Of a stretch of 64,000 bases of DNA, positions 1-64,000 are shown piece by piece (position 1 is the stretch's first letter; each line of letters begins with the position of its first letter). Made by a program: the position numbers and the translations under genes. The DNA lies in the NCBI GenBank assembly GCA_027574665.1, contig CM050648.1, positions 50,577,200 to 50,641,199 on the forward strand, given 5' to 3'. Under the pieces are notes generated by a model. That model did no database searches. It worked only from the letters and a program-made list of their open reading frames with translations, and had not been told where the DNA came from. This DNA comes from Rhynochetos jubatus (lineage: Eukaryota > Chordata > Aves > Eurypygiformes > Rhynochetidae).

Positions 1-1196
1 CCAGTTAGATCTGTAATTTCATTCTGCAAAAATATCGAGCTTAGAGGCAGACCAATATGAAAAGATTTTTTAGAAGACGGGAAAAGCTCAGGTGCTTGGA
101 AAAGCACGACGGTGGGTCTCCAAAGCAGTCTTTACATTATTAAGATAGGGAGAATTCACCAAGGCACAAAGTCCGTAAGCCACCTCCCTCACAGCCCCCA
201 AAACACACTTCAGTTCAGAGAACTGCAGCTTCCAGATAATCTCTGGCTGCTCCAGCATCCTACAGGCGTGGAAGGTGGAGCACAGGATGGGACAACTAGA
301 GGCCCTCCAGTGCCTTTCCCCAGGAACCAGCGCAGCAGCTCTGGAATCAGAAACGAAAGACAAAATGTCTTGTACCCGCTTTCCTGTGAGCTGCGCAACT
401 GGCCAATATTTGCTGCCTTGTATTTGTGAGAACAGTGTCATCTTAATTAGAAAAATCACACTGAAAACTAACAAAAATAATTAATTTCTTTTTTTTAAGT
501 AAGAATTTTCCAATTGAGTTAGGTATTTAGGAATTTAAGTTTGAGAGTTTCTAGTTGGTGTAATGACAAAATGCAAATAATTTGCGCGGGGGGAAAAGAA
601 AGGTTTTCACTTTTTTCATTTTGTTTTGATGTACCATAGAAGGCCTCTAAAACCTCACTCATAATCCCAAGGTAAAGTACAAGTAAGGGAGAGAGAAACA
701 CCTGATCCATATCGAGTTCCTCATATTTTTGCCTTTCTAGAAGATACCTTGGAGGGTAAGAAAACTATAGGAAGTCTTTTCCTCCCATTATTTGCCGCAC
801 TTCATTGACATCATAAAGGTATCCCTGAGTACGAGTACAGGAAATAACACTACAGAAAGATACTCTGAATATCCCACTCTGTCCATGAGGATTTTCTCTC
901 GTTGGTAAGAAGTTAACAAAGTGTTAGTGCAGTAATATAAAGCGGTATTATGGGAGTGCCCCTTTTTGCTGGGGAGGGAGGGAATGGGAAATCAGGAAAA
1001 AGACAGGGAGACCTGCTTTGTGGGGGGAAAAAAAGAATGAAAACATCTGTACGTCATGAAGAAAGAAAAAGAAACAGAATTTCATTCTAACTTTGCATCG
1101 GCAAAAAGTCACAAAAGGAAGTGAAGATGCAGACAGAGCATTGCAACGGTGGATGTTATGTACAAAAATTGCTCATTTACAGGAATGGTAACATAC
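1..1196. other. Intron below exon 42
   Basis: Mostly AT-rich intron. Positions 88-474 are somewhat richer in GC and open in three frames on both strands, but no frame resembles the next laminin exon (expected after QLEE). Nothing else recognised. Confidence 0.6.
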
Positions 1197-1351
1197 TCTT
1201 CCAGTTGTTTTGCCAATTCTTGCAAAGATTTGGCATGTTCCTCAGCCCTCACCACCAACGGTTCTTTGCTTGCTGATAAGGAGTGATTTGTCAGCTTTTC
1301 ATTCATATCCTTCCTTGCTCCATCCAGCTGAGCAGCCAGGCTTTCATATTC
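1197..1351 (-). CDS. LAMA3: LAMA3 exon 42 (coiled coil, last exon found in window)
   Basis: 155 nt, 51 codons + 2 nt. It encodes EYESLAAQLDGARKDMNEKL, then EEHAKSLQELAKQLEE. Human has EYEKLAASLNEARQEL and AEKHARSLQELAKQLEE. Acceptor CCCATAG, donor GTATGT. The next exon should start with one base completing GA|N; I do not find it in the 1196 bases below and expect it outside the window. Confidence 0.97.
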
Positions 1352-1902
1352 CTATGGGTTTATAAAGACAAAATTGTATTTGTATTCACACATCTTTGAT
1401 TTTAACCTTGTCTCCTTCAGTGTTACATATGCCTTGCACCTGAGGAGACCAAGGGGAAAAACATTCCCTTCCAACATACTCTGCAGGTTACCGGAAACAA
1501 CTGCTAGCCATTACGTCACGCTTCAAGACCCATGACGTAAAAGCTGAGTCAGATCAAAGACCCTTCTGGCCAAGTATCCTGTCTCTGAGCGTGGCTAAAA
1601 GCAGTTGTACCAATGCTAAAAGAAATACAAGAACAGCACAATCATTTACAGTATTTCTCACAGATAGTCTCCCTAATTCAGATACCTGCAGCTCAGTGTC
1701 TTCCTCAGACATATCACAACCGCCAATAAGCTTCTCCGACAGAAACCTGTGCAGGCGGGCTCCTCCTGCACCCAGGATGGGCTGAGATCCTTCCCTTTTT
1801 GGGAGGCTCAGATAAGCCTCGTATCCTAGCCACTGAGCTGTGCTACCCATTACAGTGACAGCAAGATATTGGGGTTTTTAACCTTAAGAAGGTTAACTAT
1901 AC

Positions 1903-2019
1903 CTCTTTGCTCTTCTGCAGTAATCCGATTAGGCTGTTGGCTTGCGTCAGGGAAGATCGGGCGGAGCTCAGAATATCCAAGATACCATTCTGTTGTACGG
2001 TTGTCTCCTCAATCCGTTT
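1903..2019 (-). CDS. LAMA3: LAMA3 exon 41 (coiled coil)
   Basis: 117 nt, 39 codons. It encodes KRIEETTVQQNGILDILSSA, then RSSLTQANSLIGLLQKSKE. Human has a similar length and SSLLQTNIALQLMEKSQK at the end. Acceptor TTCCTCAG, donor GTATAG. Confidence 0.93.
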
Positions 2020-2360
2020 CTGAGGAAAAATAAAAGGTTGAATTACATGTGATTGGGTTAAAAACGAGAGGCAGAGAAAACCACATCTAGTTTGCAGTAG
2101 GATTTACCAAAGCTACTATCGCTGTGTAAATCAGATGCCCAGAGTGTTTAGGGACTAATGTTATCCTGGCCATCAGAAGAGTGAGGAAACTGAGGAGTCT
2201 GCCATAGCACAGCATACAGCTGGGCAGCAGGATACAGTAGTTCAGTTATCAGCACTCAAAGTAAAAGTAGTACAGGTCAGCTGAGATGAACTGTCAGCAC
2301 AGACAGTTTCAAAACACCTCCCTAGGACTACCCTGATCTTTCTGTTCTCTTAAAAGCAGA

Positions 2361-2447
2361 AATAAAATTTCTGCAATAAAATAGTTTTATTTATTTAATT
2401 TAATTCTATTGATTTCAATAAAACTATTTTATTGCAGAAATTTTATT
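2361..2447. repeat. Perfect 31-bp inverted repeat (hairpin)
   Basis: Arm 2361-2391 (aataaaatttctgcaataaa...) is the exact reverse complement of 2417-2447, with a 25-bp AT-rich loop. It lies in the LAMA3 intron between exons 40 and 41. It could be a small foldback element or a transcribed hairpin. Confidence 0.9.
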
Positions 2448-3481
2448 CAGTAAAATAAAATTATTACATTATCCCTTCATCTGGGCATTTCACCAGAAAG
2501 GGGTTCTGAAACCTCCCCACCTTATCCTCTGAAAGCTCTGAGGGGAATGAAGCTCCTTGGTCTCGAGTCGCCCTGTGACCATCCACGTTGTAGCTCTACG
2601 GTAAGGACACACCACAAACACAGCCAGACAAGCAGTGTGGCAGGTAAGGATGCATTAGCTCTGTTCAGCTGGGTTTTTATTCTTGTAACGTCTCAAATCT
2701 GTCTCTACCAGAGAAGTGTATCGGGAGATTTATGACTTGTACAGATGCATCCGTCTTTCAACACAACTGTGCACACATATGTGGTGCTCGTATTGTGCGG
2801 TTCATACCCATAAAGAAACAATTAAGTATTGAAGGGCACAGTTGAATGTAGAAATTCTTTTGTTCAGGCGGTGTTAGCAAACTGGATGGACATGAGTGTG
2901 CAAAACCAGTGATATATTTCAGAAGAAAATAAAATTAGTGGGCCCTGCAGCACACCATGATGTCTTGTATTATTTTACCAGCTCTAAAAATCAAGCACTG
3001 CTCAGGAACGACAGCTGTTTCTTGTTTCTTGTCTCCTGTCTGGTGAGACCTCAGAAGCAGTTCTGTAGAACTATTTAATCCCAAATAATTTAACAGTATT
3101 GTACACTTTATTGCTCCCACCTATCACGGCTATTAAAGCCAAATATGTTAAGAAGCTTCCTACAAAAAGTACATCAGCATCGGGGGTTTGATCTAGACTA
3201 GGAAACAACAAGGCAGCTGAAGAGAAGGGTTGGGCAGAGACTCTCCTCCCCTGCTCTCATCAGAGCTGTGTCTTGGTCACGCTGCCCTGGTCGCACAGAG
3301 AGACCACAAGTGGGAGTAGACCACATTTATACCAGTCCACACGTAGAGCAAAAGATGGAGAGAGACCTTGGAGGAAGTCTAAAGAATTAGTGCTACTTGG
3401 CTTTGCAAGGTCAAGAGCAGCAATTCAAAGCACTTCTTCTCACCTGAGGTTTAGCTTTCTTCCCCCGAACCCCAACATTAC

Positions 3482-3678
3482 CTTAACGTCTTCCAAGAGG
3501 ACTCCATTATCGCTGTTTAAGTTTTCAGCCTGCTTGATTTGTCCCGTCGCCTCGTTAAGAGCTTCACGAAGGTCAGTGATTTTGGATTCATATTCGTTCA
3601 ATGAATCCCTCACAATTTTAATAAGCCCATGATTTTCTTGGTGGTATTTTTGTAGTTCAGCCTTAATACGTGCCAGTA
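3482..3678 (-). CDS. LAMA3: LAMA3 exon 40 (coiled coil)
   Basis: 197 nt, 2 nt + 65 codons. It encodes LARIKAELQKYHQENHGLIK, IVRDSLNEYESKITDLREAL and QIKQAENLNSDN. Human has IRDSLNEYEAKLSDLRARLQ. Acceptor TACTGCAG, donor GTAATG. Confidence 0.97.
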
Positions 3679-4829
3679 CTGCAGTATCAGGACCAGAAAG
3701 AAAACTTTTGTTCAGAAAAGAAGGGAACCAGAACAAGCTTCCTTCAAAAGGGCTTGACATTTAACATTACAAAGCTGCGGTTGTGTGAAATACCGAGAAT
3801 TCTTCGCAGCACCAATCTCAGCGCTAATTACTACAGCAGAGATGCTATTTAGCGTCTCACTGCATCAACTCTGTTCACAAGTTTGCTGCTGCTGCAGATA
3901 CAGAGCAGAGACAAACATTTATTTGGCTATTTCTAAATTAAGTAAGGATGAAGATGATCTGCAAAGACTGACTCAGTTTTCTTTTGAACATGGAACTAAC
4001 ACAATTTCATCAACAATTTCATGTACAATGTAAACATATACATTTGCGCTAGTCACCAAAGCCTCCTCTGCAATCAGCGGCGAGATACGGGCACATTTAA
4101 TCTCAAAGAAGGTAGAAACATAAGAAAGGTCAAATGAATCACACTCTGAGGAGTGCCCATTTCACTGTCTTCAAGACAGGATACAGAAGAGTTACTCAGA
4201 GGTGGGTATCAAAGTCCAAAGTTAGGGGAAATTACTATCACTCGTAAGGTCTTCCACATTTCTCAACTAGCCCCTGGTTCGGAGATAAGCCTGTGACTCT
4301 GCTGTTCTTGCTGTCTCTAGTGCCCAGAGTCAGGTTTCCGAATGTCCCAGTCAAACACATGCAGAGAACATACAAGGGAGTACAACTAGTGCAACGAGAA
4401 CTTCTGAACTTCCTTACCCTTGTATGATCTGGCCCTTGGACTACTCCAGCAGCTTCTTAAAGTCTGCTGTTAAATTACAAGTGCAATTCCTCTAAAATGG
4501 CTGCACGTGTCCTAGCCTATATAATACACAGAAGCACTGCAGAAGTATATTGTGATCAGCTACGTCTTTATTTTACTGAGAATCATCTAGTTATTTAAGA
4601 GTGATCTACAGGGTTTCTTCCCCAGCTCAACTCAGTTGCTTCCATAATTAACTAAAAATGCCTTTAAATCCCCTCCAGAACTACCACTTTCCTGTTGACT
4701 AACCGACCGCTACAGATCCCAGGGATACACTGCAAAATGCTCCTCCCTGCACTCCATCCCGAACAATAAAGCTTCAGATTTAAGACTGATCTCTCTGGAC
4801 AGCAAGAAGCTGAGAGAACAAGCACTTAC

Positions 4830-4997
4830 GCCGCTGAGCTTCTGATCTCTCCTTCTCTGCCTCTGCTTGAAGTTTGCCAAAGTTGCGGTTTCGCATCTCC
4901 GTCATCATGCGCTGAGCTTCAGCCAGTTCTCTGGCAGCGTCTCCCAAGGGCAAGTTGTTACCTTCTGCATCTGCACCAGCTATTTGTTCCAAGAGCA
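4830..4997 (-). CDS. LAMA3: LAMA3 exon 39 (coiled coil)
   Basis: 168 nt, 2 nt + 55 codons + 1 nt. It encodes LLEQIAGADAEGNNLPLGD, AEAQRMMTEMRNRNFGK and EKERSEAQR. Human has ISGTDGEGNNVPSGD and AQRMMRELRNRNFGK. Acceptor TTTTTCAG, donor GTAAGT. Confidence 0.97.
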
Positions 4998-5560
4998 CTG
5001 AAAAAGAGGGATTGTCAAGGCCCAAGGGAGGACGCGCTCAAACCTATGCAAAAGGCACAAACGACAGGGCCGGTCTCTTTTCTGAAAAAGGCATGCCTAT
5101 TCCTGAATTCCTTAATGAAGCAGATCCATTTTGCATTAATTGTATTAAGCTGAAAAGTATCCTCTGTCACATGACCAGAGCTAGTAAGATGGCATTGGGC
5201 TTGAAGTTTGTACCAAATGGCCAAGTCCACAGCAATGATTTTAAGCTTCTAACTTAAAAGAGCCTACGATAGCAACCCAGACTACAGTCAGACTAAAGTC
5301 AGGGTAGTCAATTTGCTGCTCTAAATGTCCCTGTGGTAAAGCTTCTCTGTCCCCATTCACTACACAGGGAAGGTGGGCTCCTAAATTAACAGTATATATT
5401 GGATTTCTAATAGGAAGAGTAAATTCCACAGCTACGCCTAAATTCTGATTTATGAAGTTGTCTTCTAAGAAAACCTGTCATGCTTAATTCAAAATATTGT
5501 AAATAAACTGAAAAGTCTCCATAAAACAACACATACTACCGAGTTAGAAACTATTTTTAC

Positions 5561-5672
5561 CTTGTATATTGTTGACAACTATTTGTATTCGTGAAACCAA
5601 ATCCTTTCCTTTCTGATGAGTTTGGCCAAAATTATTAAATAATATCTCAGCTGCTTTGTAGTTCATTTCAGC
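5561..5672 (-). CDS. LAMA3: LAMA3 exon 38 (coiled coil)
   Basis: 112 nt, 37 codons + 1 nt. It encodes AEMNYKAAEILFNNFGQTHQ, then KGKDLVSRIQIVVNNIQ, with heptad-like hydrophobic spacing. Acceptor ATGCTAG, donor GTAAAA. The intron to exon 37 is only 86 nt. Confidence 0.92.
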
Positions 5673-5758
5673 CTAGCATGGGAAAAAAATGATTAGATTA
5701 AAAATATCTGGATACAGGTTGCTCAGATGTGTATTTTTAAATTGAACTGGTAACTCAC

Positions 5759-5869
5759 CTTTTCCTGGAGTGCATTTACATCGTGATTCAGGTTAATGAA
5801 TTCTGTCTCCAACTCATCTACCTTTGAACCCTGATTCTGAACAACGGAACGGTAATTGTTCAATAAGAC
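5759..5869 (-). CDS. LAMA3: LAMA3 exon 37 (coiled coil)
   Basis: 111 nt, 37 codons. It encodes VLLNNYRSVVQNQGSKVDEL, then ETEFINLNHDVNALQEK. Human has QLLNYRSAISNHGSKIEGLE and LQEK. Acceptor TTTTCAG, donor GTGAGT. Confidence 0.96.
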
Positions 5870-6411
5870 CTGAAAAGAAAGAAACAATATCATCCAATAA
5901 ATCACCCATACACAGGAGACAAAAAAGCAAAAATTCACTGGGTTAGATCTCTACCCAGGGTAAACACAAGCAGCACTACTGACAGGAAGGTTGACCAATT
6001 GCTGCCCAAAACTTGGACTTTGTTATTTGTGAGTATAGGAACTATTTCTCAACCAAAAAACCCCATTTTTTTAGGATGAATTTTGGTATTGGCAGCTGGC
6101 ATGTTGGGGTTTTTCGGTAATGCAGAGACATGAAGTGCTGGAAACAGACAGAGCTATAGGGAAACCTCAGAGATACAGCTTTCCAGGTGAGCAGGCCTCA
6201 AAAAGCAGAGATACTGATTCTCTTTCATAGCATGACATGGAAACAACTGCTGTCTTCTAACAGGTGAAGCCCAGTGCTGCCAGCATCCGGTATTTGAAAA
6301 ATAAAGGTGATGCACGGTTCCTTGCAAGCTGACAAAAAGATGTCACAGGTTCCTAGGTTCAGCACTTATCCGCTTAATCTGAAATCCACTTTTCTGTTTA
6401 TGCGTGCCTAC

Positions 6412-6563
6412 CTTTAAGTCCTTGATGCGTGTTTCCAGACGTCTCATCTGCTCCAGTGTGTGGGTACCCGCATGGACGTTTTGCAGTTGAGATTTAATCA
6501 GCTGAAGCTCGTCACCTATCGTGCTCAAATCCTTCAGCAGCGTAATTACGCAGCTATCGCAAG
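6412..6563 (-). CDS. LAMA3: LAMA3 exon 36 (start of coiled coil)
   Basis: 152 nt, 2 nt + 50 codons. It encodes CDSCVITLLKDLSTIGDELQ, LIKSQLQNVH and LEQMRRLETRIKDLK. The CDSC pair is the conserved cysteine pair at the top of the laminin coiled coil that forms inter-chain disulfides. Acceptor TCTCCAG, donor GTAGGC. Confidence 0.96.
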
Positions 6564-6952
6564 CTGGAGAGAGCACGGGCAAAGGAAAACAACACATATT
6601 GTTCATATTTGGTGCAGAGAACCTTTCACTGCAGACACTAATCAATTAAATGCCATGGAAATACTTTGATGCTTGTCACCTGGTGCCACTTGAACAACAA
6701 AGGCAACAATAAAATCCATGGTATTAAGGAGAGTGACCCAAGCCAGAAATAAGGAGAAGGCTGCCTTTACATCTGGCTAGCTGAACACCTCTTTTATCGT
6801 TTTCCCAAGTGTTTGGTTGAATGTTGGCTTTTAAAAGATTCATTACAGGACACCTCCAGTCCTTTTAAAATCTGCCACCCTTAAAAGAGTCATCAGTACG
6901 CACCCAAAGCCAGCAGAAGTCAAACTAAGTGCAGTTCTATTTTATTACTTAC

Positions 6953-7003
6953 CGTCACAATCTTCATTGGGATCCACATCTTTTGGTTCGTTATTGAAAC
7001 ATT
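6953..7003 (-). CDS. LAMA3: LAMA3 exon 35 (hinge before coiled coil)
   Basis: 51 nt, 2 nt + 16 codons + 1 nt. It encodes CFNNEPKDVDPNEDCD, an acidic linker. With exon 34 it reads LTGECFNNEPKD (human LTGDCINQEPKD). Acceptor GATTTCAG, donor GTAAGT. Confidence 0.95.
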
Positions 7004-9600
7004 CTGAAATCACAAGACTGTCATTAGCAACCAAAGCTTTGTTATGAAAATATGACCACTGCACTTTTCCCCTCACTTTTCATGGTTGCCAGCCATTAAA
7101 ACACAGTGCTGCCCTCTCATAAATCCATACCCACTGGAAGGGCCTGAAATGCCCAAAAGGCTTGAGCATGCCAAACATTCAGCTCCCGCTTATGCCTTGC
7201 TGGGATCAACACCTTTTTCATCCCTCAAAGAAAACTGACTGTATCCCCTCCCCAGTATACGCTACTTGGGTAGCAGCAGGAGGCTGTCTAACATCAAGCG
7301 TGCTGAATGTGTTGCTAGAATTTGCCTGGAATAACACCACTGGGATTGGAGCCAAGACTAGATTGTTAAAGCATTTTACCCGGGACAGAGGTTCCAACCC
7401 CTTTACCTCCTTTAGCATCCAAGTTCAAACCACAGATTCTGATTTCCCAAAGGATGTCTTACCCACAAGGAACTGAGAAATGTTTATGGCCTTCCTTCAT
7501 ACCTGTCAGTTTGCAAGACTAAGGGATTAATCAAGCTGGAGAGAAATCCACGGTACATGCATGGAAGGAGGCACTATATGCAACCCAAGGCATGGAGTTT
7601 GGACCACAGAATCAGGTGGCATATAATGAACACTGCCCTCAAACTTTCCAACAAGCTAGCACAAGCGACTGCCTGCCCAGTGTGCTGTTTTGTTCTGTTT
7701 GTTTTAAAAACCCTGTTTTAAGAAGCTTAACACTCTCCAGGTGCACGTGGGATTGGAACAGCCTGGGATCCTAACTTCTAGGAAGCAGGAGAGGAACTGG
7801 CTCCTAAAAATGCCATCATATAGGAGAGGAATCTCCCCATCTTGATGTTCAGGTCCCTTCCACAAGCTTGGTCCCACTGCCAAACTCTCATCTCCACTTG
7901 AAAATGAAAAGGGCCGTGCATGTCTTTGAGGGAAAGGGATACACTCAGGATATAGGTCGCTGCTGTCAAGAGTCAACAACTGTTTGCAGCTGTGAGAGGT
8001 GACAGTGATAAAACAGGACCTGAAGTTTAACAGCATCGTGAAACAGCCTGGAACAAACTGCCTGGCTGTGCCATTTCCTTTGGCACTTGCACATTAGGTC
8101 ATCAGGAAGTTAAACGGGATTGGTAGTGAGGGCTGCTGCCAAAAGGAGGCAAGTCACAAAGAATGTATTTGTAGGAGAACAAAGGAAATTATTCTGAAAT
8201 TCAAATACCCATGAAGTTCTGCTGTTGTGCAATTCAGCTCACACCAGACACATTTCAGCTGTCGCTGTGAAGTACCAATTAAATACAACTATTATTACAG
8301 CTTGTGCACAAACAACATCAGCCAAGAAATGGTGAAACGAAAAAGTCTGGCCAAGTGCCGAACATCGCACACGAGAAACCTGCTAGAACATGCTGTGCTG
8401 ATGATCACAGAGGGCTTTATTCCTAACGTGGAGAAAGAGATGGCTGATCAGAATGTATAGCTGGAGAGCCACTGAGAACAAACTGTCTTGTTGAATTCTG
8501 CCCTACGGATTAGTTTGTCCTAGCAAACTCTTGTTTCAAAAAGAAAGGAATGACGAAACATCAATCGCTGCTTGGATCTGTTCCACACAAGGTATACATA
8601 TAATAAAGATGTATTACTTCAGTGATGAAACATGAAATGAGAACTAGCTATTGAAAAAGTGCACCAGCTGCCAACAGCAGTTCACATCCCTTGCCGCTCT
8701 TGTAATTTCTGTGACCAAGGAAAGACGAGGTGATCCTTGGCCGTCATTTGAATGCAGTATGAAGAGCAGTGCAGACAAATGAAGAGCGTGGAAATATTAG
8801 GAGTTATTAGTTTGATACTTCATTAACATGTGAGGAAGGAAAGCTGCCTACAAGGAAAGAGAAGTGTAATTTTATTGGGGAATGAAAATACGGGAGAATC
8901 AAAGCCCTTTTCAGGAGCAGTGGCCTGTGTTTCTGAACAGAAATGGGTATTCCAAGGGACTGAAGTGAATTGAGGTAAAGACAGTCTGAGGGATGCAGGC
9001 TCAGGCACTTTACTTCAAAATTATAATAGGTAAAGCAAACATATGCAAGTGGCATGAGATTCTTATAAGAGCCTTTGAGTAGTGCAGTTGATATGTGACT
9101 GATACTGGGAAAATCACGGGTGTCTTCGATGGCAGAATGCTGTGTAGCCTCCTGAGTGAGGTCCTAACTTCCACTGTAATCACAGTTAACTCGGATGGCC
9201 GTGCCTGATGCAGACTCTGAAGATGTCGCTAATCTGTCCCAAATACATTTTAAAGAGGCATAGCGAGACTGCTCAGTTTCATAAACCCATAACAGAAACT
9301 GGCAAGATATGACTTAACCACGTCAGAAGATGAACCATAATGCCTTTCAAAATGAAATTGGTAGCATTTATGGAGGGAAATACATGACAAAACGGCTTAC
9401 GAGGGTGAACTCGATTACTCAGGACAGCTCTTGTATTAGCATGGTGTTACGTCCTAGGAAACCTTACTTTTTCTTAGAAGTGATCTGAATTTCCTATAAG
9501 TCTACATCTTTCCTCCACTTCAACTGCTCTAAGTACTTTCCTTCTCTGCTTCTTAGAGAGAAATCAACCCTCCCTTCCATGTTCATAGGCCCTCACGTAC

Positions 9601-9707
9601 CTCCAGTCAGGCGGTCACAGCTAACCAGCTGTCCATTATTATTACAATTACATTTCTGACAGTAGCCTCCATATTTTTGTGGATTTCCAAAATATCCTGG
9701 AGCACAG
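9601..9707 (-). CDS. LAMA3: LAMA3 exon 34 (LE repeat)
   Basis: 107 nt, 1 nt + 35 codons + 1 nt. It encodes CAPGYFGNPQKYGGYCQKC, then NCNNNGQLVSCDRLTG. Human has CAPGYFGNPQKFGGSCQPC. Acceptor TATCTAG, donor GTACGT. Confidence 0.97.
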
Positions 9708-11100
9708 CTAGATAGAAAGATACAAATAATTTTGATTAAATATCTGAAGCTACTTTTGTGAAATATACTTTCCCTTGACAAAAAAAAACCCAGTTATTCT
9801 CCCAAAAAAAAAACTTTGAAGAACTTTTGATTTCATGTCTTGACTTAGACAAAAAGGGTGTATTTTTGGTTTACAGTATCCTCTGTGCTATGCTAAAAAT
9901 ATCTTTCCAAGTACTGCAGAAATTTTTACTAAAAATAAAGGAACTCCCACAATGCTCATATAGGAATAATTCGCTTAATCTAAAAAAAGGCAAGGCATAC
10001 AGATACATACACACACAGAGAATTTGACACGGCTTAACCCAGCAAACCACACCATTCTGGTCTGCGAACCCACCAGAAAACACGTTTTGGAGGATCATGC
10101 TGCAAGCACGTGTTGAGATTTCAAACAGCAGTGGCACTGAATGACATTATCACCCTTCTGCTGGGTGATACCTCCCCCTCTTGCCATCTGCCAGAAAAGC
10201 AGTTTGTGTGAGTGATCCCTAAATATTTTATAGGTAAAAGATATTGTCCAGACTGGCTAACTAACATCCCTAGAAGTCACTCTGTTGTAAGGTCCATAGG
10301 GGTGGTAATGCGTGATTAAAGGGCCACGATGAGCAGCTGAGGTACAGCTAGATCTGAAAGAGAAAATCTGTCTATAACCTGCAGCTTAGACGTCAAAGCA
10401 AAACACAAAGTGCTACCCGAGGTACTGTCTTCAGGTGAGGCATCACGACTTACTGGCCTCAAGTTTCCACACCAGGTAACACCACTACATCACGCTTAAA
10501 TTCCCCCTGGATTTGAAACTTGGTGGAATTGCTTCCTCTGCCTGCCTGAAACTGCCATGCTGTTTCTCTTGTGTTTTGCCAAACTGCTGCAATCTTCCAG
10601 CAAAAGAGAGGGCTTCAGCGCTGCGTTTGTATGCTCCACCTGCGGAGCACATCCGAATCACCGGGGACGAAGGGTATGGTGTTAATGTGGTTGCTGTTGG
10701 ATAATTATGAACACTGAAGCACATGCAGGTACACTGGAGGAAACGGGAAAACGTTTGCAATTTGAAAAGGAACAAAGTAAGTGGGAGTCATTATTATCAG
10801 AAAGAGGGCAGGATAAGGCAAGGCACAGGGCACACAGGCGAAGCAGCTGACATCTTTCTGGTAAAAACTGTGTAGTGACTAAATAGGCTGTGGAGAATTG
10901 CTTATGTTTCTTGAGGGAGAGTTGGGCTTACATCTAGAATTATACCACAGCACCGCACCAGAGCAGCTGTTTATATAGACAGATACTCCCTAAGTGTGTG
11001 TATACTAAGCGGATGCACAGATCCATGTATTACCCAACACAGACATACCTCCTTTATGGTGCCTCTTAAAAACCTTGGTCTTGAGAAACAAGTCCCTTAC

Positions 11101-11181
11101 CGTTCACAACGAACTCCAGTATAGCCTTCTTTGCAGAGACACTGAATCTCTTCGCCGTTAGCCACACAGCCAGTTGCAAAT
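11101..11181 (-). CDS. LAMA3: LAMA3 exon 33 (LE repeat)
   Basis: 81 nt, 1 nt + 26 codons + 2 nt. It encodes FATGCVANGEEIQCLC, then KEGYTGVRCE. Human has FATGCVVNGGDVRCSCKAGYTGTQCER. Donor GTAAGG; acceptor TCAAAG is weak but the phases on both sides agree. Confidence 0.94.
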
Positions 11182-12997
11182 CTTTGAGAAGAAGCAAAAA
11201 TATTATTGTGAACTTTCAGATTAAAATGGTTTTATATCACCAAATTACTTCTCAGCTAATTTAATTGCCTCTAGCTAAATTGCTGTGACTAATTCTTTGA
11301 AGTTTCATATTTTTCCTCTAAATTCTTCCCTTAGACTAAAAAAATAATAATTCCCTGACCTTCTGGACTGAGTATGGTACTTCAATACTCAAGGGAATGC
11401 CTAAAATAAACCTTAATAGTGATGCTGTAAAATAGAACAAGTCTGGGTAGCTATTTTATCTTACTAGGCAAGAATCAATAGCCTGTGCTAGACAACACTT
11501 CCTCCTGTTTGGATAGCTTTAATTTTCTTTCTTATGGATGGAAACATTAGAGGATATTCTTACATAGCTAATATTGTTCAGGGTGTTTTTTAACCAAGGC
11601 AGAATAGAGTTGTGCACCAATTTGGGGATCTCTCGAGTATATCTAGTTAACACGATGAACATTTTTGTCTGCTCTTTCTAGCAGACTCATCTAGATTCAA
11701 ATTTCTCTGGGAAGAAAACCATTTTTTGGCCAATGTTTGGGAAGGAGAAGGCAGAAGGTGAAGCAGTGATAGGCCATGTCTGCTATTTCCAATTTTTAAC
11801 CTATGAACAGTTGGATAAAGCAAGTCCATGTATCAGAGATGTCTGCACTAAGGATTACATATAATTCGACTAGGTGGAAAATTGTCAACTCCAGTAGTGC
11901 CAGGTGGGGTGCATTTCCTGCGTCAGGAGTGGCATTCACCATGCTAATGTGCAGCGATGAAACAGCACAGGTTTATGGTCTCCCTAGGTATTTCGGCTCT
12001 CTTAAAGCAAAAGATGACTAGAAATATGTTCAGTCAGCCTCGGGCAAGCACCTGCAGAAGAGGCCAATGCTGTCAAAGATCTATCAGAGAGTTCTCTGAT
12101 AAATGAAAAACCTGTCTATTGTCCGCTAGTGTAAATCTCTTACTCAAGGCTCCTTGGTGTTTGCTAATGCACCTGGCAAATACTATGTGGTGCCTTTAGC
12201 AATTTACAGCTTGCTTTTTTTTAAAAACATATTTTTTTTTTATTTAACACATTTCACATTTGAGAACTGACAGATGATGGCTAAACATACAATGCATTTA
12301 AAGTACAATTTACTGTCCAATTTTAAAAGCCTGGCAACCTTATTAGATCCAAGAAAATTTAATTTTTTCTAGCTCAGTATGTTTGTACTTCGAACAGAGC
12401 TTCCACCTGAACAGCAACAATACACTTTCAGAAATCTAGACACGGGCTTAGAAGCTTAAATATTTTTATATTATTTTTGTCTCTTAGTAAATTTTCTGAA
12501 TTCACATAAAAGGCTTGTTTCATTGTCATCGCTGTCTCCTAGCCAGAGTAATGGTGTTAAACGTGAGACTAAAGATAACTTACACCTTGCATTTCAGTAA
12601 ACAAGAAAGACTCTGGATATGCCTAATGGAAAAGACTTCCATCCTATATTTCTCCCTAGGAAGGATTTATTGGCGGTTTTGTACATAAGCCGATTACAAC
12701 TGCCTGGGGCTCCCCCAGGCGATGAGCAGCGTGCCTTTGTGGTTCAGGAACTGAGTGAGAATTGGAAGACTTAGCTTACAGAAAAAGGCAATGCCGTGAG
12801 ACAGAGCACCAAGTTACTGCTGACTAACATGCCTCAAATGGGTCTGGTGCCCCACCATGTTGGGTGATGTGAGAATACAGAAAAAGATCATTAACCTCCT
12901 ATGGTAGTAGTTTGGAGTGTTTTTTTCTTTCTTTGTTTTATTTTCTTTTCCCCTTCCCTTTACCCTCTGCTTGACTATCCATGACCTTTTACTGTAC

Positions 12998-13107
12998 CTG
13001 TTTGTGTAAGGGCAAGGACACACCCGACAGGAACCTTGAGTGGCATCTCCAAAATAGCCGTCTTTACAGTGCTCACATTTCTCCCCAGCAGTATTATACT
13101 GACAGTT
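12998..13107 (-). CDS. LAMA3: LAMA3 exon 32 (LE repeat)
   Basis: 110 nt, 36 codons + 2 nt. It encodes NCQYNTAGEKCEHCKDGYFG, then GSCRVCPCPYTN. Human has NCQHNTAGEHCERC and CPCPHTN. Acceptor TTTAAG, donor GTACAG. Confidence 0.96.
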
Positions 13108-13813
13108 CTTAAAAAGGAAACAACCAAGACAGTTAACAGTGCTGTACCCCTCAATATGGCTGTATTACTATTAAAAACAAATTATAGCCAATCTACTGTG
13201 AGGATATGTTCTTTCTCTTCCACATAATCAAGTGTTTACTGCCAAACTGCCTTCACTACCAGGATAGATTGATTCCGGTCATTCTCTAATTGTAGAAAGC
13301 AAAATTTGCTCACTATTGTGGAAAAGCAACAGATAAAAAAGCAGCATTAAACCACATTTTTAAAGAAATTCAATCAGATGCATGGTTTGTTAAGGAACAT
13401 TCTATTAATGCACTCTCTCTGCCTTGATATTTCAATTAAAAAGAACTATGTTTAAATGGAACTTTAGATTCCACATTTTAACACTAAATAGAAGAAAGAT
13501 ATAATTTAAAAGGATGCAATTAATTGAGCCCAAATACATTCTTTAAAAAAAACCACATGAAATTTATTAATATAAAAAGTAGTTCTCTTAGATTCAGATC
13601 AGAACTGAATTTCATGTACTTTCTCCAGTGTATATATAATTTGTATTTATCTGGAGTAACTGGAATAAATAACAAAAAACAGGCTGGGAACACAATTAAA
13701 ACTGATACAACTGAGCCACTTTTTCCATGACAAAACTGTTGGTAATTATATCTCATTTTAGAAACATTCTTATTCCTGGCGCTGTCTAATTGTTGCACAC
13801 GTTCGGTTGAACT

Positions 13814-13857
13814 CCATCTTAAAGGTTTTTTCCAACCGATAGGATTCTATGATTCCA
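13814..13857 (+). mobile_element. Degenerate CR1 terminal fragment
   Basis: About 44 bp (cttaaaggttttttccaacc and aggattctatgattcc) resembling the last bases of CR1. Too short to classify further. Confidence 0.5.
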
Positions 13858-14200
13858 CATGTACACATTATGGGGAAAGGGTGAGAAAGTTGCTTTTGTA
13901 TGACCTGAAGCGGTGCTAATTTAAAATAGAAGTCGTTCAAATACATTTTTGAGCAGCCATAAAAATTCCATGTGGCCAACACTCAAGAGGCATTAAACCC
14001 CCCAAGTTCTAAACCCCTTTTCTTCAATGTGCAGCAGACTGATCTAGTGTCCCACAGAGCTGAGGGTACTATTAAAGTGATAGATGGAAGAAGGAAGTGG
14101 GAAATTGGCTGGAAGCAGCCACGGAGCAGATTGCACTCCCACTTCATAGACTCTGACGGCTTAGGGTTATGGTTGAAGGCCCTACTACCATGTTTTTGTA

Positions 14201-14280
14201 GAATCATGGAATGGTTTAGGTTTTAAGGGACCTTAAAGATCATCTAGTTCCAACCCTCCTGCCATGGTGGGGTTGGCAGC
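14201..14280 (-). mobile_element. CR1 terminal fragment
   Basis: Reverse complement of a CR1 end: gaatcatggaatggtttagg, then accttaaagatcatctagtt and ccaaccctcctgccatggtg. Same strand as LAMA3, in intron 31-32. Confidence 0.8.
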
Positions 14281-16536
14281 AAAGGAGAATTTTTACCTAC
14301 AAATGAGAAACGGTTCTGCCTCTCCCATCTCCTCCTATGTTCCATTCTCCTCCACATTTCTTCACACCCAGACTCCCTCAACCACACCAACAGCCCTTCC
14401 CTCAGCCTCTGCATGTAGTAACTCATAAATTGTTTTCACCTTGGTTAAAGAATTAAATCTGTGGCTCACTTGTGAAAGGTTTTAGGAAAGAACAGGAAAA
14501 GCTCCAGTTCACATATGGGCCATATAACTAGGGGAAGGTAAAGAAACATGAAGACATTATGTTTGTCAAAAGGAACCCTTTCAAAATGTAGCCTCTACCA
14601 ATGCTGGTGCCTATCTTCCTGCAAAACTGTCTTGGAAAATTCAGAAGGTTTCTGAACAATTACTGTACATTTTGTTAATCCTGAAAAGTAAATTAAACTG
14701 CAAAAAGAGTAAAAGAGGAGTATTTAAAAATAACTGTGTTGGTGTCACCTTGGAGCAACCTCTCCCCCTCCCCAGGTTGGGGCCTAAGGACTGGAGAACA
14801 TAACCCAGTGCTCCCAAGGCACGGTGGAATGAAGCCAGAGCAGCAACTCCCTCACGAGTCTTCCTTCAAATTTCACAGGGCCAGAGACACCCCTGGAGCC
14901 ACAGAATCTCCAAACCACCAGGTACTGAAAACTCTGAAAGGAAAACCCTTGGCTGACTCCATATGCACCCAGATGCTACAAGGAAGCCAGAGTAGAGTGC
15001 ATCAGGGCCACAACAGAAATACCTACGTACACGGCGTTACATGACATGAAACAACATGTCAGGGGGTGAGCAAGTCTCAGCACCATGCTGCTGCTGAGGT
15101 AACCTGCCTTTCAGGAGGAAAGGCAGGGACCACGATGACACAAAGCCCAGTTTGTGGCAGAAGGCCAGCTTTCCCCTGCAGATGAGAACCAGTTCTTGCG
15201 TCGTCTCCTCTCGCACCTCGTTCTCCTCCACTTTCAGCAGCGCTGCCCTGCACCCCTCTCCTTCTACCAGCACACAGTGGGACAGCCATTGCCTGCGCTG
15301 GGGACAACTGCGCTGCTGCCGCAGAGGAGAAAGTCAGTCTGGGCTCTGCCTCACAAAGCCTCCTCTGGAGGAGAGACACTGACATGTGGAGGTACTGGGG
15401 TCCAGTGCTCCAGGTGAGGAGCAGGAAGGAGGAGAGCAAGCGAGCAGGCTTTGCACTTTGGATATGAAACTTGACAGCTCCACGCTGGGAAGCCTTGCTG
15501 TCTTCTCTGCACCACTACAGGTCTTTGCCCCATGACTGTTCTAGAGAGAGACAAGCTTGCTCCTTATTAGGTGGAGGCTCATCATGGGAATACAGGCCCT
15601 CTGGGCTTTCATTTTTCACCGCATTATCCTAGATGACTTTGCTTGCCCTAAATTTTGTCCCAGGGCCAAGTGTTGATTTAGCTTGATCTACCTGAAAGAT
15701 AATCCGGCTGTGAGAAGGAAGGGACAAAGAGAAACTTAAATCACATACTTCATAAGGCAAAAGTGAAATTTGCATTTTTTTGTCCTGTATACTTTTCATC
15801 TGAAGTAAAACTTCCTTATCTTTATAGCTCTGCCGCAGCGCTTGCCTGTCACGGCCTGCCTGCCTCTCCAAAGCAGCAGCCTGTAAGTCGTCCCCCAGAA
15901 TGTGCCGAATTGGTTTATAGTTTCCATTAAAGCAAGAGGGTTGGTTGAGACGAAGTCGGGGGGGATGACATAATGCCCAGGAATGCACCGCAGGCAGAAC
16001 GGATGCAGCACAAACAAGGAAGAAATAACAGAGGAGACAGACCATGAAAGGTGTTGGCAAGGTTCTTGTTTACACAGTGAAGAAAAATTAGTGAAAAGTT
16101 TCTAAGTGGGAATTTTTCAGAACAAACTGTTCAAAGAAGTGTCACGGATACAAGCTGGAGAAGCACAGTGGGCCAAATGTCACACTTGCATTGCTACAAG
16201 GGCTGACCCGCTCCCATGAGGCTGCTCTGGGTTTAATACAGTGTGACAGGAAGCAAAATCTGCCCCACTATATTTTCTGTAACAGCTGAATTAATCTTTT
16301 ATCCCCTTTATCTTATTTATTCCATTAGTTTTTAACCCATCTAGCTGTAAATTAAGATTATAGGAGATTTACTGATGCTGATTAAACGAGATTCTACAAA
16401 TGCTATGCATGAATGTACAAGGGGTATTTTTAGTTTCTTGGAATTTAACAATACTGTATAGTCCACACTGCAGTACGGTAAATGGTTTTTTCTCCTCTTT
16501 TTCCGATTAATTTCTTGAATGTTAGTATTTACTTAC

Positions 16537-16650
16537 AATACATTTTCCAGTACCATCTTGACACCTATCTGAATTTCCGTTGCAGTTGCAGGGGACACAG
16601 CGTCCAGTAAATAATCCTTTATTCTCACGGTAAAATCCAAGGCCACATTC
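16537..16650 (-). CDS. LAMA3: LAMA3 exon 31 (LE repeat, shared by alpha-3A and alpha-3B)
   Basis: 114 nt, 38 codons. It encodes [20 protein letters not shown], then [18 protein letters not shown]. Human has [21 protein letters not shown]. The phase-0 start accepts either alpha-3A exon 1 or exon 30. Acceptor GTTCAG, donor GTAAGT. Confidence 0.96.
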
Positions 16651-18810
16651 CTGAACAGTAAGCACAGAGGAAAAAAAAACCCAACAAAAAACAAACAGTG
16701 AGTATTGATGGAGGCAAAGTTTTACAGGTTATTGGAAGGGTATTTTAAAATTGTTTGCCATTTAGTAGTGGAGGTGTACATTTCCTGATAAGCTCTTCTA
16801 AGCCCGTATTATTGTTTAAATAATAAGTATTTTAATGCAGTGAATGGCACTGAAGAATGTACTGAATCAATTTCAGCCTAAACATCTGAACCCTGTGCTC
16901 TACACTTTGTGGCAGTGGGGATTTCATAATTTTTACTCTAACCTCTGAGCAAAACGCATTTCCTGTGGCTATGTACAATGGCACAGACTATGACTTTTAG
17001 ACTACAGACAAAGATTTGAATATAGATTCACACTACAGACTTCTCAGAGAAGAACATATGAAAATCTCACAAATTCGCTAGCGGTTATATGAAATCTTGA
17101 TATTAAATTAATCATGGTGTATTCCTCGGAGGTATTTCTAATGAGATCTTTTACATTAATTCCTCATGACTTTCACAATAAGTCTACCTGGAGCTACACG
17201 AAGCCACACTTAGAGCGAGGTGATCTTACAAAATACACAGCAGTCTAGTGTCTAAGTACAGGCTTGTCCCAGAGACCTGGGAAGCATGAGAAGAATGCTC
17301 AGCTGTTGAGGGCACAGGAGCAGAAGCACAGCCTGTCATAGCACAGTCAGGTTTAAATAGGCAGCTGAACCAGAAGAAGGTTATGAATGAAGCAAGAGAC
17401 ATGAGATTTGTTAGCATACACCAGGAAGGTAGTAACTAATATGTTAAAACCAAGTTCTTGCTTGGCATGGGCAGGGAAAGCACAAGGGTAGGGAATGTAC
17501 GAAGAATTTTTCCTGGGCATGGAGGCTTCCCATATACAGACCAATTCAAATATTCCTGCCCACGTTCTCTGCTCAGCATCCTCCTGGCACACCAAACCAC
17601 ACTAAAAGTGACCGGGCAGAAGTCTATCCCTTCTATTCCCTAGCTCCTTTTCAGGAGTACCTAAGCTGGTGTGGTGCAGGGAAGATCAGAGGCTGTATGG
17701 ACAAAGGGAGAAAGCTGTGCTCCCCACGAAGCCAACACCTCCCAGGTTCCCGCCTCAGGCAACGTACTTCTGCACTGTGCCTATGCCTCACCTCAACCTC
17801 ACAGGTAGAGGCTGGCCCCAATGACATTCAGAAAACAAGTGACAGCTGAACTCTGAAGCCATCAATCTTTTCTCATAGCAGTTGCACCAAGACTGATGGG
17901 ACTAATCTGAAGAGCAAAGGGTTTGCAGGGTGGTGTCTTAGATCACCTTCCAGTGGTTTGAGGTGTTAAGTATTTATGCAGGGACAGGATTAACCAGTGA
18001 ATTTATCAACCATGTAACTACTAGAGGGAAAAAAAAACCCCTAGTCTCTCCCAAAGCAGATCCCAAAAGGAATACTGAGTTATTGCTGTTTAAATAACCG
18101 TTGCTAGTGGCACCTTTGTGTTCTTTACATGTGGAATAAATGAAAAAAAAAAAAGCAAAATACCAATGTCATCACAGCTTTTAATACTGACTTCACTGTG
18201 AGCAAGGACTGAAGGTAGAATAGGCACTTGAAATTTTTCAGATACATTTTTAAAGGGGTGAACATGTTCCCTGAACAACAGGGAGTCAATATACACATAT
18301 TCTGAAGAAATCAGGACTGAAATGCATTAAACAGCATGACTAATATAGGCTCTAATGCATATAAATTTTATTTACTGGAAGTCTCTTTTTGGAGAGCAAA
18401 ATGAATCACTCATTTTAAAAATACATCCAAATACATTTGTAAAAAAATCTATGCAGCTTTTTTTTTTTTTTTCCTATTTATGCTGTCTTTAAAAAAAATA
18501 CATTCCGAGTACATGGGCACTTTGTTTTTCAAAGCAGCATTCGTGATACTGCGAAACTGATTCCACAAGAAGATAAAGTGCTAGGCACTTTCGAGAGCTT
18601 AGGAGTTCAGGCTGACTGTTTTCAAGTAAACAACAATTTAAAAGCAACTTCTCACACACACTTTTGTTAGCAAAGCACTTTGAGATATAACAAGATTAGC
18701 CTTCCTAATACTTTTATATTAAGTAATATATAAGCTGTTATCAAATTAGTTCATTTAAAAAACAAAGACAAAGAAGGAAGCAAGCGAGGAAGGGAAAATG
18801 AACAGATTAC
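16651..18810. other. Intron between alpha-3A exon 1 and exon 31
   Basis: AT-rich, with a T-run at 18458-18473. No coding or named repeat seen. As the first intron of alpha-3A it is a place where enhancers are often found, but nothing here proves that. Confidence 0.5.
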
Positions 18811-18975
18811 CTGTCCCAGGTAAAAATCCCTTTGAACTTGCTGCTGCTGACTCCTCTCCTGAAGGTGAGGATATGATATCCTCTGTTGCATCTCTTGTGC
18901 AAAACAATGCCCCAGGGCTACTAACGTGACAACCAGCCATCCTACATTCCTCGGCCTCCCAGCTTGGGCCATCAT
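18811..18975 (-). CDS. LAMA3: LAMA3 alpha-3A first coding exon with signal peptide
   Basis: 165 nt, 55 codons from the ATG at 18973-18975 to donor GTAATC. A second in-frame ATG follows immediately; I take the first by convention. The N-terminus (MMAQAGRPRNV) leads into a hydrophobic core, GWLVVTLVALGHCFA, that fits a signal peptide. A short Gln-rich segment (RSQQQQVQRDF) then runs into LE cysteines in exon 31. Human alpha-3A starts with a similar GWL..GAALGQC core. There is no acceptor in front of the ATG; upstream sequence looks like 5' UTR and promoter. The exon lies in the alpha-3B intron between exons 30 and 31 and would be used only by the internal promoter. Confidence 0.93.
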
Positions 18976-19210
18976 TTTACTCTGGCTTCACTGCGAACAC
19001 ACGCTGCTATTCTTTTGGCGTTCTCTTATCCTCTCCCTTCTTCTCCAGCTTCTGACTCAGATTAATGAGGCTCCGTGCTGCGATGGGCCCCACCTTTAAA
19101 CTTTATACATGAGTCAAGCTGTACAGCACACATTACCATTGCTGAGGTTAACAAGTAACCTCGCAGTTCCTGTAGCTCAATATATGCCTAAATCGGGGTG
19201 TGGCAAGCAT
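18976..19210 (-). promoter_or_regulatory. LAMA3: Putative LAMA3A internal promoter and 5' UTR
   Basis: On the minus strand a TATA-like GTATAAAG (19101-19108) lies about 130 bases upstream of the alpha-3A ATG. A perfect AP-1 site (TGACTCA on minus, 19110-19116) sits immediately upstream of it. A second AP-1 site is at 19053-19059, a GGGTGTGGC KLF4-type motif at 19196-19204, and a TGAGTAA variant at 19273-19279. Mammalian LAMA3A is known to depend on AP-1, and KLF4 has been linked to it. The start site, expected near 19070-19080, is inferred. Confidence 0.65.
19110..19116 (-). promoter_or_regulatory. AP-1 consensus site abutting the LAMA3A TATA-like box
   Basis: The 7-bp consensus TGAGTCA (TGACTCA on minus) lies directly upstream of the TATA-like GTATAAAG. 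Exact match; function inferred. Confidence 0.6.
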
Positions 19211-19360
19211 CACCTCCTCCCCACCTAAGGCAGCCAGACAGAGCTAGGTGATTAGAGCAGTAAATCACTGCCTGAGTAATGCTGCGTAAACATACGGGGC
19301 TTACGAACTGCCCAGGTGAGTGTCTTGGTCACTTCCTTTGGCTGTGTATTTCCCCTAGGC

Positions 19361-19482
19361 TATATAAAAACCTTAGTTTATAAAGGCAGTATGTTGAAAG
19401 CAGCGGGATGGGAGGAGGAATTTCAGTCAATGCTCATCGATTCCCACGTGCCACTGAACATCAGATGCGTGAAAAGGTAAGT
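19361..19482 (+). promoter_or_regulatory. Possible divergent plus-strand promoter and first exon
   Basis: TATATAAA at 19361-19368 is followed 40 bases later by ATG (19408) and 23 open codons (MGGGISVNAHRF...) that end exactly at a consensus donor, AAG|GTAAGT (19477). The layout is that of a TATA-driven first exon pointing away from LAMA3A, about 250 bases upstream of its promoter. I see no convincing second exon. Confidence 0.3.
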
Positions 19483-20454
19483 TTCTGGATACATTTCCAA
19501 ACTGGTATTGGAGAGGTGATGAAGTGCTGCCCTGAGCAGTGGATGCACACACGAGACAATGTTGTTTTCTTCTGTCTCTCTGCAGCTGCTCTGGTCTAGG
19601 TATTATTCTTTCATTCTCATTTCCAAATCATTTGCAAGGTTAATACAGCAATTGCTGCTTTACAGAAACCCTCAACCATTTTCTGAGAGATTAATTCCTC
19701 CTATTTTGTGCGCTTTCCTATTTTGTGCACCGCTTATCTCTCCAGTACTTTATTCTGCTGCCTTGGGTGCTTATACATGAGAAGAGTCAAGCTCTAAGCT
19801 AATCAAAGTGACAACCAAAATAATTACAGCTACAGGAAGAGCATCAAGGACTGAATATACAACTCTGGCTAGGATTTCACCACTTTTCAGGTAACAGTAT
19901 TACTTTGCAATGTTTACATTATCTTTCATAGGAATGTCTCCAAGTATTTTTTTTCAAGTATTTTTAACTTCAGCTTTCTAATATTTTCCTATAAAAATAG
20001 GAAAAGTGTTAGTCACTCTATGAAAACAGGAAAGCATTATCTAGGTTCAGGTTACTTTCCTTCTTTGTCACGCATTTCCTTGATAAAGTAAGGAAACTTG
20101 TCCATGTGTAGGGTCTCAGAGACTTCAACCGATTCAACTCAGACCTTCCATCCACTGAAGTCAGTATCAACTGAGATTATTCAGATGCTCATACGGCATC
20201 ACAGAAGAGTCCCCCATTATAGTGTACCACACGTGTCAAATGACATTCACAGTTCCACAGAAGCAATCATGAGTTGAATAACCCTATACCGCTTCTTCGA
20301 CAGTGCAAGTATTTGAGCCATTGAAAGTGCACACGCTTACAAGAAGCATGTTTAATTACTTCAATAACTAGCCTGTTCCTCTAACTAAGCCATTATGTAT
20401 AGCTGTAGGCAAGACAGAAGATAATGGTACCATATGGAGGCAAATGCTTCCTAC

Positions 20455-20685
20455 CTGGCATGAGTCACCCGCGTACTCCGGAGGGCAGGAGCATGTCTCT
20501 ACGCTGTGTGCAATGCTGCCGCTTCCTGTGCTGGTGGCTTCTTCCAGCCCAACCTCACCCAGCGTTAATCGCTGAGTCTCCGTGAAGTAAAGGCCTCTGA
20601 TGTGTAAGCCATCTAGTCTAGACAGGATTACCATCAGTTCTTCTCTGGACACAGGGTTACTGCTGCTGGCATGCCTGAAGTTTCC
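20455..20685 (-). CDS. LAMA3: LAMA3 exon 30 (end of L4 and LE; last alpha-3B-only exon)
   Basis: 231 nt, 77 codons. It encodes GNFRHASSSNPVSREELMVI, GLYFTETQRLTLGEVGLEEA and CSCPPEYAGDSCQ. This is the end of the L4 domain and the resumed LE repeat. It ends in phase 0, as does the alpha-3A first exon, so both splice to exon 31. Acceptor GTGCAG, donor GTAGGA. Confidence 0.96.
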
Positions 20686-21653
20686 CTGCACATTAAGGGT
20701 ATAAAGTGAGCACAACCCACCTGCTTCTTAAAAAGTGTATCTGCAACGAAGACAGCATGACAGAACAAGGGTGAAAAAACACCCATGGAACAGACCCCTC
20801 TAGTGCCGATTGGTGTGGGGTGAAATAGAGGTCAGGAAAGTAAATATAGTGAATGTAAACACAAGATAGGTGGGAAAAGGAATAATGACCATAAAAAGGG
20901 ATGTACCCTTTACTTTGTAAGGTACATATGGCTTTTAGGTATCAAAAAGTGAAAAGTCATATAGGTGGTTCTTCAGTCATCCAAATTTCTTTGAGGGATC
21001 ACCCACCAAACCACAAAAGCGCGGAGGAAAATGCTTTTATCTTTAAGTACAAAGTCCTAGACATCCAGTCTTTGAGGACTGCCTTCACATGCTTTCTTGC
21101 TGCTAATAGAGACAGCAATACTGAAAATGGAATCTGGCTTCAACTAATCTTTTTTTTTTTTTTGCCTATATAAGAGACAGAAATAAATAGCCCAGTTTGA
21201 CCTTCTGAGCACAGATTTAAAGTAGGAATAATCCCTGCTAAAATCACCTGCCTGAATGCTAGACACCCATTCGAAACTAGGTAGCTAGACATCAAGGCAA
21301 ACAGGTAACAGTTCATTCCATCCCTATTAAGTACAGTCTGGGGCTGCAGTGAATCATCTTCCATTGATGACTGATCCAGAATTACTCCACTGGCCCTGGA
21401 GGGAGTGCTAAGGGCAAATTGGACAAGATGCCTAACTTGGAGGTGCTAAAATTAGGTGGCACGAACCAGAACCTAGGTTCAGTGTGGCAGTAAAGACAGA
21501 GGAAAAAAATGTTGTTTATACTTAAGGTCTACAGTATTTAAGTTTATATTCACTAACATTATCAAGTATTTGGTATTTCTGCACATATTACCTGTGTATT
21601 TTTTAGGTGCCACTGGGAAGAAAAGAGAAGGCCACTCCATTTTCATTTCTTAC

Positions 21654-21737
21654 CTCAACTAGCTGCACACGGCCATGATATTGGCGGTCAGGCACTGGGT
21701 TGTTGGGATCCATATAAACCACTTTCATTTGCTGGCC
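21654..21737 (-). CDS. LAMA3: LAMA3 exon 29 (laminin IV type A domain)
   Basis: 84 nt, 28 codons. It encodes GQQMKVVYMDPNNPVPDRQY, then HGRVQLVE. It runs in phase into exon 30 (GNFRHASS), as in human (HGRVHVVEGNFRHASS). Acceptor CACATAG, donor GTAAGA. Confidence 0.95.
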
Positions 21738-22700
21738 CTATGTGAGAATGAAGATATAACACTGCTGTTTCATTATTTTTTACGGTAAAGTGTTCAGATG
21801 CAACTAAATTTGGTGGAGCACATTAATCCTCTTCTTTGGGGGATAAAAACTAAGTATTACTAGGAAAACCGTATGTAATTTTGTCAGCAAAGTGGTATAG
21901 CAAGCACTGTGTTCTAGTGTCAGCAGGGTTTTCACTGCTTTTGCCTCTTAACAACCTTGCTTTCAAACAAAACACCAAGAGAATTAAATTAATGCTGACC
22001 AATTTTCACAGTAACTAGTTATTACCTTCGAGTAAAAACGATTTTGCATTTTCAAACACCCTCCTTCGCTGCCTGCTGCACAAACAACTGTGGATACTAC
22101 TGTACTACTTTATGAGGCATGTTTCCCAGTTAGAATCCTAGAATATTGAATTAGTATCTCTGATGGTCTGAAGAAACAAACCCACCCCCTTGGGAATTTC
22201 AACCAACAGTAAAAGATTTCAATTTTGGCCCTAAAGTGGTTAAATTACAAAACTGTTAACCTAAATAAAATACCTTTTTACTTCAATCCCTTGAAGGCCT
22301 GTAATTATCCTTCATTTTATGCTGAAGAAAATTCTCACAGAAAATGAGATTAATTACATGTGGAATCCAGGGCATATTTTGCAAAGTCAAGGCCATACTC
22401 GTTGACAAGTGTGCAAGGCATTAATTATTATTTTTTCCACGTGTGCATTTTACAGAGAAAATCCCTTTTCTTATCTTTTTATTTGCTCTTGTCAGTTATG
22501 CTTAATAATATGTTACATTGACAACAGGTGTGTGTGTTGATGGCTTTGAGCAAAATGCCGTAAAATGACTTCTACAGAAATGTAGCAAGTTGCTATAAAA
22601 GTTAAGCACACTACAGGAGCAAAATTTGCTGTACTGTCAGGTAACAGAAAATATCATGGTATTGGTATTGCTTGAAAGAAAAATGGTAACTCAGACTTAC

Positions 22701-22802
22701 TGTTAGTTGTACATCAGGTCTCTTATCCAGAAGAACCATGCCCTCACTAGGTAAGCCAAAGGATTTCACCTGGTAACTTAGGGAGCCACCATACGAAGAA
22801 AG
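22701..22802 (-). CDS. LAMA3: LAMA3 exon 28 (laminin IV type A domain)
   Basis: 102 nt, 34 codons. It encodes LSSYGGSLSYQVKSFGLPSE, then MVLLDKRPDVQLT. Human alpha-3 has VSSYGGYLTYQAKSFGLPGD and KKPDVQLT. Acceptor ATTACAG, donor GTAAGT. Confidence 0.96.
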
Positions 22803-23320
22803 CTGTAATGAGATGCACAAGAGCAGAGATGCTTTGTTGCACTATTGTTTCATATTAATATAACTTTGTATTCCAGTCTACACCACCTTCCAGCACTGTA
22901 AATAATGTATTTCCTCTTTGTTCTTTAGACAAAACATGAAAATATGTGCTGCTTGGAAGAAATCACTTTCTATTTTGTTTACTTTGTGTATCTGACATCA
23001 CTTTTTGAGCAGTTACTGTTCTCTGAATGGTTACCTTCATCAGGGTTTGGGGGTTTTTTTTCATACCTTGGATCATGACATTCATGTCATGGAGGAAGCA
23101 CGTTTACATGAATGTTGTTGTTCTCCTGACCCTACAGAACAGATTTGGCTCATCAAGAGCAGATGTCAGACTGAGAATGAAAGGGGTAGCAAACCCCAGG
23201 AACAGCCATAGACAAAAGGAAGTCCGACTATATGCGTTTAAAGGTGGCTTTCATACGCCAACATTTTCTAAACTTACTACAAACATGAATCTTATCAGGA
23301 AGTCTTTGCTCCACCTTCTG

Positions 23321-23454
23321 GAGGCCAGGCTGGATGAGGCTTTGAGCAACCTGGTCTAGTGGAGGGTGTCCCTGCCCATGGCAGGGGGGTTGGAACTGGA
23401 TGGTCTTTAAGGTCCCTTCCAACCCAAACCATTATATGATGATTTTATGATGAT
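23321..23454 (+). mobile_element. CR1 LINE 3' tail
   Basis: About 130 bp with the highly characteristic gtctagtggagggtgtccct and aaggtcccttccaacccaaa, ending in a short (ATGATTTTATG)-like terminal repeat. Plus orientation, in the exon 27-28 intron. Confidence 0.88.
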
Positions 23455-25558
23455 GACTTCTACTGACATCAGCTCTGCTGTAAACAAACCGTTGCTCTAG
23501 GTCGAGCTGAAACCACACTTCTTTTGGCTCAACTACAGGTGACCACAGGCAGCCTCAAAGCCAACCAAATACATATGCTGCTGCCCACAACGACGACTTA
23601 GGCGAGTATGTTCTACCCCTTTCCATATACTTTTGGTGAATTACAAAGAAAAGACAAACAACTCAGTACTAAATTTCCTTGGATCACAGGGCCCTAATTA
23701 ATGCTGTTATCTTTAGCCAACTGCATTTTCAAAAGCATCGTTTGGAACACTGGCTATATTTTGCCAACACAACCAAAACAACCTGTATAAATATTTTTTT
23801 TTTTCAGAAACATAAGAAAACTCAAATTAGAGCTTATTTCCTGTTTAACACACATTTTAGGACTGCACCATACAACAGGCTGTTATGTTACTGCTTTTTA
23901 TACGGTTTTTTTAATGGGAAATATTGGTGTTATAAACACCCCCCTGTATTCTGTATGCACGGTATTTATTTTCTAACATTGACTGGTCTATTAAACAGAA
24001 TGTTAAAATACGCAAGAGCAGAAAAAGGGGATGATGTGATCTGACTTTCTCAATGACAGCTTCTGCACTGCTACAGATTTTACATTTGATTCCTTTTTAA
24101 CTTTGTAAACAAAAGATAGAGGAAAGAAAATGTACTCTGCTAAATATTAATGTTCCAGTGAAACTAGTTAAAAGGTTTAAGAGAAAATAGTATTTATACC
24201 CTCATCATACTGCAAAATATGTGGAGTGATCTTGTTTGCATTTTCCAAGAGGTGCTATCACTGGAAGTAGACCAAAACCTGACATTTTCAGAATACAGTA
24301 ACGTGAATAATTGGTAAATTTATGAGCTTGTAAAACTAGCAAGATAGCACTGAGTGGGTGAGGGGGGAGCTTTCACGACTGCAGTATTGCCTGTGCTAAA
24401 ATATACACTTAGACACAGTGTACAGTAAAAGCAGGTCCAAAATTAGAACTATTTACAGCGTTGTCATTGTAAATAAAAGCAAGTCATGGCATGCCTAGTT
24501 TGATACTGTGACATGCAACATAAAACTCACAACCCTGCTCTTAATAGCTGTGTTTAAAAAGGATTATTGCCTGCTTTATATTTTGTTATGGAAACAATAA
24601 AAGTTCCTCTGGATTAACACTGTAGTATACAGCTTTGTCATGAAACTTCTTTGAAACATAATTCACAGACATGGAAACAAGAACCTCTGGAACATTAACA
24701 CAAAGCACCCCAACTAAACGTGCTGTTCAGCTGAAAGGTATTTACCTCTGAGCGTAGGAGAGCAGGGTGAAAAATGCTGCTCTAGTCCTCAAAATGGGGA
24801 CTAGGAGGAACTTCAAAAATCATACTGCCTTTAATGCTCTTGGATCTACCCCATTTGCTTTCACTTGTGTGACAGTAGGATTGCATCTGAAAAGCCTGTG
24901 TGCCCTACAACTGGCTAGCAACCATCAGCACTGTCAGAGTCGGGAACAGGGAGAACCTGGGGCTCTGGTCCTGCAAGACACCACTGGCAAAGTCCCCCTG
25001 GTCAGTGTAATCCCCTGGCTGAAACGTTGCTAGGTGTAAACTGTGAGCAAGGGACTGGCCCCATGCGTGGGCAGAAAGAGCAGCAAGCACTTCAAAGAGT
25101 CTGAAGGCTAGAAAACCAGGTGTTGCTCTTCCCAAGCAACGTAGCGAAAGCAAAAAGTTGGATTCTTTTGCGTGCCACTGAGCACGTAATCACCTTTTGG
25201 AAATCTGCCCAGGAGGTGGCCTAGAGAGTCTAAAGGGTATTTGGGCACATTGGCAAGGTCTGTGTGTTCCAGGTTTCACAAAAGTGGCTGAAGGTAGCAG
25301 TTCTCTGAGCTGCTGACCATGCTGTTCACATAAAAGACCTCCCTGGCACCCAGCAAGGTGATTAGTTCTGTGTTACTGGTTATAATTTTAACACTGAAGT
25401 CAAATGCTGTGATTCCTAGCATGTCAGGGAAAAGAGATAAGAATCTCATGAGGGAAGAGACAGAAATACATCTAAGAAAAACGAGGAGACTGTTTATTAA
25501 CAATTCTGGCAAAAAATGAATATGTATTATTAAAACAGATGAGCTAGGTGTCACTTAC

Positions 25559-25723
25559 CTTCTCTCCCAGGTAAGATGGCGGTGCTTTCCAGTACAAACT
25601 ATGCACTGAAGCAGGCAATTCTTGAACATCAGCCACTACACTGTTACTGACTGGATTGAAAGTGACTGGAATGTCAATATTTTCACCCACTGCCTCCAAG
25701 CGCCAGTTCTTCATGTCCATGAA
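25559..25723 (-). CDS. LAMA3: LAMA3 exon 27 (laminin IV type A domain)
   Basis: 165 nt, 55 codons. It encodes FMDMKNWRLEAV, IPVTFNPVSNSVVADVQELP and WKAPPSYLGEK. VADVQELPA and W.APPSYLG.K are conserved L4 motifs. Acceptor TATTAG, donor GTAAGT. Confidence 0.96.
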
Positions 25724-27120
25724 CTAATAAAAATACATAAAGGAAATAAAAGCTTGCTTCATCCTTTATTAAACTTTACCAGCACCGAGTAATAAGGGGA
25801 AATTTTTTTAGCCTCTAATTCTCCAAGCCTGAAATTCAACCCCTTAGGAGCCAGCCTAAGATCTTTGCCCAGTGGTGGTTAAAAGTACCTCAAAAGAGAG
25901 CATGAGTGGGACAGATGCGCTAAAGCTACTTGGGATGCAGGGATACGGTTTGTCAGCTGCTAACTAAGTTCTGTCTTCAGTCACATGAAGGCATAACCCT
26001 TCTGGAGGGGACTAGTAGTTGTGAACATAAACCCAACGACATAATTTGGAGGTGCTTTTTTTAAGTCCATACCAAAAATCAAACCAAGGACTCTAACCTA
26101 AATTACAGCGTGTGGACCCACTGTGGTATGTTAACTGGGTAAGAGGGGACATGGCAGGATATTCTGGGGAGGTAGGCAATGTAGCCCAATATTCTGACTC
26201 TTTAATAATGCACATTTAATGGTCACGGCTCTTGTTTCATGAAAGACCATACATTCTGTTACTTATCATTATGCTGGGGGAAAGAAAGCATCATGCTTAC
26301 GTATCAGAACAGTTCTGTGGTGGGTTGACCTTGGCTGGCCAGAGCAATGAAACAAAAAGATAGACATGTTGTCAAAACAGTCTTTGGTGGACAAGTAATC
26401 ACTAGAGGACATCTTCCTAAAGCAAATGGAAGTTTGCTACCGACTTTACCGAGGCCAGATTTTCATACTTTGCGTCTAAACAATAAAGTGACACAATCTG
26501 AATTGTGTCAAGTCTATGTCTAAGCCTAAATAAAAGTCCTCATCCACCATTCTAGGGCTCTTCTTTGCTCTTTCTCTTGCATTGTTTGAGGCAGTTGGTC
26601 CTTCTTTTTCAGTCTTCAGCCACCTTACTATTCATTTTGGCTACTAAAAATCTATCTTCTCCTCCTTTTCTCATGCTTGATGTCATATCTTTTTTATGGG
26701 GAGGAAAGAAAGACAATTTTTACAATCTTCGTGGAAACTGACACAAGTTTCTTAGGTTTCAAAATGCACCTGTGATACAGACGTGTAAAATGACACGTGC
26801 TTATCAAAGTATCTTGAAGGAGACCATTGACTGTAACGATGAACTAGTGTCTGAAGACAGAGCAATAGAAGGCCAGCACAACTTCAGCCCAACTAGTGAT
26901 TTGTAAATAAACACATGCATATGGCCATTTCTGCTGAAAGGCACTTTCAGACCACCTGAGGTGTAACAAGGCTGCACTAAATCTGCACAATTGCTTGCAG
27001 AATATTTCTCATCCTCAGAAGTTATTAAAACAAATTTTCAATTTTGGAAGAAATCTGGCATTTCCTTAATGGAACAAATGCAGGTTCATGAGAGCAAAGA
27101 AAAGAAACTATTGAATATAC

Positions 27121-27261
27121 CTTGCTTCTACGACGATTTGTGCTGCGACAGTCGTTGGTTGCCCCAAAACAAAAGCAAGAGGTGCATCCCTTGGGATTAG
27201 AAGGGTCCAGATAAAAGGATCCTGGTCGGCAAACATCACATTCTGCACCTTCAACATTCTC
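27121..27261 (-). CDS. LAMA3: LAMA3 exon 26 (LE repeat entering L4)
   Basis: 141 nt, 47 codons. It encodes [20 protein letters not shown], then [17 protein letters not shown] and a basic RRRSK end. GCTSCFCFG is the signature of the LE repeat interrupted by the laminin IV type A domain. Acceptor TTAACAG, donor GTATAT. Confidence 0.96.
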
Positions 27262-28046
27262 CTGTTAAGGTATAGTTGAAAGAAATCTTAGTTTTCGTTT
27301 TGGTTTTGGTGAGGCCCACAAAACCTACTGCACATAAAACACACCTTCTGAAAGCATGTTTATTTAAATGCATGGAAACATGAATGAAAATATGTGATCG
27401 TGTGGATAAACCATATTCCAAATGCAAATAAAACTGACTTCTTGGAGACTATCTTAGTTATGAGCTGTCTTTCCAGTTTAAAAAGTGAACCACTGAGTAA
27501 GAAATATTAGTCAGAGACAGCTGGTAAGTTCCCTGCCAAAACCCTCCTGCTGGCTTTTCCAAACCTACGATATAAAAGGTCACTCGTGAAAGTTCACATT
27601 TATCACATTTAATTACGCAGATCAGAACAAAAGAAGATTTCCTGGATATAATGATGTGGTGAAATGTCAACTGACTTACTATGGCTAAAAAAAGCATGGG
27701 ACCTGGTTAACATCCAGAAGCCAAGATGCAGATGCGTAAAGCCAATCTGTGCAGGGTACAGACTGCTTCAGTGAATCAACAGACATCTACTTTGTAGCAC
27801 TTACCACCCTGCAAAGCCTAAGACTGCCTTAAAACTGACAGGTACTGAACTCCTTAAAAAATGGCATTTAACTGCTACCATGATAATCTGTGCACATCCT
27901 GCAAGGTGTGATGGTTTTGTACAGCTGCATTTAATTCTTACTGAAAACTTAATGATAAACTCACTTCATTCACCCCATTAAATACGAAACAGTCACTGAT
28001 GTGCAAATGATGCTTGTGAATGCAGAAGTAATTTGATTTATCTGAC

Positions 28047-28191
28047 CTTACAGATACAAATTCCTGTCTGGGGATCGCAAACATCCGTTTCTGTTCCACC
28101 TCTGTTACAGTTACACGGCACGCAGTTTGGGAAACCGTAAGTACCAGGAGCACACCGATCACACTGCCGTCCTTTTATTCCTGGCTTGCAT
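28047..28191 (-). CDS. LAMA3: LAMA3 exon 25 (LE repeats)
   Basis: 145 nt, 1 nt + 48 codons. It encodes CKPGIKGRQCDRCAPGTYG, FPNCVPCNCNRGGTETDVCD and TGICICK. Human alpha-3 has CKP.ITGRQCDRC and ECVPCNCNRDGTEPGVCDP. Donor GTCAGA, acceptor ATCAAG. Confidence 0.95.
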
Positions 28192-30932
28192 CTTGATCAA
28201 CAGAGAAACACAGGGGAGGGAGTCAGTAGGGGAGGCAGGAATGGACCAGGTGAAAAGGCAGGTGAATCAAAGTGATGGCATGGCTAAGACACAGCTTTAT
28301 GACTTCCATGGAGGAACAGCAGCAGGCTAGTATTGTCAGATTCAAACAGTGAGATGTTCTATATGGCTATGGAACTGATTAGGAATGGATTTGATTTTGG
28401 AGGCTATAGATGCTCACAATGGACTCACACTTGTGCAGCTATTCAGTGCTTGCAGTGCAGAACTACTCTCTCCCTGCACCGAAGTGTGAAACACGGATGT
28501 TGTACGCACGTAAGCGGAGCTGGAAGAAGATTTATAGCTGGATGATGTGACTGGTCACTTCGCAGGGCACTCACTTGCTAACAAAAAGGTGGAGAATCCC
28601 AGGCATGTGAATAATTATGGGGACTTCAACCTGCCACAAGGCTTAGGTTAGTTTACAACTGTTCACAAAGGATAAAATTCACTTTGCTCACAGTGAGGCT
28701 AAATGCCTTGGTTTTACTTAGGTGAAGTACAGAAGATGTGAAAAACAACACCAAAGCATGAATGAGGCTTGTTGTAAGAAAGAACACCTTTCAGTGGCAG
28801 CATCTACCTCACCCTACCTTTACAACAAACTTCCACAGACTGATAAAACTAGTGAAAATGTAGGTCTGATGATTCCTCTTGCTTCTGTCTACGCTGGTAA
28901 CGTCTGCACCAGACCAAAGGAGGGTTCAAGACAGGAAAGATCCATTGTTAAGAATGTCTGCCATCACTACCATCCACACCTTTACATTTTAGATGTGGTA
29001 CGGTAATTTTTAAGTCACAGCGGGTTGGTGGAGTCTCTTGTGGCTCTCAACACCAAATTTATATGTGCACTAACACTACAAATTTAATGGAAATAAACAG
29101 TTAAATGATGCAGACAAGGTTGACTGCACTTCACAGAATATGAAAGCAATTATGCAATTCACCAAACAATGGGTGAGGTTTCTTAGAGTCTGCCTGAATG
29201 CATTACCCTCCCACCCCCCCAGATAACAGGAGCTGGATGGGGACTTTGAACTTCATGTAATGCACCCAAGGAAAGGTACTAGTCAGAATGTAGTGGTTAG
29301 CTATACACTTCAGTAAGCATTTGCCAAATGTTAAGTTTTGCTTCAGAAATGCCGTTTCTTTGGTATTACCAATTGGGCTGCACATGAAAGCTACCACCAT
29401 TACAATCAGGCAATACAGCTTTTTACTAAAACGGAAAAATCTGACCATTTCTGCAAAAAGTACCCTCAATTTTACTTGAGTAGAAATATCTTAAGCCCTT
29501 TCTTGGAAATATTAGGTTTTAGGTGAACAAAGTATTTATTTTATTTACTTTTGCACAGCATTCATTTTTATTTTATATTGTATGGGGAAAGTGAAAGCCA
29601 AGATTAATGAGATTGAGTGTAGATCAGGAGATACAGCATATGCTACACTTTAACTCTGAACCCCAACTTCTCTATACGAAAATGCTTGTTTTGCCTTTAG
29701 GATAAGACAATTACTCACTTCATACACAAAGGACAGACTTAGGAAAATAATTTTAATTCAGGAAGATGAGGCCAGGCTCTTCTTAGTGGTGTCCAGTGAC
29801 AGGACCAGGGGCAATGGCCATAAACTGGGAAACAGAAGGTTCAACCTGAACGTGAGGAAACCCTTCTTCCCTGTGAGGGTGACAGAGCCCTGGGACAGGC
29901 TGCCCAGAGGTGGGGGAGTCTCCTTCCCTGGAGACTTTCCAAAGCCGCCTGGACTTGTTCCTGTGTGATCTGCTCTAGGGGATCCTGCTCTGGCAGGGGG
30001 TTGGACTAGATGATCTCTAGGGGTCCCTTCCAACCCCGAACACTCTGTGAATCTGTAAATAACATAAGTATTCTCTGAAAAATGCTATTCTCTGTCATAT
30101 TTACAGGATTAATGGCACAGCAGGAAGGATGATATCTCTCTTTTTGAGGACCCTGCAAAGATACAGCCAAACCAGTCAAACAGAACTAATCCTGTCCTTA
30201 CCCAACTTACTGGCTATCAAGTACTTGCACTTGCTATTTAAGGACTCAATCTCTCCAAGGAAATAATAGAAACGTTCAACTGTACTAATACTTCCAGCAT
30301 CTGAGTTTAAGATAATCCCCTATGATTGTGTCTGTATGCTATATATATTTTAGAGGATATAAATAAAAATAAAATTAAAGAATTTATTTTTATTTTTGTA
30401 TGCTGAGTTACAGAAAAATAAGCATATGTCATACAGAAGACATAATTTTCAGGGCAATTATCACCTATGGCTCCAACCGAACAGTACTTTCCAAACAGAC
30501 AGTACCTATCATCAGTTTGTCAAAATTCATTGCAAACATTTAAGCTTTACAGGACTTGAAAATGCCACTGGCCTGAAACCCAGACATCAGACTGTGGAAG
30601 GTCAACTGCAAAATCTTCAGAATCTGAGAGATAATGTACACCATTACAAATGATGTACATGTCCAGAAGTCAGGAGCTCTGATCTGAGGTCCTTCATGAG
30701 ATGGACAGAGATTCAAGGACTTAGCATGAGTGGCATGGCACGTCACTGGCAAGCAGAACGCAAGCCCAGGAATCCCAAATCCCACCATTAGTTCCCTGCA
30801 CAAATCATATTTCCACTAAAACTGCTTAAATCACTATTCACCATCATCTGTCTCTCACATCCCTCCAAATACCTGAGAAGGGTGAAGCAAACCACTCATG
30901 CATCATTTATAATGCACATAACCCAAACTTAC
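28192..30932. other. Intron 24-25
   Basis: Contains the divergent CR1 fragment 29757-30052. No other feature recognised. Confidence 0.6.
29757..30052 (+). mobile_element. CR1 LINE 3' fragment, divergent subfamily
   Basis: Contains gtccagtgacaggaccagg, ggacaggctgcccagaggtg and a degenerate tail (cccttccaaccccgaacact). Plus orientation, in the exon 24-25 intron. Its 3' end differs from the other copies, so it is probably another CR1 subfamily. Confidence 0.85.
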
Positions 30933-31137
30933 TTGCATTGCCCATTGGTTTTTTCACATTCTGGGCTTGCCACATTAATGACTCCCTTTTCTGAACAGTT
31001 GCAGCTCTCGCAGCCAGCAAGAGGGTGATAGCTGAAGTGAAGCTTCTCGCACACTTCACACTTTGGTCTCACGGTTCGTGGAGGGCAAATGCATTTACCA
31101 GTCACGTCATCGCAAAGACGCTGCCCACAGTTGCACA
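30933..31137 (-). CDS. LAMA3: LAMA3 exon 24 (LE repeats)
   Basis: 205 nt, 2 nt + 67 codons + 2 nt. It encodes CNCGQRLCDDVTGKCICPPR, TVRPKCEVC, HPLAGCESCNCSEKG and ECEKTNGQC. It covers one full LE repeat and the start of the next. CPPRTVRP.CEVCE matches human alpha-3. Acceptor ACCTAG, donor GTAAGT. Confidence 0.96.
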
Positions 31138-32016
31138 CTAGGTCAAAGCAAATGTTTCACAAATTAATCACATCTCAACTTACAATGATCAACTGTTACC
31201 AAACCTGCATATGAAACAAGCACACACAGCCTGTATGTATAAAGGACAGGACTCTCCTCTCTCTCTCACTAGTTTGTAAGCTCAGCTGGCCTGTTTGACT
31301 TCAACTATCACAATGACGTGAGACTGAGACAAACCAAGGTCATGGAAACCAACTATGTGACTGTAATGGCAGTTTCAAAGAATAGCATGAGACCTTGGCT
31401 CTTTTCCGCAGATTGGTAGTTTAACTTCACCACAGGCATGATTACTGCTTCCCCAAAATTCCAAGCGTTAAACAATGAATAGTTCTGGTGCTAAGGGCAC
31501 CACTTTTACAAAGTAACGTTAGTAAACATAGAGAATAATATCTGGGAAAGCAGCTGAAGACTGTTGGTGTAATCTATAAATCTGTTGATGTTATTAACAA
31601 CAGAAAAGGAGGAATTAAGAATGCTGGCTCTGATTACACATGGAAAATCTTGAGGGTAGAAAGTGGGATACAACAGTAGTAACTTAGAAATGATCTAGCA
31701 GTCAGGGCAGAAAAATCTGTTTGACTGGAAGAGTGGCAATATGAATTTTAACCAGTAAAACTGTAAGCCTGCTACACCTGATCAGACAACACAGGTGAAG
31801 GCACACTGCACCGTGAACTAGGTGTACTTAAAGGGATTGGAGTTACATCTGTGTTAAAATGAAAGCTATGCTATACTAAATCTAAGACGGTTCAACCGAC
31901 CTCTCATAGGATCAAGCCTTATAAAGAAACACAAGGCTGCGGCACCTCTGCAGTAAAATCAGACAATGAAATAAAAGGTCAAGTCTGGCGCTGACGAGGT
32001 CCAAGCATGTACTTAC

Positions 32017-32228
32017 ACTTGCAGAATGGAAATCCATAGTAGCCGGTTTGGCATCGGCTGCACTGACGACCGATGACATGAGGTCTGCAAATACACTGTC
32101 CTCCCAGGGGGCTGCAAGCAGGGCTGGTGGCACCTGCTCTATGGCAATTACATGGCAGGGCTCCGTTGTTGTAGAAAGCCACTAGTGACCTTACAGAGTC
32201 CTTACAGAAGGCCGATGATCCTTCCGGG
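32017..32228 (-). CDS. LAMA3: LAMA3 exon 23 (first LE repeat of the second rod)
   Basis: 212 nt, 1 nt + 70 codons + 1 nt. It encodes PEGSSAFCKDSVRSLVAFY, NNGALPCNCHRAG, CICRPHVIGRQCSRC and TGYYGFPFC. The open frame runs further upstream, but acceptor AAATAG at 32229 gives the YIDPEG junction and removes sequence unlike laminin. Donor GTAAGT. Confidence 0.94.
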
Positions 32229-32729
32229 CTATTTAAATTGAAATATAAATCATGTAAGTACTGGCACTTTACCACTGCTTTGCAGTGGGTCAGTAAATTA
32301 GGGTCCTGTCTTTCAAACAGTTCTTTGACATAAGGATGGCATAAGTACACATGCAAGGATATTCTTTAATTAAATTAGTGGTGAATGGCTTTGAACAAAC
32401 AGGTAAGAGATTTTTTCAAGAAAGTAATAATTTTCATATCAGTTCAGACATGCCATGCAAAATACCAAATACCAAAGATGGAAATACCAAAGCCAGAAAG
32501 ATGACATAGATTTCCCTCTTTTATGCTATGAGCAAGAAAGCTCCACCTTTACATTTCGTTTACAATAGTCAGGTGAAAATGACTCATGGAAATTTAATGG
32601 CCCAGCATAAGCCATGAAAAGCATTAGTGTAGCACAATGATTGGGATTTTATACATATGTCTTTAATACGAAGTATTATTAATTCCCAGTTTGTTGTCAA
32701 TGTTCAGTTTTTTAGAAAGTGATGCTTAC

Positions 32730-32845
32730 TCAATATAAAAACTGTTTCCTCCACATTGGCTGATAAAATCAAATGACTTGTCCACTGTCTTTTTGTCAAG
32801 AATTTTGTAACTGTAGGTGTCTGCTGGAACAACTAAGATATTTTC
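32730..32845 (-). CDS. LAMA3: LAMA3 exon 22 (end of globular region)
   Basis: 116 nt, 38 codons + 2 nt. It encodes ENILVVPADTYSYKILDKK, then DFISQCGGNSFYI. Human alpha-3 has LVVPAENYDYQILHKK and FITNCG.NSFYLD. The split last codon GA|C gives D with exon 23. Acceptor TTTTAAG after a T-run, donor GTAAGC. Confidence 0.95.
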
Positions 32846-33236
32846 CTTAAAAAAAAAACAAGAGAGCTAAATTGTACACTCCAGAGAAAAGCAAAAGACA
32901 CAAACTAAAGCATTTATATATTTAAATGTTGCTTCATTATACTGTCTGGATTTTCTCAAAACCCGTAACAATATAACTGAGAAAAATAGGAAAATATGCT
33001 TTTTATCTTCCCCCCCGCCACCAGGTTGTGATGCTACAAGCTGTGTATAGCAAGAACAGTGTATAGTATCTTAATAACTTAAAATAAGACAGAAGCAGTG
33101 CACAAGAACCTAAAAATCTGAAACTCAACATTAAAAGACAAAATCTTTCTTTCTGGCTTTCATCTTTGCATCTCTCTCTAAATGAATGGTGAAACTGAGA
33201 ATAACATCTCCAAGTACATTCAGGTAATAAACGTAC

Positions 33237-33376
33237 CAGAACCAGCGTTCTTCCATCAGGTATCATCACTGTAACAGAGACCTCAGGTTCAGAAACGTCA
33301 AGCTCAATTTGGTTTGCTGCAATCACCTGATCTCGACAGCCAGAGGAATGAGGACAGAATGAAGCACTGAAGGAAC
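33237..33376 (-). CDS. LAMA3: LAMA3 exon 21 (globular region)
   Basis: 140 nt, 2 nt + 46 codons. It encodes SFSASFCPHSSGCRDQVIAA, NQIELDVSEPEVSV and GRTLVL. Human alpha-3 has ASFCPH..GCRDQVIA and DISEPEV. Acceptor TTCTAG, donor GTACGT. Intron 20-21 is only 88 nt. Confidence 0.95.
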
Positions 33377-33464
33377 CTAGAAGAAAAAAAGCATAATGCC
33401 AAAAAATGCCCCATGTGCCAAAATGCTGAGAAAGGAAAGAGGTTAGATCAAATCAGCTGCTTAC

Positions 33465-33591
33465 CCAACCACACACGTCCCGCATCCACGCGCACTTGCA
33501 CAGGGAACGCCGGGTGTGCTGGCTGATAAAAATGTACCACAAATACATATCTGCCCAAGCGGGGCACTCTGCCGCTCAAGGCGATCTGGTT
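33465..33591 (-). CDS. LAMA3: LAMA3 exon 20 (globular region)
   Basis: 127 nt, 42 codons + 1 nt. It encodes NQIALSGRVPRLGRYVFVVH, FYQPAHPAFPVQV and GRVWL. The VP.LGRYVFV.HFYQ.AHP.FP motif is strongly conserved in alpha-3B and alpha-5. The open frame extends upstream past other AGs, but acceptor TCCGCAG at 33592 restores the QNQ junction with exon 19. Donor GTAAGC. Confidence 0.93.
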
Positions 33592-33871
33592 CTGCGGAAG
33601 CAAGAACAGCTCTGGTAGTGTATTTGGTTTGTGAAATATCCTTGGGATTGTGAGCTGTGCTCTATGCCACCTACCTGCAGTGAAAAAGCAGGGGCTTAGC
33701 ATCTCCCAGCAAGCTAACGATAACTCTAAAGAACATGGTGTTACAACGGCATGCTCCTATCTCCATCCTATCTTCTGCAGCCTGTGAGACTACCGTGGAG
33801 TTTAGAAAGAAGCTGGCATTTTTGTTCCTTTCTGTATATTGTCGTGGTAGCTTACTCAGACTGCAACATTT

Positions 33872-33923
33872 TGATCATATCATATCATATCATATCATAT
33901 CATATCATATCATATCATATCAT
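33872..33923. repeat. (CATAT)n microsatellite, about 10 units
   Basis: Uninterrupted tcata/catat pentamers in the intron between LAMA3 exons 19 and 20. Likely polymorphic in length. Confidence 0.95.
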
Positions 33924-34017
33924 TCAGTTTTGATTTTCTTTAAGTCTTTGATCTATTTAACTTTACTAAGAACATACTTTCTGACTTAGGAAACAATATT
34001 CTGAAAATATGAGATAC

Positions 34018-34183
34018 CTGTAACGGCGTCAAGGTGACTCTGTTAACCTCATCAGAAGGTAAAGGGGCACTCGGTGGATCATAGACTACGTTGCTCTGCA
34101 CTTCAGAAATTTTCCCATCCTTGAACGCATCCAAAACCAAAGCTGCTGATGGAGTTTCGTACACTGACGGAACGCATGTTGCA
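34018..34183 (-). CDS. LAMA3: LAMA3 exon 19 (globular region, variable linker)
   Basis: 166 nt, 1 nt + 55 codons. It encodes ATCVPSVYETPSAALVLDAF, VVYDPPSAPLP and VTLTPLQ. The ATC.....ETP.AL.LD start matches human alpha-3; the proline-rich later part looks like a fast-evolving linker. Acceptor TTTTAG, donor GTATCT. A (CATAT)n microsatellite lies about 95 bases downstream of the donor. Confidence 0.93.
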
Positions 34184-36240
34184 CTAAAACCAGAATTATA
34201 GGAATTACTCTTGAAGCCAGGACAATCTTAAGCATCAGAAAAGGAAAAGCAGTTGATTCACTAAAGTCAATATATTAGACTGCAGTACAATTAATAATGC
34301 AATAGTAACCCCTGTCACTCTTTGGATTCTATGTAAATGATCAGAAAGTAAATAAACCCAAGAGGTATGGATTTAACTTATAAAGGGGAAAATGCGCATT
34401 AACTGATTTTATTCATTCAAAATTTCCACAAGCTGAACAGTTGCAGTGGAAAGATTTTGCTAAGGAAGATGAAACCTAAGAGAACCAAGAGTGTTAAAAA
34501 AAAAGCCCAATTAAATAGATTTTAGTAAATCCAGTTAGCTACGTTCACCAGAATCTGTACTAATACTGAATTCTCAGTTCTGCAAATATTTGCATAGGTG
34601 TATCCTTTAAACATGCAAGTTTTCCCACTGAAGCTGACGGGACTACTTAAGTACTTAGGAGTTAAGTATGCGCTCAAATATTTGTAGAACTGGAGCCAAA
34701 ATAAATAACACTGCTCCTTGGAAGTATCCTTATTCGTTCACTGCTGTGTTTAACTATTTCTTCTTTGGTATATTTAATTCTGAAAAAATTGATTGAGAGA
34801 CATTATTTTCCAAGACTGCAGGAGAAAATGTTTTTTGAGGGTTTCCTGCTGGTATTTGTTCAATTCTCTTAAGCACTCAACAGACAATGATTAATCTTTG
34901 CTGAAGACAGGCCCAGAACTGGAATGGCAAGTTATGTTTCAGGGCCAGGATTGAGATGTGTGTGCCAGGCCTGCATGGGAAATCACGTGTAGCGTCCACT
35001 TACAATACTCTTAAACCGAGCCAAGGCTGCATCTCGCAACTTGGTGAACACTAAACATTTCAGGAACGCAAAAACGCTGCCAGGTAATGGGCAGAATCAC
35101 AGAACATAAGCATACAGTAAACTATGCAAAAATAACAAGAGATTAAAAAAGCAGCACAAAACCAAAGTGAAAGGTACAAATTTCTACATTAGCTTTGTTT
35201 TAAACCATGTTTTTCACCCAGCTTCTCTCCCTCATTTAACTCAAAATATAAATGCCTAAGAATGCAAAATACCTTTGGTGTGAGGACATGTATCTTCAGC
35301 CTTAGAGAGCTACTCTCAGTTGTAACACTCTGAGCAGGAGAATTAAAGCTGTAATTCAATGCTATGCATGCTTGGAAGACAGTACAGTCACAAGCTTTTA
35401 GTCAATTTACTACCCAGATTTTTCTGCCTGCTATTTCAATTCAAGCATTACATTAGCAGCTACCGTCTGGAAAACTATTAGACCTAGTCACCAATGCTTT
35501 CTGCCTCTGAGGTCCTGCAAATGACATTTACTTTTACTCCGAGGCTCTTCCCACTGCCAAATCAGTAGGAAGGAAGCCTTGGGAATAGCATCACGAGGGA
35601 CATCCTGTGGAGCGCAACAGGAACTTCAGCGCGGGGCTCCCTGATTTGGAAGCTGCAGTGGTAGTTCCTCTCTGGTCCAAAGAATAAAACTGTGTGGGGT
35701 GAGTGCTGAGAGCACACCTACCATATGGGCCTGATGATGGGGTGGACAAGGGAATGGCTTGTCTGTGAACCGGGGGTTTACATGCTGAGTAGTTTGGTGA
35801 TGCCCAGTCGAGCCAGTGGGATGTGTGCCCGAAAGAACAGTCCCATCCCCTACCTAATGACAAATTAAAGCTATTTTGAAACAGCTGAAGCAGTAACGTG
35901 CAGAATGAAACTCCAGACAGAGTTTAAAGCATTTTGGGCCACCAAAGTGACAGTGTTTCTCCACCTGGACACCTATCGTTCTGCATGGCATGTGACAGAT
36001 GTATGTTTTCTAACTCTGTAGTTCAGATGGGTCAGGAAGAGGCCAGTATTAACAAAACCCTGGGCAGAGACTGTCTAGATTAACACTTCAGCTTTTTTAC
36101 AAGTAACTACTTTGCAAAAGTGGCCTACAAATGACCTGTGAGTCACTGACAAAGCTTCATTGAAAATAATTAAGATGCCATTTAGTCTGCCTTGCAAGGT
36201 TCTTTCCAGAAAATAGGAGGGATGAGAACGAGCCCGTTAC

Positions 36241-36338
36241 CTTCCATCACGGGTACTCTTGTAAGCAGCTATGCACTGTACTTTAGGATCCACATATTCT
36301 GGAGAAAATTCTTCGGCTGAAATAATACAAACCTTGTG
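36241..36338 (-). CDS. LAMA3: LAMA3 exon 18 (globular region)
   Basis: 98 nt, 32 codons + 2 nt. It encodes HKVCIISAEEFSPEYVDP, then VQCIAAYKSTRDG. Human alpha-3 reads HQVCIIP.EEFS.EYV here. Acceptor TTTTTCAG, donor GTAACG. Confidence 0.94.
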
Positions 36339-36770
36339 CTGAAAAATAAGCACAAGGCACAATTAACAATTCATATTGTAACTAACAGGGCCAGGCCTGA
36401 AGGGGAAGGATGGAGCCTAATTGCAGCATAGGGAGACCTGAGCCCAAAGCCGTATTCTGTCATGGACATCCCACATGATTTTGGATCCCATTACCTGCCT
36501 GCATCTGAATGCCTGTGGTGAATAGCATTTTGCTGTCCTTCTTAAATGAACGTTGGCTGTTGGGATGTTAAATGAATGAAAACGTAAGTATATGCATGCC
36601 AATGATAACGACGAAAGACCGGCCTGTGGGGCCAGCAGCTAGCCAAAGAGCATACACAGGTGAGGAGGAAAAGTCCTCATCTGTGGTGTTAGAAACTTTT
36701 GGACTCTGGAGGAATTTCTAGACATTCTGGAATGCAGGCATGAACACTTGCTCACACAAAGTCCTTAGGA

Positions 36771-37185
36771 ATCACAGAAACATAGAATGGTTTGGGTTGG
36801 AAGGGGCCTTAAAGATCATCTAGTTCCAACCCCCCTGCCATGGGCAGGGACACCCTCCACTAGATCAGGTTGCTCAGAGCCTCATCCAGCCTGGCCTTGG
36901 ACACTGCCAGGGATGGGGCACCCACAGCTTCTCTGGGCAACCTGTGCCAGTGCCTCACCACCCTCTCCGGGAAGAATTTCTTCCTGATACCCAATCTAAA
37001 TCTCCCTGCTTTCAATTTAAACCCATTACCCCTTGTCCTGTCACTACAGGCCCTTGTAAAAAGCACACACACACACACACCCCCAAGCTTTCTGTAGGCC
37101 CCTTCAGGTACTGGAAGGTGCTATAAGGTCTCCCTGGAGCCTTCTCTTCTCCAGGCTGAACAAGCCCAACTCTCTCAGCCTTAAA
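36771..37185 (-). mobile_element. CR1 LINE 3' fragment
   Basis: The plus strand begins catagaatggtttgggttgg and ends ctgaacaagcccaactctct, the reverse complement of a CR1 3' end. It is in the same orientation as LAMA3, in intron 17-18. A (CA)n run at 37063-37080 interrupts it. Confidence 0.9.
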
Positions 37186-38328
37186 TGACTGAATTTCAGT
37201 GACACCAGGATTTGTCCCAGGGGATTCAGAACTCATTTTAAAAGCTAATGAGACCTCATATGATTTTTCTTTTTACTAAAACTAGACATGAGCAAATGAA
37301 GGTGTTGTAGTCCTGCTGTAGCCATGGTGGTAAGGTCAGAAGACAAGGTAGGTAGGTAGACACAACAGTCTGCACAAATACAATATGTTATCCACAGTTA
37401 CAAAATACATAAATGCAGGTTACAAAATTTGTGCATGATCTACTTGCAAAGGAGTTAAAAATGCCTGGTACGCAGTAACATAACTAGCATTTCATATTAA
37501 TGTCAACAAAGATTGCATCAGGAGAGTTCATTTATATGCTAAGTGATTCAGTTTAGAAGCAGTCCTAAGGGAACTCCACTTGAGTTTTCGCAGCAGCGAG
37601 CAGGGACTAGAAACCCTTTGTAAGCTAGAGGGCAGAGTGCTGAAAGTCCCTTTCCTGAGCAGCAAACATTGCGCCTGTCCGGCATGTAGCGACCCACAGG
37701 GCCGCAGGCAGGACAAGGGTAGAGTTTGAAGCTCTGAACTGCACTTTGTGAGCAGATACAACGTTAGTGGAAAACATGGTCTGCGTTTAGACAGCTCGTG
37801 TGCATCAGTGTGAGATAAAGTCTACCAATATACAAAGACTAGCAATATACATCTATAAAGACTACCAATAAACATCAACAAAGAGTATCAACATATATCA
37901 ATATTCAGAGAACAAAAACCAGAATTTAGAAATAAAAATACAGAGATTCTTAGCACAAGAGTCTTCCACATGCGGAAATACAGACTAATAGTATCAACGT
38001 CTTTTGGATATTGATCTTGTTAGCACAGCAATTGCTGCAGGGAGCTAACGGACAATTTAAATGGTATTTGTTCGCACTGAACACTGCCTCACGAAATGAA
38101 GAAAGCCTGCATCAGTTGTCAATCCTAACCGTTCCGCAAAACTACTTTATGTTTATAGATGGGTTTCAACTCTATATTTTAACCAACCATGTAACTTACC
38201 CTGTGTTTCTGAAATGAAAAGCAGAAACATGGAAGAAAATTCAGTGTCCAGAAAAGTGTATTCCTGGTGTGGCCAAAAGAGGGCAGTGAAGGCTTTTTAT
38301 TCTAGGTATTTAAAAGTTCTATGACCAA

Positions 38329-38371
38329 TGAATGCATTTATTACCTGAAATGAATGCATTTATTACCTGAA
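38329..38371. repeat. Tandem duplication, 2 x ~22 bp
   Basis: tgaatgcatttattacctga appears twice with a 22-bp period. Intronic, no evident role. Confidence 0.8.
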
Positions 38372-38751
38372 TTTTGTAAGAGACCCAGGAAACTCCCATA
38401 TGAGTATAGAGGATTTAAAAAGGCACTAAATATAAGGAAAAAATAATGACAAAATATGAAAGCTAACAGATTTTTAATTTGAAGTTTACATGTAGAAGAG
38501 AGATGGAAACTGAAATAAGGCACAAGAGAGTTGGAAAAAACCTTGCCAAGAAAGGCAAATTTCTGTTTATCTTTGAGACTGATCAAGTTTCCCCCATTAT
38601 TCTCAGAGTATATATAAAGAAACATCTTCAAGCATCTAATATACACCATTTCACACTTATCATACAGTGTGTGAATATAGAGAGACAAGTATCTCTCTTC
38701 ACCCATTCAGGGAACAAGTATTACAAAAGGGGAAAAAAATTAAAAACTTAC

Positions 38752-38860
38752 CAGAAGAAAATTGATTGACGATGCCTTAAGATGGATGTTTGTACCTGCC
38801 AGGAGGTCATAGACTGCAATGCGATTCATATCATCGACTACAAAGCTGCGACAAAGGAAA
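38752..38860 (-). CDS. LAMA3: LAMA3 exon 17 (globular region)
   Basis: 109 nt, 1 nt + 36 codons. It encodes FLCRSFVVDDMNRIAVYDLL, then LKASSINFLL. I chose acceptor CTCAG at 38861 over the inner CGCAG because the longer form keeps the conserved LCRS motif and has the better pyrimidine tract. Both choices keep the frame. Donor GTAAGT. Confidence 0.92.
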
Positions 38861-41086
38861 CTGAGACAGAAAGCAGGATTAAAAATGAGCCTGCTGGCAC
38901 TGCCATGTTGTTTCTGCTATCGCCTACCTCAGCTGCCTAGCTTCTGGCCAGCTCACCACTGGTGCCTAGCCATGCTGCTGGGCCGTAAGTGACCTTTGGC
39001 CACTGGTCAACATGCAGCATCCTCACTAGTGAGACAAAGGATACAGCACCTACAAAATACTGCTTGTCTGATGTGGGTTGACCTACCCAGAGCCCAAACC
39101 TCCAGACCTCAGCTCAGATCTCCATTCGAGCTACTGCTTTAAGTAGGATGTGGACAGATACACATACATGCTATCTGCAGAGTTTTCCGAGCTGCGTGAC
39201 CTGGCATGTAACGCATATTCTGTGCCTGGGCTGTGCTCCTCGAAGTGGTTACATGCACCAGCTGCTGCTTTCTACTACTGCGCCGTACCACTGATGACGT
39301 GGATCAGCAGCTCTCAACCACACAACAGCGGCTGGGCAAGTCTTGATTTTAGGAAGCAATTCTGCACACCGAGATACTCCTCAATACAAGTGAAAAATTA
39401 AGGTTTGCCTCTTACTGGCTACCTTCAGCTGGCTGCGCATCTTTGGTAAAGACAAACCCATACTAAGAGCAAGAGTCCTGCTAAAACCTTTGAACCTTGT
39501 TCAGGGAGCATGATGCCCGCAACTCGACAAAAGTAGCAACAGTTCCCTTTAGCTAAAGAGAAGTCATATAAGGCTTTAATTTATTTTCTTCCTTCTGCAC
39601 TTCTGCTCAGCTAGGCCAGCCAGCATGCTGAGAGTGAGAAGCTGTAACCACCACACACCTGCTTCTCTATTTCTCCTCTAGGAATCAGAGAATACGGAAG
39701 TTTTCTGAAGCACAGCTCAGAAATAAGGTCAGCTCAGGGCTAACGAAATTTAAGACCAGAGAAATACAGGTCCTCTATTTATAATTCGCTGGAAGCTTAC
39801 AACGTTTGTTTCTCTTAAAATGTTTTATTGAGAATAATCAAGCTCATAGAGCTGTAAGAAGGCCTGGCACGATATATTCCGGATTCTACAAGTTACTCTT
39901 AGCTGCATGTACCTCACTATGCCACTTCTTGATTCATTTTTTAACAGAAGAGACTTGTAGCTTCTTGTTTAGGAAAGATGACACAGCAGAATACTTGGAA
40001 TGTGACTATTAGCTTCATGCAAAACAGCAGCAGAAGGGGTTTGCTGCATTGCTGCCTTAAAGTAGCAAGGTCTTTCTTCATATTTTCCTGAGCAAGTTCT
40101 TAGTGTATCATATGAACAAACAAGTATGTTCAAAATTAGCCCATAAAATGCGTTTGGGAAAAAAAAAAATAAAATGGAAGCTTTCTGGCAAGTAGTTTGG
40201 GGTGCAGTACGTTACATAACAGGCTAAAATAAGAGCTTTCCCTGGCAATAACCCGACAAGGTCACTGCTCCATATAGCTCCATGTGCTCTGCATCACAAA
40301 CATGCCGATGAAAATGATTTTTCTTACTGGGCAATTTCATCCTGAATATCCCTAAGCCTCCAATCTGCCAAACACTCGGCTCGCAGGAAAAAGGGAATGC
40401 ACGTCCGCAGTCCCCTGGAACTGGGCAGGCTCTCCCAAGGGCACAAACATCTGCAGGACCACAATCCTAATTTGAGTCATAAACTGAAATGCTCAAGTGT
40501 TAAAGACAGTCTCACTCAGGACAGACAAAAACCTTCTGTGCAGCAACATCTGCAGTAACCTCAGCAGTCAACAAGGACAAAGAAGCATTGGGCTGAATAC
40601 CTTGCCTACAGCCTAATAGCCAGAGGATGGCTACACTCACAATTTCAGAGACCTTTATACTTCTGCTTCAGCAGATCTTGACAGAAACGGTGGGAATACT
40701 CTTGTAAAACTGGCTGCTACATTTTTATAGCCAAAGCCCTTGGACACATTTTTAACTAAATAAAAACAGTGCAGGCATCTGCAGCCAACAGTGATGCTCT
40801 TCCCCTGGACTCAGAGATGAATAGGTTATAAGGATTTATGAACATATATCAAAAAGTAACCCTTTGTATAGGAAAACACTTCACTGAAGCATTAGCAATA
40901 TCGAATGAGCTGATTGCACAGAGAGAATTAAAAATCTGAACAATATCCACAGAATCACATACTTGCTTTTAAATGACAGTAAAATTCAAACAATCCACCT
41001 AGCAAAAGGGATCCCAGTATATAAAAAGTACAACTATAAACCAAATGCTTATTCAATCATTCAGTGATTACTTCAGAAGCTCTTAC

Positions 41087-41247
41087 CTGTATTTACAACT
41101 GTATATTCTCACTCTGCCTTCAGTGCCAGGTCCAGGCCTACGTATTATTACCTCAGCAGTGTACAATCGATCCTCTTCATTGGCATATTCAAAAACCAGA
41201 ACATAGCGACCGACTTGAGGAACATTTATGGTCATCTGCAAATCCAC
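41087..41247 (-). CDS. LAMA3: LAMA3 exon 16 (globular region)
   Basis: 161 nt, 53 codons + 2 nt. It encodes VDLQMTINVPQVGRYVLVFE, YANEEDRLYTAEV and IYSCKY. The PQVGRYVLV.EY motif is a jelly-roll-like strand pair repeated in exon 20. Acceptor ACCTAG, donor GTAAGA. Confidence 0.95.
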
Positions 41248-42580
41248 CTAGGTCAAGATCATTGAAAAAGAAAAAAAGCCATTAGATTTTGCACTCCTTT
41301 ACTTGCAGGAAGCTCCCTTTTCCTGCCCTGCAAGCCAGCTGGCCTGCATTAGTTCAGGGCCAACCCTGCCCTCTCTCAGCAAAAGACACCCAGCAGAATG
41401 GAAGCAATGCTTATAAATATCACTATGCACTAATAAGAGTCAACCAAGTTCAAGGAACAGCCATTACAGTTCTAGGGATACTGTAAGATAAGCCTGAGAA
41501 ATGAGTATACTATTATTTCTCTTCTCCCCAGTAGAAAGTACCAGCGAGGAAACTTCAGCGATACTAAGGCATTGTCACGGTCATCCCTAAGCTATCTTTA
41601 TTTGCAAATAAAAATTGACACTATTTGTCCACTGAAAAAAACATTTCCAGGAACAGAGTTCCTACCACAGCAATGCAGTATATTGATTCCCTACTAAGAG
41701 TGAAAGCAAGTAGCCAATGCCACTTTCCAAAGCATCAAGTTGTTCTTTTAGTTTACCTGCACAAACTGGGTAAAAAAAATCTTTAATGGAAAATACTCTG
41801 AAGCAGTTACATGGAAAGTACTGTGGTTGCAGAGGTTTTTCTTACAGTTAGCTATATCATTCTTTTCAAATTTAAACTGATTTTCTCAGTATTTCCTTAG
41901 GCTATGAACACTTAAACACATAAATAATTCTGTCGACAGCCCTCTTGACTTCACTGCAATTACTCATACCAGTAAAGTTTTGCACATGCAGCAGTGATGA
42001 AGCATCAAGGCCTGTGGCACGTAAGTATTCTTGCTGCCCTTGGTATTTTTCAAAGCAGTATCCAAGCACAGACATGGAGGCCACAATCATTTTACATGTA
42101 ATTATCACCTACGTGATAAAATACCTTCTTTTTACCAAACACTCTTCTGGTACAATTTTTCATCTCACAAAGCATGTGTTTCGCTTTCAATGGACCTACA
42201 GCAGTGGCATAATTGCCTCTCCTTGTTTTTGAGTAAAGCAAGTATTTTACGTAAGTATAGCTATTTAAGAATTAAAAAAAAAAGTTAAAGTGACATTATG
42301 TATACCACTTCTGCTGACATTACACAGTATGCTGAACAGCCAGAAGGCCTAAAGCAGAGGGATTTTTATCTAATAAAGCACTTCTGTCAGGTTGAAATGT
42401 CCACTCCTATCACAGTTATAAATCTGCCAATACGGATCCATTTACACCGTTCTGTATATGCAGAACTTAACACACAATCTGTTGCAGGGATCCTGAGTTG
42501 TAAATCTGCAACCGTCTTAGTCCAGTAGGTTTAGAGGCAACAGTGCAGATGGGACTGCAATTAGCAGGAAGGAATCTGAC

Positions 42581-42734
42581 CTCTCTTCCACTGATATGGG
42601 ACATCGCTGGTTGATCAGGAGTTGGCTGTCGCACAGGTATTCTTCGGTATTCTCCTCCGTGTCTGAAATACGCTGCCTCTGACCCAAGGACACAGGAAAA
42701 TCTGCCCAATGGCAAATGCTGATAGAGCAAGCAG
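42581..42734 (-). CDS. LAMA3: LAMA3 exon 15 (globular region)
   Basis: 154 nt, 1 nt + 51 codons. It encodes CLLYQHLPLGRFSC, then VRQPTPDQPAMSHISGRE. Human alpha-3 has CLLYQHLP and VRQPTP in the same places. Donor GTCAGA. The acceptor AG sits inside GGTAAGC, which itself looks like a donor. Exon 14 is only 124 nt away. Confidence 0.92.
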
Positions 42735-42858
42735 CTTACCCACACACAAAAAACACCGAAAGCAAAACAAAAGGCAGGATTATTATTGTTTTCAAGTGCA
42801 GCAGGACAATAATAAAATAATCTAAGGCACTGGTTTACTCTCTAGCAAAAATACTGAC

Positions 42859-42959
42859 TGCTCTGTTGAAGCGCGTTCCGAATAAGTGCAAGGCTCTGTA
42901 ACTTGTATCTGCAAGAGGGATGCTTCATAGTAATCGCTAGGTAACAGCGCCATATAATC
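42859..42959 (-). CDS. LAMA3: LAMA3 exon 14 (globular region)
   Basis: 101 nt, 33 codons + 2 nt. It encodes [18 protein letters not shown], then [30 protein letters not shown] is a hallmark of this region in alpha-3B and alpha-5. Acceptor TTCTTAG. I place the donor at GTCAGT because only this site gives the phase needed by exon 15; GTATTT four bases on would not. Confidence 0.92.
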
Positions 42960-45744
42960 CTAAGAACAAAGAAAACAAGAAATGCAAGACCATGCAGAAA
43001 ATTACAAAAGAAACATCTCTAGACTTTCACAATATGTAGCAACAAACAAAACCAACCACTTAAATAATTTTTACAGATGATATCTGCAAGACGTGGGATT
43101 TTTCGTTGTTGTTGCATGGGCCAATAACATCAGCCTGTGTCTCCCTAACCCTGTTTATACCTTCACCGAGATGGGACGAGGGCAGCTGTCCTGTGAGCAG
43201 GGCAACCCTGCAGCCACTCTCCCATCATGTGCTGTAGAAGACGGTGTTCTTGAAGGAGCCTCCCCACGCCTTGGTAACATGCAGCTGGCTGGGGGCAATT
43301 TTCACCCGTGTGTGCAATCCACACACACACAACTCAACCGCGCATGATTCCACGAGGGAGATTCACGCATCCCAGGTGACTTTATAAAAATATTCCATGG
43401 AATCTATGAAGCTGTGCTTCAAAAGCTATATTTTTGCTCTGACTTGCCTGTTTAAATTAACACATTAGAGCTTATTTTGAAAAATGGTTATTGTGAGAAC
43501 AAGCTGGGCTAAGATCATTAATAAATTCCTTTTCAAAGATATTGGTAAAAAAACCAGACACAGTAAGTACTGTCCCTTTCAGCAAGAAATATGTTTGCAA
43601 GCTCTTTAGTAACATTTTATGTGGTATTCCATAAACCTAACAGGGCCCCAGGCTTAATGACTGAAGACACTGGCTACTTGTTAACCCTACACAACATACA
43701 TCTGAATTTCAGTACGCTGTCTTTGTGATCACACATGTTGTCGTGGTTTAACCAGCACACATGCTTAAGGTTTTTCATAAATGACCACCTTAATTTGTCT
43801 TTTTGTAGCAATTTCTCAGAACTGCTGTCAGAAATTTTTTCAGTTTTTCAGTAAGTGAGAGTAACGATGGGAGGATAAGAACATTATGAAAACGACCTGC
43901 TAATCATGCAGCCCATCTGATAATACTTTTCTGAAGAACCTTTGTCAAGAAACTAAGGCCTTGGTCATTTGTGGCTGAGCCGGGCTTCAAATAAAACATC
44001 TGATGTGCAAGAATTACAAATTTCTGTGAGCACTTATGCTCAACCGATTGTGCTGTATCTTAACATTACTTTATCATTTGAAGGTACGGATTCTGGATAG
44101 ACTTAAGGTCTGTAAGCACAAGAAAAATCAGAGCAGGTGAAAGTCAGAGAAGAAATAAAAAATTAGAGGCAGAACTGTAAATTTTCATAATGATATTCTG
44201 CTGTTGTATCCTTTTCACTAGTACTGAATTTCAATTGCTTGCAGGGTTCTTCCCAACAAATAAATCCAGAGCAATACTGTGATGACAACCTTCAAGCTCT
44301 TGCCTTCCTCAGTTACTTTCTTACCAAGAGAACTTCCTCTGCCATTATACTGACAGTCCATGTGCCTGGAACCAGAGAGAAAGGCTCCGTGGAGCTTTTT
44401 CCTGGGATTGTGATGAAAGCTGGCTCCTTGCTGGGTGGGAAGACAAACTCCTTGCTCTGAGCAGCCCCTGCCAGAAAAAAGAAAAGAAAAAAAAAAGAAT
44501 CAAGTGAAAAAATAAAGGACTTATAAAATGTCTCTACTTGCTTAGGGCACTGGACTGATGATTTCATCCATTAAACTTAGTCTAACAGGAGCTGTTCAAT
44601 GCTTTCCTGTCAATATGTATTACCAGTGCATTCGACCACACGCAGTAAGCTACAGAGCTATGCAGCGGTTGTTGCCTTTGTTTTTATGTCTTGAGCAAAC
44701 TGGTTCAGAAAAAGCAGAGCTCATCCTCTGTAATGGCTACTTTTGCAATACTCTGCAGTGCTCAATTCTTCACTTTCCCCTTCCAGTATTTCCCATTCAA
44801 CCTCTCTCTGCACAGACCCCCGACATGTTCAGCTGACACAAGGCCTCTCCTCATGCAGCTTGCAGCCAAATATCTCAGATACTAGAGGTTCTCAGTCGCA
44901 TCTAAAATGTTTAGTTACAGACAGTAACTGAAGGTAACTTTCTGGGCAGAGATAACGTACAACAGAACACAGCTGCAGTATGCTTTATCAGAGAAAAGAT
45001 GTGAGGATCAAGTGCTATGAATGTTAAAGGTTTCCTCTTTGAAGTCCCTAGACACAGATGAAAGCTGGTTCCCTGCCTCCCAGGCAATATAAGCCAGACC
45101 TGACCACAAACTGCCACCACTGCTAAGTGGTGTCTGCCCAGCCTTCAGTTTTGTCTCTGCCAAATTCCTGAATTATGATCACATTCCATCAGTATGCTGG
45201 GGTTAGGCATAATAAGAGATAATTCCAAATATAGGCTTGGTATGCTTCTACCGTTTGAAGGATACAGAGTACTTATCTTTTATCAGGGCCCAAAAGGCAT
45301 CACATGCTGTTGAGGTCTGTAGTCAGAGCTAACTTGTTGGGTTGGATTCATCATTAAATAAATATTATTCATGGAACGAAGGCAGAAGCTGCCTTTAAAC
45401 TGAAATATTAAAGGCAACTAAACCAAGATAAGTGCTGTTATGCCTTCTTTAAAAGCTTCATGAAACACACAGTTCAGAGCTTCCAAGTGCAGAACTGAAA
45501 GTAGTGAGGTTTGGCAAACATTAAAAAAAAAAACAGTCGTTGACTGCTACTGTAAGCAGGGGTTTCATGCAAACACAGCCACACCAATTACACAGCAAAA
45601 TATATTAGGAAAGGCACAAAAGCACTGACACTGTTAAAAGTGATGCATTTTAAGCGACATTACAAGTTTGACTTAGGTGCACCTTGAAAAGGCACCTCTG
45701 ATCTTACATTCACCTGATCTGTTGTGCCGTTGAGTCGCACCTAC
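42960..45744. other. Introns 12b-13 and 13-14
   Basis: Around exon 13. I looked for a further copy of the exon 12 type in these introns and saw none. Confidence 0.5.
44325..44467 (-). CDS. LAMA3: LAMA3 exon 13 (globular region)
   Basis: 143 nt, 2 nt + 47 codons. It encodes AAQSKEFVFPPSKEPAF, ITIPGKSSTEPF and WTVSIMAEEVLL. The P..EPAF..VPG and AE.VLL motifs are shared by alpha-3 and alpha-5. Acceptor TGGCAG, donor GTAAGA. Its phase-1 start accepts both exon 12a (giving W at the junction) and exon 12b (giving G). Confidence 0.95.
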
Positions 45745-45877
45745 CTGTTTCAGGCCGAGATTGACAAGCAGATATGCGGCCAGATAACGTTTCACCTCCA
45801 GGGTTAATATATCTCAGGATAATGCGAAATAAGGAGAGGTTTGATTTTTCCACATTCAAAGTTATCCTCACTTCGTT
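45745..45877 (-). CDS. LAMA3: LAMA3 exon 12b, constitutive-type partner of 12a
   Basis: 133 nt, 44 codons + 1 nt, phase 0 to 1. It encodes NEVRITLNVEKSNLSLF, RIILRYINPGG and LSGRISACQSRPET. It matches the human alpha-3 segment I remember (VRITLNV, RYVNPG), so it is the orthologous exon. Acceptor TTTTTCAG, donor GTAGGT. It joins exon 13 to read ETGAAQSKEF, close to the human GAAQSKE. Only 191 nt separate it from exon 12a. Confidence 0.93.
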
Positions 45878-46068
45878 CTGAAAAATGGAAGTTAATAAAC
45901 AAAAACAGCCGTAAAGTGCTGAATAGAGGAACAGTTAGAAGCCATGCAAGCACCGTACTAAAGTCCTACAAGAAAAATGCACATGCAGACAAGTGTATAC
46001 TGGAATGGCAATGCTGGTGTGTGACAGAGGAGGACAGGCAAGCCTAGTGAGAAAATTAATTCACTTAC

Positions 46069-46207
46069 AAGTATAATTAGTGCCAAAATGTTTTCCCTCA
46101 GCAATTGAGATCTTCCCTTTAGAGCTTTTTGAGCCCAGTCTGACATAGCGGAGGACTAGGTGGAAGAGCTTAGGGGAAGTCACAGTGACAGGCACAACCA
46201 CCTCTGG
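46069..46207 (-). CDS. LAMA3: LAMA3 exon 12a, candidate mutually exclusive alternative exon
   Basis: 139 nt, 46 codons + 1 nt, phase 0 to 1. It encodes PEVVVPVTVTSPKLFHLVLR, then YVRLGSKSSKGKISIAEG and FGTNYT. Acceptor TTTCCCAG follows a long pyrimidine tract; donor is a consensus GTAAGT. It occupies the same position and phase as exon 12b and is a distant relative of it (shared LF, LRY, G.IS pattern). If 12a and 12b were joined, the last T of 12a and the first AA of 12b would give TAA. Spliced to exon 13 it reads NYTW then AAQSKEF. It resembles my memory of laminin alpha-5 (TSPDLFWLVFRYV) more than human alpha-3. Its use in mRNA is inferred from intact sites and frame. Confidence 0.8.
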
Positions 46208-47789
46208 CTGGGAAAAATAAAAAGAAAGGGGAAAAGGAGGAAAGGAAAGTATATTATTTGTTACTAGCACCCAGAGAGAGAAAAACCATTTGGCAAAGAC
46301 CAACCCCATAACAGAAAAGGAAGGCTTCAGCAGCTCACAAAAGAATACGGAACAAAACCTCCTGTGAAATAAAACTCTTGTAGAATAACAGCTTATCTAG
46401 AAAGACACAGAGAGGCTGAACTAACCTGTGTTAGTATTGCACCTTGAGACATGGGCAGTATTTTACTATTATTTTCCCCTCCTGAGCCATAAACAAGACA
46501 TAGGTATTAAGGGCTGTCCATACTCCTGGCCTCCCAAGGACCAGGCCAGGATCATTGATCCTAGTCTGAGATCACACACAGCACTCCACAGTGTGCAGGG
46601 AGCTCAGACTGTCACTTGAACGTTCTGCTCCTCCACCACATCCCATAGTTTCCTAGGGATGTGATGCCATGCCCCGCTTTGCCCTGGGGCTTAACTGACA
46701 CCTCCGGAGCCACGCAGTTCTCCTCAGCCCTGGTCAGGCAGCAAGTCCGCAGGAAGCTGCATTCACACAGCCCCCACCTTTTCATTTGCAGAGCAACAGA
46801 CTCAGCAGAAACATGTTCAAGGGTTGGTGGTGGATTAGGAAAAACTAGGATCGGTGCAACCTCAAAAGTTTGGCCTCCTTCTTTCCATCCTAAATCCCAA
46901 AGTTCCCTTCATAATCCAACTCCAAGTTCACCCATCACAATCCCCTCACTGCCCCTTTCCAAGATGCTTGTGGTACGGGGACATCCCCACCACTGTGGTC
47001 CATTCTGCTTCCCCAAAGGCACACAGGTTTTCTCAGGTCCATACATTTGAGAACAGACCACAAAGTCTCATTTTTTTACTGCTAAAAGCTACAATAAATG
47101 CAAGATTGACGGCTCCCTCATGCTGCTTTGGATGTAGATTCTTCACCAACATCCCACAGACCTCCACTTTCTTAACAGAACTACAGAGCAGAAAGCAAAG
47201 ATAGACATACAAGAGATGGCAGGGCTGGGAGATCTACAGAGACTAGACAGCTCAAATCCAGGGGACTGCATTAAGCACAGTGGAGCTGTGATGGAAGTAC
47301 TCAGCCTCTAACCAAAATAGCAGTTTTGGTACAGGCTCCAAAGGAGGTAAAGGTCCAAGCCGTCGCTGGGCCAAGAACTCGGCTAGTTCCAATCTCTCCT
47401 CTGAAAACCCACAAAGCAGCCAAGTGACACAGTGAGCACTGACACACATGAGCTTGGAACATTGATCATGCAAGTAACACAGGAACAGTGTGTGGCTTTT
47501 CCAAGGCTCATTTATGAAGAAACAGAGAATATTGTGGGTACAAGGAGTCTTATGCATATCTTTCCCACCACATGTAATTTGACTACGAGCCAACCACTTT
47601 ATCCCATAAAAATGACAGCCTAAGTGAGCATTCTTTGAGCTCTCCCTGCTAGGCAGCATGGCTGCGTGATGGCGACCTTCCCGTGAGCTGAGACGTCTCT
47701 CAAGGTTACGTCTCGAGGCAGAGAGACCTTTTACCAACTGCAGATTTTTGGTAAGCAACCGATATCATGCATAACCTTGTAGGATGAAA

Positions 47790-47875
47790 ACTTTTGTCTT
47801 GGTAACTTTAATTTGTGCCTTGGTAAATTTTATTTGTGACTTGACAACTTGGACTTTGTCTTGGTAACTTTGAAT
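47790..47875. repeat. Imperfect repeats of a ttgtcttggtaacttt unit
   Basis: Four diverged copies, spaced about 20-24 bp, of a tttgtcttggtaacttt-like unit. They are followed by ATTAAA at 47968-47973. The block could be part of an old LTR or another retroelement, but I cannot place its ends. Confidence 0.45.
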
Positions 47876-49564
47876 CATCATTCAGATGATTGTGCTGCGC
47901 AGTAACAGCGAGCCTTGCCACTGAACTTCGTTCAAGTCACACTTTTACAAGATCATATTAAACCCACTTTTGCTAATACCATTGACAGAGGTTCTTTAAA
48001 CAATCTGAATCACCCATTTGCAACGGAACCAGAATAAAAAATACAGACAAGTAGGGGAAGGTTTTACAAGTGTTGTTTTAAATGGAGAAGGATGACTACT
48101 GAAGGATACTACATGGATAAGACGGGCACTGAGGGAATACTTCAAAAATAGGTATTAACAAAAAGTAAAAGGCAAAAGAAATACAGAAACATGCTTCAGA
48201 AGATTTATCAAAATGGTTTTCTAAACTTTAATGGAAAATCTAGAAGACACGTTGATGAGTGAGGAAGAAGACACATAAGGAATGAGAGAGGAAGAGATGT
48301 CAGTCCCTGGCTTCAAGCAAAGGCAGGGAGTGGGGAGAAATTATTCTTTGAGCTCTGTCAAACTTGGGCAACTCTGGCCAGTGCTTTAAAATCGGAGCCC
48401 AGCTGTCAGCTTCTCAATCTATAAGGAGACACCCAGGTTGGCACCATGACAGGACACAGGTCACCCCCTCCACTGAAGTCACACACAGCTTATTTACTGC
48501 ACCTCACAAATTTTTAATTGTATTGAAATAGTTTCTTTTCACAAAGAGTTGTTACATTAGCCTTTTGTGTGGTAGATACCGTAACACTGTTTCTCTCCTA
48601 CAAAACAAATGTCAGGAGGATTATTTCAGGGACCTGAGAGACACCGAAACACTATGTCAAATTTGGGAAAGTTCCTTGAAATGAAGAATGTGAGACTATC
48701 TCAGTTATGCAAGGATCTAACTAAGGAGGGCCTGGAGCTGGCAATTACTTAAATGAGTGAAAAGATTTATCCAGGTGAGCAAAATAATGCAAAACTTTAG
48801 CTAGATTAGAGACTAAGCCCTTTCATTACCTCTTTACAAAACCCACTGGCTATGAAATGCGAAAAGCACCTGGTTAGAAAGCAGAAGTTAAAAAATCACA
48901 GCTGCTGGAGAGTTGCCTTCATTTGTGAATGTGAAGTTTCAACAAATATGAGCTCTGGGTTAAAAAAAAACCAAAACAAAACAACAACAAACCCAATAGA
49001 ACAAAGAGGAAAGAGTGAAAACTGAAGAGCAGGAAGGAAATCACTATGTTTCTGCAATGGTTATGTGCTTAAGCCGCAGTCTACAGTGATCCATTAGTTC
49101 TTGGACAACTTAGCGAGGCTGGACACATCTATACCTGGAGACTAAAAAATCTAATCAGCACCAGAGTACTACAGATAGCAGAGAACTACTTTTCAGAAGA
49201 GTGAGAAAATCCCATTTATTGCTCAAACCTACTGTTGTAAAATCCTGGTTCACTTGCTCAGCAATTCAGTCCAAAGTCAGACAGGCCTCTTCTCACACAA
49301 TTAAATCATGGTGAATTTCTTCCTATGATTTACTTATTCCCTCTGCTGTTGTTTAGTCTATTTATAGACTGTCAGGAGACTAGAATAAATGTTGCCACTA
49401 TGCTCCTGCTAACAGCTTGTTTTACTGAATCACACATTTTCCTGTTTGCTGTAACATGAAGGTATCACTCTTAATAACGCTGGCACCTTTCTTTTCCTTG
49501 CCCAGTATAAGTTGCAATTGTAGGAAGGCTTCAGTGACAGCGCTGTGATGGTAGCTGAAAAGAA

Positions 49565-50280
49565 CTAGTGTGGCTGAAAGAGTGACTGGAAAGCTGCCCG
49601 GTGGAAAAGGACCTGGGGGTGTTGATCGACAGCCAGGTGAATACGAGCCAGCCGTGTGCCCAGGTGGCCAAGGAGGCCAGTGGCATCCTGGCCTGCATCA
49701 GGAACAGTGTGGCCAGCAGGACTAAGGAAGTGATCGTCCCCCTGTACTGGGCACTGGTGAGGCCACATCTTGAGTACTGTGTTCAGTTTTGGGCTCCTGA
49801 CTAGAAGAAGGACACTGAGGTGCTGGAGCATGTCCAGAGAAGGGCAACAGAGCTGGGGAAGGGTCTGGAGCACAAGTCCTGTGAGGAGCAGCTGAGGGAA
49901 TTGGGACTGTTCAGCCTGGAGAAGAGGAGGCTCAGGGGAGGCCTTATTGTTCTCTACCACTATCTGAAAGGAGGCGGCTTAGAGGTGGGGGTTTGTCTCT
50001 TCTTCCAAGTGACAAGGACGAGAGGAAATGGCCTCAAGTTGTGCCAGGGGAGGTTTAGACTGGATATTAGGAAAAATCACTTCACCGAAAGGGTTGTCAG
50101 GCATTGGAACAGGCTGCCCAGTCTGTGGTTGAGTCACCACCCCTGGAGATATTTAAAAGATGTGCAGATGCGGTACTTAGGGACATGGTTTAGTGGTGGG
50201 CTTGGCAGTGTTAGGTTAGCATCTGGAGCTGATGATCTTAAAGCTCTTTTCCATCTTAAACGATTCTATGATTCCATGGT
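49565..50280 (+). mobile_element. CR1 LINE, 5'-truncated, longest copy in window
   Basis: About 715 bp in plus orientation. It carries the C-terminal part of CR1 ORF2 (frames reading [35 protein letters not shown]) broken by a stop near 49802, then the 3' UTR with a gattctatgattcc tail. It lies in the intron between LAMA3 exons 11 and 12a, antisense to the gene. It is a dead copy. Confidence 0.9.
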
Positions 50281-50724
50281 CTTACGGACACAGACTGATG
50301 CTGAATACTGTAATTAAAATGATTTAGTCAAGCATGAAGCTTCTGCTGTTTCCACTGTCCTTGGCATGATCAGGATTTTTGCACTTATTATTATAGACTT
50401 TAAAACTATTAGTTCTTTTCTTTAAACTTATTGCAAAATGCATGTTTGTCACAAAAAAAACCAACCTACAAACCAAAAAATCCCCCAACAAAACACAAAG
50501 AACATCTCTGAAGAACACATATTTGCACTAGCAATGACCAATTTACAACAATACCCACACTCACTAATCCAAACAGTAATATAGTGCCAAAGCTCAGATT
50601 AGTGTCACCCTGTCCTTTCTTCTGGTTTCTCCATGACCTTGCACACACACAGCAGTATTACAGAGGCATACATACTGTACACCTATGTTTTCACCCACAG
50701 ACTTAGAGTAAAATTCCAGCTTAC

Positions 50725-50881
50725 TTGTATAGCGGACATCCGGGCATATCCTCTCCAACTGAAGCTAGGAAATTCCTGAGTATCGTAGCCAAAGCGAATT
50801 TCCTTTCCCTCGACAGTAGTACCATCTTCAACCTCAAACTTCATGTGGTGCAGATCAGGGAAAAAATAGGTTTTTTCAGGC
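50725..50881 (-). CDS. LAMA3: LAMA3 exon 11 (start of globular domain IVb region)
   Basis: 157 nt, 1 nt + 52 codons. It encodes YFFPDLHHMKFEVEDG, IRFGYDTQEF and SFSWRGYARMSAIQ. Human alpha-3 and alpha-5 both carry a matching SFSWRGYAQM segment. It ends in phase 0 with donor GTAAGC and can splice to either exon 12a or exon 12b. Confidence 0.95.
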
Positions 50882-51363
50882 CTTTCAAGGAGAAAAAAAA
50901 AAAAAAAAAACACAGAATTACCGGTCGCTCTACGGTCTACATCTAAGAGCATAAAGCAGTGGAAGAGAGGTGAACTTTCACTAGACATGACTGAGGAATC
51001 CTGACAGCAGTTAATAAATTCAGTACAGCTGATAAGATGGATGTAATAAGAGTTGCCTTTCCAGAAGCTTTTACAGCTGTATGTTTTCCTATATAACTCT
51101 TGATAGATATATAGATAAATATGTGATACTACTGCAAAACAGGTATTGGTTATTTAAGGAAACAAGCTTAAAAATCCTACTAAAATAACAGAATAAAATC
51201 AAAATTTTATGCCCAGCAAAATTAATATCAATAACTACTACATCTACCATCTTATCTATCAACAAATCCCGAATCTCACATGAAAGAATAGCAAGGGACC
51301 GACAGGCAGTTTGAAAAGAACTCCACTGAAGCACAAGCTATCAGAAGCTACAGGCAGACTCAC

Positions 51364-51463
51364 TCCCGACAGGCAGTCCCCACGATGTGCGCCCTGCACT
51401 GGCAGCCACCCGAGGGCTCAGCACACGCCGGGCTGAGGGATCCTCCAACATCACAGTGGCAGC
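51364..51463 (-). CDS. LAMA3: LAMA3 exon 10 (last LE repeat before the globular region)
   Basis: 100 nt, 2 nt + 32 codons + 2 nt. It encodes CHCDVGGSLSPAC, then CQCRAHIVGTACR. I found it because exon 9 (ends phase 1) and exon 11 (starts phase 2) could not join directly. This exon repairs the phase on both sides and supplies the expected LE sequence. Acceptor TGCCAG, donor GTGAGT. Confidence 0.92.
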
Positions 51464-52734
51464 CTGGCAGGCAAAAAGCAGAAGCCAAATATGCCATCAG
51501 AAAAAAAAAAAAATAAAGGTTATCAAAAAACACACCTCGCTTCCACTAATTAAACACTGTTATCAACTCACTTCCACCTTCCAAGGGAGCCCTTCAGACT
51601 CCCCTCCTACCACACTTTTTCAAACACATGTTAACACACACGCATAAGCTGCAATTATTTCTGGCTCCCCATGTTTGTGGTTGTTTTCTTTATTCCCCCT
51701 TGGAATGTGACAAAAAACACTTCGGGGAAAAAAAAAATCACAAGCAATAAGCCATGACACATTATTAAATGCTGGACTACAGTTTTGCCAGACAGCCATT
51801 CAAATGTTTTTAAATTCCAGCTCAGAATTTCTACAGCAATATCAGGATGCATAAATATTTAAAAAAAAAATCCCAACCAAACAAAACAAACCCTACCTCA
51901 AGAAAATCTTAACTTAGAAAAAGCATATAATGTTCATTTTTCAGCATGCGGTAGCACAACATTTAATTTATCTTACAAAAATTGCACACATCAAGATGAT
52001 ATGTGTTTATATAATAGCATATGCATATTTTTAACCGATACTGGATAACAATATTGAATAATTTTCTACAGGAGACAGGAATTGGGGCACAAACTAAAGT
52101 AGACCCCTAGTAAGAGGGTATAATGTATCATACTAAGGAACAACTATGTCTAGGCTAAACATATTTACATCCTAGTGTAAAAACATCCTGTTTTCTGAGA
52201 CATGTTAAAAATCCATAATCTCACTGAAATCAAGGATAATTAAATCCTGAATTAATGAACACCTTTGCAAAACCAGATCCCTGTCGTTGGCTCCTTTGTT
52301 TGCACATTAGGCATGGAAGCTTTGTTTGATATATTAGCCATTATTTTTAACGGTGCACATCTTAAATTATTATTAAGAGTACTTCAGCACTTTAAAAACC
52401 TCTTGCATCAACCCTGGACAGGTGTAAAGCACACTGAAGTCAGTAAAAGCATTTTCCATAATTTTAACAAATCCCAATCTGCTTGGGGAGCAAGGAAGAA
52501 AGGTAACTGTTGAAGTAGTCCTGATATCCCTCAAAGCACATGGCAGAGTATCCTGAAGAAGAAGGAGCACCTTCTCCATGTTACAGCTACATCTGATTCT
52601 GATTCAGAACACACAGAGACATGAGCTAAAGCAATACAGGAACATACCTGCAAAAAAAATCAAGCTAGCATCTGCTGTTACTTTCAAAGTTTTTATTGCA
52701 GCAGCAGACCTTAGAAACCTGCCAAGTGGAACAG

Positions 52735-53133
52735 TCATAGAATCATAGAGCGGTTTGGGTCAGAAGGGGCCTTAGAGATCATCTAGTTCCAACCCCCTGC
52801 CATGGGCAGGGACACCCTCCACTAGACCAGGTTGCTCAAAGCCTCATCCAGCCTGGCCTTGAACACTGCCAGGGAGGGAGCACCCACAGCTTCTTTCTTC
52901 CTGATCCCCAATCTCAACCTCCCCTCTTTCAATTTAAACCCATTACCCCTTGTCCTGTCACTACAGGCCCTTGTAAAAAGTCCCCCCCAGCTTCCTTGTC
53001 GGCCCCTTCAGGTACTGGAAGGTGCTATAAGGTCTCCCCGGAGCCTTCTCTTCTCCAGGCTGAACAAGCCCAACTCTCTCAGCCTGTCCCCATAGCAGAG
53101 GTGCTCCAGCCCTCTGAGCATCTTCATGAAGAT
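52735..53133 (-). mobile_element. CR1 LINE 3' fragment with internal deletion
   Basis: Same subfamily and orientation as the 36771-37185 copy. It lacks the stretch of about 50 bp (the 'gggcaacctgtgccagtg' part) near 52893 that the other copy keeps. It lies in the LAMA3 exon 9-10 intron. Confidence 0.9.
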
Positions 53134-53612
53134 CAGAGATCAGTCTTACAAGCAACATTTGCAGGAAAATTGACCTCCCCCAGCCCCACAACTAGGGACG
53201 AGTAAGAGAAGGAATGACTTTCGGTTATCTTCTTGGATAACATCTTCAGCACCTCCTGATGCCATCTCACTGCTGACTTTTACAGAGAAGCCTCAGACAG
53301 GTGGTGGTAAATGAGGTACCTGGGAAAGCGAGGTGAAGGACTAGGGACTCCAAGAGTTCCTCACCTTGCCTCAAGTAAGCGAGCCACAATATGGCTGGGA
53401 GCTACCATGCTAACATCTGCCTTGCTCTTTCTCCCTTTGGAAGGCAAAGGAGGCGTTACTCAGCTTACAGGCAATTAACAGGAGTATAAAACGCTGTGCA
53501 CATGAGTGATTCAACAAACACATCCACATTTTCAAAATACAACCTAGGGAGTTCTAAAGACTTTTGCGCTACATGAAACTGTGCTACTAGAGTTGTCTGT
53601 TATTCATTTTAC

Positions 53613-53718
53613 CTCGGCAGCCAAAATAATTCTTGTTTTCGAGAGCATAATAACCAGCGTCACAAGTGTCACAGGAGTCTCCACAAACATTAGATTTGCA
53701 GTAACAGTGCCCATTTTC
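53613..53718 (-). CDS. LAMA3: LAMA3 exon 9 (LE repeat)
   Basis: 106 nt, 35 codons + 1 nt. It encodes ENGHCYCKSNVCGDSC, then CDAGYYAL and NYFGCR. The DYFGCR/NYFGCR motif is typical of the last full LE repeats before the globular region in alpha-3B and alpha-5. Acceptor TTCACAG, donor GTAAAA. Confidence 0.94.
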
Positions 53719-54054
53719 CTGTGAAGAAAACAATTTTATCAAAAAATGTTACCTGACCTCTTTTAGAATTTTAATTCTTCAATACTTTGAATTCCCTCTA
53801 ATTCTAAAGAGGAAAAACATTCTAATCTCAATAAAAATACTGAAAATTCATTAATCGTTCTCCACGAACAGAAAATACAGAAGCTCAAGATGATGAAAAA
53901 TTTTCAGAACTTTTATACAACTAGTTCTTTGCTGTGTAAAACCAGGCACTTTACGTAATAATCAGTGCTAAAATGTCTACTTTACCAAATGTTACAACAA
54001 TTTATCTTTACAAAAATCAATTCAATTAATGTCTTTCTTTTAATTTCACTTTAC

Positions 54055-54107
54055 CTGCTGACATTCTCCGACTCCACTTAGTGTTCCACTCACATCACAC
54101 TGGCATG
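54055..54107 (-). CDS. LAMA3: LAMA3 exon 8 (small LE exon)
   Basis: 53 nt, 2 nt + 17 codons. It encodes CQCDVSGTLSGVGECQQ, the first half of an LE repeat. Acceptor TGTGCAG, donor GTAAAG. It continues in frame into exon 9 (ENGHCYCKSN). Confidence 0.92.
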
Positions 54108-54600
54108 CTGCACAGACGAAAAAAAGACAATCTGCATTTCACCTTTCCAAGATACTTTACAGGAAAAAAAAAAAACAACCCACCACCCTAAATCTGCAAC
54201 CTTGTGTCATAATGCCATAAAGGTGCATTTTACTCTGGACTGTTCAGAACAGGAGACAGATATGGGCACAAGGTGAGATGAAAAGGCAAAGGAGAAAGAA
54301 TGAGGCCTTTCCTGTGTGTGCGATTTACTGGTGTGTTCTACAGTGTTGTAACTTGTGTTTAGCAAAAACAGTCTTCAGCTTGGATTTACAATTGTTTCCT
54401 TTCTCAGAGACATCCGGACGATTGATGCCAAACAGTGTCTTCCAGCCTGACTGGCACCTTCTCTTCTGCAGTGCTACTCTGGGACCAGTGCAACTCTCCA
54501 TATGAGATATAAATGAAGCAAATATTGCAGGAAGGAGCTGTGATGACCTAGAGGTTTGGTGAAACCCAGTATTGACTCTGTGGCTGAAGGCACAGAAGAT

Positions 54601-54680
54601 GAATTACATGAAAGATGCAGTAATTAATATTTGAGGAGATGAATTACGTGAAAGGTGCAGTAATAAATCTTTAAGGAGAT
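54601..54680. repeat. Tandem duplication, 2 x 40 bp
   Basis: Two adjacent 40-bp units starting gaattacatgaaagatgcag and gaattacgtgaaaggtgcag, with a few mismatches. Intronic. Confidence 0.85.
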
Positions 54681-55358
54681 GTTTAGACTGTACAGTAATT
54701 AGAGACTGAGAGTCAAGGAGGTAATGATATTGGTATTGGCTCTAAGGCTATTCATCCTATCTAGGTGGCTGTTGTGGTGGAACCTGCTGGAAAGAAAATC
54801 GCTGGGGAGAAAAAAAATCTTGAAATATTTTTTATCTTTATCCTTTTTAATCTTTAAAATCTGCCTTTAGTATCTGCCTGAAAAACACACAGTTGCTGTC
54901 AGCAAACACTGAAAATTGCAAATAGATTGGTATTATATTGACATAAACCATAACAGATTTGTTACACCCTTTTCACTCCTCTACAAACTAGGAGATTATA
55001 ACAAATGAAAAAACGCCTTTTTCTTAAAACAATAAGTCAAATTCTGGTTTCAGTGTTAATGGCAGAAATCCCATCTCACTCCAGTAAAACTGCCATTAGG
55101 CCACATGAAGTACACGTCATTGTAACTCTGAACACGCCGTGGTCCAGCACTAGCAACCACTCACTAAATGATAATTTCTAAAAGTAACTGCTGGGATTAT
55201 GGGTAATTTGGTGTTACAATTAAGTGGCACGAAAAACACACTGTTAACAAGAATTGTGAAAGTCCCTGAGCACCAAAGATGGCAACAGCAAATAAAGATG
55301 ACTTTCAAAAGAGTTTAACACATTCCATGAGCCAAAGAAATACGTCATGAAGCCGCAC

Positions 55359-55458
55359 CTGTACAACCCTCAGGGTTTTCTTTGGCCAGGTTCCAGTACA
55401 ACGGTTTGCATCTACTACAGGTAAGACCTTCAACGTGCTGAAGACATTGACAATAGCC
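55359..55458 (-). CDS. LAMA3: LAMA3 exon 7 (LE repeat)
   Basis: 100 nt, 33 codons + 1 nt. It encodes [17 protein letters not shown], then the loop ending NPEGCT. Acceptor CATTAG. The donor is GTGCGG, one of the weaker donors in the gene. It joins exon 8 to read CTACQCDVSG. Confidence 0.9.
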
Positions 55459-56093
55459 CTAATGACAGAAAGGAGTTAATACGGGTTCATCTGTTTCCTA
55501 AAAAACATACTGCTCTTTAGTACTAAGAAACAACCAATATTATTAACAGCTCAGGCAAATGCATGGAAACTCTGGCTGATTCAGATTTTTCTGTCTCATA
55601 CTATCAGCACAGGATTGTTCCACCCTATGTAGTTTTTTCTGTATCTAATTTATACTAAGTGTCCCAATGGATGTACTTTGCAATTCTTTTATAGCCTTAT
55701 TAGAACTCCTCTAAAGTATTATCTGTTTTGCAAAAAGTTTAAAAAAACGATTTCCTTAAAAATAATCATTAATTTTCATATTTACTCCTTCCTTTGTCGG
55801 TGGAGGACACAAATAACTGTATACATGAGCCTACATTGATATTCCTTCCATCTGTCAGATTTACCCTCCAGGTCTTCTTTGCTACACATTTAGCAACAAC
55901 TGTGATTTCTGGTAATATGCTACTAATAATAACCATCAGTGTATTAGTAACAATAACAGTGGAATAGCAACAGCTACAAAGAGATGATAATTTTTTTCAA
56001 GAACAATTAGATACTGAAACGGCCCATTGCAACCCAAACCCAGAAGGTCTTATTATTACCATGCATTGTTAGTTGCAATGGTAGAATACTTAC

Positions 56094-56140
56094 AGAATGA
56101 GAACCAATGCTACCTGAAGCATCACATTCGCTGTTGGCAC
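56094..56140 (-). CDS. LAMA3: LAMA3 exon 6 (small LE exon)
   Basis: 47 nt, 2 nt + 15 codons. It encodes ANSECDASGSIGSHS, the start of an LE repeat that continues in exon 7 ([11 protein letters not shown]). Donor GTAAGT; acceptor ATAAAG with a poor pyrimidine tract. The call rests on phase fit on both sides and the laminin-like ECDASG motif. Confidence 0.85.
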
Positions 56141-56663
56141 CTTTATGAAATTAAAAAAGAAACCAATTGAAAGATCTTTCGAAAACAGAGCTGTGGAATG
56201 TAGTAGTGCAGAAGTACAATGTAGCAGGTGTGACATTGAGAGGGCTTTTTAATATGGTTACCTTAGAGGGACTCGAATACTGTAAACTTCAAGACCAGCA
56301 GAAGCCTTTATTAATGATTTTTCAAATGTGTATTTAGCCTGGTTTAGCCTGTTTGGCTTGGTATGTCAAGTAGTTACTTAGAAAAATACAGCACTAATCT
56401 ACAGAACTAAGAGATGTTTTCCTAAACTTCCTGTGCCATCATCTAAAAAAGGTTTTAATCTTACAGTTCATGTCATGAAATAACATGCAGAATGACAAAT
56501 AAGCTCATCTAAGCTCCTGGTGTGTCCCTCTCCCCCTCCCCATGCTGCAGGTGGTTTCCATAAAACTCTGCACTCTGCACGCAGCAGACTGCCCTGGAGA
56601 ACCCTGCAATAAAAACGGGGGCGATCCAAATCACAACAGAGGATTTTCCCTCAGTAGCGTTAC

Positions 56664-56801
56664 CTTCGCAGTGGGGGAAGCTGCCGGCTGCAGAAAGGCA
56701 TCGGTCGCACCGTCGTCCTGCGATGCCCGGCCGACACTGGCACTGCCCCACCGTCGGCTCACACGTGCTGTGCTGGGAACCGTGGGGAGAGCACTGACAA
56801 G
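56664..56801 (-). CDS. LAMA3: LAMA3 exon 5 (LE repeat)
   Basis: 138 nt, 2 nt + 45 codons + 1 nt. It encodes CQCSPHGSQHSTCEP, then CQCRPGIAGRRCDRC and FPHCE. It is more GC-rich than the flanking introns. Acceptor CGTGCAG, donor GTAACG. It joins the tiny exon 6 to read CEGANSECDASG. Confidence 0.94.
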
Positions 56802-58225
56802 CTGCACGTGAACAAACATAGACAGTGGTGGGAGGGCTCACACCGAGCACCAACTTCCCGAAACTTCAGTACTGTAGAGGTTTTGAATGCTATTTGTCTA
56901 GACTGTTCTTCATTTTTCTTTTCAATAAATAGCTCACAAGGTTCTCCTATGAACCTACTTGGAACCTAGAAGTTTGAGGTGACCTGTACCATCATGACAT
57001 TGTTTTCTTCCTCTGCTCTTGACAGAAACAGGTAGGATTATCTTTAACCGTAATAAATCTCTCTTCCTTAACTTCTTTGTTCCATCCTAAGAGGAGGCTT
57101 GGTTTTGGCTTCTGCTTTCTTGATCTCGGAGTTACAGAAAGCACAAAGCAAAGCAAATTCTGTATTAGACTTGCACTTAAAAATATGACGGTGAAGTATA
57201 GAATATAAAATTGTATGCCCATCACACCTTTAGATCTGAGGTCAGATGAGGCCAGAAGCAAGCTCGGAAATACACCATGCAACAGTTTTGCTGTTTCAGA
57301 TTCCTACATAAGGTCTCAGTTGTGCAATGATTTACACACACAGGCCAAATAACAATAATGCCACAAAAAAAGAACAATGCTGCTACAGCCCAGGGGCCTA
57401 ATCTTTGCTCAGCTAATTTAAATGTGAAATGGCTAATGACGATTATTTTAGTAAAGTAGTAGCCAGTTTCCTGAAAAGAGAACAAACCTATAAAATTATT
57501 TTTTGCTGTGGTTGTGGTGATGAGAAACAGCAGAATTCTGAGGGTATGTTCCTTCTTTAGCACTAATAATATTTTGATTTCTAGGAAAGAGAATTCCTGT
57601 TCATGATGATCAAGTAGCCTGCTAATTTTAATGACAGAGCCTGCAGTTTTCCCTCTGCTTGATGCAAAAATCCTATACAGACATTATGGGCCTGACCAAC
57701 TGATCCACAAGGGCAGGAAAAATTGTTGATATGATAGAAGATTTGCAGTGTCAAGGCCTTCTAGACTAGGATTTATGGTGCAATGTTGGCATATGTCAAG
57801 AGCACACACTCATGCACTTACTCAGAAGTTTACAGGACAGTGTATAAGGTATTAGAAGCCCAAACCAGTTGAAACACAGCTTATGCTCTTTGACTGAGCC
57901 AGAACTCATAAAGGTAAATGCTCATTGCCCAGACTAAGGTTTAGATTTCATATTTTAAAAGAGAGATTACAACTGCACCAAGCCCAAACATTGCCACGCC
58001 ATGCTCACATTGCCATGCCATGCTCACATTAATCCAACTAGCACAGGAACAGCCATGATGTGCCAGGGAGGGCTACCAGAGCGTGTGCCTGCCAGGAAGC
58101 CTGGCCTCTGCCTGCATCTTCAGTGTTATTGTTGCGAGCTTTGGATGGAACAAAGCTATCACGGTTACACGGGTAGTTTTAGATGGAAATATATTTGAGA
58201 AAATTTATTTTCTTCTCTATTGCAG

Positions 58226-58289
58226 AAATCAGAAGGGAAACCCCAGTAAAAGGAGGGAAATCAGAAAAGAAACCCCAGTAAAAGAAGGA
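58226..58289. repeat. Tandem duplication, 2 x 32 bp
   Basis: Two copies of a purine-rich unit (aaatcagaagggaaacccca...), ending 15 bases from the LAMA3 exon 4 donor. Confidence 0.85.
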
Positions 58290-58304
58290 AAGGCTTTTAC
58301 TCAC

Positions 58305-58439
58305 GCAAGCAGCTGGGATAGCTGTAGTAACCTGGAGCGCACTGGTCACATCTAAGTCCAGCATAGTTACTATGGCACAGACACTGACCTCTAGGACCAC
58401 ATGTGTTCTCCACTGAGCCAACAGCATCACAGTTACATT
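58305..58439 (-). CDS. LAMA3: LAMA3 exon 4 (LE repeat)
   Basis: 135 nt, 2 nt + 44 codons + 1 nt. It encodes CNCDAVGSVENTC, CLCHSNYAGLRCDQC and APGYYSYPSC. Acceptor TGTGCAG after a T-rich tract, donor GTGAGT. It joins exon 5 to read LPCQCSPHGS. A 32-bp direct repeat lies just downstream of the donor. Confidence 0.94.
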
Positions 58440-60390
58440 CTGCACAGAGAAAAACAAAACAAAACAAAAAACTATCCTGAGAGATACATGTCTAAACTAG
58501 TGGTTATTTAAACCAGAATTTGCGAGGAAAAGTTACATTTACATTTGAATGTAAAGCAACCATGAAAAAAACAGACAAACATAATTTTACCACCAAAAAT
58601 GAACCACCTGAAATAGACGCTTACGTGCCTCCTCAACCATTGATAATCAGGTTCTAACTGCAATTCTATAACAGACAGTGTAGAGACTTAGTTCGATGCC
58701 TTGCAAAACACGTGTATAAGGGACCCATCTTACTACGGAAAGAACGTGACACGAGAGAAGTAGTTAACATCTTTAAAAAATGATCTCTGAGGAACAGCAT
58801 CCGCAGAGCTAGGCTAGCTCCAATGGCGGACAAGAAGCTTATTAGTAATGATGCACAAGCGCAAGTTCATGATGCACAAATAAATGGTGCACAAGGTAAA
58901 AACTGCTGACATCTTAATTCTACACGTTAGCAAGCAGTGTGTTACAGGAATCTGCATGTAACACACAAGGCACTCATCAGACTGTAACAGGAGCTACGGC
59001 CAGACTACAATAACAAAGTTCTCGTGGAGTGACCTCTATCTTAGGCTAACAGCTCTGTCACAGATGTGTTATTTTATTGAAACGATGCTGGACGTTACAC
59101 AGGGTCACACTTCACAGGTACATGAATGGGAGCCCATCTGGGAATCCCAGCTGCCCCAGAAACAAGCCAAAGTGATGGAGTTTATCGCTTGGATTTTATG
59201 ACTGACAGAAAAGTAGAACAAACACTGTCTTTCTGTTCCAAGTTCATGTTCCTGGTTCCCCCTTTCGGTTCCTCTTTCTGTTACAGCCAAGGACATCTGA
59301 CTTTGCAATGTTTACTTCAAAGATGCCTGGAAAGGCACAGGGGTTGCTAGGAAGTTAGTATAACGGAAATACAAGTACTGAAGCTTCCAAAAACATCACT
59401 TACACTAGAGTCCACCCCCAGCTGAACTTTATATTGCATTCTCTCCCCATTTTAATAACACCAATTTGTTCAAAGCCTTTATTTTAATATCACTGCTATT
59501 GAATACAGCTCCTATTGAGTTCAACAAGTTCAACAAGATCAGAGAGATCAGTTCTAGCTGCAGCAGCCAAAAAGTTATAGATCCACCTCCACCATCTGAA
59601 GACGACAACTCCAAACAGGAGCTGCAGGCTGCGCTTTCCAACACTGTTTGCAGCATCCTGCATTAGTTTAAGTTGAAACCCGTGGCAGCTTATTTTAACA
59701 GAACAAGCTGTGAACTGAGCTGTGAACTGCAGAAGTTCCAAGTGATCCCACTGACCATGTTTACAACTATTTTTATCTGTCTTCTACAATTTGTTTTCAC
59801 ATGCTCTTTTAAGCTTTTATGTCTCTTTTAAGCTTTTGGTGTTACAAGTTCAAACGTATTCAATATGGGTTTGATTTGCTGTAAAATTGCTACCTGATTC
59901 AGTTCTAAGGAAAAAAAAAAATGGTTAGAGTATTTTAAAACCACCGAACAGTGTGTACCAATGCAGAATCCTGATTTTATGGTTTTCATTAAAAAATGTT
60001 AATCTACTCCAGACCATAAAACACAGTCATGCAGTATTTCTTTATTCCACCCATTGTGTTTGGTAAGACAACATAATGTATCTTTGCAAGGGCATAAAGG
60101 ATTCTGCTGCCTATTCATAGGACATAAACAAGTACGTAAGCCCAAAAGGAAGAGGACTGCTATAGCCAACAACCAAAACTAATGAGAGAGAGGGAAGTAA
60201 ATCATAATATTCTATATAAAACTCGCTAAGCTGAACATGAAAGTACATACCAGAACTCAGCAATATCCTATATCCTTTCTCACTGTAAAATTCTGTAAGG
60301 ATTAAGGGCCTCTCACTCACTGCAAAGGCAGCCAAAACCTAGGGCCAAACAGGCTTGATGGATTCCTCATAGACACACAAAACCATTACA

Positions 60391-60438
60391 AGCTAGATGA
60401 TCTTTAAGGTCCCTTCCGACCCAAACCATTCTATGATA
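60391..60438 (+). mobile_element. CR1 terminal fragment
   Basis: Only the last ~48 bp of a CR1 3' end (gatgatctttaaggtccctt and ccattctatgat), plus orientation. Confidence 0.75.
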
Positions 60439-60984
60439 TTCAAGGTTGTACTTCATCAGTGCTGATCAATTTTCCTCTCTTGTAAAAGGCAGGCTGGTCC
60501 TTGGTGGCAGGTAGACAGGTTAAACCGCACGGAGATCATTCATGTTTCATGATTACATGAACAGAGGTTGGCTCTGTGCTTGGAGTATGATCTTAAAATG
60601 AGTGAGAAATCACTGTGAAGGGCAAAAATGGGAGCTTCTCATTTTCAGATTTACAGAACACACATTTCACAAGGTACCAAAGACCCTCTGCTAAAGTAGA
60701 TTAGTGCTTCACAGCTCCACTATGCCAGTTCCTTAGCAGTCAAGCATGCTCTGTTGCTGCAGGTGTCCATGTGAAAACAGCTTTCAAACCCTTTGGTTAT
60801 TAGTAAGACAGCAGTGCTGACTGAGGCTCTATCAAACTGTCTGACCATGTGGAAAAAAAGAGCCTGGGAGAAAACAGACTATATAATTCTTCCCTACTAT
60901 GGAAACATGCCTGGGATTAATGCTTGGAAAGTGAGAATGTATTAGGATTTCACTGTACGGTACAAGAGTCCCTTGCCCACTTAC

Positions 60985-61257
60985 TGACAGGACAAGAGGT
61001 AAGGGGTTTAAATGGAAAGCAGTAGATTTAGATTATCTTAGACATCAGGAAAAAGTTCTTCACAGAGCAGGTGGTGAAGCACTGGGACAAGCTGCCCAGA
61101 GAAGTTGTGGGTGCCCCATCCCTGGAAGTATTGAAGGCCAGGCTGGATGAGGCTTTGAGCAACCTGGTCTAGTGGAGGGTGTCCCTGCCCATGTCAGGGG
61201 GTTGGAATTAGATGATCTTTAGGTCCCTTCCAACCCAAACCATTCTATGATTCTACT
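60985..61257 (+). mobile_element. CR1 LINE 3' fragment
   Basis: Runs from gacaggacaagaggtaagg through ctggatgaggctttgagcaa to the terminal ccattctatgattct. Plus orientation, antisense to LAMA3. It ends about 95 bases below the exon 3 donor. Confidence 0.9.
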
Positions 61258-61350
61258 GCTGTGAATACTGCAAATATGGTATACAAATCACCCTGCCATC
61301 TGCTTGTTCAAGGGCCTGTTCAGCACTGTACATGTGACTGGCACCCTTAC

Positions 61351-61485
61351 CTTGACAGGCAGGGAAAGAGTGGTGGCCAGGCTGACAACTGTCACACTGA
61401 AGTCCAGTGACCCCAGAGCGACAAAGACACCTCCCGAGAAAATCGCAGATTTCGGGCTGGGTACCCTCCAAATCACATTCGCACA
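61351..61485 (-). CDS. LAMA3: LAMA3 exon 3 (LE repeat)
   Basis: 135 nt, 2 nt + 44 codons + 1 nt. It encodes CECDLEGTQPEIC, CLCRSGVTGLQCDSC and QPGHHSFPAC, a complete LE cysteine pattern. Acceptor TTTGCAG, donor GTAAGG. It joins exon 4 to read CQECNCDAVG. A CR1 tail ends about 100 bases below the donor. Confidence 0.94.
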
Positions 61486-62362
61486 CTGCAAATGAGAAAA
61501 GTCATTTCAGAGGCAGCCTTTGCACAGGCTTTATTCTTTTATCTCTCTTCAAATGATTGAAAACCAAACCAAAAACCCAAAATCAAAAACCCAACCAAAA
61601 AAAAAAAAGCCAACCAACAAAAAAAGCAACTCCCTGATGATCAACAGGACTGAAATCTTTCCATCAGATTGATTTTGAGTCATAACAGCTTTTTTTGCCC
61701 ACATCAGTAATAATTCATCACCGAGGAAGACAATTAATGAAAAAGCAAAAGAATCTGACTCAAAGTAACAACTGGGTTCAATATCAGTGTTGCAGTACTA
61801 TGCTTAGTCTGTCCTCACTCAGAGTCTGATTTATTGATGCCAAGTGGTAGGCCAACTATTGAAAACAGTTCCATCCTTTTTTAAGACTAAACCGAAACAA
61901 TTTCTGGTTTTGATTTACAATCTCAGGTGGAATGGGTTAATATTATGCCTAAAAATATAGTACAGAGATGGTTAATAAAGTTTTAAACCAGTCAGCTTTC
62001 TAGTATTGATTTAAAAGGGCAGCTTGGTGCATTAAAGTGGGGTTACAAACTCAGATTAAACACAATCTTTTTTTTTTTTAAAAAGACGGATAAGTAACAG
62101 AAACGTTCCCAAAGGTCTTCTAAATTTCATCAGTGTTACTAAATCTAACGCCAAACTGGAGTCTGACAGCTGCATCACACAGTAGACAGCAGTCAAGGAA
62201 ATAGGGGCATTTTTAGATGGAAACGTCCCCCTTCTTTGACTTCTGTGAGTTTTGGGAGAGACCCTTATGAACACATCTCTGTGGCAAAAGCATGTCATCC
62301 CTCAGTATAAAACTTGGGTCTGTATTTTGGATACGCTTGCCGAAAGGGAACATTTGACTTAC

Positions 62363-62500
62363 CCTGGCAGAAAGGGTAATGAAAATACCCAGCTGCACAG
62401 GTATCACAGGAAAACCCCTCAAATCCAGTTTGACATCTGCACTGTCCGGTATGTCCATCGCAGTCACGGCCCAGAGCTCCTGCACCATGACACTGGCACG
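62363..62500 (-). CDS. LAMA3: LAMA3 exon 2 (LE repeat)
   Basis: 138 nt, 2 nt + 45 codons + 1 nt. It encodes CQCHGAGALG, then CRCQTGFEGFSCDTC and AAGYFHYPFC, with the regular cysteine spacing of an LE module. Acceptor TTCAG and donor GTAAGT are both good. It joins exon 3 to read FCQVCECD. Confidence 0.93.
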
Positions 62501-62631
62501 CTGAAGGGCACATTTGCAAAGAAAACATTGGTGGCATTACGACCTTAAAGTTCCTATTTCGCCTGGAAGCCAACGGCTGGCATTCGCACTGGAGCGCAGA
62601 CTCCGAATGACAAAGAAACTACAACACTTAC

Positions 62632-62670
62632 ACAGACACTGGGGGCCAAAATACCCTGGTTTGCAGCCAC
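62632..62670 (-). CDS. LAMA3: LAMA3 exon 1 in window (LE repeat fragment)
   Basis: A 39-nt exon read as 2 nt + 12 codons + 1 nt. It encodes GCKPGYFGPQCL, the second half of an LE repeat. The donor is GTAAGT. The acceptor is AAG, with another AG (TAG) three bases upstream, a NAGNAG arrangement. The phase fits exon 2, giving LSCQCHG across the junction. The exon before it must end with one base and was not found in the window. Confidence 0.8.
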
Positions 62671-64000
62671 CTTCTAGTTGCAACAGGAGAGGAAAAGAAA
62701 GAAAGGAACAATGTTAGTGCATACAATCATGCAACTCCTTGGATATTTGCAGAGAAAAACAGGTCAGTGCTTAGCATTGATTACTCTTGAATCGACTACG
62801 CTGTTTGTATGAACCTTCCACGCCAATCTCATTTTTAAAAATAAGAATCTGGAATCATCCTTAATCTGCCAGCACAAATTTACAACTTCTACAGGCACAG
62901 AAGCTTCCACTTAGAGGCCTTTGTTACGCCTTCAGACTAGGATGCTACTCACTGAAAATGTAAACAGGAGAAAACAGATCTTGAGCTATTTACGTTTATT
63001 CATTTTTCTTCAGAATTTTCTTCCTTCTTCCTTTTAAAAGTACGTGACAGAAGGGGATATGCGACAGAGCATACCCACAGGCCTACCAGGGCAACTATTC
63101 TGGATGCTGTACGAAGGAGATAAGTGGTACAGGAGACTGAGATTTTGTGGGCTGTGATGGGAAATGCAGACACTTCCAAGAAAACAACTGGGACTTGTAA
63201 ATACGTACATGGATTTGTACCGTCTGCTTATAGCTAAGTATCAGCTACATTCGCAGAAGAAAACACTTTTTCATTTGCCAACATAAACTCCAGTTCTATT
63301 AAAGCTAACAGAAACAAAGGGGACGAATGTTAACTTTAGGATATGAAGAAACGTTTAGAGGTTTTTCAAATTTATTAATCCTGAAGGGCATTATGAATAC
63401 GCACATGATGAAGTGCAAGCTGTGATGATGTCTCTGTTCTGCAGTATAATATATGCTAAACAATATAGGCCCACTGAGGGAATCATTATATGGATTTCAG
63501 GCAGTTTTGCAGTGGGCTAAATAAGAAATATGTAGCTCTCCTGGAAATCAAAGTTCTCCACTGCCAAGGGCCATGTACAATTTGCCAGGTGCAAGAGGGC
63601 AGTCCAGAAGCAGAGGTCGGTTAGCTTTAAGAGATTTATACTGCAAAGCAGCTGACAAGTTGTACATGTCAGAAAGTTTTGATGAATCTGCTCGTAAGAG
63701 CACCCAACAAGATGGCCAGCCTCTTCTGCAGATGTTTGCCGGAGGCTGGTCAAACTTATTTTGATCCATAACTCTTTCTGAAACTAGCCCACTAAACTGT
63801 TCAGTAGGAGCATGACAATGTGCTGGACTCCCGGCAAGAACAAAGGCTCTCTGAAAGATAAATACCAACAGTGGCAAAATTGCTAGGTACATCTCCATGA
63901 AAGAGCAGGCACCACTGAAACTGAAAAATAGTGGCATGGGGGGAAATGGTGAAATGCAAGGGGAAAAACACGAAGAACTTGCCTATTATGTCACCAGCAA
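62671..64000. other. Intron above exon 1, with unexplained open frame
   Basis: The preceding LE exon is not found here. A minus frame of 129 codons (63548-63937) includes MEMYLAILPLLVFIFQRAFV, which looks like a signal peptide, and ends at a TGA. It has no LE cysteine pattern and I do not recognise it. Confidence 0.4.

Follow-up and report, generated by a model that had tools for sequence, protein, structure and literature searches.

A probably ancient pair of putatively mutually exclusive, tandem-duplicated exons in two laminin alpha genes of a bird genome

The laminin chains alpha-3B and alpha-5 are components of the epithelial basement membrane. The bird DNA analyzed here, a stretch of 64,000 nucleotides that we refer to as the window, hosts on its minus strand a laminin alpha gene in which two adjacent exons, 12a and 12b, seem to encode alternative versions of one protein segment. 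Are these two exons used in an either-or manner, how old is the pair, and could one of them be a dead duplicate? A preliminary description of the window, made from the letters alone, had proposed that exactly one of the two exons is included in each transcript, and had considered this arrangement a novelty of the single gene at hand.

To place the locus, we aligned the window to a region of the same 1.33-Gb genome that hosts a second laminin alpha gene (C20:4490001-4540000). The best chain built from 204 matches is composed of 35 colinear blocks and provides the basis for pairing the two genes. The gene in the window thus shows colinearity with a laminin alpha chain, and is not itself the other such gene of the genome. 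On the basis of human sequence and of the preliminary description, we take the gene in the window to be LAMA3 (laminin alpha-3B) and the gene on C20 to be LAMA5. The exon pair presumably lies in the globular LF region (domain IV-like) of the alpha-3/alpha-5 branch of laminins. The main features discussed below are collected in Table 1.

Table 1. Positions of the exons, introns and sequence elements around the exon pair (window positions for LAMA3, contig positions for LAMA5).
Feature	Position	Strand	Details
LAMA3 exon 11, upstream partner	50725..50881	-	157 nt; phase-0 end, ...MSAIQ/gtaagc
LAMA3 exon 12a, alternative type a	46069..46207	-	139 nt; phase 0 to 1; PEVVVPVTVTSPKLFHLVLRYVRLGSKSSKGKISIAEGKHFGTNYT + T
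LAMA3 exon 12b, alternative type b	45745..45877	-	133 nt; phase 0 to 1; NEVRITLNVEKSNLSLFRIILRYINPGGETLSGRISACQSRPET + G
LAMA3 exon 13, downstream partner	44325..44467	-	143 nt; entered in phase 1
LAMA3 intron 12a-12b	45878..46068	-	191 nt
Pyrimidine run upstream of LAMA3 12a	46219..46249	-	31 nt, uninterrupted
TGCATG hexamer, first copy	45982..45987	-	in LAMA3 intron 12a-12b
TGCATG hexamer, second copy	45943..45948	-	in LAMA3 intron 12a-12b
LAMA5 12a-type exon	C20:4517573-4517711		139 nt, length equal to LAMA3 12a
LAMA5 12b-type exon	C20:4518022-4518151		130 nt, versus 133 in LAMA3
LAMA5 intron 12a-12b	C20:4517712-4518021		310 nt

The coordinates, phases and splice dinucleotides first assigned to 12a and 12b proved right, base for base, and in each exon the assigned frame is the only open one of the three forward frames. 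The two exons had also been described as related but different, and their peptides indeed align with 26.9 bits (10 identical and 22 positive residues out of 37) in a two-sequence blastp search without composition correction. This similarity is too weak to emerge from larger searches: the other LAMA3 exon was not among the matches when either exon was compared to the 64-kb window with tblastn, nor when either peptide was searched against the genome. The exons of LAMA5 presented below bridge types a and b, and one HMM, built from the four exons of the two genes and hence partly circular, catches all four with E < 1e-21. Adjacent exons 12a and 12b are thus homologous. All four exons run from phase 0 to phase 1, which fits the flanking exons, and the joined frames 11-12a-13 and 11-12b-13 are open in both genes. 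The proposed consequences of any other combination were confirmed in LAMA3, where double inclusion generates a TAA stop at the junction of the two exons (T/AA) and double skipping joins exon 11 to exon 13 out of frame and leads to a stop inside the latter. The frame would therefore impose exclusivity at the protein level. A frame logic that penalizes double inclusion is a feature shared with vertebrate mutually exclusive exons, and exons whose length is not divisible by three occur in 377 (60%) of the human clusters studied (PMC5740500, in excerpt).

The splice sites of both exons had been called strong, a description that calls for some qualification. The boundaries are cag/CCAG and ACTT/gtaagt for 12a, and cag/AACG and ACAG/gtaggt for 12b. 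We ranked all candidate sites between exons 11 and 13, counting the donor of exon 11 and leaving out the acceptor of exon 13, with approximate position weight matrices (PWMs). Among the 435 AGs the acceptor of 12a scores highest, as does the donor of 12b among the 405 GTs. The donor of 12a ranks only seventh of the 405 GTs because of its non-consensus T at position -1, and the acceptor of 12b (score 4.9) lies outside the best eight AGs. The same T is the source of the double-inclusion stop; it is retained in LAMA3 and LAMA5, and the codon that it forms with exon 13 differs between the two genes (TGG, TGT).

LAMA5 hosts the same exon pair in the same intron, with the same order and phases (C20:4515757-4520670). 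Its flanking exons are as long as those of LAMA3 (157 nt for exon 11 and 143 nt for exon 13) and share with them 32 of 52 and 25 of 47 residues, respectively. Between the two genes, the 12a exons align without gaps and are identical at 21 of 46 residues and 89 of 139 bases, and the 12b exons are identical at 21 of 43 aligned residues, compared to a residue identity of 29-33% in the four comparisons across types. Double inclusion again creates a TAA at the junction between 12a and 12b, so that it is expected to be unproductive in both genes. When both exons are skipped the frame is shifted in LAMA5 as well, yet no stop is met within exon 13. The presence of a 12a-type exon in LAMA5 has two consequences for the initial proposal: the idea of a novelty confined to LAMA3 was too narrow, and most of the objection that 12a is a dead duplicate is answered. 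Mutually exclusive use is favored by the exon anatomy and, above all, by the LAMA5 pair, and at the RNA level we infer it from these. Judged by the sequence features analyzed here, the identification of 12a and 12b as mutually exclusive tandem-duplicated exons is well supported.

We then asked how old the pair is. In a quartet analysis of the four exons, the tree that groups like types is the best (lnL -403.1, compared to -414.3 and -414.4 for the other two under LG, a gap of around 11 log units). In the AU test this tree reaches 0.969 under LG and 0.978 under WAG+G4, and the third tree 0.056 and 0.039. The remaining tree, which corresponds to independent tandem duplications in LAMA3 and LAMA5, reaches 0.047 and 0.021. 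Convergent tandem exon duplication is reported for several gene families (PMC9741552, in excerpt); in the present case both the quartet values and the agreement of the two genes in exon order, phases and the 139-nt length of 12a weigh against it, and we give this explanation hardly any credence. When the four-exon HMM was run over 3,769 open frames of at least 20 amino acids from the 64-kb window and from a 50-kb LAMA5 region, only these four exons matched, the next match having an E-value of 0.33. In the whole genome, the 12a query with E-values up to 10 returned just the two type-a exons (LAMA5 at 8.1e-5). The 12b query returned both exons of type b, that of LAMA5 at 1.0e-6, together with LAMA5 12a (E 0.86) and one weak match elsewhere (E 3.4). 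Neither the HMM scan nor the genome searches thus returned a third copy of the exon. Similarly, a search of the 35 LAMA3 blocks against themselves (E up to 0.01), from which matches more than 99% identical and aligned query stretches with at least three cysteines (EGF repeats) were omitted, detected no further duplicated exons, and the 12a alignment had no relative in prokaryotic and viral contig sets, as expected there.

The similarity between the 12a exons of the two genes is essentially confined to the exon, with a local score of 71 compared to 25 for the best of 200 shuffles. In the upstream flank the score is 20 when the pyrimidine tract is included (reached by 17 of 200 shuffles) and 14 when it is not (157 of 200), and in the downstream intron it is 23 (7 of 200). 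Given the presence of the same pair in LAMA5, the grouping of like types, the exon-only similarity and the lack of a third copy in these searches, the pair most likely predates the separation of LAMA3 and LAMA5, and 12a is, on this evidence, not a young local relic. The two genes probably separated in the early vertebrate genome duplications. We therefore favor, with a probability of roughly 0.8, an ancient tandem-duplicated and mutually exclusive pair of coding exons in the globular region of the alpha-3/alpha-5 branch, derived from one duplication before the split. In the ancestor of LAMA3 and LAMA5, one exon would have been duplicated within its intron; both genes would have inherited types a and b, and the present genome would retain all four exons. 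Tandem-duplicated mutually exclusive exons are described as mostly ancient in the excerpted text of PMC9741552.

A comparison with human may add a second layer to this history. Human LAMA3 probably uses type 12b and human LAMA5 type 12a. The segment of human LAMA5 is identical to LAMA5 12a at 30 of 46 residues, to LAMA3 12a at 18 of 46, to LAMA3 12b at 14 of 44 and to LAMA5 12b at 10 of 43; that of human LAMA3 is identical to LAMA3 12b at 26 of 41 residues, and to LAMA5 12b, LAMA5 12a and LAMA3 12a at 18, 15 and 12 of 41, respectively. Six human peptide strings had no match in a full-text literature search. If this assignment is right, human has one type per gene in a reciprocal manner, and each gene of the present genome holds its own version and that of its sister. 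A switch older than the split may then have been resolved differently, reciprocally in mammals (type b in LAMA3 and type a in LAMA5) and with the full switch kept in both genes in birds, a tentative reading to which we assign slightly less than even odds. If it is true, two genes took over from one switch in mammals, each bird chain could adopt the segment of the other chain within the same globular domain, and the locus would be a natural experiment on the interchangeability of gene duplication and alternative splicing.

The two exon types differ in their signs of constraint. Exon 12b shows clear constraint of the plain coding type between the two genes, with identities of 0.60, 0.81 and 0.35 at the three codon positions, pN of 0.28 and pS of 0.79. 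LAMA5 12b thus shows plain coding constraint relative to LAMA3 12b, although human LAMA5 probably uses only 12a. The profile of 12a is nearly flat (0.63, 0.70 and 0.59; dN 0.46, dS 0.61, dN/dS around 0.75), mainly because identity at the third position is unusually high, and protein-type constraint on 12a alone is weak. In neutral simulations at the divergence of 12a the frame stayed open in 38% of cases (28% when run the other way); 11% retained 21 or more identical residues, and around 4% combined the two features. These data leave some room for the possibility that LAMA3 12a is decaying, that is, that the pair is ancient and that LAMA3 in this lineage settled on 12b, with 12a now little used, as a mirror image of the probable state of human LAMA5. 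Such decay is consistent with the weak protein-type constraint, with a pN of 0.34 compared to 0.22-0.28 for exons 11, 12b and 13, and with simulations that are not decisive. Against it speaks an exon whose frame, length, both splice sites, top-ranking acceptor and T/AA junction are intact and whose third-position identity is so high, and we consider it unlikely.

The third-position identity of 12a is the highest of all 35 blocks (27 of 46, compared to 607 of 1,606; one-sided P-value 0.0037), in an unplanned comparison, noticed after the fact, with the 33 blocks that remain once 12a and 12b are set aside and that were not trimmed to exon ends. With a stricter synonymous measure, the use of the same codon at identical residues, the difference is not significant (12 of 21 compared to 364 of 818, P-value 0.18). 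Exons with splicing signals are said to show high third-position identity, and synonymous constraint imposed by such signals is the reading that we prefer. Its rival is gene conversion, in which LAMA5 12a would have served as template for LAMA3 12a, or vice versa, long after the split, and the pair would then not be ancestral to both genes. This would account for the dS of 0.61, compared to 1.66 for exon 13 and to saturation in exons 11 and 12b, and could agree with downstream introns slightly more similar than by chance. Besides the local score given above, the two introns between 12a and 12b have in common the 11-base word GTGCATTTTTC, at offsets of 86 nt (LAMA3) and 4 nt (LAMA5); a shared word of this length is reached by 2 of 500 shuffles, and since it was spotted after the fact we did not use it as evidence. 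Upstream, however, similarity falls to the level of shuffled sequences once the pyrimidine tract is removed, and base identity along 12a is not blocklike (14, 16, 17, 12, 12 and 11 identical bases per 20, then 7 of 19). Conversion would moreover need to strike one exon while type b too is present in both genes. We regard it as a remote prospect compared to one duplication before the split followed by constraint on splicing signals. Within 12a, base identity peaks in bases 21-60 (33 of 40) and is lowest in the last 19 (7).

The segment that would be exchanged is composed of 44-47 residues, which by eye look like three beta strands with their loops. Charge differs among the forms, and so do the N-glycosylation sequons (NYT in LAMA3 12a, NLS in LAMA3 12b, NVT and NCT in LAMA5 12a, none in LAMA5 12b) and the cysteines (two in LAMA5 12a, one in LAMA3 12b, none in LAMA3 12a and LAMA5 12b). 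LAMA5 therefore departs from LAMA3 in the two cysteines and two N-X-T sequons of its 12a, besides the length of its 12b. None of the four joined segments of the two genes (for LAMA3, window 42882-50881, spanning exon 11 through the exon that follows 13) returned a Pfam family at E-values up to 10, and a PDB sequence search with the LAMA3 12b form returned a single chain, a MarR regulator, unrelated by name (E 0.14). An either-or exon in both paralogs would mean a second form of alpha-3B and of alpha-5, and would give a handle on the role of a domain that had neither a Pfam model nor a solved sequence relative in the copies searched. It would also offer a clean case in which to ask whether paralogs come to replace splice variants in function.

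LAMA3-A and LAMA3-B are known to differ by alternative start, and FGFR2 IIIb/IIIc are an established example of vertebrate mutually exclusive tandem-duplicated exons. As in FGFR2, and in exons 4a/4b of OGDH (PMC7969005, in excerpt), the exons described here are adjacent, homologous and of equal phase, and they would be used one at a time and swap a segment of a folded domain. Unlike in those genes, the pair lies in the gene of an extracellular-matrix chain and occurs in two paralogs at once. The LAMA3 isoforms already on record are of another kind: a table row of PMC9579139 lists an N-terminal swap, and PMC2773424 describes LAMA3-A, -B and -C transcripts. The difference between LAMA3-A and LAMA3-B concerns the same gene, but it affects the N-terminal part and does not lie between homologous exons. 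Likewise, the LAMA3 splice variant in PMC2773424 is the LAMA3-A transcript rather than the 12a/12b pair, and the terms 'mutually exclusive', 'homologous exon' and 'exon 12' are absent from that article. The terms 'LAMA' and 'laminin' are absent from the main text of PMC5740500 and PMC9741552. Overall, titles, abstract openings and selected passages of open-access articles contained no description of the pair in LAMA3 or LAMA5. It is quite possible that both exons are already listed where bird genomes have been annotated automatically.

As for how the choice is made, the spliceosome would connect exon 11 with one of the two exons, and this in turn with exon 13. Messengers with both exons or with neither would presumably decay, which would leave just two proteins per gene. 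Two simple causes of exclusivity are not indicated, since intron size and AG spacing look normal. Steric blockage in a short intron is not suggested by the lengths of the two introns between the exons (Table 1), that of LAMA3 being well above the 50-nt steric limit used in PMC5740500. A distant branch point is not suggested by the nearest preceding AG, which lies 36-54 nt ahead of the 3' splice site in all four exons, and in this respect LAMA3 and LAMA5 differ from OGDH (PMC7969005).

The choice between the two exons is probably made by RNA-binding proteins. The pyrimidine run upstream of 12a is the longest among the scored exons in each gene: that of LAMA3 compares to at most 27 nt in 33 other LAMA3 exons, with exon 13 (27 nt) and exon 11 (24 nt) close to it, and that of LAMA5 measures 23 nt, compared to at most 15 nt in 33 other LAMA5 exons. 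Control exon ends come from an automatic procedure and are in part wrong. This procedure was off for the 12a acceptor of LAMA3 and LAMA5 and for the exon 13 acceptor of LAMA5; exons 11, 12a, 12b and 13 were therefore given explicit coordinates. Such a run suits a pyrimidine-tract repressor at 12a, and a protein that binds it would hold this exon back. The intron between the two LAMA3 exons contains two copies of TGCATG, which we take to be an Rbfox-type hexamer. Of all stretches of 191 nt on that strand, 0.36% contain at least two copies, in an unplanned test of one out of eight motif patterns looked for. The hexamer is also found twice in each of the two flanking LAMA3 introns, and is absent from the matching LAMA5 intron, a further difference between the genes. 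According to the position rule of Rbfox, sites between the exons would favor 12a and disfavor 12b, so that in LAMA3 an Rbfox-type protein bound to the two hexamers would promote 12a over 12b.

The same elements may be read in another way, with 12a as a poison exon that lowers the output of LAMA3B through the TAA formed beside 12b and whose own protein segment matters little. The T/AA junction in both genes, the two Rbfox-type sites adjoining 12a in LAMA3 and the high third-position identity of this exon all agree with such a role. A pure poison exon, however, would need neither a 12a that continues in frame into exon 13 in both genes nor the conservation of 21 of 46 residues, including VTSP.LF.LV.RYV and others, and we judge this role very unlikely relative to that of an alternative coding exon. 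Window positions 49600-50300, within the intron that separates exon 11 from 12a, look like a candidate bird CR1 retroelement.
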